DNA from: Henriciella sp.
GTDB taxonomy: Bacteria; Pseudomonadota; Alphaproteobacteria; Caulobacterales; Hyphomonadaceae
Direction of reading: 5' to 3'
NCBI RefSeq assembly: GCF_029937755.1
Contig: NZ_JAPYPG010000001.1
Coordinates: 434,001-498,000, forward strand
DNA: 64,000 nucleotides
Each line of letters begins with the position of its first letter. Position 1 is the first letter of the stretch. Shown piece after piece: positions 1 through 64,000 of the stretch. The notes under the pieces are model-generated. The model had not been told where the DNA came from and did no database searches. It was given only the letters and a program-made list of their open reading frames with translations. Made by a program: the position numbers and the translations under genes.

Positions 1-146
1 TTGCTGCAATCGTCCTCGCACGCGCCGCTTACGTGATGGCGCTCTACAAGACGTGGACACTCCATGAGCTGTTCGGCTTCGATGACGGCGGATGGGAAAC
101 CGAGAGCATGAAGCAGAACCGCCGGGACTTCTGGCGGAACTCCTAA
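1..146 (+). CDS. C-terminal end of an unrecognised protein (cut by window edge)
   Basis: An open frame enters from the left edge (codons start at position 3) and stops at TAA 144-146, giving about 47 residues. The end is rich in aromatic and charged residues (for example YKTWTLHELFGF and RRDFWRN), which suggests a genuine coding end. No family can be named from this fragment. Its stop overlaps, tail to tail, the stop of the MFS gene on the other strand through the shared CTAA at 143-146. Confidence 0.5.
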   Translation, partial: AAIVLARAAYVMALYKTWTLHELFGFDDGGWETESMKQNRRDFWRNS

Positions 147-1435
147 GCCTCTTTCACGGCCTGTTCCTCGACATCGTCGAAACGGTCTGCACCGGCGAGC
201 TGCGGGAAGAGACGCGTCCAGGCCAGCGCCGTGACGATTGCCGCACAGCCGCCAAAGACAACCGCGCCGACCGGCCCGATCAGTCGAGCGGCCACGCCAC
301 TTTCAAACTCGCCCAGTTCATTTGATGCCGAGATAAAAATAAAGGACACAGAGGAGACCCGTCCCTTCATTTCGTCCGGTGTCGCCAGCTGGATCAACGA
401 GGCGCGAACATAGACAGAGATCTGGTCCGCCGCCCCTGTCACAGCGAGCGCGAGAAAGGAAAGCCAGAAAGCCGTGGAAAGACCGAAGACGAGCGTCGCT
501 GCGCCGTAGATACCGACTGCCCACATCATCCAGGGGCCCACTTTCGTTGCAAGCGGACGTGTCGCCAGGATGAAGGCGACGATGACCGCCCCCACAGCAA
601 CGGATGCCTGTAGAAGGCCAAGGCCAACCGATCCGACATACAGGATGTCGCGGGCAAAGACAGGCAAGAGCGCCTTTGCGCCGCCGAAGAAGACCACGAC
701 GAGGTCCAGCGAGATGGCCCCCAGCACAATCTTGTTCCGCCGAATGTAGACGAGCCCTTCGAACACCATCGACCAGCCGCGCGCATTGGCGAGCTTTTCA
801 TGCCGAGGGGCTTTCAGGGTGGCAAGCATGGCAACCGCGAATGCCGACAGCATGATGGCCGAAATGTAGACCGCTTCCGCGCCGCCGGCAGCGTAGAGAA
901 GACCGCCAATTGCGGGGCCGACAATGGTCGCCGTCTGGAAACCAAGTGAGTTCCAGGCAATCGCGGTCGGCAGTTCATCGCGCGGTACGAGCTTGGGGAA
1001 AAGGGCATTGGCGGCCGCTGGCGTGAAGGCGTTCGTCATGCCCAGCGTAACCGCGACTCCGAAAATGATCGGCAATGCATAGCTTGCCGGCAGAAAAACC
1101 GAGGCCAGCAAGGCAAAGGATACGAGTATCCTGACGGTGATGGCCACAACCAGGATCAATTTGCGGTTCAACCTGTCGGCGGCCTGCCCTCCGATAAGAG
1201 ACAAGAGCAGGACAGGCACAAACTGCGCGAGGCCCACAAGACCAAGCAGGAAGGCCGACTCCTCGACACTCCATCCAAGACCGCCAGCACCCGCCGAATC
1301 CCGCGCGAGATTGTAGACTTGCCAGCCAATCGCCACAGCTTCCATCTGGCGGGCCGCCGCAATCGATACGCGCATGGACCAGAAATGTAGGTAGGGCCGG
1401 TGCCGGAAGACATGGAGGGAAGGTGCAAGCGCCAT
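143..1435 (-). CDS. MFS exporter, MFS_3/EntS-like
   Basis: This 430-residue polytopic protein has about 12 hydrophobic segments. The N-terminal part (FRHRPYLHFWSMRVSIAAARQ, then QVYNLARDSAG) and the loop GGQAADRLNRKLIL after the second segment fit the MFS_3 group, which holds enterobactin exporter EntS and related drug or siderophore efflux carriers. It would act in the inner membrane as a proton-driven exporter; the substrate cannot be told from the sequence. The gene stands alone and diverges from the small membrane protein/XRE pair, with about 165 bp between the starts. The tandem operator at 1528-1573 lies in that gap and might also affect this gene. Confidence 0.8.
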   Translation of the reverse strand: MALAPSLHVFRHRPYLHFWSMRVSIAAARQMEAVAIGWQVYNLARDSAGAGGLGWSVEESAFLLGLVGLAQFVPVLLLSLIGGQAADRLNRKLILVVAITVRILVSFALLASVFLPASYALPIIFGVAVTLGMTNAFTPAAANALFPKLVPRDELPTAIAWNSLGFQTATIVGPAIGGLLYAAGGAEAVYISAIMLSAFAVAMLATLKAPRHEKLANARGWSMVFEGLVYIRRNKIVLGAISLDLVVVFFGGAKALLPVFARDILYVGSVGLGLLQASVAVGAVIVAFILATRPLATKVGPWMMWAVGIYGAATLVFGLSTAFWLSFLALAVTGAADQISVYVRASLIQLATPDEMKGRVSSVSFIFISASNELGEFESGVAARLIGPVGAVVFGGCAAIVTALAWTRLFPQLAGADRFDDVEEQAVKEA

Positions 1436-1527
1436 GGAGCGCTTCTCCTAGCGCGCTGCGGCCAGCACGCAATGGGAAATTAGACATCGAATCCGTCCGA
1501 CAGTTTCGGACCGGCAAGTCAGACCAA

Positions 1528-1573
1528 TGACAAGGTCACTTGACATGACAAGTTTACTTGTCTAATTGTCAAG
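1528..1573. promoter_or_regulatory. Tandem 18-bp-spaced inverted repeats overlapping a promoter
   Basis: Two adjacent dyads are visible: TGACAAG (1528-1534) N4 CTTGACA (1539-1545), and TGACAAG (1546-1552) N4 CTTGTC (1557-1562). A further half site, TGTCAAG, is at 1567-1573. The copies repeat with an 18-bp period. A good -35 box, TTGACA, lies inside at 1540-1545, and TCTAAT follows at 1561-1566. The site is placed to control the membrane protein/XRE pair starting at 1600. Binding and autorepression by the XRE protein are inferred. Confidence 0.6.
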
Positions 1574-1599
1574 GAAGCACGACATCATAAGGATGAAAA

Positions 1600-2010
1600 A
1601 TGGCTCAACAATTCGGCTTCAATGCAGCGCGCAAACGCTATCACCGCATCTTCTGGCCCGCGATGATCGCCTATGTGGTTATTGTCCTCGGAGGCGCCTG
1701 GATCATCGACAAGCAGGAATCGCCAACCTGGCTCACGGCGACAGTTGCCGTGCTAACTGCCCTGCCGGTCTGCCTGGCGCTTTGGGCGATTGTTCGCTGG
1801 ATGAGCGAGACCGACGAATATACCCGTATCAAGCATCTCAAGGGCTTCGCCCGGGGCGCAGCCATAACCATTTCCGGGGTGTTCGTGATCGGCTTCCTGC
1901 AGCTCTTCGAAGTTATCGAAAATTTCGAGGTGTTCTGGATCGGCCCGGCCTTCTTCCTGTCTTACGGGCTGGCGACATGTGCGCCGGGTTGGTTCGGCAA
2001 GACGGTTTGA
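1600..2010 (+). CDS. Small four-helix membrane protein, partner of an XRE regulator
   Basis: This is a 136-residue protein with four hydrophobic segments (about residues 20-38, 45-65, 84-104 and 112-128). The segment between helices 2 and 3 carries RWMSETDEYTRIKHLKGFA. No catalytic motif is seen. The stop overlaps the start of the next gene, which encodes a small XRE regulator, so the two are probably translationally coupled. Pairs of a small XRE repressor and a small integral membrane protein are common in bacteria, with the membrane protein often of unknown role. The start ATG at 1600 is about 27 bp after the tandem operator. Confidence 0.7.
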   Translation: MAQQFGFNAARKRYHRIFWPAMIAYVVIVLGGAWIIDKQESPTWLTATVAVLTALPVCLALWAIVRWMSETDEYTRIKHLKGFARGAAITISGVFVIGFLQLFEVIENFEVFWIGPAFFLSYGLATCAPGWFGKTV

Positions 2011-2240
2011 TGGGGCGGTTCATGGAGAACATCATCCGCACCCTTCGCGCAGAGTATGGCTGGAGCCAGGCAGCGCTTGCCGAGAAACTCGACGTCTCGC
2101 GCCAGTCGGTGAATGCGATCGAGACAGGAAAGTACGATCCATCCCTGCCGCTCGCTTTCGCGATTGCGCGCCTCTTCGGCAAGTCTATCGAAGACGTCTT
2201 CCAGGATCCGGCCGCCACTGAGGTGAAGGCGGCGGAGTAG
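2010..2240 (+). CDS. Small XRE-family HTH regulator (Cro/CI type)
   Basis: This 76-residue protein is essentially one helix-turn-helix domain. WSQAALAEKLDVSRQSVNAIE is the HTH, followed by the family-typical KYDPSLPLAFAIARLF and the short end SIEDVFQ. It resembles the small YozG-like regulators encoded next to membrane proteins. The ATG at 2010 overlaps the TGA of the upstream gene (TGATG); a second in-frame ATG at 2022 gives MENIIRTL and is an equally possible start. It probably binds the TGACAAG-N4-CTTGTC repeats at 1528-1573 and regulates its own operon (inference). Confidence 0.85.
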   Translation: MGRFMENIIRTLRAEYGWSQAALAEKLDVSRQSVNAIETGKYDPSLPLAFAIARLFGKSIEDVFQDPAATEVKAAE

Positions 2241-2241
2241 C

Positions 2242-3189
2242 TCAGGCCGAGCAGCTGCCGCCGCCGAGCACGCAAAAGCTCGCACACCAGGCATGGTTCA
2301 GCTGGACGGGATCGCGCGTCGCTTCGGCCAGCGTCTCGCCCAGTTCGAATTCCGTGTCATAGGCCAGCAGCGTACAGGCAGTCACCGTCGCCTTGCCGGC
2401 GCCCTTGCGCTTCACGACCATGCGTTGGCTCGCACACATCATGTCGGCCGGGTCGACATTGAGGATGCCCCAGCAGGCGGTGGTGATCTCGGGCGGATCG
2501 TCGCCCTCGATCATTTCCGGGAAAAGGACGAGCTGTCTGGTGTCTGCCGGATCAATGGCGAGGCCAAGCCGCGCAATCATCGCGCCATAGCCCGCGCGGG
2601 CTTCGGCCTCATTCTCGCTCAGCGCCTGGCGCCCGGCGATGGCGACATCGAAGCCATGCTCGGCAAGCCAGCCAAGCCCTTTCATCGCGGTCGCATAGGC
2701 CCCGGTGCCGCGCTCTGCGTCATGGGTCGGCGCGTCATGCGCATCCATGGAGACACGAAGCGTCATGCGGTCGCCGAAGCGGGGCTTGAGATCGAGCAAG
2801 CCCTGCTGGATCCGTGGACGCATCATCGGGCGCATCGCATTGGTGAGCAGCAACAGGCTGTGCCCGCGCGAGAGCACCGCCTCCATGATCTTGAAAATAT
2901 CCGGGCACATGAACGGCTCGCCACCCGTAATGCCGATCTCTTTCGAGCCCTCGCCCAAGGCGTCGATCTCGTCGAGATACGGCTCGACATCGGAGATGCT
3001 CAAATAGACGAGATCGTCATTGGATGGTGAGCTTTTGATATAGCAATTGCGGCACTCGATGTTGCAGAGCGTGCCGGTGTTCAGCCACAGCGTCTTCAGC
3101 CCACGCCAGTCGACGCTGCCGCGCGTCTCGCCCTTGGCGGTGACGAAGGGGTCGCGAAATTTCTGTTCGAACAATGTGGTATGCGCCAT
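2242..3189 (-). CDS. Radical SAM protein with extra C-terminal cysteines
   Basis: This is a 315-residue enzyme. The radical SAM cluster motif is C42-x3-C46-x2-C49 (CNIECRNC), followed by the SAM-binding GGEP at 89-92. The C-terminal third has further cysteines (in CWGIL, MMCAS, VTACT, then C302, C306 and C313 close to the end), as in proteins that bind an auxiliary Fe-S cluster. The architecture recalls SPASM/Twitch-type enzymes, but the reaction and substrate cannot be named. It ends 2 bp from the XRE gene, tail to tail. No peptide precursor or partner enzyme is obvious next to it. Confidence 0.8.
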   Translation of the reverse strand: MAHTTLFEQKFRDPFVTAKGETRGSVDWRGLKTLWLNTGTLCNIECRNCYIKSSPSNDDLVYLSISDVEPYLDEIDALGEGSKEIGITGGEPFMCPDIFKIMEAVLSRGHSLLLLTNAMRPMMRPRIQQGLLDLKPRFGDRMTLRVSMDAHDAPTHDAERGTGAYATAMKGLGWLAEHGFDVAIAGRQALSENEAEARAGYGAMIARLGLAIDPADTRQLVLFPEMIEGDDPPEITTACWGILNVDPADMMCASQRMVVKRKGAGKATVTACTLLAYDTEFELGETLAEATRDPVQLNHAWCASFCVLGGGSCSA

Positions 3190-3305
3190 GACCCGCGAGA
3201 CTAGGTCCGCGTCCGGTCATGACAAGCCACTGCCTTCATGCGGTGACGCAGATGTGATTCCGCTTGACCGCAGGCGCGCCCGGCGCGATGGAATTCAGGA
3301 CCGGT

Positions 3306-3379
3306 GCGGGTGTAGCTCAATGGTAGAGCAGAAGCTTCCCAAGCTTAAGACGAGGGTTCGATTCCCTTCACCCGCTCCA
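3306..3379 (+). tRNA. tRNA-Gly(CCC)
   Basis: A full cloverleaf folds: acceptor GCGGGTG/CACCCGC, D stem GCTC/GAGC, anticodon loop TTCCCAA with anticodon CCC, T stem GAGGG/CCCTT around TTCGATT, and an encoded CCA. The anticodon stem has a G-A mismatch at its top pair (27-43), as does the second tRNA-Gly of this window. It reads GGG codons. Confidence 0.95.
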
Positions 3380-3492
3380 GCACTCCAGTTCCGGCAAGAA
3401 GTTTGCTTGCAAGATGATCAAACCGCCATTGCTGGCAATTGATTGTCCCTATCTGACCACGGGAGTGCGTCATCGAACTGATAGAAATCAGG

Positions 3493-4704
3493 TTGCAGGA
3501 AGAAAACGGTGTCTACTGTGAGACAGGAGACTACCAGCTTTCCAATGGCCGAAAACATAGCGTCCGCTTTGCCATGCCGGCCGACTGCTCCCGCCCGCCT
3601 TATCAGGACCATTTCGCTTTGTTCGGCGCAGTTGCCGCTTTCGTGCTTGACGAAGATTACCACCAGACCGCGCCAGCCGATGCCGAGCTGATCGACCGGC
3701 TGCAGGAAGTCTTCGCTATCTGGCGCAGCTGGTATCCATACAAGCGCATACCCAAGCTCGATCTGCCGCGGCGCAATCGACAGGATGAAGCGCAACTTTC
3801 AGCCACCAAGGGGCGAAAGGCTTGCCTGTTTACTGGTGGCGTAGACTCGCTCTTTACGCTCCTGCAGCGACGCGATTGCATAGATTCCATCCTGAGCGTC
3901 ATCCACGAAGACAATCCCCCGAGACCTTTCGCGGAAGACCGGAACGCGCTCGTCTCAGTTGATGCGTTCGCTGCGCGAATGGATCTTTCCCACTTCACCG
4001 TGCGGACAAACATGATGACGGCAATCCCGGAATATCACGACGCCTGGGCGCACCTGTCCCATGGCGCGGCCTATGCGGCGACGGCGCATTTCCTCTCAGG
4101 AGAACTGGACCACGCCACCATTTCCTCTTCCCTGACATGGTCGCAACTGATGCCTTGGGGATCCCATCCAGATACCGACTGGAGGTTCGGCACGAGCCTG
4201 CTCTCCATTGACCATTTCGGCACAGATACGAGCCGTATCGACAAGACCGCAGCGATTGCGAAAGTTCCGGAATTTCTCGAAGTGCTGAACGTCTGCAGCC
4301 GTGGACGCTACGCGCTTGGCGAGCATATCAATTGCTCCCACTGCCAGAAATGCCTGCGCACCATGCTCGCCCTGGATCTCGCAGGGGTCGACAGGAAAAA
4401 AGCAACCGCTTTCAACTGGTCCGGCTATTCACCGGCAAACGTATCGAAAATCTACCTCCGCACTGAAAACGAATACATGCTGTTTGAGGAGATCCGGGAT
4501 CGGGCCGTCTCACTTGGCCGCACGGATATTGTCGAACCGGTGACCCGGCTGATCCGGCGTTCGCGCAAGTTCGTGAAACTCACCCAGGCTGAAATGGCCG
4601 TGCGCAAACGCTTGCCGTCTGTCGCACGCAGACGGGCCAGCGCGCTCGCCCTCCGCAATGGTGTCTACAAACTGCTCGGACTGCGCACCCGATTGAACAC
4701 CTGA
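3493..4704 (+). CDS. QueC-like PP-loop ATP pyrophosphatase family protein
   Basis: This protein has 403 residues. FTGGVDS at 113-119 is the SGGxDS PP-loop of N-type ATP pyrophosphatases, which adenylate a carbonyl or thiolate group. A zinc-ribbon-like set, C268, C281, C284 and C287 (NCSHCQKC), matches the C-x(n)-C-x2-C-x2-C site of QueC (7-cyano-7-deazaguanine synthase). The protein is much longer than QueC (about 230 residues), with a 110-residue N-terminal extension and a basic C-terminal tail, and no other queuosine genes are near, so a different substrate is likely. The start is uncertain: the frame has no ATG or GTG here, and TTG 3493 is used, with CTG 3478 possible. The end overlaps the VanZ-like gene on the other strand by 40 bp. 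Confidence 0.7.
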   Translation: MQEENGVYCETGDYQLSNGRKHSVRFAMPADCSRPPYQDHFALFGAVAAFVLDEDYHQTAPADAELIDRLQEVFAIWRSWYPYKRIPKLDLPRRNRQDEAQLSATKGRKACLFTGGVDSLFTLLQRRDCIDSILSVIHEDNPPRPFAEDRNALVSVDAFAARMDLSHFTVRTNMMTAIPEYHDAWAHLSHGAAYAATAHFLSGELDHATISSSLTWSQLMPWGSHPDTDWRFGTSLLSIDHFGTDTSRIDKTAAIAKVPEFLEVLNVCSRGRYALGEHINCSHCQKCLRTMLALDLAGVDRKKATAFNWSGYSPANVSKIYLRTENEYMLFEEIRDRAVSLGRTDIVEPVTRLIRRSRKFVKLTQAEMAVRKRLPSVARRRASALALRNGVYKLLGLRTRLNT

Positions 4705-5225
4705 GCGGCTTCATCCGGCTTGGCAGCCTGCAATTCCATGATCTGGTCGTGAAGCTTGTATCGCCCAACATTCAGCATCCAGTTGGTCGAAAAAGCCAGG
4801 AGCACGATGCCAGCAAAGGCTGCGGCCAGTTTCCACCCCCGGGTCCACGACGCGGCAAATCCGGCAAATATCCCCACTGTAGAGGCGAGGGCATCGCTTT
4901 CACTTGCGATCCGTGAACGCAGGAACACTCCCTGGAGAATCTCGAGCGCGATGGCTGCAGCGAACAGCAGCAGCACGCAGACCACTGGTCGGGACAGAAA
5001 GGTTCCTGACCGACGGAATGCAAGCGCCAGGAGCGAGAAGGCAAGCACATGTTCGGTCTTGTCGCCCAGAGGGTGGCCGAGGCCTGGTATCAGGCCAAGG
5101 CCGAGTATACCGGCGGCAAGCGCAGCAAGGGCGGCGAGCTTCCTGTAGGCAGGAATTCTGGTGAGGCGAGCAGCAACGCTCTTTGTATCGGATGCTTCGG
5201 GTCTGGACATGCAGGTGTCAATCAC
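4665..5225 (-). CDS. VanZ-like membrane protein
   Basis: This is a 186-residue protein with about four membrane segments. The motif around GDKTEHVLAFSLLALAFRR, then a helix with ALEILQGVFLRSRIASESDALASTVG, fits VanZ-like proteins: the D-K-x-x-H after helix 1 and the E-x-x-Q in the third segment are typical. VanZ lowers teicoplanin binding in enterococci, but most alphaproteobacterial members have unknown roles and often sit near polysaccharide genes. The start is GTG 5225, or ATG 5210 (MSRPEASD), which is equally plausible. The 3' end runs 40 bp into the PP-loop gene on the opposite strand. Confidence 0.75.
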   Translation of the reverse strand: MIDTCMSRPEASDTKSVAARLTRIPAYRKLAALAALAAGILGLGLIPGLGHPLGDKTEHVLAFSLLALAFRRSGTFLSRPVVCVLLLFAAAIALEILQGVFLRSRIASESDALASTVGIFAGFAASWTRGWKLAAAFAGIVLLAFSTNWMLNVGRYKLHDQIMELQAAKPDEAAQVFNRVRSPSSL

Positions 5226-5291
5226 TGGGAGAGGTTTGCCTGCCTGGCAAGCCCGTTTGACACCCTCCTTCTCCGAGCTGAAAGCCGCAGC

Positions 5292-6062
5292 CTAGTCCTT
5301 AGGCAGCCAGCTCAGGTCCAGCTGTTCATAACGGTCAATGTAGCCGGAATGGGCCGAGAGTTTTTCATTGTCGATAATCTGTATGAAAGAGCCATGCCGC
5401 TTCAGGGCACCATCTTGCTCCAGGCGCGAAAAGGTGCGGCTGACATGGACGCTTGTCATGCCAACAACATCGCCAATGTCTGACTGAGTGAGCGGGCAAT
5501 GAAAGCGATCGTGCAGCAAGCCGTTCATCAGCTTCAGACGGCCGAATGTCTGCTGCGCAAACAGCGCGAGTTTGGCAACCGCACTGTTGCGGCGGAAAAC
5601 AGAGGCGCGGTCTTCCTGCTCGGCGCTCTCTAGCATTGCAATCGAGAGAAGCATGGCCGACAGGCGCGGTGAACGCTCAAACAAGGTAATCAGGCTTTGG
5701 CGCGGGAACGGGCAGACAAGCGCCTCGGAGCGTGCGATCGCGCGATAGGGAGTCGTTGCGTAGGGAATCTGCGAGGCCCCGACAATATCGCCCGGATGGT
5801 GCACCCTCACAATCGAGCGTTGCCCGCGTGTGCTGTACGATTCCGAGACAAGCCAGCCTTTCTTCAGAACGAAAAGGTCGCCTGTCGGCGAGCCCGACGC
5901 GAACAGCTCGTCGCCGGAGGCCAGCTCGTATCGCTCCTCTTCAAGCGCGGCTAACAGGGCGGCTTGAGTTTGGTTGATGGGTGCAAGGGCTCGGAGCTTT
6001 TCAGCCAGACAGCTCTCAATGTCCTCACACGGTTCAATTGTTTCAGGTCCTGATTCGCTCAT
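5292..6062 (-). CDS. Crp/Fnr-family transcriptional regulator
   Basis: This 256-residue protein has a cyclic-nucleotide-binding-like beta roll at about 30-150 (ELFASGSPTGDLFVLKKGWL, HHPGDIVGASQIP) and a Crp-type winged helix at about 170-240 (PLTQSDIGDVVGMTSVHVSRT). The N-terminal part has only C12 and C18, so the four-cysteine Fe-S site of true FNR is absent. The canonical cAMP-binding R-S pair of CRP is not evident either, so the signal is unknown. It lies downstream of ectD but is separated from it by a strong terminator, which argues for its own promoter in 6063-6176. Confidence 0.85.
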   Translation of the reverse strand: MSESGPETIEPCEDIESCLAEKLRALAPINQTQAALLAALEEERYELASGDELFASGSPTGDLFVLKKGWLVSESYSTRGQRSIVRVHHPGDIVGASQIPYATTPYRAIARSEALVCPFPRQSLITLFERSPRLSAMLLSIAMLESAEQEDRASVFRRNSAVAKLALFAQQTFGRLKLMNGLLHDRFHCPLTQSDIGDVVGMTSVHVSRTFSRLEQDGALKRHGSFIQIIDNEKLSAHSGYIDRYEQLDLSWLPKD

Positions 6063-6176
6063 CTTTCCGGTGTGGTGTGCTAAAATTCCACGAATTCAAA
6101 GCATTGGCCCTCACGCCAAGCTACGGCGAAAAGACGATTAACTCATCTTGAAGTTCCGATTTTTTACCGCAGACCC

Positions 6177-6217
6177 AAAAAAAAGCCGGTGCGGATGAAT
6201 CCACCCGGCACCGGCTT
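6177..6217 (-). terminator. Rho-independent terminator after ectD
   Basis: The inverted repeat AAGCCGGTGC (6183-6192) / GCACCGGCTT (6208-6217) has a 15-nt loop. Read on the minus strand it is followed by a run of eight T (the A run at 6177-6184). It begins 27 bp after the ectD stop. Confidence 0.9.
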
Positions 6218-6243
6218 CTGCGAAACAAGCAGGTCTGACCAGA

Positions 6244-7185
6244 TCAGGCCGCCACGCGAGTCTGCGGGGATATCCGCCTCAAAGGCGCTTCCACTCTGCG
6301 GTGGGCAATGTGCTCCGGCCGGGGCTTGGCCGCGCCATAGGGCGCTTTCAGCCTGTTGGACCAGGCATTGAAGACAAAGAATGCGTTCATCCGCTCAAAT
6401 GGCGTGATATTGCCATTGGAAGCATGCAGCGTGTTGCAGTCGAAAACGACAACCGAACCGGCTTTCGGCGCCGGGGCCACAATGCCGCCCTTATCGACCA
6501 TGGACTCGATCGAGCTCTTGTCCGGAATGCCGGTCTCCTGACGCTTGAGCGAGGCCTTGTAATTATCCTCCGGCGTTTCACCGACACAGGAAATGAACTG
6601 TTTGTGGCTCCCCGGCACGAACATGACGGGGCCGGCCTGCGGATGGTTGTCGGTCAGCATCACAGACATCGACAATGCCCGCATGCGCGGCATCCCATCC
6701 TCGGCGTGCCAGGTCTCGAAGTCGGAGTGCCAGTAGAACTCCTTGCCCTTGAAGGCAGGCTTATAGTTCAGGCGCGACTGGTGGATGTAAATCTCATCAT
6801 CAAGGATGAAGCGTGCCAGATCCGCCAGGCGTGGATCGCGCGAGACAAGATCGAAGTCGTCACTTTGGCGGTGTGGCGAAAAGACAGAGCGTACAGCACC
6901 GCTGTTCGGCTCCGCCACGACGGTCTCTTCGGCCAGACTTTGCGGATAATCACGCATTTCATTCGCCGTGAACCGCATGCGCTCGATCTCGTCGTCGGAG
7001 AATACATCATCCAGGACGATGAACCCGTCACGGTCGAAGGCTTTGATCATGTCACCTGCCACGGGAGCGTTTTCCCATGTCTTTGAATGGATCACGGGAT
7101 CTTGTCGCGCAATAAGTTGAGGCTTGGTGCCCAGTCGGGTGTGATAGAGATCCTCTCGTGTTTGCTGCATCTTCTGTTGCATCAC
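6244..7185 (-). CDS. ectD: Ectoine hydroxylase (Fe(II)/2-oxoglutarate dioxygenase)
   Basis: EctD converts ectoine to 5-hydroxyectoine in the cytoplasm, a compatible solute for salt and heat stress. The 313-residue protein carries the family signature FYWHSDFETWHAEDG at 150-164. The iron ligands are H153, D155 and H254 (TLHASNGN), in the same register as in characterised EctD proteins of about 300 residues. The gene is monocistronic with its own terminator, and no ectABC biosynthesis genes are in the window, so ectoine must be made from another locus or imported. The start could be ATG 7185 or ATG 7170 (MQQTRED). Confidence 0.92.
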   Translation of the reverse strand: MMQQKMQQTREDLYHTRLGTKPQLIARQDPVIHSKTWENAPVAGDMIKAFDRDGFIVLDDVFSDDEIERMRFTANEMRDYPQSLAEETVVAEPNSGAVRSVFSPHRQSDDFDLVSRDPRLADLARFILDDEIYIHQSRLNYKPAFKGKEFYWHSDFETWHAEDGMPRMRALSMSVMLTDNHPQAGPVMFVPGSHKQFISCVGETPEDNYKASLKRQETGIPDKSSIESMVDKGGIVAPAPKAGSVVVFDCNTLHASNGNITPFERMNAFFVFNAWSNRLKAPYGAAKPRPEHIAHRRVEAPLRRISPQTRVAA

Positions 7186-7572
7186 TAAAAGCGTTCCTCG
7201 TTTTCTCTTGGCCGGACGTTCTGCCCGGTAACGGTTTCAACTCGGGAGGGGCCTCGGGGGTCTGCCCATCGCGGCCCACTTACGCAGCAACGCACCCGTG
7301 AGTTGCATCCGCCCCTCGAAACCACACGCACTCATGATCATGATTAAGATACCGGCCACAGAACGGGTCTCACTTATAAACCTGAATCAAGATTCGCGTT
7401 ACAACAGCAGGTGAAGCAGGCACGCCCGACCTATCTGAGAGGCCATTCGAAAAAGGAAAATACTCGCAAGCCCTTCATCCCCGTCTGGAAAATCCAAACA
7501 ACAGCTACATGGATTTTTTACTCATTTAGACTAGCCAGAAAAGCTAGATTTAACGGACCCCAGGTAGAATAC
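7186..7572. other. Intergenic region between ectD and the GAF gene
   Basis: About 390 bases lie between two divergent genes. The half near the GAF gene (about 7430-7560) is more AT-rich and probably holds its promoter, and includes the small dyad CTAGC/GCTAG near 7532-7550. A short palindrome ATGATCATGAT lies near 7335. A frame open upstream of 7573 does not look coding. No RNA gene or repeat was recognised. Confidence 0.5.
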
Positions 7573-8115
7573 GTGGCCCAATACATCGACGACGAGCGGG
7601 AAGCGGCACGCCTGCATTGCCTCCGCCGGATGCGCATTCTCGATACAGCTGCCGAGAAGTCCTTTGACTCCATTACCGATTCCGTCTCCCGTCATTTCAA
7701 TGTGCCGATCGCCCTGATTTCTCTGGTCGATGAAAAGCGGCAGTGGTTCAAATCCCGTGTCGGGCTCGATGTCTGCGAGACCGAACGCGAACACTCCTTT
7801 TGCGCGCACGCGATTGAGCTTCCCGATGTGATGATCGTGGAGGATGCGAGACTGGACCCACGCTTCGCCGACAATCCGCTGGTTACAGGGGCACCCCATA
7901 TCCGCTTCTATGCGGGCGCCGTCATCAAGGTGCCGCCCTATGACATTCCAATCGGCACGCTTTGCATCATCGACAACAAGCCGCGCACCATGTCGCACAA
8001 GGAACAGCTTGAGCTACTGAGAATGTGCCGGCTGGTGACGCGTCAGTTCGACATCGTCACGCGGCAGAACATGGATACCGTCTCAGAAGGGCGTGCCATG
8101 GGAGGAAGCGCTTGA
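7573..8115 (+). CDS. GAF domain sensor protein
   Basis: This protein has about 180 residues. After a short helix (EREAARLHCLRRMRILDTA) the whole protein is one GAF domain: FDSITDSVSRHFNVPIALIS, then DEKRQWFKSRVGL, REHSFCAHAIE, and GTLCIIDNKPR. Such stand-alone GAF domains bind small ligands or haem and often regulate cyclic-di-GMP enzymes. GTG 7573 is chosen as start because AGG lies 9 bases upstream and the sequence before it looks non-coding. The stop overlaps the TTG start of the next gene, a PAS-GGDEF-EAL protein, so the two are probably coupled and may form a sensor/effector pair (inference). Confidence 0.8.
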   Translation: MAQYIDDEREAARLHCLRRMRILDTAAEKSFDSITDSVSRHFNVPIALISLVDEKRQWFKSRVGLDVCETEREHSFCAHAIELPDVMIVEDARLDPRFADNPLVTGAPHIRFYAGAVIKVPPYDIPIGTLCIIDNKPRTMSHKEQLELLRMCRLVTRQFDIVTRQNMDTVSEGRAMGGSA

Positions 8116-9899
8116 ACCGGCTTTTTTATCGTCTGAAAGACATCTTCGATGCCTTGCCCTACCCCGTCTTCGCCAAAGACAACAAGCATCGCTGGATCTA
8201 CGGAAACCAGGCCTTTTCTGATCTGCTCGGACGAGACGACTTTATCGGGCTGGATGACAGCGCAATTTTCTCGCCGGAACAGGTTGAAGTCTTCTGGGCA
8301 GAGGATGAACGCGTGCTGATGGGACTGGAAAGTCTCAATGAAGAACAGATCGGGGAGGACATGTTCGCGCTGACGAAGAAGGTCCCCCTGACATTCCCGG
8401 ACGGATCGGCTGGCCTTGTCGGGATCATTATCGATGCCATCAAAATGCCGGAAGGCGCGACTGGAGAAGATTTCGAGCCCTCCCTGCTCGACTATGCCAA
8501 TTCACGAGCCGACATGCTGCAAAAGCGGCTCAATGAGGCGGTGGCGGAGAAGGAGAAAGCCGTTTATCTGGCCCAGACGGATCTTGCGACCGGCCTGCTC
8601 AACCGGGTCGGCTTCGATGCCCACCTGCAGAAGCAGATCAGATATGCCGAAGAGACCGGTGAACGATTCGGCATGGCCCTGATCGACATCGATCACTTCA
8701 AGCGGGTCAATGACCAGTTTGGTCACGCCGCTGGCGACATTGTCGTCAATGTCATCGCGAAACGCCTGGCGAAGGTTCCTGGCGTGGTAGGGCTGGCGCG
8801 CATGGCCGGTGACGAGTTTGCTCTCATATCGAGCCCGGTAAACGTAGATACCGAGACGCTGCGCACTCGGATCGACAAGGTCTGCAAATATGTATTCCGG
8901 CCGGTATCGGTGGGTGACAATCAGATCGCACTGTCAGGCTCTGCTGGTGTCTGCTTCTACCCGGACCATGGCGACTCTGCGGCATCTCTCATGAACTGCG
9001 CCGATCATGCCCTGCTTGCCGCCAAACACGGAGGGCGGAACCAGGCGCGCATTTTCGACGAGGGAATCCAGCAACAATGGCGCCGACGCCGCCAGATCGA
9101 GGACAAGCTTCCAATTGCCCTGGAAGAGCGGCACATCGTGCCCCACTATCAACCCATTCTCTCAAGCACCCAGCGGGCACCGCTGGGTGTGGAAGTGCTG
9201 GCACGCTGGAATGATGCCGAGCTTGGCCATATCGGTCCGGACGAGTTTATTCCGATTGCAAGCGAGCTCGGCCTGCTGAGCCGGCTGGACCGTATTGTTC
9301 TGGATCAGGCCATAAAAGACTCACGTCCCTGGATAGAGCGCGGTGACATCGACTTCATTTCAGTCAATGTCTCGCCAATCGACATCGTCTCGCGCGGCTA
9401 CGCCACTGACCTGCTGAAACGCCTGCGCGCAAATGCATTCGAGCCCTCCAACCTCCACCTGGAGATTCTCGAATCTGCGATCGTCGAGGATGTCGACTCA
9501 GCGCGGCGCAATCTTGAGCGTCTGCGTGAAGACGGCATCCAGATCGCCCTGGACGACTATGGCACAGGCTTCTCCAATCTTCGCGCCCTGCTAGACATGC
9601 CGCTGGACAAGCTCAAGATCGACAAGTCGCTCGTGGCCGGTATCGATTATGATGACAAGGTGCTGGACCTGGTGATCTCCATCGTCCAGTTCGGCCGCTC
9701 GCTCGAACTCGACCTGGTCGCCGAAGGCGTTGAGACAGCGGCCCAGTCCGCCTTCATCGAGGGCGCTGGCTGTCCGCAGATGCAAGGGTATTTCTTCGCA
9801 CGGGCCATGCCTGCTCATGACGCTGGTGTATGGCTCACGGCACAAAGGACAACGTCCCCCGAGCTGCAGCAATCGCGCTTTGCAGACGACGCAGCGTAA
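8112..9899 (+). CDS. PAS-GGDEF-EAL cyclic-di-GMP protein
   Basis: This 595-residue cytoplasmic protein has a PAS-like domain at about 1-115 (DALPYPVFAKDNKHRWIYGN), a helical linker, a GGDEF domain at about 150-315 and an EAL domain at about 335-585. The cyclase signature reads AGDEF (232-236), a variant found in some active cyclases. The phosphodiesterase signature reads EVL (361-363) in EVLARW, followed by intact DDYGTGFSNL, KIDKSL and VAEGVET, so the EAL half looks active. The start is TTG 8112, overlapping the GAF gene stop. It makes and/or degrades cyclic-di-GMP; phosphodiesterase is the safer prediction. Confidence 0.9.
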   Translation: MNRLFYRLKDIFDALPYPVFAKDNKHRWIYGNQAFSDLLGRDDFIGLDDSAIFSPEQVEVFWAEDERVLMGLESLNEEQIGEDMFALTKKVPLTFPDGSAGLVGIIIDAIKMPEGATGEDFEPSLLDYANSRADMLQKRLNEAVAEKEKAVYLAQTDLATGLLNRVGFDAHLQKQIRYAEETGERFGMALIDIDHFKRVNDQFGHAAGDIVVNVIAKRLAKVPGVVGLARMAGDEFALISSPVNVDTETLRTRIDKVCKYVFRPVSVGDNQIALSGSAGVCFYPDHGDSAASLMNCADHALLAAKHGGRNQARIFDEGIQQQWRRRRQIEDKLPIALEERHIVPHYQPILSSTQRAPLGVEVLARWNDAELGHIGPDEFIPIASELGLLSRLDRIVLDQAIKDSRPWIERGDIDFISVNVSPIDIVSRGYATDLLKRLRANAFEPSNLHLEILESAIVEDVDSARRNLERLREDGIQIALDDYGTGFSNLRALLDMPLDKLKIDKSLVAGIDYDDKVLDLVISIVQFGRSLELDLVAEGVETAAQSAFIEGAGCPQMQGYFFARAMPAHDAGVWLTAQRTTSPELQQSRFADDAA

Positions 9900-9916
9900 G
9901 TCTTCCGAAGACAAGA

Positions 9917-10567
9917 CTATCCTGAAGCACCCGTCCCTCGCACCAGCGGGACGAAAGCCACGCCACCCTTGCTCTGGGTTTCCCATCGGGTCTCTGCGAT
10001 CCGGGTCAGGCATTTGAGTTCCTGCCTGTTGCCCTGACCTGGAACCGGGATGACAAGGCGCCCGCCAATGCTCAGCTGATCGCACAACGGTTCGGGCACA
10101 GGCCCAGCCGCCGCAACAATAATTGCATCAAACGGTGCTGCTTCCGGCCAGCCCAATGTGCCATCGCCGGTCCGGCAGGCGACCTGCTCATATCCCTGGG
10201 CCTCAAGGACAGCCTCGGCCCGCCTGGCAAGAATGTCATGTCGTTCTATCGCGAAAACCCTGGCCCCCATCTCAGCCAGGATCGCGGCCGAGTAGCCTGA
10301 TCCCAAACCTACGTCGAGCACCCGGTCGCCCGGATCGATACCGGCAAGTTCAGCCATCAACGCCACAATATAAGGCTGCGACATAGTCTGACCTTCGCCA
10401 ATCGGCAGCGGACCATCGGCATAGGCGTTATCGCGATGGCCTTCCGGCACGAACGCTTCGCGTGCGACCTTACTCATAGCCTCCAGCACACGCATGTCCG
10501 TGATGCCGCGCGCCTTCAGCTGGTCTTCGACCATTCGCTGACGCAGGCTCTCGAACTCTCTGGACAT
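9917..10567 (-). CDS. pcm: Protein-L-isoaspartate O-methyltransferase
   Basis: This 216-residue enzyme methylates L-isoaspartyl residues with SAM, starting repair of aged proteins. It shows the PCMT pattern: MVEDQLKARGITD at the start, FVPEGHRDNAYAD, the SAM motif RVLDVGLGSGYSAAILAEMG, then the post-motif FDAIIVAAAGPVPEPL and the sheet GGRLVIPVPG. The length matches the family. It sits tail to tail with the GGDEF-EAL gene, with 17 bp between the stops. Confidence 0.92.
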   Translation of the reverse strand: MSREFESLRQRMVEDQLKARGITDMRVLEAMSKVAREAFVPEGHRDNAYADGPLPIGEGQTMSQPYIVALMAELAGIDPGDRVLDVGLGSGYSAAILAEMGARVFAIERHDILARRAEAVLEAQGYEQVACRTGDGTLGWPEAAPFDAIIVAAAGPVPEPLCDQLSIGGRLVIPVPGQGNRQELKCLTRIAETRWETQSKGGVAFVPLVRGTGASG

Positions 10568-10625
10568 GGACGCTTCGCTCCCGACCCCGACTATGCCGCA
10601 AGTGCGGAAACAGGCATAGACACGA

Positions 10626-11495
10626 TCAGAGGAACGTCTTCAAAGTCTCGATAAACAAGTCGAAGCGGTCATGGTGGAGCCAGTGGCCCGCCTCGGGAAA
10701 CAGCTCGACCTTCGCATTCTGGAAATGCTTGACCCGTCCGTCCTCAGCCGGGTTCGACGCCCAGCTTTTCTCACCATAGAGCAGGAGTGTCGGACAGGTG
10801 ATGGATTCCCACAATTCCTCGACCTGCTCCTGGGTGATGTCGACCGATTCCCAGACGCGGAGATAATTGTCGAACTTCCAGCTATAAGTGCCGTCCTCGT
10901 TTCGCGCGATGCCGTTTATGGTCAGATGGCGGGCCTGTTCCTCCGAGAGGAAGCTGTTCTCTTCCTTCATCCGGGCATAGGCCTCTTCAAGCGTATTGTA
11001 TCGCTTCGGCTGACGGCCTGAAAGCGCCCGCTTGGCGTCGATCATCTCCCGGAACCGCTGTTGCCAGGGTGTCTTGCGACGTTCGGCGAGGCGGTCGGGG
11101 CTCGGGCCAAGCCCTTCAATCGCAACAATCTTGCGGACGTTTTCAGGGTAGAGGCCGGTATAACGAAGCGCGATATTGCCGCCGAGCGAATGAGCCACGA
11201 TCGTTACCGGTGCAAGCTTCAGCTGGTGAACAAGCTGCGCCAGGTCGTAGATGTAGGCCTGCATGTTGTAATTGCCTTCCGGCGACCAGGCGCTGTCACC
11301 ATGGCCACGAAGGTCTGGCGCGATGATGTGCCAATCATGGCGCAGCTCTTCAGCCACCCAGTCCCATGAGCGGCAATGATCGCGCCCTCCGTGCAGAAGG
11401 ATCAACGGCGGCGCCGCGTCATTGCCCCAGTCGGCGTAGTGGAGCTTCAGGCGTTGCGAGAAATAGGTGTGTGAGGTGGGGCCGAGTAATGTCAT
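10626..11495 (-). CDS. Alpha/beta hydrolase
   Basis: This 289-residue alpha/beta-hydrolase has an oxyanion-hole HGG (35-37), the nucleophile elbow AHSLGG with S103, and a likely catalytic histidine H271 in EAGHWLHH. The acid is probably in the strand LLLYGEKSW. There is no signal peptide, so it is cytoplasmic. The sequence resembles haloalkane dehalogenase/epoxide-hydrolase-like members of the fold, but the substrate is unknown. The cap region (about 130-200) is charged and helical. Confidence 0.85.
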   Translation of the reverse strand: MTLLGPTSHTYFSQRLKLHYADWGNDAAPPLILLHGGRDHCRSWDWVAEELRHDWHIIAPDLRGHGDSAWSPEGNYNMQAYIYDLAQLVHQLKLAPVTIVAHSLGGNIALRYTGLYPENVRKIVAIEGLGPSPDRLAERRKTPWQQRFREMIDAKRALSGRQPKRYNTLEEAYARMKEENSFLSEEQARHLTINGIARNEDGTYSWKFDNYLRVWESVDITQEQVEELWESITCPTLLLYGEKSWASNPAEDGRVKHFQNAKVELFPEAGHWLHHDRFDLFIETLKTFL

Positions 11496-11545
11496 GCGCT
11501 CTCTTTAGTGCGGTGGGCGAAAGGAGGCGAGCCCCTGCCCAAAGG

Positions 11546-12310
11546 TCAGGTTTCGCGATAGCTCTCATAGAAAGCGATCGCCGCAGCGTTCGAGACGTTG
11601 AGACTCTCCATGCCGGGCGCCATCGGGATGCGGGCGAGCGTTGCACACGCCTTCGCGACCGCCGGCCTCAGGCCGGAGCCTTCCGCGCCCATCACAAACG
11701 CAACCCGTCCAGCGCCGCAGACAGCGTCGGCAACTGTTTCGGTCCCTTCTCCCGCCAGACCAACCGTATGGTAGCCGGCCTCGGCAAGATGGCCGAGGGC
11801 GCGCGCGATGTTGACCACGCGTATTTCCGGAACCGTCTCGATGGCGCCGGCCGCAGCCTTGGCGGCAACACCTGTGACCGGCGGGGTATGACGCGTCTGC
11901 AGGATCAGTCCGCCCACACCAAAAGCAGCGGCTGAGCGAAAAATGGCACCCAGATTGTGTGGATCGGTAACCTGATCGAGAACACAGAGTCGCAGCGGTG
12001 CTTCAGGCCCGGCAATGACATCCTCTAGCGCTGCGGGCTCCAGCGGGGCTGTTTTGACAGCCAGTCCCTGATGCACGGCGCCGGGCGGAAGCAGTTTGTC
12101 GAGCGCCTTCGAATCCATGATCTCAAAATGTGAAAAGCCGGTCCGGCGCGCAGCGTTCTCAGTCGCCACGCAGCGCACGATCTGCCGGTTTTCATTAGCA
12201 ATCGCCGCTTCGACAGCATGCTGGCCCCACAGCCAGACCGGGGCATCCGGGTCAGCTGCAGGCGCTGCTGCAAATCGGCGTTTCTCATGGTTGCGTGGAA
12301 TAGGCTTCAT
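11546..12310 (-). CDS. rlmB: 23S rRNA 2'-O-methyltransferase, RlmB/TrmH (SPOUT) family
   Basis: The N-terminal substrate-binding domain begins with VWLWGQHAVEAAIANENR. The SPOUT catalytic domain follows, with motif 1 QVTDPHNLGAIFRSAAAFG, motif 2 VAFVMGAEGSGLR and motif 3 MESLNVSNAAAIAFYE, which forms the trefoil knot. RlmB methylates the 2'-OH of G2251 in the ribosomal P loop; other TrmH-type targets cannot be excluded. The start is set at ATG 12310 (MKPIPRNHEKRRF), giving 254 residues; ATG 12358 would add 16 residues. It diverges from tRNA-Tyr, a common neighbour of this gene in alphaproteobacteria. Confidence 0.88.
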   Translation of the reverse strand: MKPIPRNHEKRRFAAAPAADPDAPVWLWGQHAVEAAIANENRQIVRCVATENAARRTGFSHFEIMDSKALDKLLPPGAVHQGLAVKTAPLEPAALEDVIAGPEAPLRLCVLDQVTDPHNLGAIFRSAAAFGVGGLILQTRHTPPVTGVAAKAAAGAIETVPEIRVVNIARALGHLAEAGYHTVGLAGEGTETVADAVCGAGRVAFVMGAEGSGLRPAVAKACATLARIPMAPGMESLNVSNAAAIAFYESYRET

Positions 12311-12408
12311 CCCTATAAAGCGCGCTTCGGAAGCGCCGGTCACTGCTATTGCAGTCATTTGGCGTCATGGTCCGGCGGCGTCAATTCCATGTCGCAGGAC
12401 AACCCTCT

Positions 12409-12493
12409 GGAGGGGTGGCCGAGTGGTTAAAGGCAGCAGACTGTAAATCTGCCCGCATAGCGTACACAGGTTCGAATCCTGTCCCCTCCACCA
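12409..12493 (+). tRNA. tRNA-Tyr(GTA)
   Basis: This is a class II tRNA: acceptor GGAGGGG/CCCCTCC, anticodon stem GCAGA/TCTGC with loop CTGTAAA (anticodon GTA), a long variable arm, T arm ACAGG-TTCGAAT-CCTGT, discriminator A and encoded CCA (12491-12493). Confidence 0.95.
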
Positions 12494-12824
12494 TTTTCCC
12501 TTCACACTATCGACAAAAGCCCGCTTGCTGATGGTCGCCGCCTAGCCGTTTTGTGTGCTGGGCGAAGACGCAGCGTTCCTGTTTGGGCACAGAAAGGCTG
12601 CAACCAGGTCTGGGCTGCGCGCAGTTTGACTCCTCTGCGTCAGGGCCTACGCTTACGCCCATATGCTTTTTCGCATTCCATACCTGCCCGGACATAAGTG
12701 CGGGCGAGGACCAGTTGTGCTTTGCGCCGGGCATTCATCGCGATGCCCTAGCGCAAGATTGAATCCTGCTGGGCCTGATTAATCCGCTGTTCCATAACGT
12801 TTTAACGTGACCCATGGAGGTCCA
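12494..12824. other. Gene-free stretch between tRNA-Tyr and the ATP-grasp gene
   Basis: In these 331 bases no open frame looks coding on either strand: the two short ones present are Cys/Pro-rich and have no ribosome binding site. No repeat of the tRNA 3' end or other attachment site was seen. The last 40 bases must carry the leader of the ATP-grasp gene, ending in the strong GGAGG at 12816-12820; the dyad ACGTTTTAACGT lies at about 12798-12809. Confidence 0.5.
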
Positions 12825-14051
12825 ATGACTGATTACAATCCCGATAAAGGCTATATCGCCCTGCTAGGCTGGAGCCTGAGTGCCATCGACGCGATGGAGA
12901 AATTTGACCGGCACTATCTCATCGTCGCACCAAGCTGGGCAAAGGAATATGCAGAAGCGCACGATATTCCATTTCTTGCCTGGGATTTTGAACGTCTGAA
13001 CGAGAAGTCTTTTGAAATTGCGCAGACGCTGAAGGAAATGGGCATCGACGTGGCTGTGCCGCTGTTCGAGGAAACCGTTGAATGGGCCGGCGCGATCAAT
13101 AGCGTGCTGCTCGATAATCCGCGCCTGCTGGGCCAGTCCATGCTGCTCCGGGACAAATCACTGATGAAGCGCAGGGCCCAGCTTGGCGGCATCCGCGTCG
13201 GCATCTTCGAGGAAGCCCATGACCGCGCCGATGTCGTACGCTTTCTGCGCCGGGTGAACCAGACGCTGCTGAAGCTCGACGGCGACACGAACGACCCGAT
13301 TCATTTCAAGGCGTTTGACCTGGCGGGCTGCATGGGCCACCGGGTCATCCGCACAGCCGATGATGTCGATTCCATCCCGGATGAGGATTTCCCGGCGCTG
13401 ATGGAAAGCCATCTGGACGGGTGGGAGTTCGCGGCCGAAGCATGGATCCATGACGGCAAGATCCGTTTTCTGAATATCTCCGAATATGTGCGGCTCGGCT
13501 ACTCGGTCTTTGTGCCGGCAAGCCCCGAACTCGAAGCCTTGCGCGACAAGGTCGAGGAAGAGATAAAGAAGCTCATCAAGGCCTTCGACATCAAGTTCGG
13601 CTTCATTCACCCGGAATACTTCATCGCGAACGATGATGTCATGTATTTCGGCGAAGTCGCCTACCGCCCGCCCGGCTTCAAGGTTTTCGAACTGCTTGAG
13701 CGCGTCTACGGCTTCAATGCCTATCAGGGCATGGTCATGATGTTCGACCCGAAAACGACGGAAGAGGAAATCGAAGCGTTCTTCCCGACCCCGGTGAAGG
13801 ATGCCGATGGCCATGCGGGCTGTTTCGGCGTCTACCCGCGCAACCGCGTCGTCTCGAAGCTTTCCATCCCGGAAGAAACCGAGAATCACCCCTATTTCGA
13901 ATGGCACGAACTGTCGGAGCCGATGGAGAGCAAGGTTGCCAAGCGGTCAGCCTTCGGCAACCATTGGGGGCTGGTCTATTTCCACGGCGAGGACGCAGAG
14001 ACGCTGCGTGACCTTCTAAAGGCCCAGGAAAAGCTGGACTTTTACGTCTAG
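12825..14051 (+). CDS. ATP-grasp ligase family protein
   Basis: This 408-residue cytoplasmic protein has the order of an ATP-grasp carboxylate-amine ligase. There is a pre-ATP-grasp Rossmann-like part (1-105), the entry DKSLMKRRAQLGGIRV at about 116-131, a lysine strand IHFKAFDLAG, the SHLDGWEFAAEAWIHDG strand for nucleotide binding, and the metal-site strand YFGEVAYRPPG near 275-285 (compare E-x-N-x-R-x-x-G of PurK/carnosine synthase-like enzymes). Such enzymes make acyl-phosphates and join them to amines, giving peptides or amides. The start is ATG 12825, 4 bases after GGAGG. The next gene, 78 bp on, has a papain-like part, so a shared pathway is plausible. The substrates are unknown. Confidence 0.8.
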   Translation: MTDYNPDKGYIALLGWSLSAIDAMEKFDRHYLIVAPSWAKEYAEAHDIPFLAWDFERLNEKSFEIAQTLKEMGIDVAVPLFEETVEWAGAINSVLLDNPRLLGQSMLLRDKSLMKRRAQLGGIRVGIFEEAHDRADVVRFLRRVNQTLLKLDGDTNDPIHFKAFDLAGCMGHRVIRTADDVDSIPDEDFPALMESHLDGWEFAAEAWIHDGKIRFLNISEYVRLGYSVFVPASPELEALRDKVEEEIKKLIKAFDIKFGFIHPEYFIANDDVMYFGEVAYRPPGFKVFELLERVYGFNAYQGMVMMFDPKTTEEEIEAFFPTPVKDADGHAGCFGVYPRNRVVSKLSIPEETENHPYFEWHELSEPMESKVAKRSAFGNHWGLVYFHGEDAETLRDLLKAQEKLDFYV

Positions 14052-14129
14052 CGGTTCTGGTCCGTAGTCAGGCAGGCTTCTCTCCGTTAGCCTTGATCGA
14101 CAGTTAAAGAATCGAAGGGGCTTCCTACG

Positions 14130-16115
14130 GTGAGTGAGGCAAACCCAACTCAGCCAGAGAGTGGCGCCGATCCCGTGCTGCTGAAACGCCTCGATGCCGC
14201 TATCGGGCGGCTTCGCAATACGAGCGACAAGCTCAAGATGAGGCAGCAGCAACCGGCAATTGAACAGGCAGAGCGCTTGCTCACGTCACCGGGCGGAGTG
14301 CACGCCTGTCTGGCACGCATCGTCTCCATGGATGAGGCAGGGATCTTCGTCGGTACGGACTGGAATCATCCCGCTCGTCTCAAGCCCGTCCTCGTCCGGC
14401 ATACACTGGAGTCAGGCGATGCCACGGCGCTCGTGCTGGAAACGCTCAGCGAACTGCGCTTTCTTGCGATCGCTGGCGGGCAGTATGCTCATGCCGAGGT
14501 GTCTTCCGAGGAAGCGCACCACTTCCTCGCACAGGTCCTCGGCCTTAACCTGGAGCGTCTCTTTGGCTCCCAGACGGAAGTCGCACGCTTTCAGGATCCG
14601 GCCTGGACGGAAGCACTCGCCCAGCTTTTCCGCTGCCTGGCCGAAGAGATTGGGTATGGCAGGATATTCGACGCTGTCATCAGCGAGATATGGCGGATTC
14701 TGGCGCAACGGCCGATCCAGACCGACCGGCTGAAAGCGATGGTGGCACAGCTGTCGCTTTGGTCCCGAGAAAGCTCAAACGAACAGTCTCCATCTGGCTG
14801 GGGCGCCGATCGGCTCGTCAGCGCCCTGTTTGGTCCGACCAATGAATGCCGCGAAGACCCCGGTGCCGACGCCTATGAGGCGAAGCTTTCAACACTCGAC
14901 GAGAAGGCCTTGGCACAGGAAGCCGCGGGTATGGCCCGTGCAATGCACGATACCGGCCTGGTCTCCGCATATCACGCTGTGCTCCTTCGTCATCTCGTGG
15001 CATTCAGGACAGATCTCGTTCCGGACTGTCTCGGCCTTTCATCGACAGGTCGCGAGAACTACAACTCCTTTGCCGAGCTCACGCACGCGCTTGTCGACAA
15101 AGCCATTCATGTGGAAACCGCCCAATCGATCTATGGTCTTTCGCTGCTGCTCGAGCGGGGCATCTTGCACCTTCCGCCGACGGCCCCGGCCTTATGGCGT
15201 CAGATACAACTGAAGCTGTCGCCGGAGTCCGCTCAGCGGCTGATCGACAGTTTCGGCAACACGCCTGAACCGGAAGCAAGGCTTCTGGCTGGGGTGATCA
15301 GTATTCTGGGCCAGCCGCTTGGTGTCGGGCAAGGCAATAACCCGACGTGTCAGGCAGCGCGCGCTATCGCGATGTGGTCTTACACCGATCCGGACTATTT
15401 GCTGCAGCTTGTGGCCTGGGCGGCTCGCGATAATGAGATCCGCATGTCGTTCGAGGGAGAGTCGATTTCATCGGGCAACCTGAATGCCGGCCTTGCCAAG
15501 AGTGGTCTGGTAGATGTCGATCCCGTCTCCGCAATTCTCGTCCCGCACCTCGACCGGGTCTACATGGAAATGGGCCGCCTTTGCGCTGGACGAGAAGGCG
15601 ATCCACACCGATGGATTAACCCGGAAATGCATGGCTGGTGGGTCGGGCGGCAATTCAACATCGTGGTCGATGTGCCAACCGGCAAGCTTACGGACATTGA
15701 GGGCTTCGTGCAGCGCTTCTATGCCGCCTTCCACCCCGATCACAATGGCGGCCAGCCTCTTATTCACCCCAGTCCGGCTGGAATTGCCGTGACCGACAGC
15801 GCTGCGCGATTCGTCGGCTGGCATGCAATCGCGATCGTTCGTGTCTCTCGCGACCCTTCGGGCGAGGTGCGCGTCTACTTCTTCAACCCCAACAATGACA
15901 GCGGGCAGGATTGGGGCGACGGAATCAAGGTTTCGACATCCGGCAACGGCGAGTTTTACGGTGAGTCTTCTGTTCCCATCGCCGACTTTACGTCACGCCT
16001 GTATATCTTCCATTCCGATCCGCTGGAGCAAACGGCGAGCCAGCCTGTCTCCAGTGACGAGGTCGAAAAGGTCCGCAGCAAGATCGCTTCGAGCTGGGGG
16101 CAGGATCGACTCTAG
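14130..16115 (+). CDS. Unknown 661-residue protein with a C-terminal papain-like cysteine peptidase pattern
   Basis: No family is recognised over the whole length, and there is no signal peptide. Residues 1-380 look all-helical. The C-terminal third shows a papain-type layout: Q401 six residues before C407 (GQGNNPTCQAARAIAMW, compare Gln19/Cys25 of papain), H565 after a strand (FVGWHAIAIVRV), and N586 in FFNPNNDSGQDWG, at the place of papain Asn175. W502-W503 and a G-rich end resemble the second half of the fold. It may cleave or transfer a peptide or amide bond. It starts at GTG 14130, 78 bp after the ATP-grasp gene on the same strand, and is probably co-transcribed. The catalytic assignment rests only on the motif reading. 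Confidence 0.6.
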   Translation: MSEANPTQPESGADPVLLKRLDAAIGRLRNTSDKLKMRQQQPAIEQAERLLTSPGGVHACLARIVSMDEAGIFVGTDWNHPARLKPVLVRHTLESGDATALVLETLSELRFLAIAGGQYAHAEVSSEEAHHFLAQVLGLNLERLFGSQTEVARFQDPAWTEALAQLFRCLAEEIGYGRIFDAVISEIWRILAQRPIQTDRLKAMVAQLSLWSRESSNEQSPSGWGADRLVSALFGPTNECREDPGADAYEAKLSTLDEKALAQEAAGMARAMHDTGLVSAYHAVLLRHLVAFRTDLVPDCLGLSSTGRENYNSFAELTHALVDKAIHVETAQSIYGLSLLLERGILHLPPTAPALWRQIQLKLSPESAQRLIDSFGNTPEPEARLLAGVISILGQPLGVGQGNNPTCQAARAIAMWSYTDPDYLLQLVAWAARDNEIRMSFEGESISSGNLNAGLAKSGLVDVDPVSAILVPHLDRVYMEMGRLCAGREGDPHRWINPEMHGWWVGRQFNIVVDVPTGKLTDIEGFVQRFYAAFHPDHNGGQPLIHPSPAGIAVTDSAARFVGWHAIAIVRVSRDPSGEVRVYFFNPNNDSGQDWGDGIKVSTSGNGEFYGESSVPIADFTSRLYIFHSDPLEQTASQPVSSDEVEKVRSKIASSWGQDRL

Positions 16116-16254
16116 TTCGCGATGAGTAGAGGCGCCTGTCCAGAAGCCGCCCAACCTCCAGCCAGCCAGGACGTTGATTGAGAAAGCTACTGCCATCGGG
16201 CGCGCTCATCACTTGCATCACACGCAATGACAAAGTATCTCCACCGGCTCCGGT

Positions 16255-16328
16255 GCGGATATAGCACAATGGTAGTGCAGCAGCCTTCCAAGCTGAGGAT
16301 GCGGGTTCGATTCCCGCTATCCGCTCCA
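16255..16328 (+). tRNA. tRNA-Gly(TCC)
   Basis: The cloverleaf has acceptor GCGGATA/TATCCGC, D stem GCAC/GTGC, anticodon loop CTTCCAA (anticodon TCC), T arm GCGGG-TTCGATT-CCCGC and an encoded CCA. The top anticodon-stem pair is G-A, as in the tRNA-Gly at 3306. It reads GGA and GGG codons. Confidence 0.95.
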
Positions 16329-16478
16329 ACTCTTCCCTAAAAGCAAGGCCTTGCCGCACGACTGGCGGAGTACGCGCAAGATCTCTCCTGACGGCCCCCT
16401 TCAGGCTGGCGGATTGTTGCTCAAACGCCACGATTTCAGCGAAACCATCGATTGACTCCGAAGGGCCTTCACGCCTAT

Positions 16479-16510
16479 TTCAACATGTGTTGAACTCAAC
16501 ACTTGTTGAA
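16479..16510. promoter_or_regulatory. Two abutting TetR-type operators upstream of the TonB receptor
   Basis: TTCAACA (16479-16485) TG TGTTGAA (16488-16494) is followed directly by CTCAACA (16495-16501) CT TGTTGAA (16504-16510). These are 16-bp dyads with a 2-bp centre, 40-71 bp before the receptor ATG. The same dyad occurs once more at 19732-19747, between the tetR and hydrolase genes. Confidence 0.75.
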
Positions 16511-16549
16511 AAGATACGGGCTCAACGCCCGAGGGAGGATAATTCAGCC

Positions 16550-18889
16550 ATGCGTACGTCAACAAACCGACTCCTGCTCGCCGCCTTGTGCGCGAGCGCC
16601 ATGACACCGATTGTTCCAGCTTTTGCCCAGGACTCCTCTGAAGATGGCGAAACTGAAACCGCGCGCCGCTTCGACGCGGTAACCGTTACCGCTCAACGGC
16701 GCGAAGAAAATCTCGTCGATGTGCCGATCTCGGTCTCGGCTTTCGACGGTGACCTGCTCGCCGACCTCGGCGTGGTTGACCTGACGGAAATTGCCAAGAT
16801 CTCTCCAAACGTCACTCTGGAAGTCTCGCGCGGGACGAACACCACGCTGACCGCTTTCATTCGCGGTGTAGGCCAGCAGGACCCGGTTGCCGGCTTCGAG
16901 GCCGGTGTGGGTATCTATGTCGATGATGTCTATCTCAATCGCCCACAAGGCGCCGTCCTTGATGTCTATGATGTCGAGCGTGTCGAAGTGCTGCGCGGCC
17001 CTCAGGGTACGCTCTATGGTCGCAACACGATCGGCGGCGCGATCAAGTATGTCACGAAGGGGCTGTCGGACGATCCGACCTATGAGGTGAACCTCCGGGC
17101 TGGCAGCTACAACCAGCTCGACGGTGTCGTAACGACATCCCTGCCGGTGACCGACGATTTCCGCGTTGGCGCGGCTGTGGCGAGCTTTAACCGTGACGGC
17201 TTTGGCGAAAACATCATCACGGGCGCGGAAAACTATAACAAGAAGCTCTTCGGCGCCCGCCTCTCGGCAGAGTATGATGTCACAGACGATTTCCAGCTGC
17301 GCGCAGCGGCTGACTATTCTCTGGACAAATCCAATGCCCGCCAGGGCCACCGGCTTATTCCTGACCAGTTGCCTCCATTCGACTACCCGGTTCTTGGCGA
17401 TGTCTACGATACGCGCGCCGGTCTCGACGTGGTCGAGCAGCGTGTGGAAGCCTATGGCGGCTCGCTGATTGGCGAATGGGACGTGAATGCCAACTGGACG
17501 GTAAAGAACATCCTCGCCTATCGCGAAGACGAGAGCACCTCGCCGATCGACTTCGACTCCCTTCCGGAAGCCGACCTCGACGTACCGGCCATCTACGAGA
17601 ACGACCAGTTCTCCGAGGAGCTTCAGTTCCTCTATTCAGGTGACCGGCTCGAAGGCCTCCTGGGCTTCTACTATCTCGACGCCAATGCCTCGACCGTGTT
17701 CGACGTACTTCTGGCCACAACCGGCGACGTTCTGAGCCTGCCGGGCCTCAACGCCCAGACCTTCGGCGACGTGAATACCGAAACCTGGTCGATCTTCGGC
17801 GACTTCACCTATGACCTGACAGACAAGTTCTCGGTTTCGCTGGGTGGCCGCTATACGGAAGACACGCGTAAATCGACTGTCCTGAGGCGCACCTATATTG
17901 GCGGTTTCTCCGAGTTCTTCGGTGGCAACGCCGTTCCGATTGCTGTCACGTCCGACTTCCAGGGGGAAGCGACTTTCGATGACTTCAGCCCGCGTGCGTC
18001 GGTCAGCTACCACGTGACGCCGGAATCCAACCTTTACGCAACCTATTCGCAGGGCTTCAAAGGCGGCTCGTTCGACCCGCGTGGCCAGACAACCGCGGCG
18101 CCGGATCTCGATCAGGACGGCACGGTTTCCGATGCCGAGATCTACCAGTTCATGCAGTTCGACCCGGAAGAGGTGGACTCCTATGAAATTGGTTACAAGG
18201 CGAGCCAGTTCGGTGGTGATCTGAGCTACTCCATCGCGACCTTCTACTCCGACTACAAGGACGTGCAGGTCCCGGGCTCGATCGGTGTCGATACCGATGG
18301 CGACGGCGTGAACGACACTTTCAGTGGCGTCACGACCAATGCCGGCGCGGCCACGATCTGGGGCGTCGAGTTCGAAGGCAACGCGACCGTTGCCGAGGAC
18401 ATGATCAACGCAGGTGACTATGTGAACTTTGGCTGGTCGGTCGGCTATCTCGACGCCGAGTATGACGAGTTCATCGACGCCTTCGGCAACAATGTCGCCG
18501 ACGAACGCGTCATCCAGAACACGCCGGACTGGACCGCAAATGGCCGGGTCGCCTACGACACGCCGTTCGCTGGCGGTAACCTGTTGATGAACACCCAGCT
18601 GTCCTATCGCGGCGACTCCAGCCAGTTCGAGGCTCCTAACCCGTTCCTGGATCAGGAAGCCTTTACGCTGTGGGATGCGAGCGTTCGCTGGGAGACCGGG
18701 GACGGCCGCTGGGGCTTCAGCCTGAACGGCAAGAACCTCACCGACGAAGAGTATATCGTCGCCGGCTACAACTTTGTGACCGTGAACCAGGACGGCACAT
18801 TCACGCCGACGCTTGGTCTCGAGGGCACACTAACCGCCTTCTACGGTGCTCCGCGCACGGTAACTGTCGGTATCGACTACACCTACTGA
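16550..18889 (+). CDS. TonB-dependent outer-membrane receptor
   Basis: This 779-residue receptor has a signal peptide (1-26, ending in PAFA-Q), a TonB-box-like FDAVTVTAQ, a plug domain (about 50-170, with RGPQGTLYGRNTIGGAI) and a beta barrel ending in the aromatic VGIDYTY. It imports a substrate across the outer membrane using TonB energy; the type is the broad Caulobacterales/Sphingomonad group that often handles plant or algal aromatics, sugars or steroids. Two Asp-rich loops, DLDQDGTVSDAE and DTDGDGVND, look calcium-binding. The start is ATG 16550 after GGAGG; a longer in-frame opening is rejected. The tandem operators just upstream suggest TetR repression until substrate is present. Confidence 0.93.
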   Translation: MRTSTNRLLLAALCASAMTPIVPAFAQDSSEDGETETARRFDAVTVTAQRREENLVDVPISVSAFDGDLLADLGVVDLTEIAKISPNVTLEVSRGTNTTLTAFIRGVGQQDPVAGFEAGVGIYVDDVYLNRPQGAVLDVYDVERVEVLRGPQGTLYGRNTIGGAIKYVTKGLSDDPTYEVNLRAGSYNQLDGVVTTSLPVTDDFRVGAAVASFNRDGFGENIITGAENYNKKLFGARLSAEYDVTDDFQLRAAADYSLDKSNARQGHRLIPDQLPPFDYPVLGDVYDTRAGLDVVEQRVEAYGGSLIGEWDVNANWTVKNILAYREDESTSPIDFDSLPEADLDVPAIYENDQFSEELQFLYSGDRLEGLLGFYYLDANASTVFDVLLATTGDVLSLPGLNAQTFGDVNTETWSIFGDFTYDLTDKFSVSLGGRYTEDTRKSTVLRRTYIGGFSEFFGGNAVPIAVTSDFQGEATFDDFSPRASVSYHVTPESNLYATYSQGFKGGSFDPRGQTTAAPDLDQDGTVSDAEIYQFMQFDPEEVDSYEIGYKASQFGGDLSYSIATFYSDYKDVQVPGSIGVDTDGDGVNDTFSGVTTNAGAATIWGVEFEGNATVAEDMINAGDYVNFGWSVGYLDAEYDEFIDAFGNNVADERVIQNTPDWTANGRVAYDTPFAGGNLLMNTQLSYRGDSSQFEAPNPFLDQEAFTLWDASVRWETGDGRWGFSLNGKNLTDEEYIVAGYNFVTVNQDGTFTPTLGLEGTLTAFYGAPRTVTVGIDYTY

Positions 18890-18917
18890 TCTGTCCTCCC
18901 AGACACAGTAGAGACTG

Positions 18918-18945
18918 GCGGCGTCCCTCAGGGGCGCCGCTTTTT
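18918..18945 (+). terminator. Rho-independent terminator after the TonB receptor
   Basis: The stem GCGGCGTCCC (18918-18927) / GGGGCGCCGC (18931-18940) has the loop TCA and is followed by five T. It lies 29 bp after the receptor stop and separates it from the convergent TetR gene. Confidence 0.85.
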
Positions 18946-18977
18946 CGTTTGTGTGAGGTTCCGGGAAAGGGGCGGGT

Positions 18978-19625
18978 CTACCGCTTGCCAATGCGTTCGA
19001 AGCCGGCCGTGATGAAATCAACCATCTGGAGATAGCCGCCCTCGAGATCGGTCGAGCAGACCTTGCCGCGTGACAGCTGGTCGAGGCGACCGGTCTGGGC
19101 GAAAGCCAGTGTCAGCGCGCCGGAAAGGCAGTGATAGCCCCAATAGATCGCGTCATCGCTGGCTTCCGGAAGGGCCTCCTTCAGTGCCTCGATAAAACTT
19201 TCGATGGCAGGGTTGTAGGACTTCGTCATCAGCTGGCCACCCCAGGCCGTCGAACTGTTCACATAGGCGACCATGCCGTAATAATTGCGCCACCCCGGCT
19301 CCTTCAGATGCGGGCCGGTCATGAGAGGACGCAGATAGGCATCGATGATATCGCGCACCGAAGCCGGTGACGGCGCGGCCTTTTCACGGCAAGCTTCAAG
19401 GGCTTGGAGGCGCCAGGTGTTGAGGATCTCGGCCCGGCGCTGGAACGTCTGTTCGAAAAGTTCATGCTTGCGGCCGAAGTGATAATTGGCAAGTGCCACA
19501 TCGACACCGGCCTTGGCAGCAATGGCGCGCAGGGTCACTGCATCATAGCCATGTTCGGCAAACAGAGCCTCGGCAGCATCAAGGATCGCATCCTTGCGCG
19601 AGACCTTCACTTCCGTTTCAGCCAT
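18978..19625 (-). CDS. TetR-family repressor
   Basis: This 215-residue regulator has an N-terminal HTH (RKDAILDAAEALFAEHG, VTLRAIAAKAGVDVALANYHF) followed by a helical ligand-binding domain; the FGRKHELFEQTFQRRAE linker and later region are of the kind with a TetR_C_33/CecR-like end. The start is set at ATG 19625 (MAETEV). It is transcribed divergently from the hydrolase-MFS pair and convergently to the receptor. The TTCAACA-N2-TGTTGAA dyad in its own upstream region and at the receptor promoter makes it the likely local repressor (inference). Confidence 0.88.
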   Translation of the reverse strand: MAETEVKVSRKDAILDAAEALFAEHGYDAVTLRAIAAKAGVDVALANYHFGRKHELFEQTFQRRAEILNTWRLQALEACREKAAPSPASVRDIIDAYLRPLMTGPHLKEPGWRNYYGMVAYVNSSTAWGGQLMTKSYNPAIESFIEALKEALPEASDDAIYWGYHCLSGALTLAFAQTGRLDQLSRGKVCSTDLEGGYLQMVDFITAGFERIGKR

Positions 19626-19731
19626 GCCGCCCCTCTGGTTTTTGTGCGATTGCTCACCCAACCTAAACCCCTCGCCGCAAACGGCAAACTGCCTGCAATA
19701 CCGCTTGCGCTTGCCTTTGATTCCAATATGT

Positions 19732-19747
19732 TTCAACAACTGTTGAA
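19732..19747. promoter_or_regulatory. Third TetR-type operator, between tetR and the hydrolase gene
   Basis: TTCAACA (19732-19738) AC TGTTGAA (19741-19747) is a perfect dyad apart from its 2-bp centre and has the same half sites as those at 16479-16510. It is 38 bp before the hydrolase start and 107 bp before the tetR start, so it can control both directions. Confidence 0.75.
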
Positions 19748-19785
19748 GAGACATTGCAAGAGACAATGCGAGGAAGGGGAGGCCG

Positions 19786-20652
19786 ATGCAGACCGAAGAT
19801 ATACGGTACCGCGCGCCAGACGGGCTTGAGCTCTACGCAAAGCGCTATGGCAGCGAGGATGCGTCGTTGACCGCACTCTGCATGCATGGCCTCACGCGGA
19901 ACCATAAAGACTTCGAACCGATGATCGCTGAGCTGGGCGGTCGGTGCCAGTTCATTTCCGTGGATGTCCGCGGCCGGGCAAATTCCGAGTGGGCGAAAGA
20001 TCCCGAGACCTACACACCTGCCGTCTATGCCGGCGACATGGCCGCGCTTCTCGACTCTCTGCATCTCAAGAAGGTAGCCCTGATCGGGACGAGCATGGGT
20101 GGACTGATGTCCATGGTGATGGCCGCTTCCATGCCTGACCGCATCCGCGGCATCGTGATGAATGATATCGGACCCGTCGTTGAAAAGGCGGGTCTCGACC
20201 GGATTGCCAGTTACGCCAATTCGGTCGAGCCGGAAGAAAGCTGGACAGCGGCAGCAGCCACAGTCGAGCGCGTTCAAACGGACATCTTCCCTGATCTCTC
20301 CGGTGAGGACTGGATGGCCTTCGCCCGGCGCACCTATCGCGAGATGGAAGATGGCCGCGTCATTCTCGACTATGATCCCGCTATTACGCGCACGGTGGGC
20401 GAGGTAAAGCCAGACCCGGATGTGCAGGCACAGATGTGGCAACTCTTCTCGGCTACGCACGCGGTGCCTTTGCTCGTTATCCGTGGCGAGACGTCCGACA
20501 TCCTCTCTCCGGAAACCGCCGACAAAATGATCGAGCAGCATCCCGATGCCCGGCTGGTCACCATACCGCATGTCGGCCACGCGCCCCTGCTCGATGAGCC
20601 GGAGGCCGTTTCAGCCATTTCCGATTTCCTCAACCGCCTGGGGGCAGAATGA
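19786..20652 (+). CDS. Alpha/beta hydrolase of the TetR locus
   Basis: This is a 288-residue cytoplasmic hydrolase. The oxyanion HG is in LCMHGLTRNHKD, the nucleophile elbow GTSMGG carries S103, and H265 sits in HVGHAPLLDEPE; the acid is probably the Asp in IRGETSD. The fold is closest to the meta-cleavage/3-oxoadipate enol-lactonase type, so ester or lactone opening is likely, but the substrate is unknown. It starts at ATG 19786 behind GGGGAGG, and its stop overlaps the MFS start by 4 bp (ATGA). With the carrier and the TonB receptor it probably forms an uptake-and-cleavage route. Confidence 0.87.
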   Translation: MQTEDIRYRAPDGLELYAKRYGSEDASLTALCMHGLTRNHKDFEPMIAELGGRCQFISVDVRGRANSEWAKDPETYTPAVYAGDMAALLDSLHLKKVALIGTSMGGLMSMVMAASMPDRIRGIVMNDIGPVVEKAGLDRIASYANSVEPEESWTAAAATVERVQTDIFPDLSGEDWMAFARRTYREMEDGRVILDYDPAITRTVGEVKPDPDVQAQMWQLFSATHAVPLLVIRGETSDILSPETADKMIEQHPDARLVTIPHVGHAPLLDEPEAVSAISDFLNRLGAE

Positions 20653-21932
20653 CCATCCCGACCGCCACAATTCCCAAGCCTGCGATCAACCGCACTTGGG
20701 TGCTGATCGTGCTGACACTCGTCTACACCTTCAACCATGTGGACAGGCAGATCCTGATCACGGTGATCGAGCCGATCAAGGCGGACTTCGGTCTCACCGA
20801 TGGCCAGATTGGCTGGCTGACCGGGCTCGCCTTTGCCGCGCTCTATGCCACGCTCGGCATCCCCGTCGCCATGTGGGCAGACCGCGGAAACCGGCGCAAT
20901 ATCATCGCGCTCGCCCTTACGGTCTGGTCGGGCATGACGGCGCTGACCGGCTTCGCGCAGAACTTCATCCATCTCTTCCTCGCGCGCATGGGCGTCGGCA
21001 TCGGCGAGTCCGGCGGCACGCCGCCTGCGACCAGTATGATCGCCGACCTCTACCCACCGCAGCATCGGGCTTTTGCGCTTGGCGTCTATACCTGTGGCAT
21101 CGGCTTCGGGATCATGATCGGCTACATCCTCGGCGCCTATGTCTATGCCCATTTCGGCTGGCGGGCCGCTTTCTTTGCCGCCGGCATCCCCGGCCTGATG
21201 CTTGCCCTGCTCGTCCGCTTTACCGTCACAGAGCCTGTGCGCGGCTTTGCCGATGCACGCGAGACGACGGAAGACGCGCCCGGCTTCCTTGAGACGCTGA
21301 AATTCATGCTAAGCCAGCAATCCTACATACTGATCCTGCTCGGCTGCCTGATGATCTGTATTTCGGCCAATGCCTTTGTTGCCTTCACATCGAGCTATCT
21401 GCAGCGGACCTTCGATCTCCAACCGCAGGACGTGTCCCTCCCGCTCGGCCTGCTGATCGGCGGGGTCGGTGGGGCCGGCGCGATGATCCTCGGCGCAGTG
21501 TGTGACCGGCTTTCGGCCAATGACCTCCGGTGGCGTCCATGGATGATCGCTGTCTGCAGCGCAGTTGCCCTGCCCTTTGCCTGGATGATGCTGAGTGCTC
21601 GCAGCGTCGAGATGGCTTATGTCTGGAACGTCGTGCCAAGCTTTGTGGGGCTCATTTATGCCTCGATCGCCTATACCGCGACGCAGGAGCTGGTGAAGGT
21701 TCGCATGCGCTCGGTGGGCGCCGCTTTCACACTGTTCAGCCTGACCCTTATCGGGATTGGCGGTGGACCGCTCATCGCCGGGATGATCAGCGATTACTTC
21801 CTCGCGACCGGACACGAAGCGCCGCTTGCGTCGGCTCTCAAGGTCATCCTCGGTTTCAATGCGCTGAGCATCATCCTGCTCATCCTGGCAGGCTTCAAAT
21901 ATCGCGAGGACGCGGTACGCGCTGCGACCTGA
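20649..21932 (+). CDS. MFS transporter, spinster-like
   Basis: This 427-residue, 12-segment inner-membrane carrier has the early motif YTFNHVDRQILITVIEPIK, followed by DGQIGWLTGLAFAALYA and the motif-A loop ADRGNRRNI, then GVGIGESGGTPPATSMIAD. This pattern is typical of the spinster-like MFS group common in sphingomonads and Hyphomonadaceae, often encoded with TonB receptors. It is translated from ATG 20649, overlapping the hydrolase stop. It probably carries the substrate or product of the TetR locus across the inner membrane (inference). Confidence 0.9.
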   Translation: MTIPTATIPKPAINRTWVLIVLTLVYTFNHVDRQILITVIEPIKADFGLTDGQIGWLTGLAFAALYATLGIPVAMWADRGNRRNIIALALTVWSGMTALTGFAQNFIHLFLARMGVGIGESGGTPPATSMIADLYPPQHRAFALGVYTCGIGFGIMIGYILGAYVYAHFGWRAAFFAAGIPGLMLALLVRFTVTEPVRGFADARETTEDAPGFLETLKFMLSQQSYILILLGCLMICISANAFVAFTSSYLQRTFDLQPQDVSLPLGLLIGGVGGAGAMILGAVCDRLSANDLRWRPWMIAVCSAVALPFAWMMLSARSVEMAYVWNVVPSFVGLIYASIAYTATQELVKVRMRSVGAAFTLFSLTLIGIGGGPLIAGMISDYFLATGHEAPLASALKVILGFNALSIILLILAGFKYREDAVRAAT

Positions 21933-21940
21933 CGGACAGT

Positions 21941-22801
21941 TCAGAAGCCTTCAGCCTTCGCCTTGCGCCAGTAGAAAACAGCAAAGAGGGTCACGACGAG
22001 AGGGACCATCAGTCCGTATTCGTCGATCCACATCCCGGTGCTCTCGCTCTCGACTGTGAGGGGCGTGAAGACCTTCTGGATGACGATATTATGGGCGCCG
22101 TGGAACATGACGGCCGGCCAGAGGCTCGCTGACCGGAACGTGTAGTATGTCATGATCACCGACATGCTGGTAATCATCAGCGTGAAACACGCCAGCTGGA
22201 ACAGCGGATCGCCGCCGCCATACTTGATGACGATCGGGAAATGCCATGCGGCCCAGATCAGCCCGCTCACAATCGACACCGCGCCAAACGGCATCACCTT
22301 GCGAAGCTCCCAGACCAGGAAGCCGCGCCAGCCAATCTCTTCCCCGGCAATCGACCCGAGCGACTTGACGAACTGGACGCTGGCCAGAAGGGCGATCATG
22401 ACCAACATCGACAGGGTCGGCACATCCGTAGGGAAGCCGAGCTCCGCGGACCAGTCCGCAATGGTTTCGCGGTTGAACGGCGCCCCCAGCCCGAACACCC
22501 AGATCAGGGCATAGGCGAACCCGACATAGGCGACCGGTATAAGATATGCTTGGATATTGCCGCGCCAGTTGCCCCACGCCCATGGCAGACTTGAGAGGTT
22601 GCGGCCCCTGATCTTCTGCGTAGCGAGCGCTGCAATCGCGGGGCACAGCATCAAGGCCCCGACATAGAGGCTGGTCGGATTGAGTTCGAGCAGCGCAAAA
22701 TGCGCAATGGCGCTGAGGCCCGTCAGGATTCCCATGAAGACGAGAATCGTTGTCCAGGCATCCCGCCGATCGGTTTGAGAAATTGTCATCCGAAATGACA
22801 T
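21941..22801 (-). CDS. CPBP-family intramembrane metalloprotease
   Basis: This is a protein of about 286 residues with seven to eight membrane segments. The CPBP (Abi) motif EEIGWRGFLVWEL and the second motif AAWHFP with a third histidine region FHGAHN are present, which are the proposed zinc/catalytic residues of CAAX-prenyl-type proteases such as Rce1 and MroQ. Its role in this bacterium is unknown. Three starts are possible: GTG 22828, ATG 22801 and ATG 22789; ATG 22801 is listed, but none has a good ribosome binding site and two dyads overlap this area. Confidence 0.82.
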   Translation of the reverse strand: MSFRMTISQTDRRDAWTTILVFMGILTGLSAIAHFALLELNPTSLYVGALMLCPAIAALATQKIRGRNLSSLPWAWGNWRGNIQAYLIPVAYVGFAYALIWVFGLGAPFNRETIADWSAELGFPTDVPTLSMLVMIALLASVQFVKSLGSIAGEEIGWRGFLVWELRKVMPFGAVSIVSGLIWAAWHFPIVIKYGGGDPLFQLACFTLMITSMSVIMTYYTFRSASLWPAVMFHGAHNIVIQKVFTPLTVESESTGMWIDEYGLMVPLVVTLFAVFYWRKAKAEGF

Positions 22802-22816
22802 ATCGAAATTCGATAT
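22784..22816. promoter_or_regulatory. Perfect 17-bp palindrome plus second dyad at the CPBP gene start
   Basis: ATATCGAA (22800-22807) A TTCGATAT (22809-22816) is a perfect dyad. It touches a second dyad, TGTCAT (22784-22789) N5 ATGACA (22795-22800). Both lie over the possible starts of the CPBP gene, so they probably form an operator; if so, the true start is at or downstream of ATG 22789. The binding protein is not identifiable. Confidence 0.5.
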
Positions 22817-22869
22817 ATTGTCCAGCACTTCCTGCGGCCGCTGGAATGGTCACGTCATCAGAAGGAGAA

Positions 22870-22946
22870 TGGCGCACCTAATAGGATTCGAACCTATGAC
22901 CTCTGCCTTCGGAGGGCAGCGCTCTATCCAGCTGAGCTATAGGTGC
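22870..22946 (-). tRNA. tRNA-Arg(CCG)
   Basis: Read on the minus strand, the acceptor is GCACCTA/TAGGTGC, the D stem GCTC/GAGC, the anticodon stem CTGCC/GGCAG with loop CTCCGAA (anticodon CCG), and the T arm ATAGG-TTCGAAT-CCTAT, ending in G plus encoded CCA. Confidence 0.95.
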
Positions 22947-23076
22947 GTTGTGTCTCCCTCTAAGCGAAGCTGGCGCGCGGTGCAATCTCTCGCCCACACG
23001 CCGTTTCATCTTTCGCTGTTCAGGTGACTGTGCAAGAAAACGCAAGAATCGATTTGCTGGAGAGGAGCCCACCGGC

Positions 23077-24120
23077 ATGAAATTACGCCCCCACACGCTT
23101 GCAAGCTGGACCGTCGCTGCTTTCGCCCTGGCCCTCACCGCTTGCAGCCCTTCGTCGACCGACGGGACAGAAGAGAAGGATCCGGCAACCACCAAGGTGG
23201 ACACCGAGACCGACACCTCCAACGCCGAGCCGGTAGAACGGCGTGATCGCGAAGATATTATCGAAGAGTATGAAGCCGCCCTGGCCGAAGCCCGCACGAC
23301 CAGCGGCGAGGGAGACCCGGCGCTATGGACGCTGTCCGATGAAGACACGACCATTTATCTCTTCGGCACGGTACACATTCTACGTCCGGATCTCGACTGG
23401 CGGACCGATGAGTTCAGCCAGGCTTTCCAAAGCGCCGATACCCTCGTCCTCGAAGTCGATATGGAAAGCGAGGAAGGCCAGCGCGCCGTCATGCGCGACT
23501 TCATGCAGCGCGGGCTGTACGGTGACGGGCGCACACTCAGCGGCCAGCTGAACGATGCAGACCTCGCAGTCCTCATTGATGCCTTGGAGCCACTGGGCGT
23601 ACCGATCGCCGCGCTTGATCCGATGGAGCCCTGGATGGTCGCTGTGAACCTTTCGGTTCTCGAACTTCAGCAGGAAGGGTTCGATCCGAATGCAGGTGTC
23701 GAACGCGTTCTGATCGAAGAGGCCAAGGCAGGCGAGAAAGATTTCGCCTTTCTGGAAACCGCCTCGGTCCAGGCCGACATCTTCGACACGCTTCCTGAAG
23801 ACGTGCAGGAAACCTTCCTGTACGAAACAGCTCTGATGTTGCCCGATTCAACGACCATGCTCGACCAGATTGTCGAGGAGTGGGCCGATGGGGACGTGGA
23901 AGGCCTAGGCGTCCTCGTTGCAAATCCGGATACAGGTGGCGGCGAAGGCATCTATGATGCGCTCTTCGTCGAGCGGAATTCAAACTGGGTTCCCCAGATA
24001 GAAGCGATGCTTGATGAGCCGGGCACATTCTTCGTTGCCGTTGGCGCTGGACACCTGGCCGGCCCCGACAGCGTCGTGACCATGCTGCGTGAACAAGGCT
24101 ATGAGGTCGAGGGTCCGTAA
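23077..24120 (+). CDS. TraB/GumN-family lipoprotein
   Basis: This 347-residue protein begins with a lipoprotein signal and lipobox LTAC (Cys about residue 22). A Thr/Glu/Asp-rich linker follows, then the TraB/GumN domain starting ALWTLSDEDTTIYLFGTVHIL, with the family GTxH motif and a later conserved GAGHLAGPDSVVTML. TraB/GumN proteins are Tiki-like putative metalloproteases; GumN sits in xanthan loci, but most members have no known role. The start is ATG 23077 behind GGAGAGGAG. It is expected on the periplasmic side of the envelope. Confidence 0.88.
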   Translation: MKLRPHTLASWTVAAFALALTACSPSSTDGTEEKDPATTKVDTETDTSNAEPVERRDREDIIEEYEAALAEARTTSGEGDPALWTLSDEDTTIYLFGTVHILRPDLDWRTDEFSQAFQSADTLVLEVDMESEEGQRAVMRDFMQRGLYGDGRTLSGQLNDADLAVLIDALEPLGVPIAALDPMEPWMVAVNLSVLELQQEGFDPNAGVERVLIEEAKAGEKDFAFLETASVQADIFDTLPEDVQETFLYETALMLPDSTTMLDQIVEEWADGDVEGLGVLVANPDTGGGEGIYDALFVERNSNWVPQIEAMLDEPGTFFVAVGAGHLAGPDSVVTMLREQGYEVEGP

Positions 24121-24129
24121 GACAGGCCC

Positions 24130-24582
24130 CTAGCCAGGCGGGTTACCGTCCCAGTCGATAATCCAGTCGATCTGGTCTTCCTCAATCACCGTGTCTTCGC
24201 TGACGGTTTCGCCCCGGATCGAATGGCCTTCGGTGTGGACCCGCTCGGGGTCACCGCAGACGAGATGATGCCATTCCGGCAAGCCCCGGCCCTCGTGCAG
24301 ACGACGATAAGCACAGCTCCTCGGCATCCATCTGAGTTCCGATACTTTTTGCGGGGTCAGGATCACGCAGTCAGGAACGAATTGCTTGCGGTTCTCATAG
24401 TCGGAACACTGGCAAAGCCCGGCATCGAGCAGGCGGCAATGTAACCGCGTATAGGCGATATCACCGGAATCCTCGTCTTCCAGTTTGAGAAGGCAGCATT
24501 TCGCGCAGCCGTCGCAAACGGCTTCCCATTCCTCGGCGCTCATCTCGTCAAGGCGCTTTGTCTGCCAGAAAGGTTTGGTCAT
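24130..24582 (-). CDS. YcgN/UPF0260 cysteine-cluster protein
   Basis: This 150-residue protein has a dense cysteine set (C23, C26, C29, C30, C49, C57, C59 and later ones), including CDGCAKCC, HCRLLDAGLCQC, VPDC and SCAYRRLHEG. This is the CxxC-x-x-CC pattern of the YkgJ/YcgN family, thought to bind zinc or an Fe-S cluster. Its function is unknown. The start is ATG 24582 (MTKPFWQTKRL); an upstream in-frame ATG would add 13 residues rich in Arg. It is followed, upstream on the same strand, by two small acetyltransferase genes. Confidence 0.85.
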   Translation of the reverse strand: MTKPFWQTKRLDEMSAEEWEAVCDGCAKCCLLKLEDEDSGDIAYTRLHCRLLDAGLCQCSDYENRKQFVPDCVILTPQKVSELRWMPRSCAYRRLHEGRGLPEWHHLVCGDPERVHTEGHSIRGETVSEDTVIEEDQIDWIIDWDGNPPG

Positions 24583-24599
24583 TCGATCGTCCGGCTGGT

Positions 24600-24875
24600 C
24601 TATGCGACGACGTCTTGCCACTCAGGGTGGCGCTGGAGCTGTACACGGGCAAAACCGCAGACGGGGATGAGCTTGAAGTCCTCGGCGCGGGCTTTCTCGA
24701 CGAGTTTGCCAACAAGTTTCGTCCCGAGCCCACGGCCGCCAAGCTCGGAGGGTACGCTGACAAAATCGACGCGCATTACATCATCCTTTGTCCAGCCATA
24801 CCGTATAACCAGCTCGCGCCCGTCAACGGTTGTGCTGAGCTGGTGTCCGTCATCCTTCAGGGTGAGATCATTCAT
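24600..24875 (-). CDS. Small GNAT-like (YjdJ-type) acetyltransferase, copy 2
   Basis: This is a 91-residue minimal GNAT fold: a first strand pair (VDGRELVIRYGW), the long strand VMRVDFVSVP, the acetyl-CoA loop ELGGRGLGTKLV, then KLIPVCGFARVQLQRHPEWQDVV. YjdJ-type proteins (PF14542) are single-domain, with unknown acceptors. Its start overlaps the stop of the neighbouring paralogue by 4 bp, and the end HPEWQDVVA mirrors HPDWQDVLKT of that copy, so the pair arose by tandem duplication. Confidence 0.82.
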   Translation of the reverse strand: MNDLTLKDDGHQLSTTVDGRELVIRYGWTKDDVMRVDFVSVPSELGGRGLGTKLVGKLVEKARAEDFKLIPVCGFARVQLQRHPEWQDVVA

Positions 24876-25162
24876 GTCTTCAGAACGTCCTGCCAGTCGG
24901 GATGTTTCTCGATTTGTGCTTTCGCATAAGGGCAGAGGGGAATAATCACTCGTCCTTCCTTGCGCGCGTCCTCGACACCGCGTTCGACGAGCGCCTGGCC
25001 GACGCCCTGCCCGCCCAGCGCTTTCGGTACTCCGGTATGATCGATTATAATGGTGGACTTGCCGGCGCGCGAATACGTCATCTCGGCCTCCTGGCCGTCA
25101 ACAACGACGAAGTAACGCCCACCAGATTCGGTTTCTTCACGCTTGATATCGAACGCGCTCAT
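24872..25162 (-). CDS. Small GNAT-like (YjdJ-type) acetyltransferase, copy 1
   Basis: This 96-residue protein has the same build as its downstream paralogue: FVVVDGQEAEMTYS, STIIIDHTGVP, the acetyl-CoA loop ALGGQGVGQALVERG and the end IIPLCPYAKAQIEKHPDWQD. The start is ATG 25162 (MSAFDIKREE). The two copies are co-transcribed on the minus strand and translationally coupled, and may form a heterodimer (inference). Confidence 0.82.
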   Translation of the reverse strand: MSAFDIKREETESGGRYFVVVDGQEAEMTYSRAGKSTIIIDHTGVPKALGGQGVGQALVERGVEDARKEGRVIIPLCPYAKAQIEKHPDWQDVLKT

Positions 25163-25242
25163 AGTGCCATCCTGTACGGAGGGCCTATCTAACACTGATC
25201 GATAGGCCGGGCGAGCGATTTCGCCTCCCGGCCCCTCAATCC

Positions 25243-25422
25243 TTATGAGCGGCGATTCTCGTTTTCCTTCTCGGACTTCTTGATCTCGTCCTTCACCTTG
25301 CCAACGGTTTCCTGGCCCTTGCCTTCGGCTTCGAGCTTGCGGTCTCCGGATGCGACGCCGGCGACTTCCTTCGCCTTGCCTTCGACCTGTTTGCCCAGGC
25401 CTTTTGCTTTGTCATTACCCAT
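25243..25422 (-). CDS. CsbD-family stress protein
   Basis: This is a 59-residue, very hydrophilic protein beginning MGNDKAKGLGKQVEGKAKE, with a second repeat-like KLEAEGKGQETVGKVKDE. The lysine/glutamate-rich pattern with G-K-x-K-E and A-x-G-K is that of CsbD, a small general-stress protein of unknown mechanism. The gene has a ribosome binding site (AGGAAA) just upstream of ATG 25422. Confidence 0.9.
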   Translation of the reverse strand: MGNDKAKGLGKQVEGKAKEVAGVASGDRKLEAEGKGQETVGKVKDEIKKSEKENENRRS

Positions 25423-25527
25423 TTGAGTTTCCTTTCAGGAGTTCTTCCAGTCCCGTAGTAAAACATCAGGCAGAGGCGCGGCGTTCCGGGCCTCGTAAAA
25501 TTTAATTTGCATGCTAGGTGGCTAGCG

Positions 25528-27357
25528 ATGAGCCGCTTGCCCCCCAGGCCCGATCTTTCGTGGAAAGAGGATGGCACGCCAGTCGCCGGGCGTGTGGGTG
25601 ATGTTTATTTCTCCCGCCACAACGGGCTGGAGGAGACGCGGACGGTTTTTCTTCAGGGCTGCGGCCTCCCGGGCCGCTGGAAGGGCCAGCCGAGCTTCAC
25701 GATTGGCGAGCTGGGTTTCGGGACGGGGCTCAATTTCCTGGCGGCCTGGCAGCTCTGGCGCGAGACGCGCTTGCCCGGACAGTGGCTTCATTTTGTCAGC
25801 TTCGAAGGCTATCCGCTGGACCGAGCTGATGCCGCGCGCGCCCTTTCAGCCTGGCCGGAGCTGGGCGATCTGTCCAGCAAGCTCGCGGAAGCATGGCCCG
25901 AACGTGCATATGGCGTTCAGAGGATGGTCCAGGCCGAAGATGGTGTGACGCTCACGCTTCATACAGGCGAGATTTCCGAAACACTGCCACAAGCATCCAT
26001 GCTGGCGGACGCGTGGTTTCTGGACGGCTTCTCACCGGCTAAGAACGACGGCATGTGGGCCGAAACGCTTTGGCCGCTGGTACGGGAGCGCTGCCGCGAG
26101 GGCGCCGTGCTATCGACCTTCACCGTCGCCGGATCTGTCCGTCGGGGACTTGCTGCCGCAGGTTTCGAGGTCGAGAAGAGACCAGGCTTCGGCCGCAAAC
26201 GTGAGCGCCTGGAAGTTCGCATCGCCAATCAGCAAGCCCGGCAGCCTGACCCCTACGCCTTACGTCCGTTCGAAACCCGTGCTGGAAAGGTCCGCATCGT
26301 TGGCGCGGGGATCGCGGGGGCCTGCGCCACGCGTACACTGCTAGACCGTGGACTGGAGGTCGAAGTGATCGACGCGGCCACCGGTCCTGCGGAGGCCGCG
26401 AGCGGCAACCCGCTGGGCCTCGTCATGCCACGGCTCGACGCTGGCGATACGGTGCAGGCGCGGCTACTTATCGATGCCTATCTTGCCGCACGGCGCTTTT
26501 ATGCAGGCAGGCCCGGCGTCACCGAAACGGGCGTTGCGCAGCGTCCCAAGGATGAACGCGAGGCTGAACGGATTGCCAAGATCCTCGCTGATCCACCGCT
26601 TGGACTGGAAAATCTCGAAGCGCTCTCTGGCGGCGGCCAGCTCCACAAGCAGGCGCTGATCATTGAACCGGCGACACTAATCCCCTCCTTGCTGGAGGGA
26701 GCGAACTGCCGCTTCGGCGAGACGATCAGGATGGAGGGCCTGCAGGACGAGACACCGACGATCCTCGCGACCGGCTATTCCATTACCAGCCTGCTGGACT
26801 GGCTGCAGGTAGAGGGTCGGCTGGGCCAGGTTGAATCCTGCCGGATTGAGGTGGATTCGCCGGCATTCGCGCTCGCGCAGGGCGACTACTGCATCGCGCT
26901 GGGGGAGACCCGGCTATGGGGTGCAACATTCGAGCCTTGGACCGGCGGCGAAATCGCGGTCAACGATGCCGCGCAGGACGCCAATATGGCCGCGCTTGAG
27001 CGGCTAGATCCGTATTGGAGGCAGATGGCCCAGCAGGCAGAGATTGTGAGCCGGGCCGGCGTTCGCGCAACGACGCCGGACAGGCTGCCGCTGATCGGGC
27101 GCGCGCCCGATCCGGACGAAGCGATGAAGGTTTTTGATGGGGTGCGTCATGGGCAGCCCCTTAAAGACGATGCCCCGCTCGCCGGACCGCTGCTAATCGC
27201 TGGCGGTTTCGGCTCACGGGGCTTCACCTGGGGTCCCTGGGCGGGGGAGATCCTGGCCGGGCTGCTTCTTTCTGAGCCAGCGCCGGCGACGATATCTGCG
27301 CTTCAGGCCGTTTCACCAATGCGCCAGATTCTCCGGCGCCTGAAGCGTGGCGGCTAG
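25528..27357 (+). CDS. mnmC: Bifunctional MnmC for mnm5s2U34 tRNA modification
   Basis: This 609-residue protein has both MnmC halves. The N-terminal methyltransferase (MnmD, about 1-230) shows the SAM motif GELGFGTGLNFLAAW and DAWFLDGFSPAKNDGMW. The C-terminal FAD oxidoreductase (about 255-600) starts with VRIVGAGIAGACATR and ends with GGFGSRGFTWGPWAGE. It removes the carboxymethyl group of cmnm5(s2)U34 and methylates the resulting nm5U, in the wobble position of several tRNAs. The start is ATG 25528; a TTG 7 codons earlier is possible. Confidence 0.93.
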   Translation: MSRLPPRPDLSWKEDGTPVAGRVGDVYFSRHNGLEETRTVFLQGCGLPGRWKGQPSFTIGELGFGTGLNFLAAWQLWRETRLPGQWLHFVSFEGYPLDRADAARALSAWPELGDLSSKLAEAWPERAYGVQRMVQAEDGVTLTLHTGEISETLPQASMLADAWFLDGFSPAKNDGMWAETLWPLVRERCREGAVLSTFTVAGSVRRGLAAAGFEVEKRPGFGRKRERLEVRIANQQARQPDPYALRPFETRAGKVRIVGAGIAGACATRTLLDRGLEVEVIDAATGPAEAASGNPLGLVMPRLDAGDTVQARLLIDAYLAARRFYAGRPGVTETGVAQRPKDEREAERIAKILADPPLGLENLEALSGGGQLHKQALIIEPATLIPSLLEGANCRFGETIRMEGLQDETPTILATGYSITSLLDWLQVEGRLGQVESCRIEVDSPAFALAQGDYCIALGETRLWGATFEPWTGGEIAVNDAAQDANMAALERLDPYWRQMAQQAEIVSRAGVRATTPDRLPLIGRAPDPDEAMKVFDGVRHGQPLKDDAPLAGPLLIAGGFGSRGFTWGPWAGEILAGLLLSEPAPATISALQAVSPMRQILRRLKRGG

Positions 27358-27361
27358 CCGG

Positions 27362-27631
27362 TCAGCTAGCGGCGGCAAAGAAGAGCTGGACGCCTTTCTC
27401 GAGGCTGGCTTGCATCGTCATTTGAACGCCACCGGCTTCGATATGCAGGCCGCCTGAGAAGCTGGCGACGGCAGTCACGGCCAAGGTAACAAGGGCTGCG
27501 CCGAGCGCGATCCATCCGCTTGTCTGAAGGTTGCTGGGCATTGTGGTCCCCTGAGATTGGAGGTTGGTGTTGATCGGCTCTGGCATCTGCCGCCGCTCTG
27601 GTACGGGCATCTGAAGGATGAGAGCCGACAT
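27362..27631 (-). CDS. Small membrane protein at the end of the psp operon
   Basis: This 89-residue protein has a Pro/Gln-rich N-terminus (LQMPVPERRQMPEPINTN) and one membrane segment (GWIALGAALVTLAVTAVASF), followed by a short periplasmic or cytoplasmic end. No family is recognised. The start is ATG 27631, 3 bp after the pspC stop, so it belongs to the psp operon. It may be a late member of the phage-shock response (inference). Confidence 0.65.
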   Translation of the reverse strand: MSALILQMPVPERRQMPEPINTNLQSQGTTMPSNLQTSGWIALGAALVTLAVTAVASFSGGLHIEAGGVQMTMQASLEKGVQLFFAAAS

Positions 27632-27633
27632 GG

Positions 27634-28089
27634 TCAGTTCTTTTCGAGGTTGCGGAACTCGCGGCGGAGGCGCCACTCATCCGAGGTGACATTACGCTCG
27701 ATCTTCTGCAGGCGGTCTTCGAGATCCATGAAGCTGTACTTCAGGCCTGAATAGGTCGCCCGCGGGCGGTCGGAGACGCCGCGCCAGAAGGCTTCTTCTT
27801 CCGGCGCCAGGTGGGAATAGCCACGCGGCGCTTTCGACACGAGCATCACCATCAGGATGTAGGCGATGAAGATCAGCGGGCCTGCCACGAAGAAGAAGGC
27901 GGCGACGGTCAGAAGGCGGACCACGATCGGGTCCCAGCCGAAGCGTTCGGCGATGCCGCCACAGACCCCGGCGATCACCCGTTCCTTACGGGAACGGTAG
28001 AGGCGCTTGGGATTGCGCGAGCGGAACATGTCTTCATCAGACCCGTGCACCTTCTCGCGGTACTTGCGATGATGAGACGAGTTGGTCAT
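27634..28089 (-). CDS. pspC: PspC-domain membrane protein
   Basis: This 151-residue protein has a PspC domain at about 27-90: RLYRSRKERVIAGVCGGIAERFGWDPIVVRLL then two adjacent membrane helices (LTVAAFFFVAGPLIFIAYILMV). The later part (EEAFWRGVSDRPRATYSGLKY, LEDRLQKIERNVTSDEWRLR) is a coiled-coil region typical of proteobacterial PspC. PspC and PspB sense inner-membrane stress and bind PspA. The gene is third in the operon downstream of the sigma-54 promoter. Confidence 0.93.
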   Translation of the reverse strand: MTNSSHHRKYREKVHGSDEDMFRSRNPKRLYRSRKERVIAGVCGGIAERFGWDPIVVRLLTVAAFFFVAGPLIFIAYILMVMLVSKAPRGYSHLAPEEEAFWRGVSDRPRATYSGLKYSFMDLEDRLQKIERNVTSDEWRLRREFRNLEKN

Positions 28090-28100
28090 TGGTATGTGTC

Positions 28101-28358
28101 CTATTGGTCGAAGGAGGAACGAGGCCGGCGGGGGGCCGGCATCTCGTCGTCCGGTTGAGTGTCTGTCAGCTTTTCAAGCGTCTCGATGCGGCGTTCCATT
28201 GCCTTGGCGGAGCGCCAGAGGTCTTCCAGCATCCGCTCATCGTCGGGCTCCAGGGAGTTCTGTTTCCGCCACAGGGTGATGTAGTGGAACACCATGCCCG
28301 GAAAGACGATGAAGAGGGAAACGACCGCAACGATCGCGACGATAAATTCGGGGTCCAT
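28101..28358 (-). CDS. pspB: PspB envelope-stress protein
   Basis: This 85-residue protein has an N-terminal membrane helix (FIVAIVAVVSLFIVFPGMVFH) followed by HYITLWRKQNSLEPDDERMLEDLWRSAKAMERRIETLEKL, which matches the PspB amphipathic helix and coiled coil. PspB joins PspC at the membrane to release PspA from PspF. It lies between a small membrane protein gene and pspC, with 11 bp before pspC. Confidence 0.93.
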   Translation of the reverse strand: MDPEFIVAIVAVVSLFIVFPGMVFHYITLWRKQNSLEPDDERMLEDLWRSAKAMERRIETLEKLTDTQPDDEMPAPRRPRSSFDQ

Positions 28359-28360
28359 GC

Positions 28361-28465
28361 CTAGCCTTCCTTCGCTTCAGCCTGGTCGTCCATTTGCTGG
28401 AGGATGAGGCCTGGCACGATGATAACAGAGAGAATGGCTGCAAGCACAATCAGGGAGGAAATCAT
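28361..28465 (-). CDS. 34-residue membrane microprotein in the psp operon
   Basis: The frame is M-ISSLIVLAAILSVIIVPG then LILQQMDDQAEAKEG and stop. A single hydrophobic helix is followed by an acidic tail. It starts at ATG 28465, 6 bp after the pspA stop, and ends 2 bp before pspB, exactly spaced as an operon gene. A ribosome binding site is not strong. It resembles no known psp protein; it may be a small subunit that modulates PspB/PspC. Confidence 0.6.
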   Translation of the reverse strand: MISSLIVLAAILSVIIVPGLILQQMDDQAEAKEG

Positions 28466-28471
28466 TGTCTC

Positions 28472-29167
28472 TTACTCCTCGGTCTTGTCTGTTTTTGAGG
28501 ACTTGGAAGAGGCCTTGGCGCGCGACTTCTTGAGCGCTTCGAGTTCCTTCTCGACCTGCTCGTCACGTTCGAGTTCGGCGAACTGGGCTTCCAGCGTCGG
28601 CTCACGGCCCTTGATCGTGTCGGCATAGGCTTCCATTTCGTCGACCTTGCGTTCCACGCTGGCATAGCGGGCGAGCGCATCGTCCACCTTGCCGTCATAT
28701 GTCTGCGAGCGCATGCGGATACGTTGCTCTGCAGCTTCGCGGCGCATCATCAGCGCACGATGCTTGGCCTTCGCTTCGTCGAGCTTGGCCTGAAGCTTGG
28801 ACAGGTCGTCCTGATGCTTCTCGAAGGCTTCTTCGGCCGCGACCATCGCATGCTTGCGGCGCTCGATTTCGCCCTGGGCCTTCTGTTTGGCTGACAGCGC
28901 ACCGCGGGCAAGATCCTCACGGCCCTTGTCGATCGCGACTCCAGCCTTGTTGTCCCAGTCGTCGCGGACACGGCTATAGTGTTCGATCTCGCGTTCCATT
29001 TCCTTCTTGTCGGCCATGGCGCGGGCGGCAGAGGTGCGAACCTCGACCAGCGTGTCTTCCATCTCCTGGATGATCAGACGGGCAATCTTTTCTGGGTTTT
29101 CGGCGCTATCCAGCATTGCATTGATGTTGGAGTTGATGATGTCGCCGAGGCGGGAAAACAGTCCCAT
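28472..29167 (-). CDS. pspA: PspA/IM30 phage-shock protein
   Basis: This is a 231-residue, nearly all-helical coiled-coil protein. The start MGLFSRLGDIINSNINAML and the following helix LIIQEMEDTLVEVRTSAARAMADKK are conserved in PspA. It is an ESCRT-III-like protein that coats damaged inner membrane and, in unstressed cells, binds and inhibits PspF. It has a Lys/Glu-rich tail. The gene is the first long member of the minus-strand psp operon. Confidence 0.95.
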   Translation of the reverse strand: MGLFSRLGDIINSNINAMLDSAENPEKIARLIIQEMEDTLVEVRTSAARAMADKKEMEREIEHYSRVRDDWDNKAGVAIDKGREDLARGALSAKQKAQGEIERRKHAMVAAEEAFEKHQDDLSKLQAKLDEAKAKHRALMMRREAAEQRIRMRSQTYDGKVDDALARYASVERKVDEMEAYADTIKGREPTLEAQFAELERDEQVEKELEALKKSRAKASSKSSKTDKTEE

Positions 29168-29226
29168 TTTTTTATCCTTTCAGTCTCGGTGAATAGGGGG
29201 AGGAAACGACAGCCTCTTACAGGGCC

Positions 29227-29367
29227 CTAGAAGAACAGACCGCCGAGGAAGACACCGGCAGCGAAGAACATCCAGCATTCGGCCGGACGCGAAGCCAGCC
29301 AGCGGCCAAAGCGGCCACCCTCATGGCGGGCTTCCTGATAGTGAGTGTCATAACGGTGGTCGGTCAT
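29227..29367 (-). CDS. 46-residue membrane microprotein, first gene after the sigma-54 promoter
   Basis: The frame starts MTDHRYDTHYQEARHEGG and ends with the single hydrophobic segment WMFFAAGVFLGGLFF and stop. It begins at ATG 29367, about 48 bp after the predicted transcription start, and is followed by pspA after 60 bp. No family is recognised; size and place suggest a psp-related membrane peptide, perhaps a PspD analogue (speculative). Confidence 0.6.
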   Translation of the reverse strand: MTDHRYDTHYQEARHEGGRFGRWLASRPAECWMFFAAGVFLGGLFF

Positions 29368-29423
29368 TGTCTTGTCAGTCCTTCATTCGTTTCTGGCGAC
29401 GCCCATCGCCTGTGCCATACCTA

Positions 29424-29441
29424 CTTCAAGGACCGTGCCAG
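29424..29441 (-). promoter_or_regulatory. Predicted sigma-54 promoter for the psp operon
   Basis: Read on the minus strand, TGGCAC (29440-29435) is the -24 box, then GGTCC, then TTGA (29429-29426) as the -12 box; the consensus is TGGCAC-N5-TTGC. The -12 box differs at one base. It points toward the small ORF/pspA genes and away from pspF. Confidence 0.7.
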
Positions 29442-29526
29442 TTTTGGCGTAACCATTTAAAGCCCTGTTTTTATTATATTTAATTATTTTTGGCCCCGCC
29501 GAGAGAACACAGAATTCGTTTTTTTG

Positions 29527-29541
29527 ACGAAATTATTTCGT
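29527..29541. promoter_or_regulatory. Palindrome between the sigma-54 promoter and pspF (likely PspF site)
   Basis: ACGAAAT (29527-29533) T ATTTCGT (29535-29541) is a perfect dyad 34 bp before the pspF start and about 90 bp upstream of the -24 box. This is the position expected of a PspF upstream activating sequence, and of pspF autorepression. An overlapping imperfect partner, AATTCGT, is at about 29513-29519. Confidence 0.6.
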
Positions 29542-29574
29542 TGTTTATGCCTTTTATTTAGCTATATTGTTCAC

Positions 29575-30630
29575 ATGATTGGCGAAACACCCCAAATCGT
29601 CGGCGAGGCGCCGGAGTGGCTCTCAGCGCTTGAGCATGTCTCACGCCTTGCCCCTCTGGACCGCCCCGCGCTGGTCATTGGGGAGCGTGGCACCGGCAAG
29701 GAGCTGATCGCCGAGCGGCTGCACTTTCTCTCACGCCGCTGGGATGGCCCCTATGTGAAGGTGAACTGTGCGGCGCTGTCGGATGATTTGCTGGATTCCG
29801 AACTTTTCGGCCATGAACGCGGGGCCTTTACCGGCGCCACGGAGCGCCGGCAGGGCCGCTTCGAACTTGCGGATACTGGCACGATCTTTCTCGACGAGAT
29901 CGCGACCGCCTCCCAGCGCGTGCAGGAAAAGCTGCTTCGGGTAATTGAGTATGGCGAGTTCCAGCGCCTTGGCGGCGAAAAGGTGCTGTCCACCAATGTC
30001 CGCGTCGTCGCGGCCACCAATATAGACCTGCCATCTGCCGTGAAACGGGGCAGGTTCCGCGCCGACCTGCTCGACCGTCTGGCCTTCGATGTCATCACCC
30101 TGCCGCCGCTGCGCTACCGCCAGGGCGATGCGAGCCTGCTGGCGGATTTCTTCGCCCGGCGCATGGCCCGCGAGATGTTGGAGGATTTTCCCGGCTTCGC
30201 GCCGTCCGCCATAGCCGCCATCGAAGCTCATACCTGGCCTGGGAATGTACGCGAACTCAGGAACTTCGCGCAGCGCATCACAGCGCGCGCCCTGTCGGAG
30301 CCCAGCCCAGATCCGATCCGCTTCGACCCGGACGCCCTTGACCCCTTCGCCTCGCCCTTTCGCCCGCCACCGGACTTGAAAGATCAGCCTGAAGCCCCAC
30401 CTGAACCGGCTCGCCCAACCACCCCACAACCGAAACTCGGACTGCCTTTCGAGCAGCAGACTAAACTTTTCGAAACCGCCTTGATCGATGCTGCCCTTGC
30501 GGCACATGATGGCCATCAGGGAAAAGCCGCCGAAAGTCTCGGGCTGACCTATCACCAGTTCAGAGGCCTTTTGCGGAAGCACGATTACGGGAAGAAGCCG
30601 GGCAAACCGGACGAAGCCCCACAAGCATAG
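29575..30630 (+). CDS. pspF: PspF sigma-54 activator
   Basis: This 351-residue AAA+ enhancer-binding protein has no receiver domain. It has Walker A GERGTGKE (36-43), the sigma-54 contact loop GAFTGA (83-88) and Walker B GTIFLDEI (102-109), then a Fis-like HTH at the end (GKAAESLGLTYHQFRGLLRKH), joined by a Pro-rich linker (about 255-290). It activates the divergent psp operon and is held off by PspA. The start is ATG 29575 (MIGETPQIVG). Confidence 0.93.
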   Translation: MIGETPQIVGEAPEWLSALEHVSRLAPLDRPALVIGERGTGKELIAERLHFLSRRWDGPYVKVNCAALSDDLLDSELFGHERGAFTGATERRQGRFELADTGTIFLDEIATASQRVQEKLLRVIEYGEFQRLGGEKVLSTNVRVVAATNIDLPSAVKRGRFRADLLDRLAFDVITLPPLRYRQGDASLLADFFARRMAREMLEDFPGFAPSAIAAIEAHTWPGNVRELRNFAQRITARALSEPSPDPIRFDPDALDPFASPFRPPPDLKDQPEAPPEPARPTTPQPKLGLPFEQQTKLFETALIDAALAAHDGHQGKAAESLGLTYHQFRGLLRKHDYGKKPGKPDEAPQA

Positions 30631-30667
30631 CAGCTTTCTAAAGTTCCAACCTGCAAAGGAGATCACG

Positions 30668-31477
30668 ATGCAGGCTTCCCGGACCGCTCTTCAGGCAGGG
30701 CTTGGCGCCGACCAGTGGCGCAATGATCCTACGCCGTTTCTTGGACTCCCTTTCCAGGCAATGCAGACGCGACATGCCGCTCGCCAGATCGCCGCCAATG
30801 CGCTCGATGGTGATGGCTTCTGGTATGTCGTCACCCCGAATGTCGACCACATGGTCCGCCTTTCACGGCAACCGCACCTGCGTCCGCTCTACGAAGGCGC
30901 AGGACTTATCCTGAATGACAGCCGGATCCTCGAACTGCTCGCCAGGTGGGACAAGCTCGACCTGCCGGCTTCGCCGGGGGCCGACGTGGTGCAATCGCTT
31001 TTCGCTCATGAAGTCGACCAGGAAGAACCTGTCGTCGTCATCGGCTGCACCGCAAGCGAGATCACAGCCCTGAAGGCAAAGTTCGGCCTGTCCGATGTCC
31101 GCTGGCATGATGCGCCTATGGGCCTTCGGAAAAACCCGGAAGCCATCAAGAAGGCGGCCCAGTTCATGGCTGACAACCCGGCGCGCTTCCACTTCATCTG
31201 TGTGGGTTCGCCGCAGCAGGAGATGGTGGCGATCGCCGCTGCCGAGCATGGTGGCGTCTCAGGCGTCGGCCTGTGCTGTGGAGCCAGTCTCGATTTCCTG
31301 ACCGGCAAGTCCCGCCGCGCGCCGGAGTGGATGCGGCGCTCAAGACTGGAATGGCTGCACAGGCTCACGAACGAGCCGCAACGCATGGTCAAACGCTACC
31401 TGATTGATGGCCCGAAGATTTTCACCCTGTGGCGTACCGACCGGCGCCAGCGTCGGAAAGCCACTGAACAGCGCTAG
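30668..31477 (+). CDS. WecG/TagA/CpsF-family glycosyltransferase (GT26)
   Basis: This 269-residue cytosolic or peripheral glycosyltransferase has TPNVDHMVRLSRQP, ILNDSRILELLARW and the late motif RFHFICVGSPQQEMVA with VGLCCGASLDFLTGKSRRAPEWMRR. These are the GT26 signatures. These enzymes add N-acetylmannosamine (uronate) or a related sugar to lipid carriers for polysaccharide synthesis. No other polysaccharide genes surround it. The stop overlaps by 4 bp that of the zinc-finger gene on the other strand. Confidence 0.9.
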   Translation: MQASRTALQAGLGADQWRNDPTPFLGLPFQAMQTRHAARQIAANALDGDGFWYVVTPNVDHMVRLSRQPHLRPLYEGAGLILNDSRILELLARWDKLDLPASPGADVVQSLFAHEVDQEEPVVVIGCTASEITALKAKFGLSDVRWHDAPMGLRKNPEAIKKAAQFMADNPARFHFICVGSPQQEMVAIAAAEHGGVSGVGLCCGASLDFLTGKSRRAPEWMRRSRLEWLHRLTNEPQRMVKRYLIDGPKIFTLWRTDRRQRRKATEQR

Positions 31478-31677
31478 TTTTGCTGCGCCTCAGGGTCGAA
31501 GCGCCCGCCGCGCAGGACGAAACGGCGGTCGCAATATCCGCACTCGACCATTTCATCATCGCCCATCTCGTACCAGACGATCGGGTGGCCAAGCGGGCCA
31601 TTACCGCCGTCGCAGGCGACCCGATGTTCATCGGTAATAATTGTTTCCGGCGCTTCCGGCAGTGGCTTGGTCGACAT
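31474..31677 (-). CDS. zf-CHCC zinc-finger protein
   Basis: This is a 67-residue protein with Cys22 (VACDGG), H31 (LGHPIVW) and C46/C49 (VECGYCDRRFVLRGG), the CHCC zinc motif (PF10276) shared with the mitochondrial complex I subunit NDUFS6. Such alphaproteobacterial proteins are thought to be ancestral to that subunit. The role here is not shown by the neighbours. Confidence 0.9.
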   Translation of the reverse strand: MSTKPLPEAPETIITDEHRVACDGGNGPLGHPIVWYEMGDDEMVECGYCDRRFVLRGGRFDPEAQQN

Positions 31678-31785
31678 GATGTTTCCGCTTCCCCGATGTC
31701 AGCATTGCCCGCTTCAGATGTGGCGCATAGGTAGACGGTGTCGAGCCTTTGCGTCAATCGGACAAGGCATGGCCGGGGAGAATGA

Positions 31786-32424
31786 ATGATGAAACCGACC
31801 CTCTATCACTGCCGCAATGCGCGCTCCTTCCGCCCGCTCTGGGCGATGGAAGAGCTGGAAATGGACTATGAGTTGATCGTCCTGCCCTTCCCGCCACGCG
31901 TGAATCACAAGCCTTATCTCGATATCAATCCGCTTGGCACCATTCCCTTCTTCGACGATGGCAAGACGCAAATGACGGAATCGACCGGCATCTGCGAATA
32001 TCTCGGCCACACCTATGGGCCGACAGACCTTATCGTGAAACCAGGCGAGCCGGAGTATGGCGCCTATCTCAACTGGATGTTCTTCTCCGACGCCACCCTC
32101 ACCTTCCCGCAAACTCTCGTGCTGCGTTACGAGATGCTGGAACCGAAATCCCGCCGCCAGCCCCAGGTCGCCGACGATTACCGGATGTGGTTCGCAGGTC
32201 GGCTGACTCATGTCGAGCGCCGGCTGGAGCACCACAAGTGGATGGTGGACGACCGCTTCACCATGGCTGACATCGCGATCGGCTATGCAATCCTCCTCGC
32301 CTCGGTCCTGCCGCCGCTTGAGAATTGCATCACGCCGACCTGCAAGGCCTACCTTGACCGGCTGCGGAAGCGTCCGGCCTTTATTCGCGCGCAAAACATG
32401 CAAAAAGAAACACCGATGGTTTAG
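31786..32424 (+). CDS. Glutathione S-transferase family protein
   Basis: This is a 212-residue protein with the GST two-domain fold. The thioredoxin-like N-terminus has YHCRNARSFRPLWAMEELE (glutathione-binding region), NPLGTIPFFDDG and the E-S pair in MTESTGICEYL. The helical C-terminal domain has DRFTMADIAIGYAI. It may conjugate or reduce using glutathione; the substrate is unknown. It starts at ATG 31786 (or the next ATG 31789), after GGGGAGA. Confidence 0.87.
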   Translation: MMKPTLYHCRNARSFRPLWAMEELEMDYELIVLPFPPRVNHKPYLDINPLGTIPFFDDGKTQMTESTGICEYLGHTYGPTDLIVKPGEPEYGAYLNWMFFSDATLTFPQTLVLRYEMLEPKSRRQPQVADDYRMWFAGRLTHVERRLEHHKWMVDDRFTMADIAIGYAILLASVLPPLENCITPTCKAYLDRLRKRPAFIRAQNMQKETPMV

Positions 32425-32475
32425 CTCCGGCCTCCGGCGCCCTATATGACGCGCTGACGTGATTACGGAGGCTCC

Positions 32476-33417
32476 ATGTCCGCACCCGACTATGCCATCG
32501 AGGCCGAAGCGCTGGAAAAAGTCTACGCCGCCTCGGGTAAGATGCCCGAAAAGCGCGCGCTGAAATCCATCGACCTGAAGATTCCGCGCGGACAGATCTT
32601 CGGTCTCCTGGGCCCGAACGGCGCCGGTAAGTCGACTTTCATCAATATTCTCGCCGGTCTCGTCACGAAGACGGGCGGCAAGGCGCGTATCTGGGGCATG
32701 GACATCGACCAGCATCCACGCGCCAGCCGCGCGGCGATCGGTGTGGTGAACCAGGAGATCACCATGGACCCGTTCTTCACCCCGGAAGAGGCTCTGGAGC
32801 TTCAGGCCGGTTTCTACGGCGTCCCCAAAGACAAGCGGCGCACCAGCGAAATCCTTGATGCCGTCGGACTGCTAGATAAGCGCGATGCATACGTTCGCCA
32901 GCTTTCCGGCGGGATGAAGCGCCGGCTGATGGTCGCCAAGGCGCTCGTCCACAATCCGCCCGTTCTGATCCTCGACGAGCCGACGGCCGGTGTCGATGTC
33001 GAACTGCGCCGCTCGCTCTGGCAATATGTTCGCCGCCTGCACGAGGCCGGCACGACCATCATCCTGACGACACACTATCTCGAAGAAGCCGAAGAGCTCT
33101 GTGACCAGATCGCCATCGTGAACCATGGTGAGATCATCGCCTGCGAACCAACCAGTCAGCTCCTGAAACGCCTCGATCAGCGTATCCTGCGTGTCACACC
33201 GCGTGACCCCCTGGACGCTGTGCCGGAAAGCCTCAACAATCTCGACGCGGTGCTTCTCACCTCCGGAGATCTCGAAATCGCCTATCGCAACAACGAGACG
33301 GGGATAGGACGGATCTTGGAGCAGGTGCGCGAAGCGGGCATTGGCGTTGCCGATCTGTCGACCGACCAGCCAAACCTCGAAGACGTGTTCGTTGCGATGA
33401 CGACGGAAGCCGCCTAA
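32476..33417 (+). CDS. ABC transporter ATP-binding protein (ABC-2 type)
   Basis: This is a 313-residue ATPase with Walker A LLGPNGAGKST, Q-loop VVNQEITM, signature QLSGGMKRRLM and Walker B LILDEPTAGVD, followed by an H-loop (LTTHYLEEAEELC). The C-terminal 85 residues are an extra regulatory part. It resembles YadG/DrrA ATPases that pair with an ABC-2 permease for export of drugs, lipids or polysaccharide. No permease gene is next to it, so its partner is encoded elsewhere. It ends 3 bp from the convergent GST gene. Confidence 0.9.
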   Translation: MSAPDYAIEAEALEKVYAASGKMPEKRALKSIDLKIPRGQIFGLLGPNGAGKSTFINILAGLVTKTGGKARIWGMDIDQHPRASRAAIGVVNQEITMDPFFTPEEALELQAGFYGVPKDKRRTSEILDAVGLLDKRDAYVRQLSGGMKRRLMVAKALVHNPPVLILDEPTAGVDVELRRSLWQYVRRLHEAGTTIILTTHYLEEAEELCDQIAIVNHGEIIACEPTSQLLKRLDQRILRVTPRDPLDAVPESLNNLDAVLLTSGDLEIAYRNNETGIGRILEQVREAGIGVADLSTDQPNLEDVFVAMTTEAA

Positions 33418-33420
33418 GCG

Positions 33421-34371
33421 CTATCCGACCCGGCGCACCATAAATCCGGTGCGTGGAAAGTGAATATTGATCGTTTCGGCCTGCTCGTCATGGCGGTGCA
33501 GGATGATACGTTCAGGCGTTGCGATCACGATCTCGCCTTCGACCCAGTCGCGGCCATAATCGTCCGGCGCAACGGCGACATGCTCGCCGGGCACGAATTC
33601 CTGAAGCTCGCCTTCGGTCTTCGCCGCCTTGAGGCGTGGGGCAGCGTTGCAGGCAATCTCAATTGCCTGCTCGCCGGTGATCGTTTCCGGTGTCTGACCT
33701 TCGATCTCCTTCATGCGCTCATACCAGTCCTTGGCGCGCGGGGCTGTCTTGAAACAGGTTTCGAGGAAGTCCGGCACATTCTGCTCCATGAACCACGGAT
33801 TCATGAAGACATGGACGTCGACGAGGCCAGGTTTCATGCCGATAATCCACTGACCACCGCCAGCACCCTGCCCGCCTTCCAGACGCTCCTCGATCCAGTG
33901 AAGCTGGGCGCGCCACTGATCGCGCAGCATAGGCGCGAGCGCCGCCATGGCTTTGGTATCGAACGGGCGTCCGGACATCTCTTCACGGTCCTTCTTGAAC
34001 TCTTCCGGCACATGGTCACCGAGCGCACCGAAGATGATGCCGACACTCGTCTGGAACCATTTTCCATCCGTCCAGGAACCGATCATGCTGGAAAGGCCCT
34101 CATGGCCGGGCAGCTCGATCTGCGGCATCGGGAAGCGTTCTTCGAGAACGCGCAGTATCATCGCGGTGTCGCAATAGATGTCAGCGCCGATCTGCATGAC
34201 GGGCGTCTTCCGGTAACCGCCCGTCAGAGGCATCAGGAGGGGCTTCGGCATGATGTTGGGAATATCGACCGAACACCAGCCAAGGTTCTTCATGCGGAGC
34301 GCGAGACGGATTTTCTCGGAATAGGGGGAACGGTCGTAGTGGTGCAGAATAATAGATTGTTGACCGGCCAT
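33421..34371 (-). CDS. Larger glutathione S-transferase-like protein
   Basis: This 316-residue protein has a GST N-terminal fold (IILHHYDRSPYSEKIRLALR, GYRKTPVMQIG, IYCDTAMILRVLEERFP). It carries a longer C-terminal domain than standard GSTs (about 210 residues), with an unusual C-terminal strand-rich segment VAVAPDDYGRDWVEG and FPRTGFMVRRVG. Its substrate is unknown. It diverges from the acyl-CoA synthetase gene at 34490, with a short hairpin (GAGGGC/GCCCTC) in the gap. Confidence 0.8.
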   Translation of the reverse strand: MAGQQSIILHHYDRSPYSEKIRLALRMKNLGWCSVDIPNIMPKPLLMPLTGGYRKTPVMQIGADIYCDTAMILRVLEERFPMPQIELPGHEGLSSMIGSWTDGKWFQTSVGIIFGALGDHVPEEFKKDREEMSGRPFDTKAMAALAPMLRDQWRAQLHWIEERLEGGQGAGGGQWIIGMKPGLVDVHVFMNPWFMEQNVPDFLETCFKTAPRAKDWYERMKEIEGQTPETITGEQAIEIACNAAPRLKAAKTEGELQEFVPGEHVAVAPDDYGRDWVEGEIVIATPERIILHRHDEQAETINIHFPRTGFMVRRVG

Positions 34372-34489
34372 GTCTTGCTCAAACCCCTTGTCTGTTGTGC
34401 CCTGTCAAATCCGAGGGCTTGCCCTCGACATTGAAAACCCCTTCATGCGGTAAACAATATACAGAGAAGCACAAGAGGAAGCCCAGATC

Positions 34490-36058
34490 ATGCTTGATCC
34501 CGTAGCCATGCCGCACCTTGCCGACATTCCGCGTGTTCAGGCAGGCCGCATTCCTGAAAAAGCTGCCTTCTGGTTCGAAGGTGAAACGACAACTTTCGAG
34601 CAGCTGGAAACGCGCGCCAACCAGATCGCCAACGGTCTGGTTGCTCTAGGCGTGAAGCCGGGCGATCGCGTCGCCTATCTCGGCAAGAACATGGCGGTCT
34701 ATTACGAGATGCTTTTTGGTTGCGCGAAAGCCCGCGCGGCAATGACCGGCATCAACAACCGCCTCGCTCCACCGGAAATGCAGTTCATCCTGTCCGACAG
34801 TCAGGCAAAGGTCCTGTTCGTATCGGCGGATTTTTACGACGCCGCACAGAAGATCGCAGGCGAATGCCCAGAACTGAAGCAAATCATCGCTATTGATGGC
34901 GGCCGCGACGACTGGCCGGCCTTCTCCGGCTGGCGCGACAGTCAGGTTGAAGATGCTCCGGGCATCGTACCACTGGACGATGATGACGTCATCCAGCTCT
35001 ACACGTCCGGCACGACGGGGCTGCCCAAAGGGGTCATGCTCACGAATGCAAACTACCGGTCAGTCTTTCAGGAGGCCTCGAAACTCGACTGGTCGGCCTA
35101 TGACGAGGGCGACGTGGTGATGAACGCCATGCCGCTCTTCCATGTGGCGGGCTGCAATATCGGGGTGCTCGCAACCGCTCAGGGGGCCAAGACGGTCGTC
35201 GTGCGCGAGATCGACCCCAAGGTCATTCTCGACCTTGTCGAGGAGCACAAGGTCAACCACACCTTCTGGGTGCCGGCGGTGATCCTCATGCTGTCGCAGA
35301 TGCCAGGCGTCGATGAGCGTGACTTCTCATCGCTGAAGACGATTTCCTACGGCGCCTCACCGATTGCGGAGGATCTGCTGAAGCGTGCAGTGGACCTGTT
35401 CGGCGCGAAATTCACACAGCTTTACGGCCTGACCGAAACAGTTGGGCTCGGTACCTACCTCCCGCCCGAAGCCCACGATCCCTCTTGGGGCAAACTTCGG
35501 TCCTGCGGCGTGCCGTATCCGAGTTCCGTCGTCCGCGTTGTGGATGGCGACGACAATCCCCTGCCGACCGGCGAAGTGGGCGAGATTGTCATCAAGGGCG
35601 ACTATGTCATGAAAGGCTATTGGCACCGCGAGGAGGCCACTGAGGAAGCCCTGGAAGGCGGCTTCTTCCATACAGGCGACGCTGGCTATTTCGACGAGGA
35701 CGGCTTCCTCTACATCCATGACCGCATCAAGGACATGATCGTCTCCGGCGGGGAAAACGTCTATCCGGCAGAGGTCGAGAATGCCGTCTTTGGCCATCCG
35801 GATGTTGCCGATGTAGCCGTGATCGGCATCCCGAGCGAGAAGTGGGGCGAAGAAGTCAAGGCCATCGTCGTCCTGAAGGAGGGGGCAGAAGCAAATCCCG
35901 AGGACATCATCGCCTGGACGAAGGAAAAGATCGCTGGCTACAAATGCCCGAAATCAGTCGACGTGGTCGAAGCCCTGCCGCGTAACCCGTCGGGCAAGAT
36001 CCTGCGCAAGGATCTACGCGAGCCCTACTGGGATGGCGTTGAACGCCGAGTGGGGTAG
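34490..36058 (+). CDS. Acyl-CoA synthetase (ANL superfamily)
   Basis: This 522-residue enzyme has the ANL core motifs: A3 LYTSGTTGLPKGVML, A5 LYGLTETVGLGTYLP, A8 near GYFDEDGFLYIHDRIKDMI, and the A10 lysine motif NPSGKILRKDLRE. It activates a carboxylic acid to acyl-CoA via an acyl-adenylate. The sequence fits fatty acyl-CoA synthetases (FadD-type) that use medium or long chains; the exact acid is unknown. It begins at ATG 34490 with AGAGGAAG upstream, divergent from the GST-like gene. Confidence 0.9.
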   Translation: MLDPVAMPHLADIPRVQAGRIPEKAAFWFEGETTTFEQLETRANQIANGLVALGVKPGDRVAYLGKNMAVYYEMLFGCAKARAAMTGINNRLAPPEMQFILSDSQAKVLFVSADFYDAAQKIAGECPELKQIIAIDGGRDDWPAFSGWRDSQVEDAPGIVPLDDDDVIQLYTSGTTGLPKGVMLTNANYRSVFQEASKLDWSAYDEGDVVMNAMPLFHVAGCNIGVLATAQGAKTVVVREIDPKVILDLVEEHKVNHTFWVPAVILMLSQMPGVDERDFSSLKTISYGASPIAEDLLKRAVDLFGAKFTQLYGLTETVGLGTYLPPEAHDPSWGKLRSCGVPYPSSVVRVVDGDDNPLPTGEVGEIVIKGDYVMKGYWHREEATEEALEGGFFHTGDAGYFDEDGFLYIHDRIKDMIVSGGENVYPAEVENAVFGHPDVADVAVIGIPSEKWGEEVKAIVVLKEGAEANPEDIIAWTKEKIAGYKCPKSVDVVEALPRNPSGKILRKDLREPYWDGVERRVG

Positions 36059-36096
36059 TTAGAGGCAGCCGCGCTCGTCAGCAGAAGGGACATGGC

Positions 36097-37023
36097 ATGG
36101 AAGACGAACCGCACGGCGTGCACGATTTTGTCTATGATCCCCGCAATGCGGATGTCCTGATTTCCGTCAATGGCGAGCTGAAGCACCGCGATGAAGCGAC
36201 AGTCTCTGTCTTCGACAGCGGCTACCTGCTTGGCGATGGCGTCTGGGAGGGGCTGCGCGTCAAGGATGGCGGGGTGGCCTTCCTCGATGAGCACCTGACC
36301 CGACTCTATGCCGGGGCCAAAACGATCGACATGGATATCGGCCTGACAAAAGCTGAGCTGACAACGCGCCTGTTCGATTGCCTGAAGGCGCAGCACATGA
36401 CCGATGGCGTCCACATCCGTCTGATGGTCACGCGCGGCATCAAGAAGACACCCTATCAGGGCCCGCGCTTCACTATCACAAAACCGACCGTGGTGATCAT
36501 TCCGGAATACAAGGCGCCGTTGCCAGAGGTGATCGAGAAGGGTCTCTCACTCTTCACCGTGCATGTGCGCCGCACCGGACCGGCAGAGCAGGACCAGAAG
36601 CTCAATTCCCATTCCAAGTTCAACTGCATCCTCGCCTGCATACAGGCCGACAAGGCCGGGGCCGATGAAGGGCTGATGCTGGATGCGGACGGCTTTGTCG
36701 CGACCTGCAACTCCACCCATTTCTTCATTGTCCGGGACGGCGAGGTGTGGACCTCGCCGCCCGATTATTGCCTTGGCGGGATCACGCGCGGCAACATCAT
36801 CCGCGTCTGCCGCGACGCCGGTATTCCGGTGCATGAGAAGCGGTTTTCGCTGTTTGATGTCTATTCGGCGGACGAGGCCTTTGTGACAGGCACCTTCGCT
36901 GGCGTGACGCCAGTGCGCGAAGTGGACGGTCGGGCCATCGAACAGGTCGGCGGCCCGATGGCGAAGCGTATTACCGGCCTCTACCAGGACCTTGTTGCCC
37001 GCAGCCTGACACCAATCACATGA
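36097..37023 (+). CDS. Class IV aminotransferase (branched-chain or D-amino-acid type)
   Basis: This is a 308-residue PLP enzyme. The N-terminal part has VSVFDSGYLLGDGVWEGLRV, and the PLP lysine lies in LNSHSKFN. CNSTHFFIV and PDYCLGGITRGNIIRVC follow, which is the class IV end for binding the cofactor phosphate. It transfers amino groups between a 2-oxoacid and an amino acid. The C-terminal ATGA overlap with the next gene (37020-37023) suggests translational coupling with a sulfotransferase-like protein. Confidence 0.87.
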   Translation: MEDEPHGVHDFVYDPRNADVLISVNGELKHRDEATVSVFDSGYLLGDGVWEGLRVKDGGVAFLDEHLTRLYAGAKTIDMDIGLTKAELTTRLFDCLKAQHMTDGVHIRLMVTRGIKKTPYQGPRFTITKPTVVIIPEYKAPLPEVIEKGLSLFTVHVRRTGPAEQDQKLNSHSKFNCILACIQADKAGADEGLMLDADGFVATCNSTHFFIVRDGEVWTSPPDYCLGGITRGNIIRVCRDAGIPVHEKRFSLFDVYSADEAFVTGTFAGVTPVREVDGRAIEQVGGPMAKRITGLYQDLVARSLTPIT

Positions 37024-37766
37024 GTGAGCCGGTCCGCATCGCCATGTGGTCAGGCCCGCGCAACCTTTCGACAACGATGATGCGGAGCTTCGGCGCGCGG
37101 CCTGATACCGCCTGCGTGGACGAACCGTTCTACGCCGCCTACCTCATCTCGACCGGCACGGTCCATCCGATGCAGGAAGACATTCTGGCCGCCCAGCCGC
37201 ATAGCGGGGTGGATGTGGTTCACCAGCTGACGAAGGCACCGGTGCCCGGCGGCAAACGGGTCTTCTACCAGAAACACATGACCCACCACATGGCGCCGGC
37301 CATTCCTCGCAGCTGGATGGGTCAGGTCACTAACGCCTTCCTGATCCGAGATCCGGCGCGCGTACTCGCCTCCTACGCCCGCAAGATGGAGGAGGTCAGC
37401 CTCGAGGCGATCGGAGTTCAACAACAAGCGGAGCTGTTCGACCGAGTCTGCCAGATAAGGGGCGAGGCGCCGCCCGTTATTGATTCAGATGACATTCTTG
37501 CCGACCCTCCCGGTATGCTGCGTGCGCTCTGCGCCGCGCTCGGCATTGCCTACACCGATGCCATGCTGTCCTGGCAGGCTGGCCCCAAACAGGAGGATGG
37601 GGTCTGGGCGCCGCACTGGTATGACGCGGTATGGCAATCGACAGGCTTCGGTGAGCCTCGCCCGGCCCCGCTCGGCCTGCCGTCGGACCTGATGGCGCTT
37701 GCGGACGAGGCGCGAGACAGCCATGAGGCGATTGCAGCCCACCGGCTCACGCCCCTGACCGCCTAG
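37020..37766 (+). CDS. Sulfotransferase-like P-loop protein coupled to the aminotransferase
   Basis: This 248-residue protein begins with a P-loop-like IAMWSGPRNLSTTMMRSF, which matches the PAPS-binding 5'-PSB motif of sulfotransferase-like proteins, and a later FLIRDPARVLASYARKM, which matches the 3'-PB motif (R-x-P-x-x-x-x-x-S). The group is often encoded next to class IV aminotransferases. The substrate is unknown. The stop shares CTAG (37763-37766) with the convergent trmO. Confidence 0.78.
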   Translation: MSEPVRIAMWSGPRNLSTTMMRSFGARPDTACVDEPFYAAYLISTGTVHPMQEDILAAQPHSGVDVVHQLTKAPVPGGKRVFYQKHMTHHMAPAIPRSWMGQVTNAFLIRDPARVLASYARKMEEVSLEAIGVQQQAELFDRVCQIRGEAPPVIDSDDILADPPGMLRALCAALGIAYTDAMLSWQAGPKQEDGVWAPHWYDAVWQSTGFGEPRPAPLGLPSDLMALADEARDSHEAIAAHRLTPLTA

Positions 37767-38242
37767 ACCCAGTAGCCGCGCATCAGCTCCTTTGACCAGT
37801 CCGGTTCTTTCAATTCGCCACGTGGCATGAAGCCCTCCATGACAGGCTTGATGTCCAGCACCGGGGTGCCGTCGATTGCGTCGAGGCCCTCAAGATAGAT
37901 GTGCAAACCCTCAACTCTCAAGATGCGGCAAATCGTGTGACCAAGCCGGTTAGGCCGGTTCTTGCCGCGCTGCGCGAAGATGCCGATTTGCGGCCAATCC
38001 TTGTTACCGCGCGGATGACGGGCGCCACGCTCGATCTCCTCTTCCGGCACCCGGTCGAACAGGAAGATCACCGAGGCGTGGGAGAAACCGTCCAGGCCAT
38101 ACAGGGCCTCGGGGCCGAACTGCTCGGCGTCAATTTCGATATGAGCCGCGATGGCATCCCAGCCGTCATCAATGGGTTCATGGCGGTCTGACCTAACAGT
38201 TCCGACAGGTTGTAGCGTGAAGTTACGCGAAGGCATGATCAT
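37763..38242 (-). CDS. trmO: tRNA t6A methyltransferase TrmO (TsaA family)
   Basis: This is a 159-residue TsaA-like beta barrel: FTLQPVGTVRSDRHEPIDDGWD, then YGLDGFSHASVIFLFDR, IGIFAQRGKNRPNRLGHTIC and RVEGLHIYLEGLDAIDGTPVLDIKP. The R-G-K-x-R-P-N motif binds SAM. TrmO makes m6t6A37 in some threonine tRNAs, using the t6A made by the TsaBDE complex (tsaB is at 49569). The start is ATG 38242 or ATG 38236. Confidence 0.92.
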   Translation of the reverse strand: MIMPSRNFTLQPVGTVRSDRHEPIDDGWDAIAAHIEIDAEQFGPEALYGLDGFSHASVIFLFDRVPEEEIERGARHPRGNKDWPQIGIFAQRGKNRPNRLGHTICRILRVEGLHIYLEGLDAIDGTPVLDIKPVMEGFMPRGELKEPDWSKELMRGYWV

Positions 38243-38312
38243 GTCTCACTTGGCAGGAATAGCCTCACGTATAGACTGCCGGGCAACAAGAACAAATCTT
38301 CAAGGGAGAGAC

Positions 38313-40172
38313 ATGATGGCTGACGGACAGGCGCTTCCGCCGTTCCGCCCCCTGCCGCAGCAAGAGCCGGACATTGAGATGGTCCGCAAGCCTGACGGCA
38401 CAATCTATCTGACACCTCGCCAGACACCCGGCGATCGGCCGAAAACCATTCCGCATTGCCTGGACGAACGCGCCGCAGAGCATCCTGACCGGCCCTGGCT
38501 GAAGCAGCGCGACCCGGAGACAGATGAGTGGCACGTTCTGACCTATGGCGAAGGTAAGAAGAAGACTGACGCACTTGCGCAGGCGTTTCTGGACATGGGC
38601 GCAGGCCCGGATGCCCCCGTCATGATCCTGTCTGGCAACACGATCGAAAGCGCGCTGGTTATCCTCGCCGCGCAAAAGATCGGGGCCCCTGCCGCTCCCA
38701 TTTCGGTGCCCTATTCCACCATGTCGACCGATTTCGGGAAGCTGAAGCACTGCTTCGATTCCGTGAAACCCAAAGCGATCTTCGTCCAGGACGTCGCGCC
38801 CTTCAAACCGGCGCTAGATGCACTTGGCGATCACGGCTGCACCGTGTTCGCGAAAGACGGGGCTACCAATGAGATCCGCGCCTTCGACGAACTGGCGGGG
38901 ACAGAGCCGACGCAGGATGTCGCTGATGCGATGGACAAACTCGATGATACCAGCGTCGCGAAGTACCTCTTCACCTCAGGCTCGACCGGCATGCCAAAGC
39001 CAGTGCCAACGACACAGGGCGCAATGTGCTCGATGATCGCCGGGCAGGAAGGCCTGCGGGATGATGCGCGCGATCCGGATTATGATCCCGATGAGGTGGC
39101 AGACGTTCTCGACTGGCTGCCCTGGAACCACATTTCCGGCTCTAATGTGAATTTCAACGGTGCGCTCTGGAGTGGCGCAACCTTCTGGATCGATGGCGGC
39201 AAGCCGACCCCGCAACTGTTTGGCGAGACCATCCGCAATATCCGGGAAGTCAGCCCATCAACCTTTGGCACCGCGCCAATTGCCCTGTCCATGCTGGCCG
39301 AGGCGATGGAGCATGATGACGAGCTGCTTGAGGCCTTTTTCAAGAACATGCGCTCCATCGGCTATGGCGGTGCCACGCTTTCGGATGACCTCTATGACCG
39401 GCTGCAGGCCCTCGCTATCAAGGCGACCGGAAAGCGTATCCCCATCATCACCATGTATGGTGCGACAGAAACCCAGGGCATTACTGTCGTGCACTGGGTG
39501 GTCGACCGCGTTGGCCTGATCGGTCTGCCACTGCCGGGTATGACACTGAAACTCGTGCCGAATGGCGCGAAACTCGAGGTCCGCGTGAAAGGTCCGAGCG
39601 TCATGGACGGCTATCATGAGATGCCGGAGAAGAATGCCGAGGCCTTTGACGAAGAAGGCTATTACAAACTCGGCGATGCGGCGATCATGGTCGATGAGGA
39701 CAATCCCAACAAGGGCATCATCTTCGACGGCCGCGTCGGTGAGGATTTCAAGCTCTCGACCGGCACCTGGGTCAGCGTCGGCACGCTGCGGCCAGACCTT
39801 GTCGCAGCCTGTTCGCCCCTCGTCTTCGACGCGGTGCTGACCGGCCAGGACAAGGATTTCGCGGGTGCGATGTTCTGGCCCTCGCAGGCAACCTTTGAAG
39901 CCTATGTAAAGGAAGCAGGCGGCGACATGCAGAAAGCCTTCATTCGGCTGAACAAGGAGCTCACCGAGAAGGTTGCCGCCTTCAATGCGAAAGAGAAGGG
40001 CTCCTCGCGCCGGATCAAGCGTTTCCTTGTGATGACCGAACCGCCATCCATCGATGCTGGCGAGATCACCGACAAGGGATATGTGAACCAGCGCGCGGTG
40101 ACGGACCGCCGGGCTGATCTGGTCAAGAGCCTGTACACCGATCCGCCAGGTCCTGGGGTGATTGCACCCTGA
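38313..40172 (+). CDS. Feruloyl-CoA synthase-like AMP-binding enzyme
   Basis: This 619-residue ANL enzyme is longer than fatty acyl-CoA synthetases. It carries A3 YLFTSGSTGMPKPVPTTQGAM, A5 around MYGATETQGITVVHW and A7 DEEGYYKLGDAA, with the short C-terminal A10-like part ending DAGEITDKGYVNQRAV. This is the layout of feruloyl-CoA synthases that activate hydroxycinnamic acids; other aromatic or branched acids are possible. The start is ATG 38313 (next ATG 38316), behind GGGAGAG. A longer opening upstream would overlap trmO and is rejected. Confidence 0.85.
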   Translation: MMADGQALPPFRPLPQQEPDIEMVRKPDGTIYLTPRQTPGDRPKTIPHCLDERAAEHPDRPWLKQRDPETDEWHVLTYGEGKKKTDALAQAFLDMGAGPDAPVMILSGNTIESALVILAAQKIGAPAAPISVPYSTMSTDFGKLKHCFDSVKPKAIFVQDVAPFKPALDALGDHGCTVFAKDGATNEIRAFDELAGTEPTQDVADAMDKLDDTSVAKYLFTSGSTGMPKPVPTTQGAMCSMIAGQEGLRDDARDPDYDPDEVADVLDWLPWNHISGSNVNFNGALWSGATFWIDGGKPTPQLFGETIRNIREVSPSTFGTAPIALSMLAEAMEHDDELLEAFFKNMRSIGYGGATLSDDLYDRLQALAIKATGKRIPIITMYGATETQGITVVHWVVDRVGLIGLPLPGMTLKLVPNGAKLEVRVKGPSVMDGYHEMPEKNAEAFDEEGYYKLGDAAIMVDEDNPNKGIIFDGRVGEDFKLSTGTWVSVGTLRPDLVAACSPLVFDAVLTGQDKDFAGAMFWPSQATFEAYVKEAGGDMQKAFIRLNKELTEKVAAFNAKEKGSSRRIKRFLVMTEPPSIDAGEITDKGYVNQRAVTDRRADLVKSLYTDPPGPGVIAP

Positions 40173-40186
40173 TAACGGGTTTGCAG

Positions 40187-40228
40187 GGAATTCTGCGTCA
40201 GATTAACCAGAGACTGGCGCAGAATTCC
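40187..40228. repeat. 11-bp perfect inverted repeat forming a strong hairpin
   Basis: GGAATTCTGCG (40187-40197) and CGCAGAATTCC (40218-40228) are perfectly complementary; the 20-base loop includes CAG/CTG that can extend the stem. It lies between the feruloyl-CoA synthase-like gene (stop 40172) and the next start (40243). There is no T run on either strand, so it is not a typical terminator; it could be an RNA-end element or a protein site. Confidence 0.7.
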
Positions 40229-40242
40229 GGAGCAGGCGAGAT

Positions 40243-41142
40243 ATGTTCGACGCGCGCGACCGCCAAAACACAGCAGGCAGTCTGGGGTTTGGCCTGGCTG
40301 TCACGGGGCTCGTCGCTGGCCTGTTCTTTACCATACTTCAATTCCCGTCGCTGACCGGGGCGGGCAAGTTCCCGGTAAAAGGATCGGCGGAGACCGAGGC
40401 CGTCTCCTCCGGCGTGATCAAGGCAACCTTCAGCGATGAAGCAACGCTCGATTACACCGAAAAGCTGCGTCGCACTTTTCCTTCCGCGGCCAGCGACCTA
40501 GAGCGCGAAATCCAGCGAGCAGTCGATCGCGGCGCTAACGAGGTCGAACTCGGACTGATTGTCTTGCAGGCAGGCACGCCCGAAATCGCGTCCAGCCTCG
40601 ACCGCCTGTCAAAAGCCGATGTCGATTACCCCAACAGGATAATCGATCTGACATCCAGTCAGTTAAACGCCCTCAACCGTTCCGGTGCGCCTTACTGCAT
40701 GGGCGACGATCTGATGATGTTTGCGGGTCTATCGCAGCAGGAACTCTACCGCGCGGTTTTCGACCGTGTCGGTCACGGCGCCGGACTTTACGAGTATGCC
40801 CTGGCGATCAATGGCATTCTCCTCGACGCCATCCACGACGCTCGCCTCCATCCTGTCCTGCACAGTCGCCTTGGCGCGCCAGACCAAGGAGCCTTGAAGC
40901 AGCTCGGCTTCGCGCTCATGACAAACCCGCAGCTCGTCCAGCTGCTCACCACAGAGGGCAAGAGCCGAAGCGAAATGGATGCTGTGCTGGCCGAGACCAA
41001 CTTCTGCGAACTTGGCACGAAACTCATCAGCCAGCTCGACACGCTGCCAGACACCACGAAGGGCCGCCTCTGGGGCGAAGCTCTGCGCCAGATCGAAAGC
41101 GGCCGCTGGCGCTATACACTTTACCGCTACACCGGCTACTGA
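40243..41142 (+). CDS. Unknown protein with an N-terminal membrane anchor
   Basis: This 299-residue protein has no recognised family. Residues about 10-32 (GSLGFGLAVTGLVAGLFFTIL) form a membrane segment; the rest is a soluble, mostly helical domain (SDLEREIQRAVDRGANEVELG, LSQQELYRAVFDRVGHG). Two cysteines (in PYCMGDD and NFCELG) are well separated. No neighbour indicates function. Confidence 0.5.
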   Translation: MFDARDRQNTAGSLGFGLAVTGLVAGLFFTILQFPSLTGAGKFPVKGSAETEAVSSGVIKATFSDEATLDYTEKLRRTFPSAASDLEREIQRAVDRGANEVELGLIVLQAGTPEIASSLDRLSKADVDYPNRIIDLTSSQLNALNRSGAPYCMGDDLMMFAGLSQQELYRAVFDRVGHGAGLYEYALAINGILLDAIHDARLHPVLHSRLGAPDQGALKQLGFALMTNPQLVQLLTTEGKSRSEMDAVLAETNFCELGTKLISQLDTLPDTTKGRLWGEALRQIESGRWRYTLYRYTGY

Positions 41143-41204
41143 TCGCCGCATTTTTGCCGATCATGCACCTTACCTCTCAGGCTTACGAGTTGTAGGATGC
41201 ACCA

Positions 41205-42158
41205 ATGGCGATCGACGAGACGATCAAGACGTTCATGGACCGGTTCAAGCTACCGGACTTCTCAGGACTCGACTGGAAACAGTCGACTGATCGCCTGCGC
41301 CAGAGCTTCTACCGCGCCAGCCGGTCTGTGGAGCGCGATGCGCCGGAGCTTGCAGAAGTTTCGACACTCGCCGTTGATGGGGCCGAAGGCGCTCTGAAGG
41401 GCCGCCTTTACACACCCCTCGGGGCTGGCATCGGTCCGGGGCCCGGCATCATCTTTTTCCATGGCGGCGGTTTTGTGCTTGGCGACCTCGACAGCCATGA
41501 CATGATCTGCCGCCGCCTGGCCGCAGCCTCTCGGTGCCGGGTTCTGTCTGTCGATTACCGGCTTGCCCCGGAGCACCCGTTCCCTGCCGCCCATGACGAC
41601 GCGGTCGCCGTATGGGAATGGGCCACCCAGCGCACCGACCTGCTGAACATGGATCCGGACCGGCTGTGCGTCGCAGGCGACAGCGCCGGCGGCAACCTGT
41701 CGGCCTTTCTGGCCCAGGAAATGAACCGCACAAACGGGCCTCCACCGGCCTTCCAGTTGCTACTCTATCCACTCGTTCAGTTCATCGATATTCGTTCGAA
41801 GAAGTCGACCTTCCAGGAAGGTTTCTTCATCTCGCAGAACCTGTTCGACTATTTCCGGGACGCCTACATCCACCACCAGACCGACCGCATGGATCCGCGG
41901 GTCTCGCCGTTGTTTGCATCAGATGCCGATTTTCGCGGGCTTGCGCCAACCCACCTCGTGCTCTGCGGGTGGGATCCGCTCAAGGATGAAGGGCGGGCCT
42001 ACGCCGCCAAACTTGCCGCGCATGGTGTGCCAGTAACGATTCGCGAGCACCCGGGAATGGTGCATGGCTTCATGAACCTGACTGCCGTGTCCATGCCTGC
42101 GCGCGATGCCATCCGGGAAGCCGGTGAGGTTGTCGGGGCTGCACTGGGCTCGACCTGA
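41205..42158 (+). CDS. HSL-family carboxylesterase
   Basis: This 317-residue alpha/beta-hydrolase belongs to the hormone-sensitive lipase group: HGGGF at 86-90 (oxyanion hole), the GDSAGG nucleophile elbow with S160, and a catalytic histidine H287 in HPGMVHGFMN. The acid is probably in LCGWDPLKDEG. It cleaves short-chain carboxylic esters; the true substrate is unknown. No signal peptide, so it is cytoplasmic. Confidence 0.88.
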   Translation: MAIDETIKTFMDRFKLPDFSGLDWKQSTDRLRQSFYRASRSVERDAPELAEVSTLAVDGAEGALKGRLYTPLGAGIGPGPGIIFFHGGGFVLGDLDSHDMICRRLAAASRCRVLSVDYRLAPEHPFPAAHDDAVAVWEWATQRTDLLNMDPDRLCVAGDSAGGNLSAFLAQEMNRTNGPPPAFQLLLYPLVQFIDIRSKKSTFQEGFFISQNLFDYFRDAYIHHQTDRMDPRVSPLFASDADFRGLAPTHLVLCGWDPLKDEGRAYAAKLAAHGVPVTIREHPGMVHGFMNLTAVSMPARDAIREAGEVVGAALGST

Positions 42159-42271
42159 CCGCCAGGGTTGCAATTGCCTGAATTGGCCGGGGCAGGCCTC
42201 GCCATCACGGTTAACATGTGATTATCATACCGGCCTGCGGGGTGGGCCTGAGTGACGGGGATAGCTTGATC

Positions 42272-44530
42272 ATGACATTCCGGAAGAAACTGGCTGCTGC
42301 TCTGGCGGGCCTTGGGCTTTGCGCCGGGTTGGCTGCCTGTGACCGTACCGACGAACGTGTTGACCGGCTGGAGGATATCGGTCGCGGCGTAATGGACCAG
42401 CTAGGCGGCGGAGACGGCACTGGCGGCGGCGCCAATCGTATGGAGTCGGCGCCCGTGACTGCCCGTGCGCTCGCTGGCAAGATCATGGAAAGCTCACCTA
42501 TTCAGGCCGGCCCTTCCGCACAGCAGAAATTCGTCGTCGGCTCCATCGTCGCAAAGCCACGCAGCCTGCCCGAACCGGCTTCACCGGTGCGCAGCATGGA
42601 TGCGCCGACCATGGCCGATTATGATGCCTATGTAGCTGGTGAAGATTCCGATGCGCTTATCGTCGTGCCATCTGACGATGAAATGGAAGCGCTTGAAGAG
42701 ACCGAGGCCGGAACACGAACAGTCGAGGAAGCGCCGCAACGGCTGCAGCAAGCCATGCGCAGCCGCCGCACGATCACTATCGACCCGAAGTCACGCGACT
42801 TGTCGCAGTCTGGAAGCATGGTGGCGCGTGAAGTGCTCAAGGACAGCCGTCCCGCCCTGAAATCTGCTCCGCAACGCACCCTGTCATTGCCAGAGACCAT
42901 GGAAAGGGCGGCGCCAGCACCTGCACCTCCCGAGATGGTGGAGCTTCAGGCCCCCCTCCCGGCCAAATCTGCCGAGCGTCGGCTGATGATGCGTCAGGAT
43001 GCGATGAGCGCACAGGTGAATGCCGAAAGCCGGATGATCGAGACAGCACAGCGATATGGCCTGGCGGCCAACATCCAGCGCTCGCGATCGGGTCAGATGG
43101 TCATCGAGATCGGGTCACGCGCCACGAAGCCCACGCGCTATGAAGGCGACGGGGCTGCTGAGGGTGTACCGTGGATCGTCTCTGACGATGATCGTGAGTG
43201 CCCGGAAAACCCAACTGAGGCCCAGCTTCAGGCTGACCCACAGCTGGCGACCGTCTGCGTAATTCAGGAACTGAAAAACAGCGGTGACTTCGAATATGTC
43301 GAGAAGGACTGGGTGTATCACCACCAGTTTGTTCGCCGGCCAAAGAATGAGGGCCCGGTCACGGCCTCCTCAATCACGCCGAATGATCCGCTATGGCAAT
43401 TGCAGTGGAATTTCCTCGGACAGGGCTCCGGGGAGGGCAAGGCGCCTGGTGGGGCCGGCTTTGTCGATTTCTGGACCAGTCAGGCCACGCAGGGATCTGA
43501 TGAAGTCGTCGTCGCGGTTGTCGATACAGGCCTCGAAATGAGCCATCCCGACATCAAGGATTCGCCCAATCTCGCGCCTGGCTGGGACATGGTAACCGAT
43601 ATTGGCATGGCCAATGATGGTGACAGCCGCGATTCCGATCCGAATGATCCGGGCGATGAATGCCCGGAGGATTTTGTCTTCGAGAACACCTATCACGGCA
43701 CCCACGTCGCCGGTACGGTCGGCGCGAGCGTGACCAACAATGCCAATGGCGTGGCCGGCGGCGCCTGGAATGTAAAGATCGTTCCAGTCCGCGCGCTCGG
43801 CAAATGCGGTGGACGGCTATCGGACATCAATGACGCGATCCGCTGGGCTGGTGGCCTGATCCCGGAATATGACGAACTCGGGAATGAGATCTGGAACGAC
43901 AATCCGGCTGACATCATCAACCTGTCGATAGGGATTTTCCGCTTCTGCCCCGCCTCCATGCAGGACGCCATTGATGAGGTGGTCGAGCGCGGCGTGGTCG
44001 TGGTCGCCGCTGCAGGCAATGACAAGGTTTCCACCCAGTTCTATGCGCCGGGCGGATGCAACAATGTACTATCGGTCGCCGCCGGCGATGCGCGCGGCAT
44101 CATGGCGCCCTATTCCAATTATGGCGCGGAGGTGGATCTGATGGCGCCAGGCGGAGACCTGACACGCGATGACAATGGCGATGGCCGCCCCGATGGCATC
44201 CTGTCCACGAAGACAGCGCATGACTGCATCGACCCGGTTACAAATGAGAGCATTGAGGATTGCTTTTATGCATATGAACAAGGCACCAGCATGGCAGCGC
44301 CGCATGTCTCAGCCGCGCTGGCGCTGATCAAGAGCAAGCGCCCGGAGCTGCAGGGGACATCGCTGTCAGACGTCCTGCTCGCTGCTCTCACGCCGCGCAG
44401 CCAAGAACAATGTTCAGGCCCATGCGTTCAGTATCCAGGCGCCGAGCCCGTCGAGGGGTCACCCGACCTTTGCAAACGGCCCTGCGGCAGCGGCCTTCTG
44501 AACCTTTCAAACATCAACCTGGACGACTGA
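42272..44530 (+). CDS. Subtilisin-like S8 serine protease, lipoprotein
   Basis: This 752-residue protein has a lipoprotein signal with lipobox LAAC (Cys23) followed by Asp24, a long Ala/Glu-rich region (60-250), a likely inhibitory propeptide (about 250-350, ending with EYVEKDWVYH), and a subtilase domain (about 375-750). Catalytic residues are D418 (VAVVDTG), H475 (NTYHGTHVAGT) and S673 (GTSMAAPHVS), with oxyanion N583. Cys-rich C-terminal end (CSGPC, CKRPCG). It is anchored to a membrane and should act in the periplasm or at the surface. The start is ATG 42272. It is the first of four co-oriented genes with 0-10 bp gaps. Confidence 0.9.
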   Translation: MTFRKKLAAALAGLGLCAGLAACDRTDERVDRLEDIGRGVMDQLGGGDGTGGGANRMESAPVTARALAGKIMESSPIQAGPSAQQKFVVGSIVAKPRSLPEPASPVRSMDAPTMADYDAYVAGEDSDALIVVPSDDEMEALEETEAGTRTVEEAPQRLQQAMRSRRTITIDPKSRDLSQSGSMVAREVLKDSRPALKSAPQRTLSLPETMERAAPAPAPPEMVELQAPLPAKSAERRLMMRQDAMSAQVNAESRMIETAQRYGLAANIQRSRSGQMVIEIGSRATKPTRYEGDGAAEGVPWIVSDDDRECPENPTEAQLQADPQLATVCVIQELKNSGDFEYVEKDWVYHHQFVRRPKNEGPVTASSITPNDPLWQLQWNFLGQGSGEGKAPGGAGFVDFWTSQATQGSDEVVVAVVDTGLEMSHPDIKDSPNLAPGWDMVTDIGMANDGDSRDSDPNDPGDECPEDFVFENTYHGTHVAGTVGASVTNNANGVAGGAWNVKIVPVRALGKCGGRLSDINDAIRWAGGLIPEYDELGNEIWNDNPADIINLSIGIFRFCPASMQDAIDEVVERGVVVVAAAGNDKVSTQFYAPGGCNNVLSVAAGDARGIMAPYSNYGAEVDLMAPGGDLTRDDNGDGRPDGILSTKTAHDCIDPVTNESIEDCFYAYEQGTSMAAPHVSAALALIKSKRPELQGTSLSDVLLAALTPRSQEQCSGPCVQYPGAEPVEGSPDLCKRPCGSGLLNLSNINLDD

Positions 44531-44540
44531 GACAAGAGCC

Positions 44541-45032
44541 TTGAGCGAACGCAACTCCACCTCCACCAAGTCCCAATTGGGCATCGCGGCCATCGGCGTG
44601 TCGCTGTGCGCAGCCTGTGGTGTTGCATGGCTCGGTGGTGGTGGTGACAGCACCTCGCCTTCAATGTCCTTTGCGCCAACGCAATCAACGGCCACATCGT
44701 CAGATGATGGCAAGGTCACGGCCCAGTCGGCAGGCGGCTACTCCGCCCAATATGCGATTATCGTGAAGTTCGAAAACGAGCCGGTAACGCAGGAAATCGG
44801 CAAGACCTTTCGCAAGGATCCCGAGGGAACCCGCCAGCGCTTCCGCGAATGGGCCGCTGACAAGCCGGCCCTCCAGGGCCTGTCGCTTGAGCGGGCGAGC
44901 TATTCCGGCGAACTGGTACTGACCGGATCGGGGGCACGCAGCGTCGACGACGTCATCCGTGGTATTCTGGCGATGGACAATGTCGCGTATGCTGAGCCAG
45001 ACTATATCGCGGAACCAAGTAAGGAAGGCTAG
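44541..45032 (+). CDS. Small secreted/anchored protein resembling a stand-alone subtilase propeptide (I9-like)
   Basis: This 163-residue protein has an N-terminal hydrophobic segment (LGIAAIGVSLCAACGVAWLGG) with no clean lipobox. After a Ser/Thr linker the last 95 residues look like an inhibitor I9/propeptide fold: YAIIVKFENE, an amphipathic helix, and DDVIRGILAMDNVAYAEPDYI, whose V-x-Y-A-E-P-x-Y-I end is the classic propeptide terminus that lies in the protease active site. It starts at TTG 44541, 10 bp after the S8 gene, and may be a chaperone or inhibitor of that protease (inference). Confidence 0.65.
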   Translation: MSERNSTSTKSQLGIAAIGVSLCAACGVAWLGGGGDSTSPSMSFAPTQSTATSSDDGKVTAQSAGGYSAQYAIIVKFENEPVTQEIGKTFRKDPEGTRQRFREWAADKPALQGLSLERASYSGELVLTGSGARSVDDVIRGILAMDNVAYAEPDYIAEPSKEG

Positions 45033-45039
45033 GAACGCC

Positions 45040-45717
45040 ATGGTCGAACGGGTGGGAATGGTGCTGACGGCGGGAGTTTGCCTGATATTGGGCGCCTGCG
45101 ATTTCACGAATGGCGCAGCCGACAAGCCGCCTGCGGATACAGAAACCGGGCTGGCCGACACCAGCAATAGCGGCAATGATGCGACAATCGACATCCAACC
45201 CGAACCGGAAGATGTCGATGTGGCCGAAACCGGGACAGCCAAGGTCGCATCCACAAAGAAGAGCGATATCGACTGGGATACAGCCCGTCGTGACCTTGCG
45301 TCTTCCAACGAACGCGACACCACTTTTAATATCCAGAGTGGCAGTTCCGCGCCTCCGGTGCCGGTCCTTCTGCCAACAGGCCCGGTCCGCCCGGCAAGCG
45401 CAGACGGACCACAACCTCAATTTCGGCCGGTCCCGGATGGCTATTTTGCCGTGTTTCCTGGCGACAGATACAATCTTATCGTGAACGGCACGAACGAAGT
45501 GACCGATGTGCCCGGCGGATCCGCTGGCGAGGGCGGGTCCGAAGACATGAGATATGTGGAGACATCCACCGGCGCGATGGTTTCCTTTTCACGGTATGGC
45601 GCTGATTATATGGTCGAGTTTGAATGTCTGGGCTCGGGGGCAGAGGGCGGCAGCTGCATCACGGAAGATGAAGCCATGTCCGTTGCGGAAGAAATCGTGA
45701 TCTCGGGGACTCAATGA
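45040..45717 (+). CDS. Unknown lipoprotein in the S8/M23 operon
   Basis: This 225-residue protein has a lipoprotein signal ending LGAC-D (Cys20, Asp21), a Glu/Asp/Thr-rich linker, and a 90-residue C-terminal part (FRPVPDGYFAVFPGDRY, YVETSTGAMVSFSRYGADYMVEFEC) with an apparent disulfide pair (FECLG... SCITED). No family is recognised. The start is ATG 45040, 7 bp after the previous stop, and its stop overlaps the M23 gene start (ATGATG at 45714). Confidence 0.65.
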   Translation: MVERVGMVLTAGVCLILGACDFTNGAADKPPADTETGLADTSNSGNDATIDIQPEPEDVDVAETGTAKVASTKKSDIDWDTARRDLASSNERDTTFNIQSGSSAPPVPVLLPTGPVRPASADGPQPQFRPVPDGYFAVFPGDRYNLIVNGTNEVTDVPGGSAGEGGSEDMRYVETSTGAMVSFSRYGADYMVEFECLGSGAEGGSCITEDEAMSVAEEIVISGTQ

Positions 45718-47048
45718 TGTCAAAACTCTGGTGGGGACTTGTTCTCGCGCTGACCCTCATCGCGCTGGCGGCCTGCGATGCCATTCGCTATCCCAATGAT
45801 GGCCGTGGACGGGAGTACCAACCCGAAACGCCACCCGGCGCACCAGGCCCTGCCCCGCCCAGCGAACCCGTGACAGACCCCTATGGGGACAGCGACGCTG
45901 ACGAGCCGGAGACACCCTCCCCGGAGGCATCCGACCCCGATGAGGAAATCGAGACACCGACGCCACCCTCCGAGACGGAGAGCGACCTCGACACAGCTGA
46001 GCCAGTCGATCCCAGCGATGACACGGATGATGTGGACGCTAACCCTGAAAACACGGACGCAGTCGAACCGGAAACGCCCGATTCGGACGTGCCGGAGCTG
46101 GACACGACCGAGCCCGACAGCCCCGACACTGAGGGGAGGGCCGAGGACGATACCGAAACATCGCCCGAAACCGACGGTCCCGTCGATACCGAAACACCGG
46201 AGGAGAACGGTACAACGGACGTGGCCGACAATACCGGCACCGACGTCACAGAGCCCGAAACGCCCGAAGAACCAGAGCCAGCCGTGGTTTTCTCCTTCGT
46301 AGAGCCCGGCCAGCTTGTCTCCGGGTCCGGCACCGGGACCTCGGATCCCGAAACCATTTTCTCCCCGGACATGCGCTTCCCGATCAAGTCGGCGCCAGCC
46401 TTCCTCCAGTCGCAGGTCTGGGGCTTTGGCGGCGGCATCAAGGGCGGTGATCAGTGTGATGCGCGCAATTACGAATATCCTTGGCGCGACAATTTCTGCG
46501 AAACGCGGTCTTCCACCCGCAACTCGCCCTATTGCCCGGTCAGCCGCATCCACCAGGGCCAGGACATTCGTGTTGGCACCGCTCAGGGCTGCAATGACCT
46601 GCGCCGCACGGCATCGGCCGAACGCGCCCTTTACGAAGTGGTTGCGGTGGAAGACGGCATCATCCAGTCGATCGGCACCTATACGGTGACGCAGCGCTCC
46701 GGTCCGCGCGTTTACAAATACATGCACATGAACATGCGCGCCCTGCAGGTTTCCGCGGGGGACACGGTCACCAAGGGGCAAAAACTCGGCTATGTCTCGA
46801 ACGATTTCGGAGGGACGCCGACGACCTTCCACCTTCACTTCGAGATGCTTCAGAATACCGCCGACAGTGGCTGGGTGCATGTGCCGCCCTACACGTCGCT
46901 CGTTTCTGCCTATGAGCGCCGCGAAAGCGGAATTGGCGAGAAGATCACTGCAAATATCGGGGTCGCTTCAGCGCCGCCGCCGGCGGAGATTCCTGCGGAT
47001 CAGGCGATCGATGAGAGCTTCGTCGTCATCGACGAGTCCATGGAATAG
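45714..47048 (+). CDS. M23-family metallopeptidase lipoprotein with acidic linker
   Basis: This 444-residue protein has a lipoprotein signal and lipobox LAAC (Cys21) followed by Asp22. Residues about 36-190 are an extreme Pro/Glu/Asp/Thr/Ser linker. The C-terminal domain has the M23 zinc ligands H280 and D284 (HQGQD), H338 (YMHM) and the H373-L-H375 motif, with a disulfide-rich insertion (C248, C262, C274, C293). M23 enzymes cut peptide bridges in peptidoglycan or elastin-like proteins. The complete motif argues that it is active. It is last in the operon. Confidence 0.87.
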   Translation: MMSKLWWGLVLALTLIALAACDAIRYPNDGRGREYQPETPPGAPGPAPPSEPVTDPYGDSDADEPETPSPEASDPDEEIETPTPPSETESDLDTAEPVDPSDDTDDVDANPENTDAVEPETPDSDVPELDTTEPDSPDTEGRAEDDTETSPETDGPVDTETPEENGTTDVADNTGTDVTEPETPEEPEPAVVFSFVEPGQLVSGSGTGTSDPETIFSPDMRFPIKSAPAFLQSQVWGFGGGIKGGDQCDARNYEYPWRDNFCETRSSTRNSPYCPVSRIHQGQDIRVGTAQGCNDLRRTASAERALYEVVAVEDGIIQSIGTYTVTQRSGPRVYKYMHMNMRALQVSAGDTVTKGQKLGYVSNDFGGTPTTFHLHFEMLQNTADSGWVHVPPYTSLVSAYERRESGIGEKITANIGVASAPPPAEIPADQAIDESFVVIDESME

Positions 47049-47130
47049 ACACCGCTACCGTAAACTGGCGCATGGTTTGCGTTCAGCTGTATCTTTGTCT
47101 GAAGTTTAATGCGTTAAGCGCTTGATAAGA

Positions 47131-47155
47131 TGTTGCCCTGCGGCAACACTTTCTG
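47131..47155 (+). terminator. Possible terminator hairpin after the S8/M23 operon
   Basis: TGTTGCC (47131-47137) CTGC GGCAACA (47142-47148) forms a 7-bp hairpin with a 4-base loop, followed by CTTTCTG. The T run is short, so termination is only likely, not certain; it is the best candidate between this operon and the DUF2333 gene. Confidence 0.45.
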
Positions 47156-47194
47156 ACGAGCGCGGGGGCGCCGAACACGATAGAGATACTGCCG

Positions 47195-48274
47195 ATGAGC
47201 AATGTTGAAAAACTGCCCGTCCAGCCGCGCCGCGAAGGTACGGCCGTGACGCTTATCGGTACAGACCTTCCTGCGCCCTATCTCGACGAAGCAGAACCTT
47301 CTCCCCTGATGCACACCGCCTCACTCTGGTGGCGGCGCATTATCCGGACACTGCAAATCCTCGCCGTGCTGGTTCTTGTGGGCTTCTATCCGGCGCTGAT
47401 CATGGCTTCGCATGACGTCAATGATTCCCCGGTTATCCTGTCAGCAGAATCGCCTTGGGCCTCGCCCGAAACAGGTGTCATCGTCACGATGATCGGGCGC
47501 GAACTGGAAGGTCCCGGCTGGGCCGCCGACCGTCCGGGCTGGCACCCGCAGGCCCGACTGACTGGCCTGCCCGCCTGGCAGAATGCACTGTCGACCTCGC
47601 TCAGCCAGTATGCGCGTCTGATGGCCGGCAAGTCCGAGACGCCGGATGGCAATCCCGACCCCGATCTTTCTGCCGCCGCCCGCCTGCTGATGCCTGAGCA
47701 GGGCCTCGATCAGACCCCGCGCCTCACAGCCGCCGCAGAAGCGCTGGCACGCTATGAGGGGCGCCTTGAGCGTGACCTCGCCAGCAAGCCGGCTGGCGTT
47801 TCGGATGTTGTTGACGAACTCGCTCTTTTTGCAGGTTGGGCTGACGACTCTTATCAGCGCCTCAGCCAACGTATCGGCACGCGCGAAGGCTGGCCGGCCT
47901 CCAGGGAAGACATCCAGGTCTTCTTCGAAGCCCGCGCCCGGGCGCAGATTGCAAGCCAGCTTCTGACCGCCAGCCTCGTCTCCGAGCCTGACATTGCAGT
48001 GCGCAGCTCCGTGGAAAGCCGGCTCGACAAGATTGAGGCCAGCTGGCGGCGGGCCGCCGAACTGGACCCAATCTTTGTCTCTAGCCAGGCCGGCGATGCC
48101 CGCCTGATGGCCGACCACCTCGCCATGATGGCCTACTATCTGCGTCAGGCCAGCGATGCGACCCGCGGTCTTGGTTCGGCCCTCATTGCCGAAGAGCAGG
48201 CCCGTGCTGCGGCGGCCGAGGCGGCCAAAACCGAAGACGGCGCCGAAAGCAGCGAAGACGCGACTGACTCCTGA
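47195..48274 (+). CDS. DUF2333 membrane-anchored protein
   Basis: This 359-residue protein has one membrane segment (about 50-71, TLQILAVLVLVGFYPALIMA) and a large helical periplasmic part. The order (VTMIGRELEGPGWAADRPGW, WQNALSTSLSQYARLM, LASKPAGVSDVVDELALF, an Ala/Glu-rich end) matches the DUF2333 family, frequent in alpha- and gammaproteobacteria and without a known role. Confidence 0.85.
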   Translation: MSNVEKLPVQPRREGTAVTLIGTDLPAPYLDEAEPSPLMHTASLWWRRIIRTLQILAVLVLVGFYPALIMASHDVNDSPVILSAESPWASPETGVIVTMIGRELEGPGWAADRPGWHPQARLTGLPAWQNALSTSLSQYARLMAGKSETPDGNPDPDLSAAARLLMPEQGLDQTPRLTAAAEALARYEGRLERDLASKPAGVSDVVDELALFAGWADDSYQRLSQRIGTREGWPASREDIQVFFEARARAQIASQLLTASLVSEPDIAVRSSVESRLDKIEASWRRAAELDPIFVSSQAGDARLMADHLAMMAYYLRQASDATRGLGSALIAEEQARAAAAEAAKTEDGAESSEDATDS

Positions 48275-48345
48275 ACGGATGCCTGCTTGAAAGGCAGGCT
48301 CCGACCGTCCATTTGAGAGGCGAGCCAGACAGAGCAGGCACGCCC

Positions 48346-48933
48346 ATGTTTATCCAGACCGAACCGACCCCGAATCCGGACACGATCAAGTTTCTCCCGG
48401 GAGAAACGGTGGCCGGGTCCACCGGACCTTTTGATTTTGCCAGCGAGGCCGAAGCCGGAATGAGCCCGCTCGCCCAGGCCATCTTCCAGGTCGATGGCGT
48501 CACCCGCGTATTCCTTGGCGCTGATTTTCTTTCGGTTTCCAAAACCGAAAATGCAGACTGGAAACATGTCCGCCCGATGGTGCTGGCGGCGATCATGGAC
48601 CACTATGTTGCTGGGTTGCCCGTGATCGGTGACGGCGCATCTGCAAGCCAGAACGATGAAGGTGCGACGACTGCGGCCGATTATGAAGGCGAGACCGCCG
48701 AAATCGTTGAGGAAATCCTGGAACTCATCGAAACGCGCGTGCGTCCTGCCGTTGCGCAGGATGGCGGCGACATCACTTTCCAGCGTTATGATGCCGACTC
48801 TGGTATCGTCCATCTGGCAATGCGCGGCGCCTGTGCTGGCTGCCCGTCTTCGACGATGACGCTGAAACAAGGTATTGAGAATATGTTGAAGGCCTATGTT
48901 CCGGAGGTGAATGCTGTAGAAGCAGCCCTTTAG
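48346..48933 (+). CDS. NifU-like Fe-S scaffold protein (Nfu type)
   Basis: This 195-residue protein has an N-terminal Nfu domain (MFIQTEPTPNPDTIKFLPG, AIFQVDGVTRVFLGADFLSV) and a C-terminal NifU-like domain with the CxxC cluster-binding motif (RGACAGCPSSTMTL). Nfu proteins hold and deliver 4Fe-4S clusters to apo-enzymes; MiaB in this window is a plausible client. The start is ATG 48346; a longer in-frame start at 48313 is less likely. Confidence 0.93.
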   Translation: MFIQTEPTPNPDTIKFLPGETVAGSTGPFDFASEAEAGMSPLAQAIFQVDGVTRVFLGADFLSVSKTENADWKHVRPMVLAAIMDHYVAGLPVIGDGASASQNDEGATTAADYEGETAEIVEEILELIETRVRPAVAQDGGDITFQRYDADSGIVHLAMRGACAGCPSSTMTLKQGIENMLKAYVPEVNAVEAAL

Positions 48934-48956
48934 GCCAAACCAACCGGAGGTAAGGA

Positions 48957-49559
48957 ATGTCCGACCCAGTCAATGATTACGCGCTTGATCTCATCTGGCG
49001 CAAAGGCAGGAGCTATAATGGCTGGCTCGACAAACCCGTCCCGGAGACGATGATCCGGGCGGTCTACGACCTTACAAAAATGGGGCCGACCAGTGCAAAT
49101 TGCTGTCCGGCCCGGTTCGTCTTCATTCACACGGATGAAGCCAAGCAGCGGCTCAAGCCTCACCTGATGGAAGGCAATGTCGAGAAGTGCATGACTGCCC
49201 CGTGGGTCTGTATTATCGCCAACGACCTGATGTTCCACGAGAAGATCCCGCAACTTTTCCCGCACAATCCCGGCGCAAAGGAGTGGTTTTCCGAGCCACA
49301 CGCACGCCAGGAACATGCCGAGCGGAACGGGTCGCTTCAGGGGGCTTATCTGATGATGGCAGCCCGCGCTCTGGGCCTCGATTGCGGACCGATGTCCGGC
49401 TTCAACCAGGACGGTGTGGACTACGAGTTCTTCGCCGAGAAGGAAGGAACCCATCACTGGCGCTCAAACTTCCTCTGTGCGATCGGCCATGGCGATGACA
49501 GCACGATCTTCGATCGCAGCCCACGCCTAGCGTTTAACGAAGCCTGTCAGATTCTCTGA
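48957..49559 (+). CDS. rutE: RutE-like nitroreductase-family reductase
   Basis: This 200-residue flavoprotein begins with the pattern YNGWLDKPVPETMIRAVYDLTKMGPTSANCCPARFVF, with the typical nitroreductase G-P-T-S-x-N FMN loop, and MSGFNQDGVDYEFFAEKEGT near the end. It fits RutE (malonic semialdehyde reductase of the uracil pathway); no other rut genes are in the window, so the physiological substrate is uncertain. It starts 23 bp after the Nfu gene, in the same direction. Confidence 0.8.
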   Translation: MSDPVNDYALDLIWRKGRSYNGWLDKPVPETMIRAVYDLTKMGPTSANCCPARFVFIHTDEAKQRLKPHLMEGNVEKCMTAPWVCIIANDLMFHEKIPQLFPHNPGAKEWFSEPHARQEHAERNGSLQGAYLMMAARALGLDCGPMSGFNQDGVDYEFFAEKEGTHHWRSNFLCAIGHGDDSTIFDRSPRLAFNEACQIL

Positions 49560-49568
49560 TCGCATCAC

Positions 49569-50219
49569 ATGCTGGTCCTTTCGATAGATACCTCAGGGCC
49601 AGCCTGTGATGTGGCCGTTCTCGAGAACGGCACCCTCCTCGCAGAGGCGAAGGAGACGATGGCTCGTGGCCAGGATGCCCGGCTACCGGGCCTCATCGAT
49701 GAAACGGTCCATTCAGCGGAACGGAGCCTTGCCGATCTGGATCGCCTCGCTGTCGTAATAGGGCCTGGTAGTTTTACCGGGGTGCGTGTGGGCATTTCGT
49801 TCGCTCGCGGCCTGGCCCTGGCGCTGAAGTGTCCCTGCATTGGGGTTACGAGCCTTGAAGCTGCGCTGCCTGCCGGCCAGCAAGGCTCTGCCATTATGCT
49901 TCTGCCCGCCAAACGGCGCCCGCCGGAAATCAGTTATTGGGCGCAGCGCTTCCGGTCCGGGCGGGCGGTCACCACCCCCGAGGAAGTCGGGCTGGATGAG
50001 CTAGTCGCCGAGCTGAAGGCACACCCTCACTTTGTTTACGGCACAGGCCTTGAGGCGCTGGCTGCAGCCTTGCCCCAGCTCACACTGCATGAGGCAGCCC
50101 CGACAGCGGCCCGGACCGGTGCTTTCGCAAGCGACATCGACACAGAGACTGCCGCACCGCCAAGCCCGGTGTATGTCCGGGCCCCAGACGCGGCATTACC
50201 TAGCGGCAAGCGCCCGTGA
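49569..50219 (+). CDS. tsaB: TsaB, t6A biosynthesis subunit
   Basis: This 216-residue ASKHA-fold protein starts MLVLSIDTSGPACDVAVLENG and has the conserved VVIGPGSFTGVRVGISFARGLALAL. TsaB holds TsaD and TsaE together in the complex that makes t6A37 in ANN-decoding tRNAs. Its stop overlaps the rimI start by 4 bp (50216-50219), starting the conserved alphaproteobacterial run tsaB-rimI-fur-miaB. Confidence 0.94.
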   Translation: MLVLSIDTSGPACDVAVLENGTLLAEAKETMARGQDARLPGLIDETVHSAERSLADLDRLAVVIGPGSFTGVRVGISFARGLALALKCPCIGVTSLEAALPAGQQGSAIMLLPAKRRPPEISYWAQRFRSGRAVTTPEEVGLDELVAELKAHPHFVYGTGLEALAAALPQLTLHEAAPTAARTGAFASDIDTETAAPPSPVYVRAPDAALPSGKRP

Positions 50220-50701
50220 CCCAGCCCCTGAGGCTGCTGACGCGAGAGGATGCGGCTGCTGCGCATGCCCTGCATGCGCTCTGCTTCCCACCTGATGAGG
50301 TCTGGAGTGCCTGGGCCTTTCAGGACACATTTGCGCTGACCACTACACTCGGCGTGGGCGCCGAGGATGAGAATGGCCGCCTGACAGGCATGATCATCGT
50401 TCAGAAGACGCCGCCTGACGCTGACATTCTCACCATGTGCGTTGCCCCAGACAAGCGCCGCCATGGACTTGCTGCACACTTGCTCAGCGGTCTGGTGACC
50501 CTGCTCGGCCCCTATGGCATGGCCAGGCTCTGCCTTGATGTCGCCGCCGACAATACTGCAGCGATAAAGTTTTATGAAAGCAGTGGCTTCCTCAAAGATG
50601 GGCGACGGAAGAACTATTATCTCCGCGCAGGCGGCGCACGTGTGGATGCCATCCTCATGTCACGCGCTATCGCTGGACATACAGGTGAATCGGAGGCATG
50701 A
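50216..50701 (+). CDS. rimI: RimI-like GNAT N-acetyltransferase
   Basis: This 161-residue protein has the GNAT fold with the acetyl-CoA motif VAPDKRRHGLAAHLLSGL, followed by LCLDVAADNTAAIKFYESSGF. It is placed between tsaB and fur, as rimI usually is; RimI acetylates the N-terminus of ribosomal protein S18. It is translationally coupled to tsaB. Confidence 0.88.
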   Translation: MTQPLRLLTREDAAAAHALHALCFPPDEVWSAWAFQDTFALTTTLGVGAEDENGRLTGMIIVQKTPPDADILTMCVAPDKRRHGLAAHLLSGLVTLLGPYGMARLCLDVAADNTAAIKFYESSGFLKDGRRKNYYLRAGGARVDAILMSRAIAGHTGESEA

Positions 50702-50708
50702 AACAACC

Positions 50709-51119
50709 ATGGATCGCCTAGAGAAGCTTTGCGCCGAAAAAGGCCTGAGAATGACGGAGCAGCGCCGTATCATTGCGCGTGTGCTTTCCACGTCTGATGA
50801 CCATCCGGATGCGGAAGAACTGCACCGGCGGGCCAATGAGCTCGACAACTCCATCTCGCTGGCGACGGTCTACCGCACGGTGAAGCTCTTCGAAGAGAGC
50901 GGCATCATCGAACGCCACGAATTCCGCGACGGGCGTGCGCGCTTCGAGGAAGTGCCGGAAGAGCACCATGATCACCTGATTGATGTGCGCAATGGCGACG
51001 TCGTCGAATTCCAGTCCGAGGAAATCGAGAAGCTGCAGGTCGAGATTGCCGAACGGCTTGGCTACAAACTTGTCGACCACCGCCTCGAGCTTTACGGCGT
51101 TCCGCTGAAGAAGGACTAG
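50709..51119 (+). CDS. fur: Fur-family metalloregulator
   Basis: This is a 136-residue regulator. The winged-helix DNA-binding domain ends with ISLATVYRTVKLFEESGII, followed by the histidine-rich metal/dimer region EEHHDHLIDV and FQSEEIEKLQ. The structural CxxC pairs of E. coli Fur are absent, as in alphaproteobacterial Fur/Mur. It senses iron or manganese; which one is not decidable. The start is ATG 50709; a longer in-frame opening overlaps rimI and is rejected. Confidence 0.9.
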   Translation: MDRLEKLCAEKGLRMTEQRRIIARVLSTSDDHPDAEELHRRANELDNSISLATVYRTVKLFEESGIIERHEFRDGRARFEEVPEEHHDHLIDVRNGDVVEFQSEEIEKLQVEIAERLGYKLVDHRLELYGVPLKKD

Positions 51120-51175
51120 GTGAGACTAACACCTGAGTCTGGCCCCGACGTCGCTTTTGAGTCATAAGCGCGCGC

Positions 51176-52549
51176 ATGACCACCCAGACTTCGCAATCCG
51201 AGCCGAAGCGTCTTTTCATCAAGACGTATGGCTGCCAGATGAATGTGTATGACAGTGAGCGTATGCGCGACGTGCTGCGCCCGCTCGGCTATCAGCCCGT
51301 CGACACGGCGGACAATGCCGATCTCGTCGTGCTGAACACCTGCCATATCCGCGAGAAGGCGACCGAAAAGGTCTATTCCGAGCTTGGCCAGATCAAGAAG
51401 ATGAAAGAGGCCGCCGGTGGCAAGATGACAATCGCCGTGGCCGGCTGCGTCGCGCAGGCTGAAGGCGCAGAAATCATGCGCCGCCAGCCGGCCGTGGACC
51501 TGGTGCTTGGCCCGCAGGCCTATCACAAGCTGCCGGAAATGGTTGCCCGCGCCAGCCGCGCGACAGGAGAACGGCTGGAGACCGAGTTCGAGACGCTGGA
51601 AAAGTTCGACGCCTTGCCCAAGGCCCGCGAGGCCGACGGACCGAGCGCTTTCCTCTCTGTGCAGGAAGGCTGTGACAAGTTCTGCACCTTCTGCGTCGTG
51701 CCCTATACGCGTGGCGCAGAGCTGTCGCGCCCGGTCGACGACATCACCATCGAGGCACGCAGCCTTGCCGCCCAAGGCGTGCGCGACATCTCGCTGCTCG
51801 GCCAGAACGTGAATGCCTGGCACGGCGCCGGCCCGAAGCTGGACGGCGACGGCGAGTGGGGGCTTGGCCAGCTGGCCCGTCACCTCGCCAAGATCGGCGG
51901 GATCGACCGTATCCGCTATACGACCAGCCATCCGCGCGACATGGATGACGACCTGATCGCTGCGCATGCCGAAGTGCCGGAGCTGATGCCCTTCCTGCAC
52001 TTGCCTGTGCAGTCCGGATCCGACCGTATCCTCAAGGCGATGAATCGCGGCCACACGGCAGACCACTATCTCGATATCATGCGCAAGATGCGCGAGGCGC
52101 GCCCCGACATGGCGCTCGCCTCCGACTTCATCGTCGGCTTTCCGGGCGAGAGCGACCAGGACTTCGAGGACACGATGGACCTGGTCCGCGAGGTCGGCTA
52201 TGCCATTGCCTATTCATTCAAGTACTCGCCGCGCCCCGGCACGCCGGCTGCCGACATGTTCGGCCATGTGCCGGAAGAGGTGAAGAATGAGCGCCTGCAA
52301 CGCCTGCAGGCCCTCCTACGCGAGCAACAGGGCGAATTTAACGCCTCCAAGATCGGCCAGACCATCCCGGTCCTCGTCACCGGCAAAGGCCGCAACCAAG
52401 GCCAGATGCATGGCCGCAGCCCGTGGATGCAGGCGGTTCACTTCGATGCACCGGGCCACCTGATCGGACAGATCGTCGACGTGAAGGTCGTCGGCGCAAC
52501 GCTGAATTCGCTCGCCGGGGAATATTCGGCTGCGGTGGAGGCTGCCTGA
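51176..52549 (+). CDS. miaB: MiaB tRNA methylthiotransferase
   Basis: This 457-residue radical SAM enzyme adds the 2-methylthio group to i6A37 in tRNAs reading UNN codons. The N-terminal UPF0004 domain begins [18 protein letters not shown] and has [18 protein letters not shown]; the radical SAM motif is [16 protein letters not shown], followed by a C-terminal TRAM domain. The auxiliary-cluster cysteines (TYGCQ, NTCHI, AGCVA) are all present. It lies between fur and phoH. Confidence 0.95.
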
Positions 52550-52551
52550 CC

Positions 52552-53511
52552 TTGAAAGGCACGATCACCCGCCTCTACACGCCCGACAATCCGTCCCAGC
52601 TCCAGGCCATTTGCGGTCCGCAACATCGCAATCTGATGAAGCTGGAAATGGCGCTGATCGATGGCAAGCTGGAAGCCGAAAGCCAGGGCGGCAGCATCAG
52701 ACTGTCCGGTTCCCCTGATGCCGTTGCCTCTGCCGAGGCCACCCTGGCAGCGTTCGAGCGTATGCTGAAAACAAATCCCTCAGCCGGGGAAGACGTCTTC
52801 GAGGGCGCGATCGACCAGGCCCGCGCGCCGGCAGAGAGCTATGGCTCTCTATCGGGCTTGCGCGTGCCGGTCATGCCGCAGACCAAGACACAGGCACGCT
52901 ACATCGACCTGCTGACCCGTCCGGGCACAGACCTCACCTTCGGCGTCGGTCCGGCCGGCACGGGCAAGACCTTCCTCGCCGTGGCCGCCGGGGCCGCTGA
53001 GCTACGCAAGAAAACCAAGGAACGGCTGATCATCACCCGCCCGGCTGTCGAGGCTGGCGAAAATCTCGGTTTCCTGCCGGGCGATCTTGAAGAAAAGGTC
53101 GAGCCCTACCTGCGTCCGATCTGGGACGCGCTCAACGAAGTGCTCGGTCCGGATCAGGTTGACCGGATGCGTGAGAAGAAGATCATTGAGGTGGCGCCAC
53201 TTGCCTTCATGCGCGGGCGCACGCTGAAAAATGCCTTCGTCATCATGGACGAGGCCCAGAACGCCACAGTCGGCCAGACCAAGATGGTCCTGACACGCCT
53301 TGGCCGCGACTCGCGCATGGTGGTCACCGGGGATCCCGGCCAGGTCGATCTGCCACCGAAGACGCCGTCGGGGCTTGCTCACGCACTGAAGATCCTTTCC
53401 GGCGTCGAAGGTGTCGGCGTCGTCGAATTTTCCGCCAGCGATGTTCGCCGTCACGCTCTCGTCTCACGGATCATTCGCGCCTATGACAAGGATGCCGAAG
53501 CAGACCGATGA
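52552..53511 (+). CDS. ybeZ: PhoH-family ATPase (YbeZ type)
   Basis: This 319-residue P-loop protein has a short KH-like N-terminus and the PhoH ATPase core with Walker A GVGPAGTGKTFLAVA and Walker B FVIMDEAQNAT. The gene order miaB-phoH-ybeY-corC-lnt is conserved and links it to rRNA maturation; its exact role is unclear. The start is TTG 52552, 2 bp after the miaB stop. It overlaps ybeY by 4 bp. Confidence 0.93.
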   Translation: MKGTITRLYTPDNPSQLQAICGPQHRNLMKLEMALIDGKLEAESQGGSIRLSGSPDAVASAEATLAAFERMLKTNPSAGEDVFEGAIDQARAPAESYGSLSGLRVPVMPQTKTQARYIDLLTRPGTDLTFGVGPAGTGKTFLAVAAGAAELRKKTKERLIITRPAVEAGENLGFLPGDLEEKVEPYLRPIWDALNEVLGPDQVDRMREKKIIEVAPLAFMRGRTLKNAFVIMDEAQNATVGQTKMVLTRLGRDSRMVVTGDPGQVDLPPKTPSGLAHALKILSGVEGVGVVEFSASDVRRHALVSRIIRAYDKDAEADR

Positions 53512-53966
53512 GCGTCACCCTCGACCTGCGCGTAGAAGCGGACGAATGGACAGCGCACCTGCCCGGCCTTACCGAAACATGCGAACACGCCTTGTCGGCC
53601 GCCTTTGCCCTGACATCAGAGGCTGGCGAGGTGGCTCTCCTGCTGACAGATGATACCGAGATGCACGCCCTCAACCGCGACTGGCGAAACAAGGACAAAC
53701 CCACCGATGTCCTGTCCTTTCCGGCTGACCCAATCGAGGCGCCGTTCCTTGGCGATATCGCAATCGGCCTGGGGGTTGCCAGCCGCGACGCCGAGACTCG
53801 CGGCATCACGCTTGCCGATCATCTCAGTCATCTCATCATTCACGGTTATCTCCACCTGCTCGGCCATGACCACATGGAAGACACAGAGGCACGGCAAATG
53901 GAGACCTTGGAGATACGCGCGCTTGCCACGCTCGGTATCGCTGATCCATACTCGGCCCAATCCTGA
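53508..53966 (+). CDS. ybeY: YbeY endoribonuclease
   Basis: This is a 152-residue metallo-RNase for 16S rRNA 3' maturation and 70S quality control. The zinc motif is H112-x3-H116-x5-H122 (HGYLHLLGHDH), preceded by LNRDWRNKDKPTDVLSFP. It is translated from ATG 53508, overlapping the phoH stop. Confidence 0.95.
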   Translation: MSVTLDLRVEADEWTAHLPGLTETCEHALSAAFALTSEAGEVALLLTDDTEMHALNRDWRNKDKPTDVLSFPADPIEAPFLGDIAIGLGVASRDAETRGITLADHLSHLIIHGYLHLLGHDHMEDTEARQMETLEIRALATLGIADPYSAQS

Positions 53967-53977
53967 AGTGTAGGGAA

Positions 53978-54820
53978 ATGAACGACAGCACTGATCGAGA
54001 GAGACGGCGCCGTCCGCGGTTCTTCAACTTCCGCCGGCGGCGCAATCCTGACCCTGAACCCGCCGTTCCGGACGCTCGTCCCGCGCGCCATTCATCCCAG
54101 CAATTACGGCTGCGTCTGGCCGAGTTCGAAGAAGCGCGTGTCGCGGATGTCATGGTTCCGCGTGCCGAGATCGTTGGTGTCGAGCTTGGCACGGACCTCC
54201 CTGCTCTGATCCAGCTTTACGCCGAAGAGTCCCACTCGCGGCTACCGGTTTACCGGGAATCTCTGGATGATCCGATCGGACTGGTCCACATCAAGGACGT
54301 CGTTGGCGAGATTGCCCGCGGCGGGGATGGAATGGATCGTCCGCTGGAGCGCCTGCGCCGCGACGTTCTTTTCGTTCCGCCATCCATGCGGCTGGCTGAT
54401 CTTCTTGTGAAAATGCAGACAAGCCGGATTCACATGGCGCTCGTCGTGGACGAGTATGGCGGCACCGACGGTCTCGTCTCGCTTGAGGATCTGATGGAAG
54501 AAATCGTTGGTGACATTGAGGACGAACACGACGAAGACCCGGCTATGGTGGTCCGTCGTGGGCGTCATGCCTGGGAAGCGGATGCCAGAATGGAGATTTC
54601 CGATTTCATGGAGAAGACGGGCGTCAATCTCGACATCCCTGACCTCGATGTGGAGGTCGACACGCTGGGTGGACTGGCCTTCGCGATCGCCGGCAAGGTC
54701 CCTCTGCGCGGTGAAGTGCTACGCCATCCGTGTGGCGCGGACCTGGAAATCCTCGACGGCGATGCGCGCCGGGTGGAGCGTCTGATCGTTCGCCACCTGC
54801 CGGCTGAGGGCAAAGCTTGA
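53978..54820 (+). CDS. corC: CorC/HlyC-type CBS-domain protein
   Basis: This 280-residue cytoplasmic protein has a basic N-terminus (RRRPRFFNFRRRRNP), two CBS domains (ADVMVPRAEIVGVELGT; LADLLVKMQTSRIHMALVVDEYGG) and a CorC/HlyC C-terminal domain. The CorC group is linked to magnesium/cobalt homeostasis. No membrane domain (CNNM part) is present. The stop overlaps the lnt start. Confidence 0.92.
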   Translation: MNDSTDRERRRRPRFFNFRRRRNPDPEPAVPDARPARHSSQQLRLRLAEFEEARVADVMVPRAEIVGVELGTDLPALIQLYAEESHSRLPVYRESLDDPIGLVHIKDVVGEIARGGDGMDRPLERLRRDVLFVPPSMRLADLLVKMQTSRIHMALVVDEYGGTDGLVSLEDLMEEIVGDIEDEHDEDPAMVVRRGRHAWEADARMEISDFMEKTGVNLDIPDLDVEVDTLGGLAFAIAGKVPLRGEVLRHPCGADLEILDGDARRVERLIVRHLPAEGKA

Positions 54821-56457
54821 AGGATGGCATCCGCAGCCACGGCTTCACAGCGCTCGGCCCGCTGCATGAAGCACTCGCAAAGCTGACAGGCTGGAAAGCT
54901 TGTGGCTTCGCAGCCCTGCTTGGGGCATTCGCCGCCCTTGCCTTTGCCCCATTCCACCTGACTCCAGCCCTGGTCGTATCCGTGACAGGCCTGATCTGGA
55001 TGATGGATGGCGCTCGCGGCATGGTCCGCTGGGGGCGTTCCATGTTCATGCGTGGCTGGGCCTTTGGCTTCGGTTTCTTCCTTATCGGGATGTACTGGAC
55101 GACCTCGCCTTTTCTGGTCGAGCCGGAGAAACATGCCGTCTTCCTGTGGATGCCGCTGATCGCATTGCCAGGCGGCATGGCATTGATCTGGGGTGCAGGG
55201 GCAGCTCTGGCTGGCGCTTTCTGGTCGGCTTCGCCGTCGCGCGTGTTCATCTTCTCGATCTTCTTCGCGCTTTGCGAACTTGTGCGCGGGCACCTGTTTG
55301 GCGGCTTCCCCTGGAACATTTTCGGGACGACGTGGGCGCCAGGGCATGCGGTTTCACAGGCTGCTGCCATCGGTGGCGTCTACTGGCTGACCCTGCTCAC
55401 CCTGCTTGTCTGCGCTGCTCCAGCGGCCCTGGTCGACACACGCGATTCACGCGGCGTACTTGGCCGGGCGCTTCCTGTCCTTGTCGCCGTCGTCCTGACT
55501 GGCTTTGGCTGGGCATGGGGTGCCCAGCGCTTGTCCCAACCGTCCGTGATGAGCGAGGAGACTATCGTTCTCATGGATGCCGGTATCCCCCAGGCTGAAA
55601 AGTACAAGGGCACGGGCGACCGGGTTCTGGCGCGCTATGGCGAATTCCTTCGCGACATCGAAAGTGACCCTGACGACATCGTGGTCTGGCCGGAAGGCGC
55701 CCTGCCTTTCGAGCTGCTTGCCAATAATTACGCCCTAGACGTCATCTCCGCCTATCTTGGCCAGCGCAGCCTGATCGTGGGCACGACGCGGCGCAGCTTC
55801 GACGGGCGCGAGGGCGTGTATCACAACAGCCTTGCGGTGCTTCAGACCGAAAGCGGGCGCGCCGAACTGATCGCGCTTTATGACAAGCATCGGCTCGTCC
55901 CTTTCGGTGAGCTGCCAGCAAGCGAAATCATTCCATTTGGCAATTCGATCTCCGGCATCCTTCCAGGCGCCATGCAGCAACTTGCCACGTCTGGCTTCGA
56001 GCCGGGTAGCGAACCAACGGTCCTCTTCCCGGCCAATCTCCCGCCCTTTGTCGCGCTCATCTGCTACGAAGGCCTGTTTCCGGAAATCACCCGCAAGGCC
56101 GGGCCGCAGCGCTCCGAGGCAAAGTGGATCGTCACCATTTCCAATGATGCATGGTTCGGTCGCGGTATGGGTCCGGCCCAGCACTATGCGCAGAATCGCT
56201 ACCGCTCGATAGAAAGCGGCCTGCCCATGGCGCGTGTGGCAAGCCGCGGCGCGACCGCGATGGTTGACGGTATGGGCCGCGAGACGGCCCGCGGCCAGCG
56301 CGTAGCCGGCGACCCGGATGGCTGGATTTCGTCGGTGGTGAGGACGCCGCTGCCAGCCGCATTGCCGGCCACGCCCTATCAGCGCTTCGGGCCCGCCCTG
56401 TTCTGGCTTACCCTCACAGGCTTCGCCGTACTGGCCTTTCTGTCCTGGCGACGTTAG
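54817..56457 (+). CDS. lnt: Apolipoprotein N-acyltransferase
   Basis: This 546-residue inner-membrane enzyme has about eight membrane segments and a nitrilase-like domain. The catalytic triad is E293 (WPEGALPFE), K357 (YDKHRLVPFGE) and C416 (LICYEGLFPE). It adds the third acyl chain to lipoprotein Cys. The substrates include the lipoproteins of this window (23077, 42272, 45040 and 45714). The start is TTG 54817, overlapping corC. Confidence 0.95.
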   Translation: MKDGIRSHGFTALGPLHEALAKLTGWKACGFAALLGAFAALAFAPFHLTPALVVSVTGLIWMMDGARGMVRWGRSMFMRGWAFGFGFFLIGMYWTTSPFLVEPEKHAVFLWMPLIALPGGMALIWGAGAALAGAFWSASPSRVFIFSIFFALCELVRGHLFGGFPWNIFGTTWAPGHAVSQAAAIGGVYWLTLLTLLVCAAPAALVDTRDSRGVLGRALPVLVAVVLTGFGWAWGAQRLSQPSVMSEETIVLMDAGIPQAEKYKGTGDRVLARYGEFLRDIESDPDDIVVWPEGALPFELLANNYALDVISAYLGQRSLIVGTTRRSFDGREGVYHNSLAVLQTESGRAELIALYDKHRLVPFGELPASEIIPFGNSISGILPGAMQQLATSGFEPGSEPTVLFPANLPPFVALICYEGLFPEITRKAGPQRSEAKWIVTISNDAWFGRGMGPAQHYAQNRYRSIESGLPMARVASRGATAMVDGMGRETARGQRVAGDPDGWISSVVRTPLPAALPATPYQRFGPALFWLTLTGFAVLAFLSWRR

Positions 56458-56496
56458 ACCGCTAGGCTGGTTGCGTAATTATCTCAATTGGTCCGG

Positions 56497-56913
56497 ATGT
56501 CTGAGAGCAAACTCCCCAGCAAGATCGATCATCTCGTCGGCCAGCGCCTTCGCTGGCGGCGCCGTGAGTTACGCCTCACCCAAGAGCAACTCGGCGAAAA
56601 GCTCGGCCTGACCTTCCAGCAGGTCCAGAAATACGAGAAAGGCGTGAACCGCATTTCGGCCGGACGCCTCTATGAGCTATCCACCGTTCTCGATGTGCCG
56701 GTTCTGTATTTTTACGAAGGCGCTGAGGATTATCTCGCCTTGCCAAATGGCTCGCTTAATGAAGACAGTGAGCCGGCAGCCCCGCTGCCGCTGATGGACC
56801 AGGAGGCCATGGAGCTGCTATCAGCCTTTCAGAAAATTGAGGATGAAGAGCTGCGAAAAACGCTACTGGCGACAATCAAGGCAGCCGCTGCAGTCAGGCA
56901 ATCTAATTCGTGA
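56497..56913 (+). CDS. XRE-family regulator upstream of metK
   Basis: This 138-residue protein has an HTH_3 domain at about 9-65 (LVGQRLRWRRRELRLTQEQLG, LGLTFQQVQKYEKGVNRISAG, then VLDVPVLYFYEG) and a C-terminal tail. A homologue lies between lnt and metK in many alphaproteobacteria, pointing to a conserved but undefined role. The start is ATG 56497 (MSESKLPSK); TTG 56488 is possible. Confidence 0.9.
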   Translation: MSESKLPSKIDHLVGQRLRWRRRELRLTQEQLGEKLGLTFQQVQKYEKGVNRISAGRLYELSTVLDVPVLYFYEGAEDYLALPNGSLNEDSEPAAPLPLMDQEAMELLSAFQKIEDEELRKTLLATIKAAAAVRQSNS

Positions 56914-56984
56914 CAGAACCTAGCCGGGGGCGTTCTAACCCGATAACAGGGCAGGATCACTCACTCTAACAACCGGATATTATT

Positions 56985-58181
56985 TTGACCGAAGCAGATT
57001 TTCTTTTCACCAGTGAAAGTGTTTCTGAAGGCCACCCAGACAAGGTTTGTGACCGCGTCTCCGATGAGGTTGTCGACCTCTATTTCCGGGAAGCGCTGAA
57101 AGCCGGATACGACCCGGCCCGGGTGCGTGTTGCCTGTGAAACGGCGGCTACCACCAATCAGGTTGCTCTCCTTGGTGAGATGCGCGGGCCCGACACGATT
57201 ACCGATGACATGGTCGAGCACGTGGTGCGCAACGCCATCAAGGATATCGGCTACGAGCAGGAAGGCTTCCATTGGGAGAAGCTCAAGCTCCATAATTGGC
57301 TGCATGGCCAGTCGGAGGACATTGCCGCCGGTGTTGATGAAGGCACCGGAACCTATACCGATGAAGGCGCTGGCGACCAGGGCATCATGTTCGGTTATGC
57401 CAGCGATGAAACCGATGAGCTCATGCCGGCTCCGATTTCGTTTTCCCACCGCATCCTGAAGCGTATGGCCGAGCTTCGCCATTCCGGCGAACGCCCGGAA
57501 TTCGAGCCTGACGCCAAGAGCCAGGTCACCATGGCCTACAGGGATGGCAAGCCGATTGGCATTGACGCCGTGGTCGTCTCGACCCAGCACAAGGACGGCC
57601 TTTCAGCCAGTGACGTGCGCGAACTTGTCCGTCCGGTCATCACCGAAGTCCTGCCGGACGGCTGGCTGCCGAAGGAAGAAAAGCTCTACGTCAATCCCAC
57701 CGGCAAGTTCGTGATCGGCGGCCCTGACGGCGATGCCGGCCTTACCGGCCGCAAGATCATCGTCGATACCTATGGCGGCTCCGCACCGCATGGTGGTGGC
57801 GCATTCTCCGGCAAGGACCCGACGAAAGTCGACCGCTCTGCCGCATATGCGGCCCGCTATCTCGCCAAGAATGTGGTCGCCGCCGGCCTCGCCAAGCGGT
57901 GTACGCTGCAGCTGTCCTATGCGATCGGTGTCGCCCAGCCACTGTCGATCAACATCAACCTGCACGACACGGCGAATACAGACGAGCGCAAGCTCGAGAA
58001 GCGTCTCATGGAAATCATGGACCTCTCCCCGCGCGGCATCCGCACCACGCTCGGCCTCAACAAGCCGATCTATGCCCGCACCGCCGCCTATGGCCATTTT
58101 GGCCGGGCACCGGACAATGAGGGTGGCTTTTCCTGGGAGAAAACCGACCTCGTCAAGGATCTGAAGGACCTTGCCGGCTAA
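56985..58181 (+). CDS. metK: S-adenosylmethionine synthetase
   Basis: This 398-residue MetK joins methionine and ATP to form SAM. The signatures are [33 protein letters not shown] and the P-loop-like [22 protein letters not shown] feeds the many methyltransferases and radical SAM enzymes of the window. It starts at TTG 56985 without a clear strong ribosome binding site. The stop shares CTAA (58178-58181) with the convergent membrane protein gene. Confidence 0.96.
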
Positions 58182-59758
58182 CAGCGGCCCGTTTTGTAAA
58201 GGATGGCGTTGTCGCTGCGGGCGCGCTCGCACACCGGCAAACCATCGAGGCTGGAGCTGGGACTGCCTTTGAAGAAGAGCAGGTAGTCCCAGCGTTCCGG
58301 CCAGTTATCCGCGTAACCTAAAGACCAGTAGCCATTCTCGGAATGCGCGGATGGACGTCTCGCGGCTGCCTCCAGTTCCCCCACACCAATAGGGAGCGAC
58401 TGGGGCATGTGGATTTCAATATTCGAAAGGGCGACATCAACGGGCGACGTATTCGTGAATAGCCCCGGGACATAGGCGGAGCGCTCGATGACAGCAATGC
58501 CGCTCGCATGCATGGCAAAGGGAAGGTCGAAACCCGGCCCTGCATCGTAAGCTGATAGCATGCGTGCACCGCGCGGCATGGCGGAGAGCAGACTGCGCAC
58601 CTCGTCGGCTTTCGAGTCCGTTTGCGCCATATGGACTGCGCCATTCAGGAACATCATGGTCCCCAGGCCAAACATGACGACGCCAGAGACCTGTCTCGCC
58701 ATGACGGGTGCCTTCCTTGTAAACTGGGCGCTTGCGAAAAAGACGATAACCAGCGGCGGGACGAAGCGCAGGTGAAGCCCCCAGATCCCAAGCACGCTGG
58801 TTGGGATCACGATGTTGAGCAAAAGCAGTCCCGCGCAAACCCAAGTGAGTTTACGCGGCAACTCGATATAGCGCTTCACCAGTAGCCAACCCGCGAGACT
58901 ACAGACACCCAGAAGCGCGACAAAGCCCACTGTCGAATTGAAGAAGTAGAAGCCCGAGGAGAAGCCATAGGCTTTTTGCGGCAGTGAGAAAAAGTCTGCC
59001 GTTCCGCGTGGCAGGTCTGATGCGCCAAGCGTGGCAAGGATGATCAAGGCGATACCGGGCAGCATCGCGGGCAGATCAAGCGTCGCTGCGCGGCGCAGGA
59101 AAGGCCACCGCGCGCCACGTTCGCCTTCCGCGAAGCTTGCCAGCTCCCAGACCATTGCGAGAAAACCAAAAAGCAGGAAAGCCAGCGCATGATTGAGCGC
59201 CAGAAGCAGGCCGAGCGGCGCGAACATCAGCGTACGCTTCAGGCCCGGTTCCGTCCGCATCCACACGGCAAAAGCGAGCAGGGCAAGTCCGCTCGAAGCA
59301 ACGTAGTTCACGAAGCCCCACTCCATGCCAACATTGAATGCGGCGAGAAAGCCTCCAAGGGCCAGCCAGGTCACACGCCCATGTGCCGTGCGGGCAATCG
59401 CGATCCCTCCGAGCGCGGGCAGGACAAGAGCGAGCCATATGGTGAGCGCGCCCGCTCGCCACGTCCCAAAGAGCCATGACAGCCACGGTACGACAAGATC
59501 CATCGTCATGTCCGGAATGACGTCGAAGGAGAGCCGGTAGTGCTGCTGGATATCTGCGTCGAACCAGATCGCGGACTCAATGTGGTTGCGCGCAAGATGG
59601 TTGAAATAGTCCCGGACCAGGCCGATCGGAAAAAGAAGTGTCAAAACGCCAAGGACGAGAACCAGCGCCAATGCACCCTTCGCTGGCGTTATAAGCGAAT
59701 GGCCCCAACCCTGCCCTTCGCGAACCGGTGAACCGAAATCGACGGTTTCGTCACTCAT
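58178..59758 (-). CDS. Polytopic membrane protein, unknown (GT-C-like fold possible)
   Basis: This 526-residue protein has about 11-12 membrane segments and a C-terminal soluble part (about 390-526, starting near [14 protein letters not shown]). The segment [22 protein letters not shown] after the first helix resembles the first loop of GT-C glycosyltransferases, where a DxD-like motif sits. The function is not established. It is the last gene of a minus-strand cassette with the GT2 and methyltransferase genes, inserted between metK and trmB. Confidence 0.6.
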
Positions 59759-59768
59759 TCCTGCCAGC

Positions 59769-60386
59769 TCACTTAGGCTCGGCGAGCAGGATCACGAAAG
59801 GAAAGCGCGTCTTTACGTTAATCACGCGAGCATGTTCGCCGACGAAGGCCGCAAACGTCTTGGCGTTCCAGTGATTGATATGTTCGGGATGGTTTCCCAG
59901 CCGGATGAAGTCGCGACCACGAGCAAGATTTGCCAGCTGAAACCACGGCTCATTCGGGACTGTAAGCAGCAGTTTACCCGAGCAAAGCGTGACCAGGCGC
60001 TCAAGCGCCTTCTCGGGCTCAAACAGATGTTCGAGCACTTCCAGCGACATCACCATGTCATAGCGGCGCTCATCAAGTGCGCCGTCGAACAGGTTTGCGC
60101 AAGTGAAGCGCTGTTCGGGCCAACGGCTTCGTGCGGCTGCCAACGCATCCTCACGAAGGTCGAGCCCTTCATAGCCCTTCAGCGATACGCCGCGCTCAGA
60201 CAACTCGTCGAGAACGAATCCCTCCCCACACCCGAAATCGAGAATGGAGCTGGGTGCGACCTCACGAACGGTCTCCGCGACCAGGTCGTGGAAGCGACCG
60301 AGGCTCAGCCGGTGGATCGGGTTCTTGTTGGCGTACTTTGCGACGTGGCGCTCGGTTGTGTCGTGCCGGATTGTTGTTGCGTCCAT
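59769..60386 (-). CDS. Class I SAM-dependent methyltransferase starting inside the glycosyltransferase gene
   Basis: This 205-residue enzyme has the SAM motif SILDFGCGEGFVLDELSERG, an acidic strand end (YEGLDLREDALAAARSRW) and DMVMSLEVLEHLFEPEKALERL. The N-terminal HVAKYANKNPIHRLSLGRFHD is conserved in methyltransferases linked to GT2 genes. The ATG at 60386 is preceded (60404-60395) by AAGGAGGTCC, a near-perfect ribosome binding site that lies inside the coding part of the GT2 gene, so the 82-bp overlap is probably real. The acceptor may be a sugar or lipid (inference). Confidence 0.83.
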   Translation of the reverse strand: MDATTIRHDTTERHVAKYANKNPIHRLSLGRFHDLVAETVREVAPSSILDFGCGEGFVLDELSERGVSLKGYEGLDLREDALAAARSRWPEQRFTCANLFDGALDERRYDMVMSLEVLEHLFEPEKALERLVTLCSGKLLLTVPNEPWFQLANLARGRDFIRLGNHPEHINHWNAKTFAAFVGEHARVINVKTRFPFVILLAEPK

Positions 60387-61423
60387 GCTGACTGGACCTC
60401 CTTCATCATCGTCGCGGCGTCGCGCAGCTTGCGGGAAAGCTCAGGTGTCATCTGGCCGTCTTCGAAATTCGTCACACTGCGGATGGTGTAGCGTTTGCGG
60501 TCAGCGCCCTGATGCTGGATGAATTCTCCAAGCAAGCCGATCGTGACGAACTGAAAGCTCGTCATCACCATCAGTATGCCCAGCATCAGCAAGGGCCGAT
60601 CGCCAATCGGACCGGCGCCCACGAACCACAGAACCGTAAGGTAGGACAGGATCGCAAAGCCGATCCCGCCGAAGAGGAAAGCGGCCCCACCAAAAACATG
60701 AAGCGGGCGCGTCGCATAACGCGTGTTGAGCATCACGCCGAGGAAGTCGAGTCCGCCCTTGAACAGGCGGCCCATTCCATATTTCGATTTGCCGTATTGG
60801 CGAGCGCGGTGATTGACCGCGATCTCACCGATCCGGAAGCCCTGCCAATGCAGGATGACGGGGATGAAACGATGAAGTTCGCCGTACAGGCGCAGACCGG
60901 CCAATGCTTTAGACCGGTATGCTTTGAAGCCGCAATTGAAGTCATGAAGGCTGACACCGGACAAATGCCCGACAACGCCATTAAAGACTTTTGATGGAAG
61001 CGTCTTATCCAGAGGGTCATTGCGCTGGTGCTTCCAGCCAGAGACGACATCGAGACCAGAATCAAGCGCCTCAAGAAAGCGGGGAATCTCTGCCGGGTCG
61101 TCCTGCAGGTCGGCATCCATGGTGAAGATGATTTCACCACGCGCGACATTGAAGCCGGCATCGAGGGCTGCAGCCTTCCCGAAATTGCGACGAAAACAAA
61201 TCAGGCGGGTCATTTGATGACCGGCGCACAGCGTGCGCAGATGCTCGGGCGTGGCGTCGCTCGAGCCATCATCGATGAAGATGATCTCTACATCGCGGTC
61301 GAGACCAGCGAAGACATCGAGGATCTCTACATGGAGCTTGTCTACGCTCGCCTCCTCGTTGAAAGCGGGGATGATCACTGAGACCAGTCCCGGAACGCCC
61401 TGATCTGCTCCCATATTGTCCAT
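60305..61423 (-). CDS. GT2 glycosyltransferase (dolichol-phosphate mannosyltransferase/ArnC type)
   Basis: This is a 372-residue family 2 glycosyltransferase: VSVIIPAFNEEASVDKL, IFIDDGSSDATPEHL, the DxD-region FTMDADLQDDPAEIP, and two C-terminal membrane helices (about 255-325), which is the layout of polyprenyl-phosphate glycosyltransferases (DPM1/ArnC/GtrB). A Ser/Thr/Gln-rich tail (about 340-372) arises in the region shared with the methyltransferase gene. The start is ATG 61423 (GAGGG 6 bases upstream), with ATG 61414 possible. It probably loads a sugar on undecaprenyl phosphate for use by the membrane protein at 58178 (inference). Confidence 0.87.
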   Translation of the reverse strand: MDNMGADQGVPGLVSVIIPAFNEEASVDKLHVEILDVFAGLDRDVEIIFIDDGSSDATPEHLRTLCAGHQMTRLICFRRNFGKAAALDAGFNVARGEIIFTMDADLQDDPAEIPRFLEALDSGLDVVSGWKHQRNDPLDKTLPSKVFNGVVGHLSGVSLHDFNCGFKAYRSKALAGLRLYGELHRFIPVILHWQGFRIGEIAVNHRARQYGKSKYGMGRLFKGGLDFLGVMLNTRYATRPLHVFGGAAFLFGGIGFAILSYLTVLWFVGAGPIGDRPLLMLGILMVMTSFQFVTIGLLGEFIQHQGADRKRYTIRSVTNFEDGQMTPELSRKLRDAATMMKEVQSAWTQQQSGTTQPSATSQSTPTRTRSTG

Positions 61424-61549
61424 CACACCCTCTACGCTTGCATCTGCGGCTTGAAGCCGCTTGCCTGCCCGGATAAGGCCACACCTTGATTGAGAATTGG
61501 TTAGCTGGCCGGTCACACGCTCGACCGTCGCCACAGGAACGCCCGCCCC

Positions 61550-62233
61550 ATGGACAGACAGGATACCCCCATCAGGACTTTCGGACGGACCGGCGGGCGT
61601 CCGCTATCGGCCCGTCAACAGAGGCTGATTGACGAGCGCTTGCCACAAGTCGCTATACCGGTCGAAGGCAATCCGCTCTCGGCCTTCGGGGACCGCCCTG
61701 ATCGGTTCTGGCTTGAAGTCGGCTTCGGCGGCGGCGAGCACGTGGCGGCGCAGGCGAAGGCCAACCCCGATGTCGGCTACATCGCCTGTGAAGTTTTTGT
61801 CGAAGGCGTCGCGAAATGCCTGACTGCCGTCGAGGAAGACGGGCTTACCAATGTGCGCTTCTGGACAGAGGATGCCCGCCAACTCATCGAGCACTTCCCT
61901 GACGCCTGCCTCGAGCGCGTCTTCATCCTCTTCCCCGATCCGTGGCCCAAGAAGAAGCACCACAAGCGCCGTCTCATTCAACCGGATTTTCTTGATGAGC
62001 TGGCGCGCGTTATGAAGCCAGACGCCGAGCTCCGTTTTGCCACGGATGTGCGCTCCTATGCCGATGAAGCTCTCGCGAAATTTCTCGCCCATGGGCGATT
62101 TGTCTGGCTCGCCGAAAAGGCGGATGACTGGCGCACGCCGCCGGAAGACCATGTCCGTACGCGATATGAGTCCAAGAACCTCGGCGACATCGCGCCTGTT
62201 TTCTATGACTTTCGTATAGCAGGTCCGGAATAA
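61550..62233 (+). CDS. trmB: tRNA (guanine-N7-)-methyltransferase TrmB
   Basis: This 227-residue enzyme makes m7G46 in tRNA. It has FWLEVGFGGGEHVAAQA (SAM motif), YIACEVFVEGVAKCL and the family-typical VFILFPDPWPKKKHHKRRLI. It is near metK, as in other alphaproteobacteria, but separated here by the minus-strand cassette. ATG 61550 lies 13 bp after a GGAACG, so the ribosome binding site is weak. Confidence 0.94.
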   Translation: MDRQDTPIRTFGRTGGRPLSARQQRLIDERLPQVAIPVEGNPLSAFGDRPDRFWLEVGFGGGEHVAAQAKANPDVGYIACEVFVEGVAKCLTAVEEDGLTNVRFWTEDARQLIEHFPDACLERVFILFPDPWPKKKHHKRRLIQPDFLDELARVMKPDAELRFATDVRSYADEALAKFLAHGRFVWLAEKADDWRTPPEDHVRTRYESKNLGDIAPVFYDFRIAGPE

Positions 62234-62297
62234 TCACAGATTGATTTATCTCCCCCGCCGCTGCACTAATTGCAGCAAGGGTGTAAGGGAGCGAGCA

Positions 62298-63488
62298 ATG
62301 AGAAGTTACGCTTTGGCGATAACCATTCTGATTATTCTGGCGTTTTTGGCACTACCTGTGTCGGCGCGTGACACCAACGACGCGATCAAGGCATACAACG
62401 CAGCCATGACCGGTGGGGATGCCGAAGCAAAGCTGCAGACAGCCGAAGTTCTGGGCCAGACTGCCATCGCCGAGAGTTCCCGGCGCGACGCTCCGCTGCT
62501 CGCGCTCGAAGCGGCCAAGACGCTTTGTCTCTACGGCGATTGCAAATCCGCGCTGAGCTTAACTGACTGGATCTCTTCCCACGCCGGCGGGGATGGGCAA
62601 GTCTCCAAAACTGAGGTGGCTCTGGTAGATGCTTTCGCACGCTGGCGCACCCAGCCATCGAGTGCCTCCCGTGCAGCCTTGGATAAAGCGCTTGTCCCGT
62701 TTATCGAGGGTGACCTAAGCACGCTGACGCTCGCGGCGTTTCAGCATCGCTACACCTATGATGCGAGCAAACAACGCTGGGCGAAAGCGATGAAGTCCGC
62801 CAACGAGGCAAGCACCCATTTTGAACCGTTTCGCGGGGCAATCGCCCAGCAATGGAGCGAGGCGGAAATGATGCGGATTATCGCCGACTTCAATGCCACA
62901 CCTTCGGCTAATGAAGTCATCGCCATGGCGGAACATCATGTGGCCGTCTCGGAGCTGATTGGCCAGTATACTGTTCCCAAGCCCGACTGGCTGTTCGACC
63001 ATTTCTATCTGACCCTCGCCTGGGAAAATGCCCTCATGGCATATTTTGATTCCGGCTATTCCGAGCGCCGATGGAGCAACTTGCCCGAAGAGGATGTGGT
63101 CGCCCTTAAGGCCAACCAGCGCGCCCTCATGCGCGAAGCGCTTTCACCCGGGGCAGCCATCTGGAGAAGACCGGGCACTGAGGATGACTATTCGCACGGA
63201 GACCTCCCCTTTTGCAGCGGACACTTCGACAAGAAACCAGCCATAAAATACGGCGGCATGAATGCCTATCGTGGCCAATTTGGATCAGTCGTGCTCAGGG
63301 TTGATATAGAAAACGCAAAAGTCAGCGATCTTGAAATCCTCGCGGCCGTTCCTGCCGGACAATTCGAAGACGAAGCAATCGATGCAATCAGCCAGTGGAC
63401 GTGGGTTGTCGAGAGCGGCACCCCGGGAGTGACATGCAGAACGTCTCAGAAAAACTTCATTCAGGAAGTCATTTTTCACATTGAATAG
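62298..63488 (+). CDS. Unknown secreted protein with a TonB_C-like end
   Basis: This 396-residue protein has a signal peptide (1-23, ending VSA-RD), a long helical middle part with TPR-like helical pairs, and a C-terminal 70-residue segment (GQFGSVVLRVDIENAKVSDLEIL, FEDEAIDAISQWTW) that resembles the TonB C-terminal fold. No TonB proline-rich region or N-terminal anchor is present. The start is ATG 62298 behind AAGGGAGCG. Function unknown. Confidence 0.65.
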   Translation: MRSYALAITILIILAFLALPVSARDTNDAIKAYNAAMTGGDAEAKLQTAEVLGQTAIAESSRRDAPLLALEAAKTLCLYGDCKSALSLTDWISSHAGGDGQVSKTEVALVDAFARWRTQPSSASRAALDKALVPFIEGDLSTLTLAAFQHRYTYDASKQRWAKAMKSANEASTHFEPFRGAIAQQWSEAEMMRIIADFNATPSANEVIAMAEHHVAVSELIGQYTVPKPDWLFDHFYLTLAWENALMAYFDSGYSERRWSNLPEEDVVALKANQRALMREALSPGAAIWRRPGTEDDYSHGDLPFCSGHFDKKPAIKYGGMNAYRGQFGSVVLRVDIENAKVSDLEILAAVPAGQFEDEAIDAISQWTWVVESGTPGVTCRTSQKNFIQEVIFHIE

Positions 63489-63588
63489 CACGCGACTTGC
63501 TGCGGTCCTATAAACGTGTTTGCGCCACGCCTGCACTTCAGGCATACTCGCGCTATCGAATATACCGGTCGGTCTGAATGCCAAGACC

Positions 63589-63659
63589 CCGTCGGACCGA
63601 CGGCCTGACTTTCTTCCCCCGTTATTTCGAGACCCTTCGTGACCGTCCGCACGGTGCGG
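63589..63659 (+). other. Structured 5' leader of the cold-shock gene
   Basis: Two compact dyads lie between the previous stop and the cspA start: CCGTCGG (63589-63595) A CCGACGG (63597-63603), and CCGCAC (63647-63652) G GTGCGG (63654-63659). A structured leader is common in cold-shock genes, where it changes shape at low temperature. The first dyad could instead be a weak end signal of the preceding gene. Confidence 0.4.
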
Positions 63660-63692
63660 GTCCGGCGCGGGGAGAAGACTGGAGTAGCCACT

Positions 63693-63902
63693 ATGGCAAC
63701 CGGAAAAGTGAAATGGTTCAACGACCAGAAGGGCTATGGATTCATCAAGCCTGACGCTGGTGGTTCAGACGTTTTCGTGCACATCTCGGCGGTTGAAAAG
63801 TCGGGCATGCGCACCTTGGCCGAAGACGCGCCGATTCAGTACGAGCTCTATACCGACGAGCGTCGTAACAAGACCTCGGCTGTGGACCTGAAACTTCTCT
63901 AG
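63693..63902 (+). CDS. cspA: Cold-shock protein (CspA family)
   Basis: This 69-residue single-domain protein has the RNP1 (KGYGFI) and RNP2 (DVFVHIS) motifs of the cold-shock fold and KVKWFNDQKGYGFIKPD at the start. It binds single-stranded RNA/DNA and destabilises RNA structure. The start is ATG 63693 after GGAG; the upstream GTG at 63639 would add 18 basic residues and is less likely. It is followed by a terminator. Confidence 0.94.
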   Translation: MATGKVKWFNDQKGYGFIKPDAGGSDVFVHISAVEKSGMRTLAEDAPIQYELYTDERRNKTSAVDLKLL

Positions 63903-63950
63903 ACATTGAGCGCCTTCGATACTATCTAGGCGCCAAGTCGAAAAATATCG

Positions 63951-63987
63951 GCGGCGGGTCCGGCAACGGGTCCGCCGCTTTCTTTTG
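63951..63987 (+). terminator. Terminator after the cold-shock gene
   Basis: The stem GCGGCGG (63951-63957) / CCGCCGC (63972-63978) encloses a 14-base loop that can pair further, followed by TTTCTTTTG. It starts 49 bp after the cspA stop. Confidence 0.75.
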
Positions 63988-64000
63988 CCCCGGAGACAAT

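Follow-up and report, generated by a model that had tools for sequence, protein, structure and literature searches.

A mobile gene pair of Henriciella and other bacteria links an ATP-grasp-like gene to a conserved, putatively papain-like protein family

The window, the whole stretch of 64,000 nucleotides of Henriciella sp. DNA analysed here, contains a two-gene module in which ATPG, an ATP-grasp-like ligase gene, lies upstream of FAM, a gene for a 661-residue protein. ATPG looks like an obligate partner of FAM, the pair changes genomic site as a unit, and the two genes are taken here to be one functional unit. An earlier note on this DNA had described FAM as a papain-like protein from its Gln, Cys, His and Asn residues; this account stood in part, as detailed below, but missed the ATP-grasp-like partner gene, and the mobile module is a stronger finding than the residue pattern. 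We propose that the module serves amide-bond chemistry, with an ATP-grasp enzyme and a papain-like FAM that would act on an amide or acyl group, and we give this reading a probability of roughly 45%. The features of the window on which the analysis rests are as follows.

12409..12493, + strand: tRNA-Tyr, left edge of the site of the pair
12807..14051, + strand: ATPG, ATP-grasp-like ligase, partner gene upstream of FAM (PF13535-like; adjacency; co-occurrence)
14130..16115, + strand: FAM, gene of the finding (open reading frame with a GTG start, 661 amino acids)
14130..15266, + strand: N-terminal helical part of FAM, residues 1-379 (AlphaFold helices; 20 of the 74 invariant columns)
15267..16112, + strand: C-terminal putative papain-like domain of FAM, residues 380-661 (54 of 282 columns invariant)
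15330..15332, + strand: codon of Gln401, putative oxyanion-hole Gln (invariant, 147 of 147 relatives)
15348..15350, + strand: codon of Cys407, putative nucleophile (147 of 147 relatives; sole invariant one of six Cys)
15822..15824, + strand: codon of His565, putative catalytic His (invariant, 147 of 147 relatives)
15885..15887, + strand: codon of Asn586 in FFNPNND, putative third catalytic residue (invariant, 147 of 147 relatives)
16255..16328, + strand: tRNA-Gly, right edge of the site of the pair

ATPG more likely starts at 12825, where an in-frame ATG is closely preceded by GGAG. By profile match, ATPG would belong to the ATP-grasp superfamily: all 15 members scanned matched PF13535 at E 0.01 (best E, 1.7e-6), the window copy scoring 18.2 bits and thus staying below the gathering cut-off of 27. 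The structures nearest to an ATPG profile were 4dim (E 0.0006) and then two L-amino-acid ligases, 3vot (E 0.004) and 4wd3 (E 0.005). The weak match to 3vot is the likeness to the L-amino-acid ligases (BL00235, ATP-grasp), from which ATPG differs in that the E-values are marginal and it keeps E-V-A-Y-R, where E-x-N-x-R is usual.

The association of the two genes was assessed in 80 related loci, the best 80 of at least 572 FAM relatives. An ATPG match was found in 79 of these (in pieces only in L022, L023 and L036), and a full-length ATPG lay directly upstream of FAM in 75, with a median gap of 43 bp. In L064 the match is downstream of FAM, and within the locus L061, from a Halomonas metagenome-assembled genome, only a 45-residue ATPG remnant (9801-9935) lies ahead of FAM, which makes this a possible case of FAM lacking its neighbour. 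When whole genomes were searched for each gene (thresholds, E 0.001 for FAM and E 1e-30 for ATPG), the same 9 of 61 genomes of close relatives carried both genes, as did the same 8 of 274 gammaproteobacterial genomes, and in neither set did any genome carry one gene alone; one of the nine (G005) has FAM split in two pieces over two contigs. The FAM and ATPG protein distances correlated over 75 loci (r = 0.863, a value reached by none of 500 permutations), a correlation for much of which common descent would account.

The pair also moves. From tRNA-Tyr to tRNA-Gly the window measures 3761 bases, the space being filled by the pair, and the same interval spans 47-334 bases in 12 of the 13 genus members examined out of 28 others; the thirteenth, L284, has no tRNA-Gly within 1500 bases after tRNA-Tyr. 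In the eight other pair-bearing relatives, the pair is on another contig or hundreds of kilobases off. Among those whose neighbours were examined, it lies near argB-like and HAD-like genes in L016, L018 and L274 (translations read by eye), and beside other genes in L015 and L017. A search for bounding repeats in 12300-16500 found only short imperfect ones. Since FAM and ATPG are found together in the genomes searched and relocate as a unit, they very likely share a function and handle the same molecule. After the tRNA-Gly, and outside the module, an open reading frame at 16487-18889 resembles a TonB-dependent receptor when its translation is read by eye.

An origin of the pair from a phage, virus or plasmid was considered and rejected: phage records held no FAM relative, 75 viral stretches matched a pattern with none confirmed as a FAM relative, and plasmid records held a single relative, on a 1.83 Mb Halomonas replicon. 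As a separate observation, the ATPG of the window and that of Henriciella aquimarina (L017) share 96% identity, whereas the two FAM proteins share only 76%. The median distances elsewhere are 0.16 for ATPG and 0.31 for FAM, that is, about half as large for ATPG. Either recombination between FAM and ATPG or a fast-evolving FAM would explain the contrast with L017.

At least 596 stretches in 84,980 scanned species genomes matched the search pattern, and at least 572 of them encode a FAM relative. The best 80 relatives come from Proteobacteria (Henriciella, Halomonas and its kin, Marinobacter, Methylophaga, other gammaproteobacteria and Rhodospirillales) and from Actinomycetota (Nocardia, Amycolatopsis, Pseudonocardia, Saccharopolyspora, Streptomyces and Mycolicibacter), and the pair is known from Alphaproteobacteria, Gammaproteobacteria and Actinomycetota. 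Within the genus of the window, FAM proteins are 65-76% identical to the window protein (70-76% in named Henriciella), and the nine FAM-bearing genomes among the 61 close relatives all belong to this genus. FAM was found in 4 of 385 genomes sampled across the class and in 13 of 398 sampled across the phylum, two of the latter at E 0.02-0.07 only, and in 8 of 274 genomes from the class of G498; the family is rare when genomes are sampled evenly. In a quick, midpoint-rooted tree search, 11 actinomycete rows formed one clade (98) joined to Oceanimonas (99), and both fell inside a 69-row group (100) in which the named non-actinomycete rows are gammaproteobacterial. This nesting suggests, as far as such a tree can tell, a transfer between phyla.

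In the genus of G498, whose FAM rows the tree places with named Marinobacter, FAM is present in 53 of 61 genomes, often in several copies, reaching five full copies and a fragment. G498 itself has five full FAM copies and a fragment versus two ATPG copies; because some genomes hold more FAM than ATPG copies in this way, FAM is suggested to carry the specificity. FAM paralogues often have no adjacent ATPG, so FAM may act on other molecules. Broken or fragmentary copies were seen in several Marinobacter-like genomes (for example, G498, G808, G822, G832, G833, G850 and G851), mostly beside intact ones, indicating that paralogues are gained and lost. In Streptomyces daqingensis (G794, L071), a further, partial FAM match lies on the opposite strand (C13:210430-210789), some 8.4 kb from the first. 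A second type of ATPG, 68-70% identical to that of the window and with an N-terminal extension, was also observed and is possibly part of a second complete system. Its positions are given below.

L123, 8297-9604, and L126, 8806-10113: second-type ATPG, divergent from the FAM paralogue
L064, 5451-6758: second-type ATPG, after FAM on the same strand
L059, 20283-21629: second-type ATPG, at the edge of the locus

None of the model libraries searched here covers the FAM family. The window protein matched no Pfam, NCBIfam, PHROGs or PADLOC model even at E 10, and no PDB entry by sequence. Profiles built from 11 full-length sequences, or from 111 C-terminal ones, gave PDB matches only at E 0.23 or above, and Pfam scans of 11 and of 111 members returned marginal matches, the best to DUF2891 (E 0.025, 8 members), with one of the 111 touching Propeptide_C1 (E 0.27). 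The profile search against peptidase groups that had been proposed for the C-terminal part likewise gave no family match, and in the Pfam scan of the window protein no known papain-like (clan CA) family was matched.

The numbering of Q401, C407, H565 and N586 is correct in the 661-residue reading frame, and Q401 does lie exactly six residues before C407. The statement in the earlier note that this order and spacing define papain-fold peptidases was too strong. We searched for Q-x5-C followed by H and then N within set distance ranges, with the open reading frames of the 64-kb window and of the related loci as background; the pattern occurred in 338 of 2000 shuffles of the FAM protein, in 3 of 56 picked open reading frames of the window (FAM counted) and in 42 of 820 other open reading frames of at least 250 codons in the 80 related loci. 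Taken from the single FAM sequence, the pattern is weak and not significant. It gains weight because all four residues are conserved: in the alignment of homologues that had been proposed as a check, each of the 147 distinct full-length relatives from the retrieved loci has all four (counted besides the window gene and with paralogues included). Of these relatives, 99 are less than 90% identical to one another, and the most distant is 42% identical to the window protein. All 147 therefore have a conserved Cys, His and third polar residue in papain-like order, with a Gln ahead of the Cys.

Conservation is not confined to these positions, since 74 of 661 FAM columns are invariant, 54 of them within the last 282 residues. 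Invariance alone cannot single out the four residues because so many C-terminal columns share it; H473, D475, H493, N497, E499, E442, E608 and E612 are invariant as well. This bears on the explanation that the C-terminal domain is not papain-like, the four residues being coincidental and C407 catalytic or structural in another way. With 54 of 282 columns invariant, any pattern read out of the sequence has a fair chance of being so, the frequency of the pattern in shuffled proteins points the same way, and H473, D475, H493, E499 and E442 offer other candidates for an active site; however, C407 is the only invariant cysteine, and Gln sits at -6 from it.

The structural model bears on the same choice. 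AlphaFold, given 11 close sequences, modelled residues of about 11-140 and 281-320 confidently (pLDDT 77-95 over the block 11-140), and all of these are helical, so that the helical N-terminal part that the earlier note had predicted is seen in the model. From about residue 350 on, pLDDT is mostly below 50 and the model is unreliable in the C-terminal domain. In this weak part, again at pLDDT mostly below 50, C407 is adjacent to the start of a helix at 405, a strand (561-566) contains H565, and a second strand (580-585) is followed by N586. Such secondary structure is what a papain-like domain would show, although it comes from a low-pLDDT region; in the papain-like superfamily, the Cys is described as lying at the N-terminal end of the core helix in every case (PMC10318531). 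The helix at C407 and the strands at H565 and before N586, being in papain-like order in the weak model, count against the alternative that the domain has another fold.

Profile-profile comparison (hhalign) with three papain-like sets gave noise: 56, 23 and 13 of 60 column-shuffled versions scored as high as FAM against C39_2 (7 sequences from 9 loci), transglutaminase (25 from 30) and CHAP (18 from 22), respectively. This result would favour a domain that is not papain-like, but the test has little power because two of the three positive controls, same-fold comparisons among these sets, also stayed at noise level and the sets are shallow. The third control, C39 against CHAP, was slightly above noise (probability 2.6%, E 0.018), and the negative control, ATPG, gave scores similar to the others. 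The families C58 and C70, known mainly for injected effectors, were left out of these yardsticks. Weighing both sides, we regard a C-terminal domain of another kind as unlikely. The invariance of the four residues and their papain-like order in the weak model argue for the papain-like domain of the earlier note, and the searches that matched no family or PDB profile argue against it; in our judgement, FAM probably has a papain-like fold in its C-terminal domain. The accompanying reading of this part as a peptidase or transferase is partly supported and, on the sequence evidence, plausible.

In the proposed amide-bond module, ATPG would activate a carboxylate with ATP and join it to an amine. 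C407 of FAM would attack an amide or acyl group, forming a thioester, with H565 as the base, N586 orienting H565 and Q401 in the oxyanion hole; FAM would then hydrolyse the amide or acyl group or pass the acyl to another amine. Binding of the partner or the substrate would fall to the helical N-terminal part. The sequence, its conservation and the co-occurrence, adjacency and joint movement of the genes are observed; we infer both chemistries, the papain-like fold, a complex of FAM with ATPG, and a cytosolic place, reading by eye having found no hydrophobic leader. Several observations speak against this module: the C-terminal domain has a low-confidence model and no convincing sequence match to a papain-like family, the window ATPG scores below the Pfam cut-off, L061 keeps only an ATPG remnant ahead of FAM, no neighbour besides ATPG is general, and FAM paralogues often stand without ATPG. 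Sequence alone does not distinguish hydrolysis from transfer or amine donation.

Among the closest known systems is glutathionylspermidine synthetase/amidase, in which one protein combines an ATP-grasp synthetase with a papain-like amidase of the CHAP type that cleaves the product of the synthetase. There, as in the proposed module, ligase and Cys amidase act as a unit on an amide, and a polyamine hint exists here too. The system differs in being fused, whereas FAM and ATPG are two separate genes; neither matches CHAP or GSP_synth, the partner here is ATP-grasp_4-like, and a helical part of about 380 residues is attached to FAM. CHAP is placed in the papain-like superfamily (PMC10318531). The C39 and phytochelatin synthase (C83) families share with FAM a Q-x5-C followed by H and then D or N. 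Two C39_2 sequences (L208 and L211) also have Q six residues before C and, by eye, a similar H...NP spacing, but with Asp-Pro where FAM has Asn586, and the FAM score against the C39 profile is at noise level.

Another known system would imply a different division of labour. BtrH in butirosin synthesis transfers an acyl group and has an ATP-grasp partner. FAM might similarly be an acyl or amide transferase, with ATPG making an activated or carrier-bound acyl group that the FAM Cys passes to an acceptor. The joint presence and absence of the two genes fits two synthesis steps at least as well as synthesis followed by breakdown. C39 and C70 are named as close relatives of the BtrH_N proteins (PMC10318531), and BtrH-family papain-like transacylases occur in operons, several of them also with ATP-grasp genes (PMC2922099); what the two systems would share is the link between a Cys transferase of papain-like type and an ATP-grasp ligase. 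FAM has no match to PF14399, however, and forms a two-gene module without a general neighbour, unlike the biosynthetic cluster of BtrH. The neighbour clustering covered open reading frames of at least 100 residues, so that a carrier-protein gene may lie among the shorter ones. We consider a transferase of this type rather unlikely.

A further possibility is that FAM acts as an amidotransferase subunit in which C407 frees an amine or ammonia, handed to ATPG for the carboxylate. Carbamoyl-phosphate synthetase, an ATP-grasp enzyme fed by a separate amidase, is a precedent, the joint presence or absence of the genes fits, and the surplus of FAM over ATPG in G498 would fit interchangeable donors; but the known amidotransferase glutaminases have, to our knowledge, other folds, and we hold this to be improbable. 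Very improbable, in our estimation, is a role of FAM as an ordinary protease or in defence: peptidases dominate the description of the superfamily (PMC10318531), and the pair is patchy and mobile, but neither FAM nor ATPG matched any family in PADLOC-DB, no phage or confirmed viral relative was found, and an ATP-grasp-like gene accompanies FAM in every FAM genome of the 9-of-61 and 8-of-274 sets.

For the amide-bond module, hints at the substrate were sought among the neighbours, and none besides ATPG was general among the loci examined (open reading frames of at least about 90-100 residues). Of 111 loci with a FAM reading frame, three (L129, L196 and L199) have a PF00850 deacetylase gene that touches FAM, convergently and on the opposite strand in L129; the L199 protein gives better scores with HDAC6 and HDAH than with polyamine deacetylases, and three more deacetylase genes (L039, L060 and L091) are located 2.6-4.6 kb away on the opposite strand. 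In L269 (G117), an Amidoligase_2 gene follows FAM by about 1.8 kb; at 8612-9601 of this locus, just downstream of FAM and before the Amidoligase_2 gene, we also observed a C39-like peptidase with TPR repeats. GCS2-like and AstE-like genes follow FAM paralogues in L119, L124 and L181, with a GCS2-like gene further off in L183; relative to the Pfam cut-offs, the GCS2 matches are just above and the AstE matches just below.

A putrescine- or polyamine-type transporter ends 4 bp before the FAM paralogues in L128 and L184, the gaps in L125 and L180 being 193 and 1139 bp, with an opposite-strand gene in between in L180; these four cases are one orthologous set from one genus. The transporter binding protein is nearest to a polyamine transport protein (E 2.5e-124) and PotF (E 6e-109), and PotG-like matches occurred in 26 of 112 loci, with many other ABC ATPases among them. 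The amide-related neighbours suggest that the module handles amine amides, polyamines being the leading candidate, but they occur in few lineages, each through one or a few events; polyamine conjugates are our best guess for the substrate, on thin evidence. Polyamine specificity was not adopted as the main claim, given that the transporter is confined to one genus and the touching deacetylases to 3 of 111 loci, and that the one in L199 resembles HDAC6 and HDAH more than polyamine deacetylases.

Other neighbours were discarded. Fatty-acid desaturase, ketosynthase-like, MBL and S15 peptidase genes, and MEMO-like and radical-SAM-like genes named by eye, were scattered; a relative of the MBL protein recurs in L271 (45%). 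Genes recurring in about 30 of 80 loci (a TlyA-like gene, by eye, in 32) look like shared Halomonadaceae gene order.

A literature search, with most subscription papers outside its reach, found no paper on the FAM-ATPG pair. As far as can be told, its proposed chemistry is a variation on known chemistry and no new principle. FAM is nevertheless a family of at least 572 matching stretches that has no family model, yet is highly conserved and tied to an ATP-grasp-like enzyme. In a wider proposal, which we advance tentatively and with some doubt, an ATP-grasp ligase and a new papain-like family would form an obligate system of two separate enzymes that makes and remodels an amide metabolite, possibly a conjugate of a polyamine or compatible solute, in many halophilic gammaproteobacteria, some alphaproteobacteria and actinomycetes, and that has been passed between phyla. 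The pairing of the genes and the two candidate active sites make the proposal directly testable, and identifying the product would uncover either a novel small molecule in halophiles and actinomycetes or a novel combination of ATP-grasp and papain-like enzymes.
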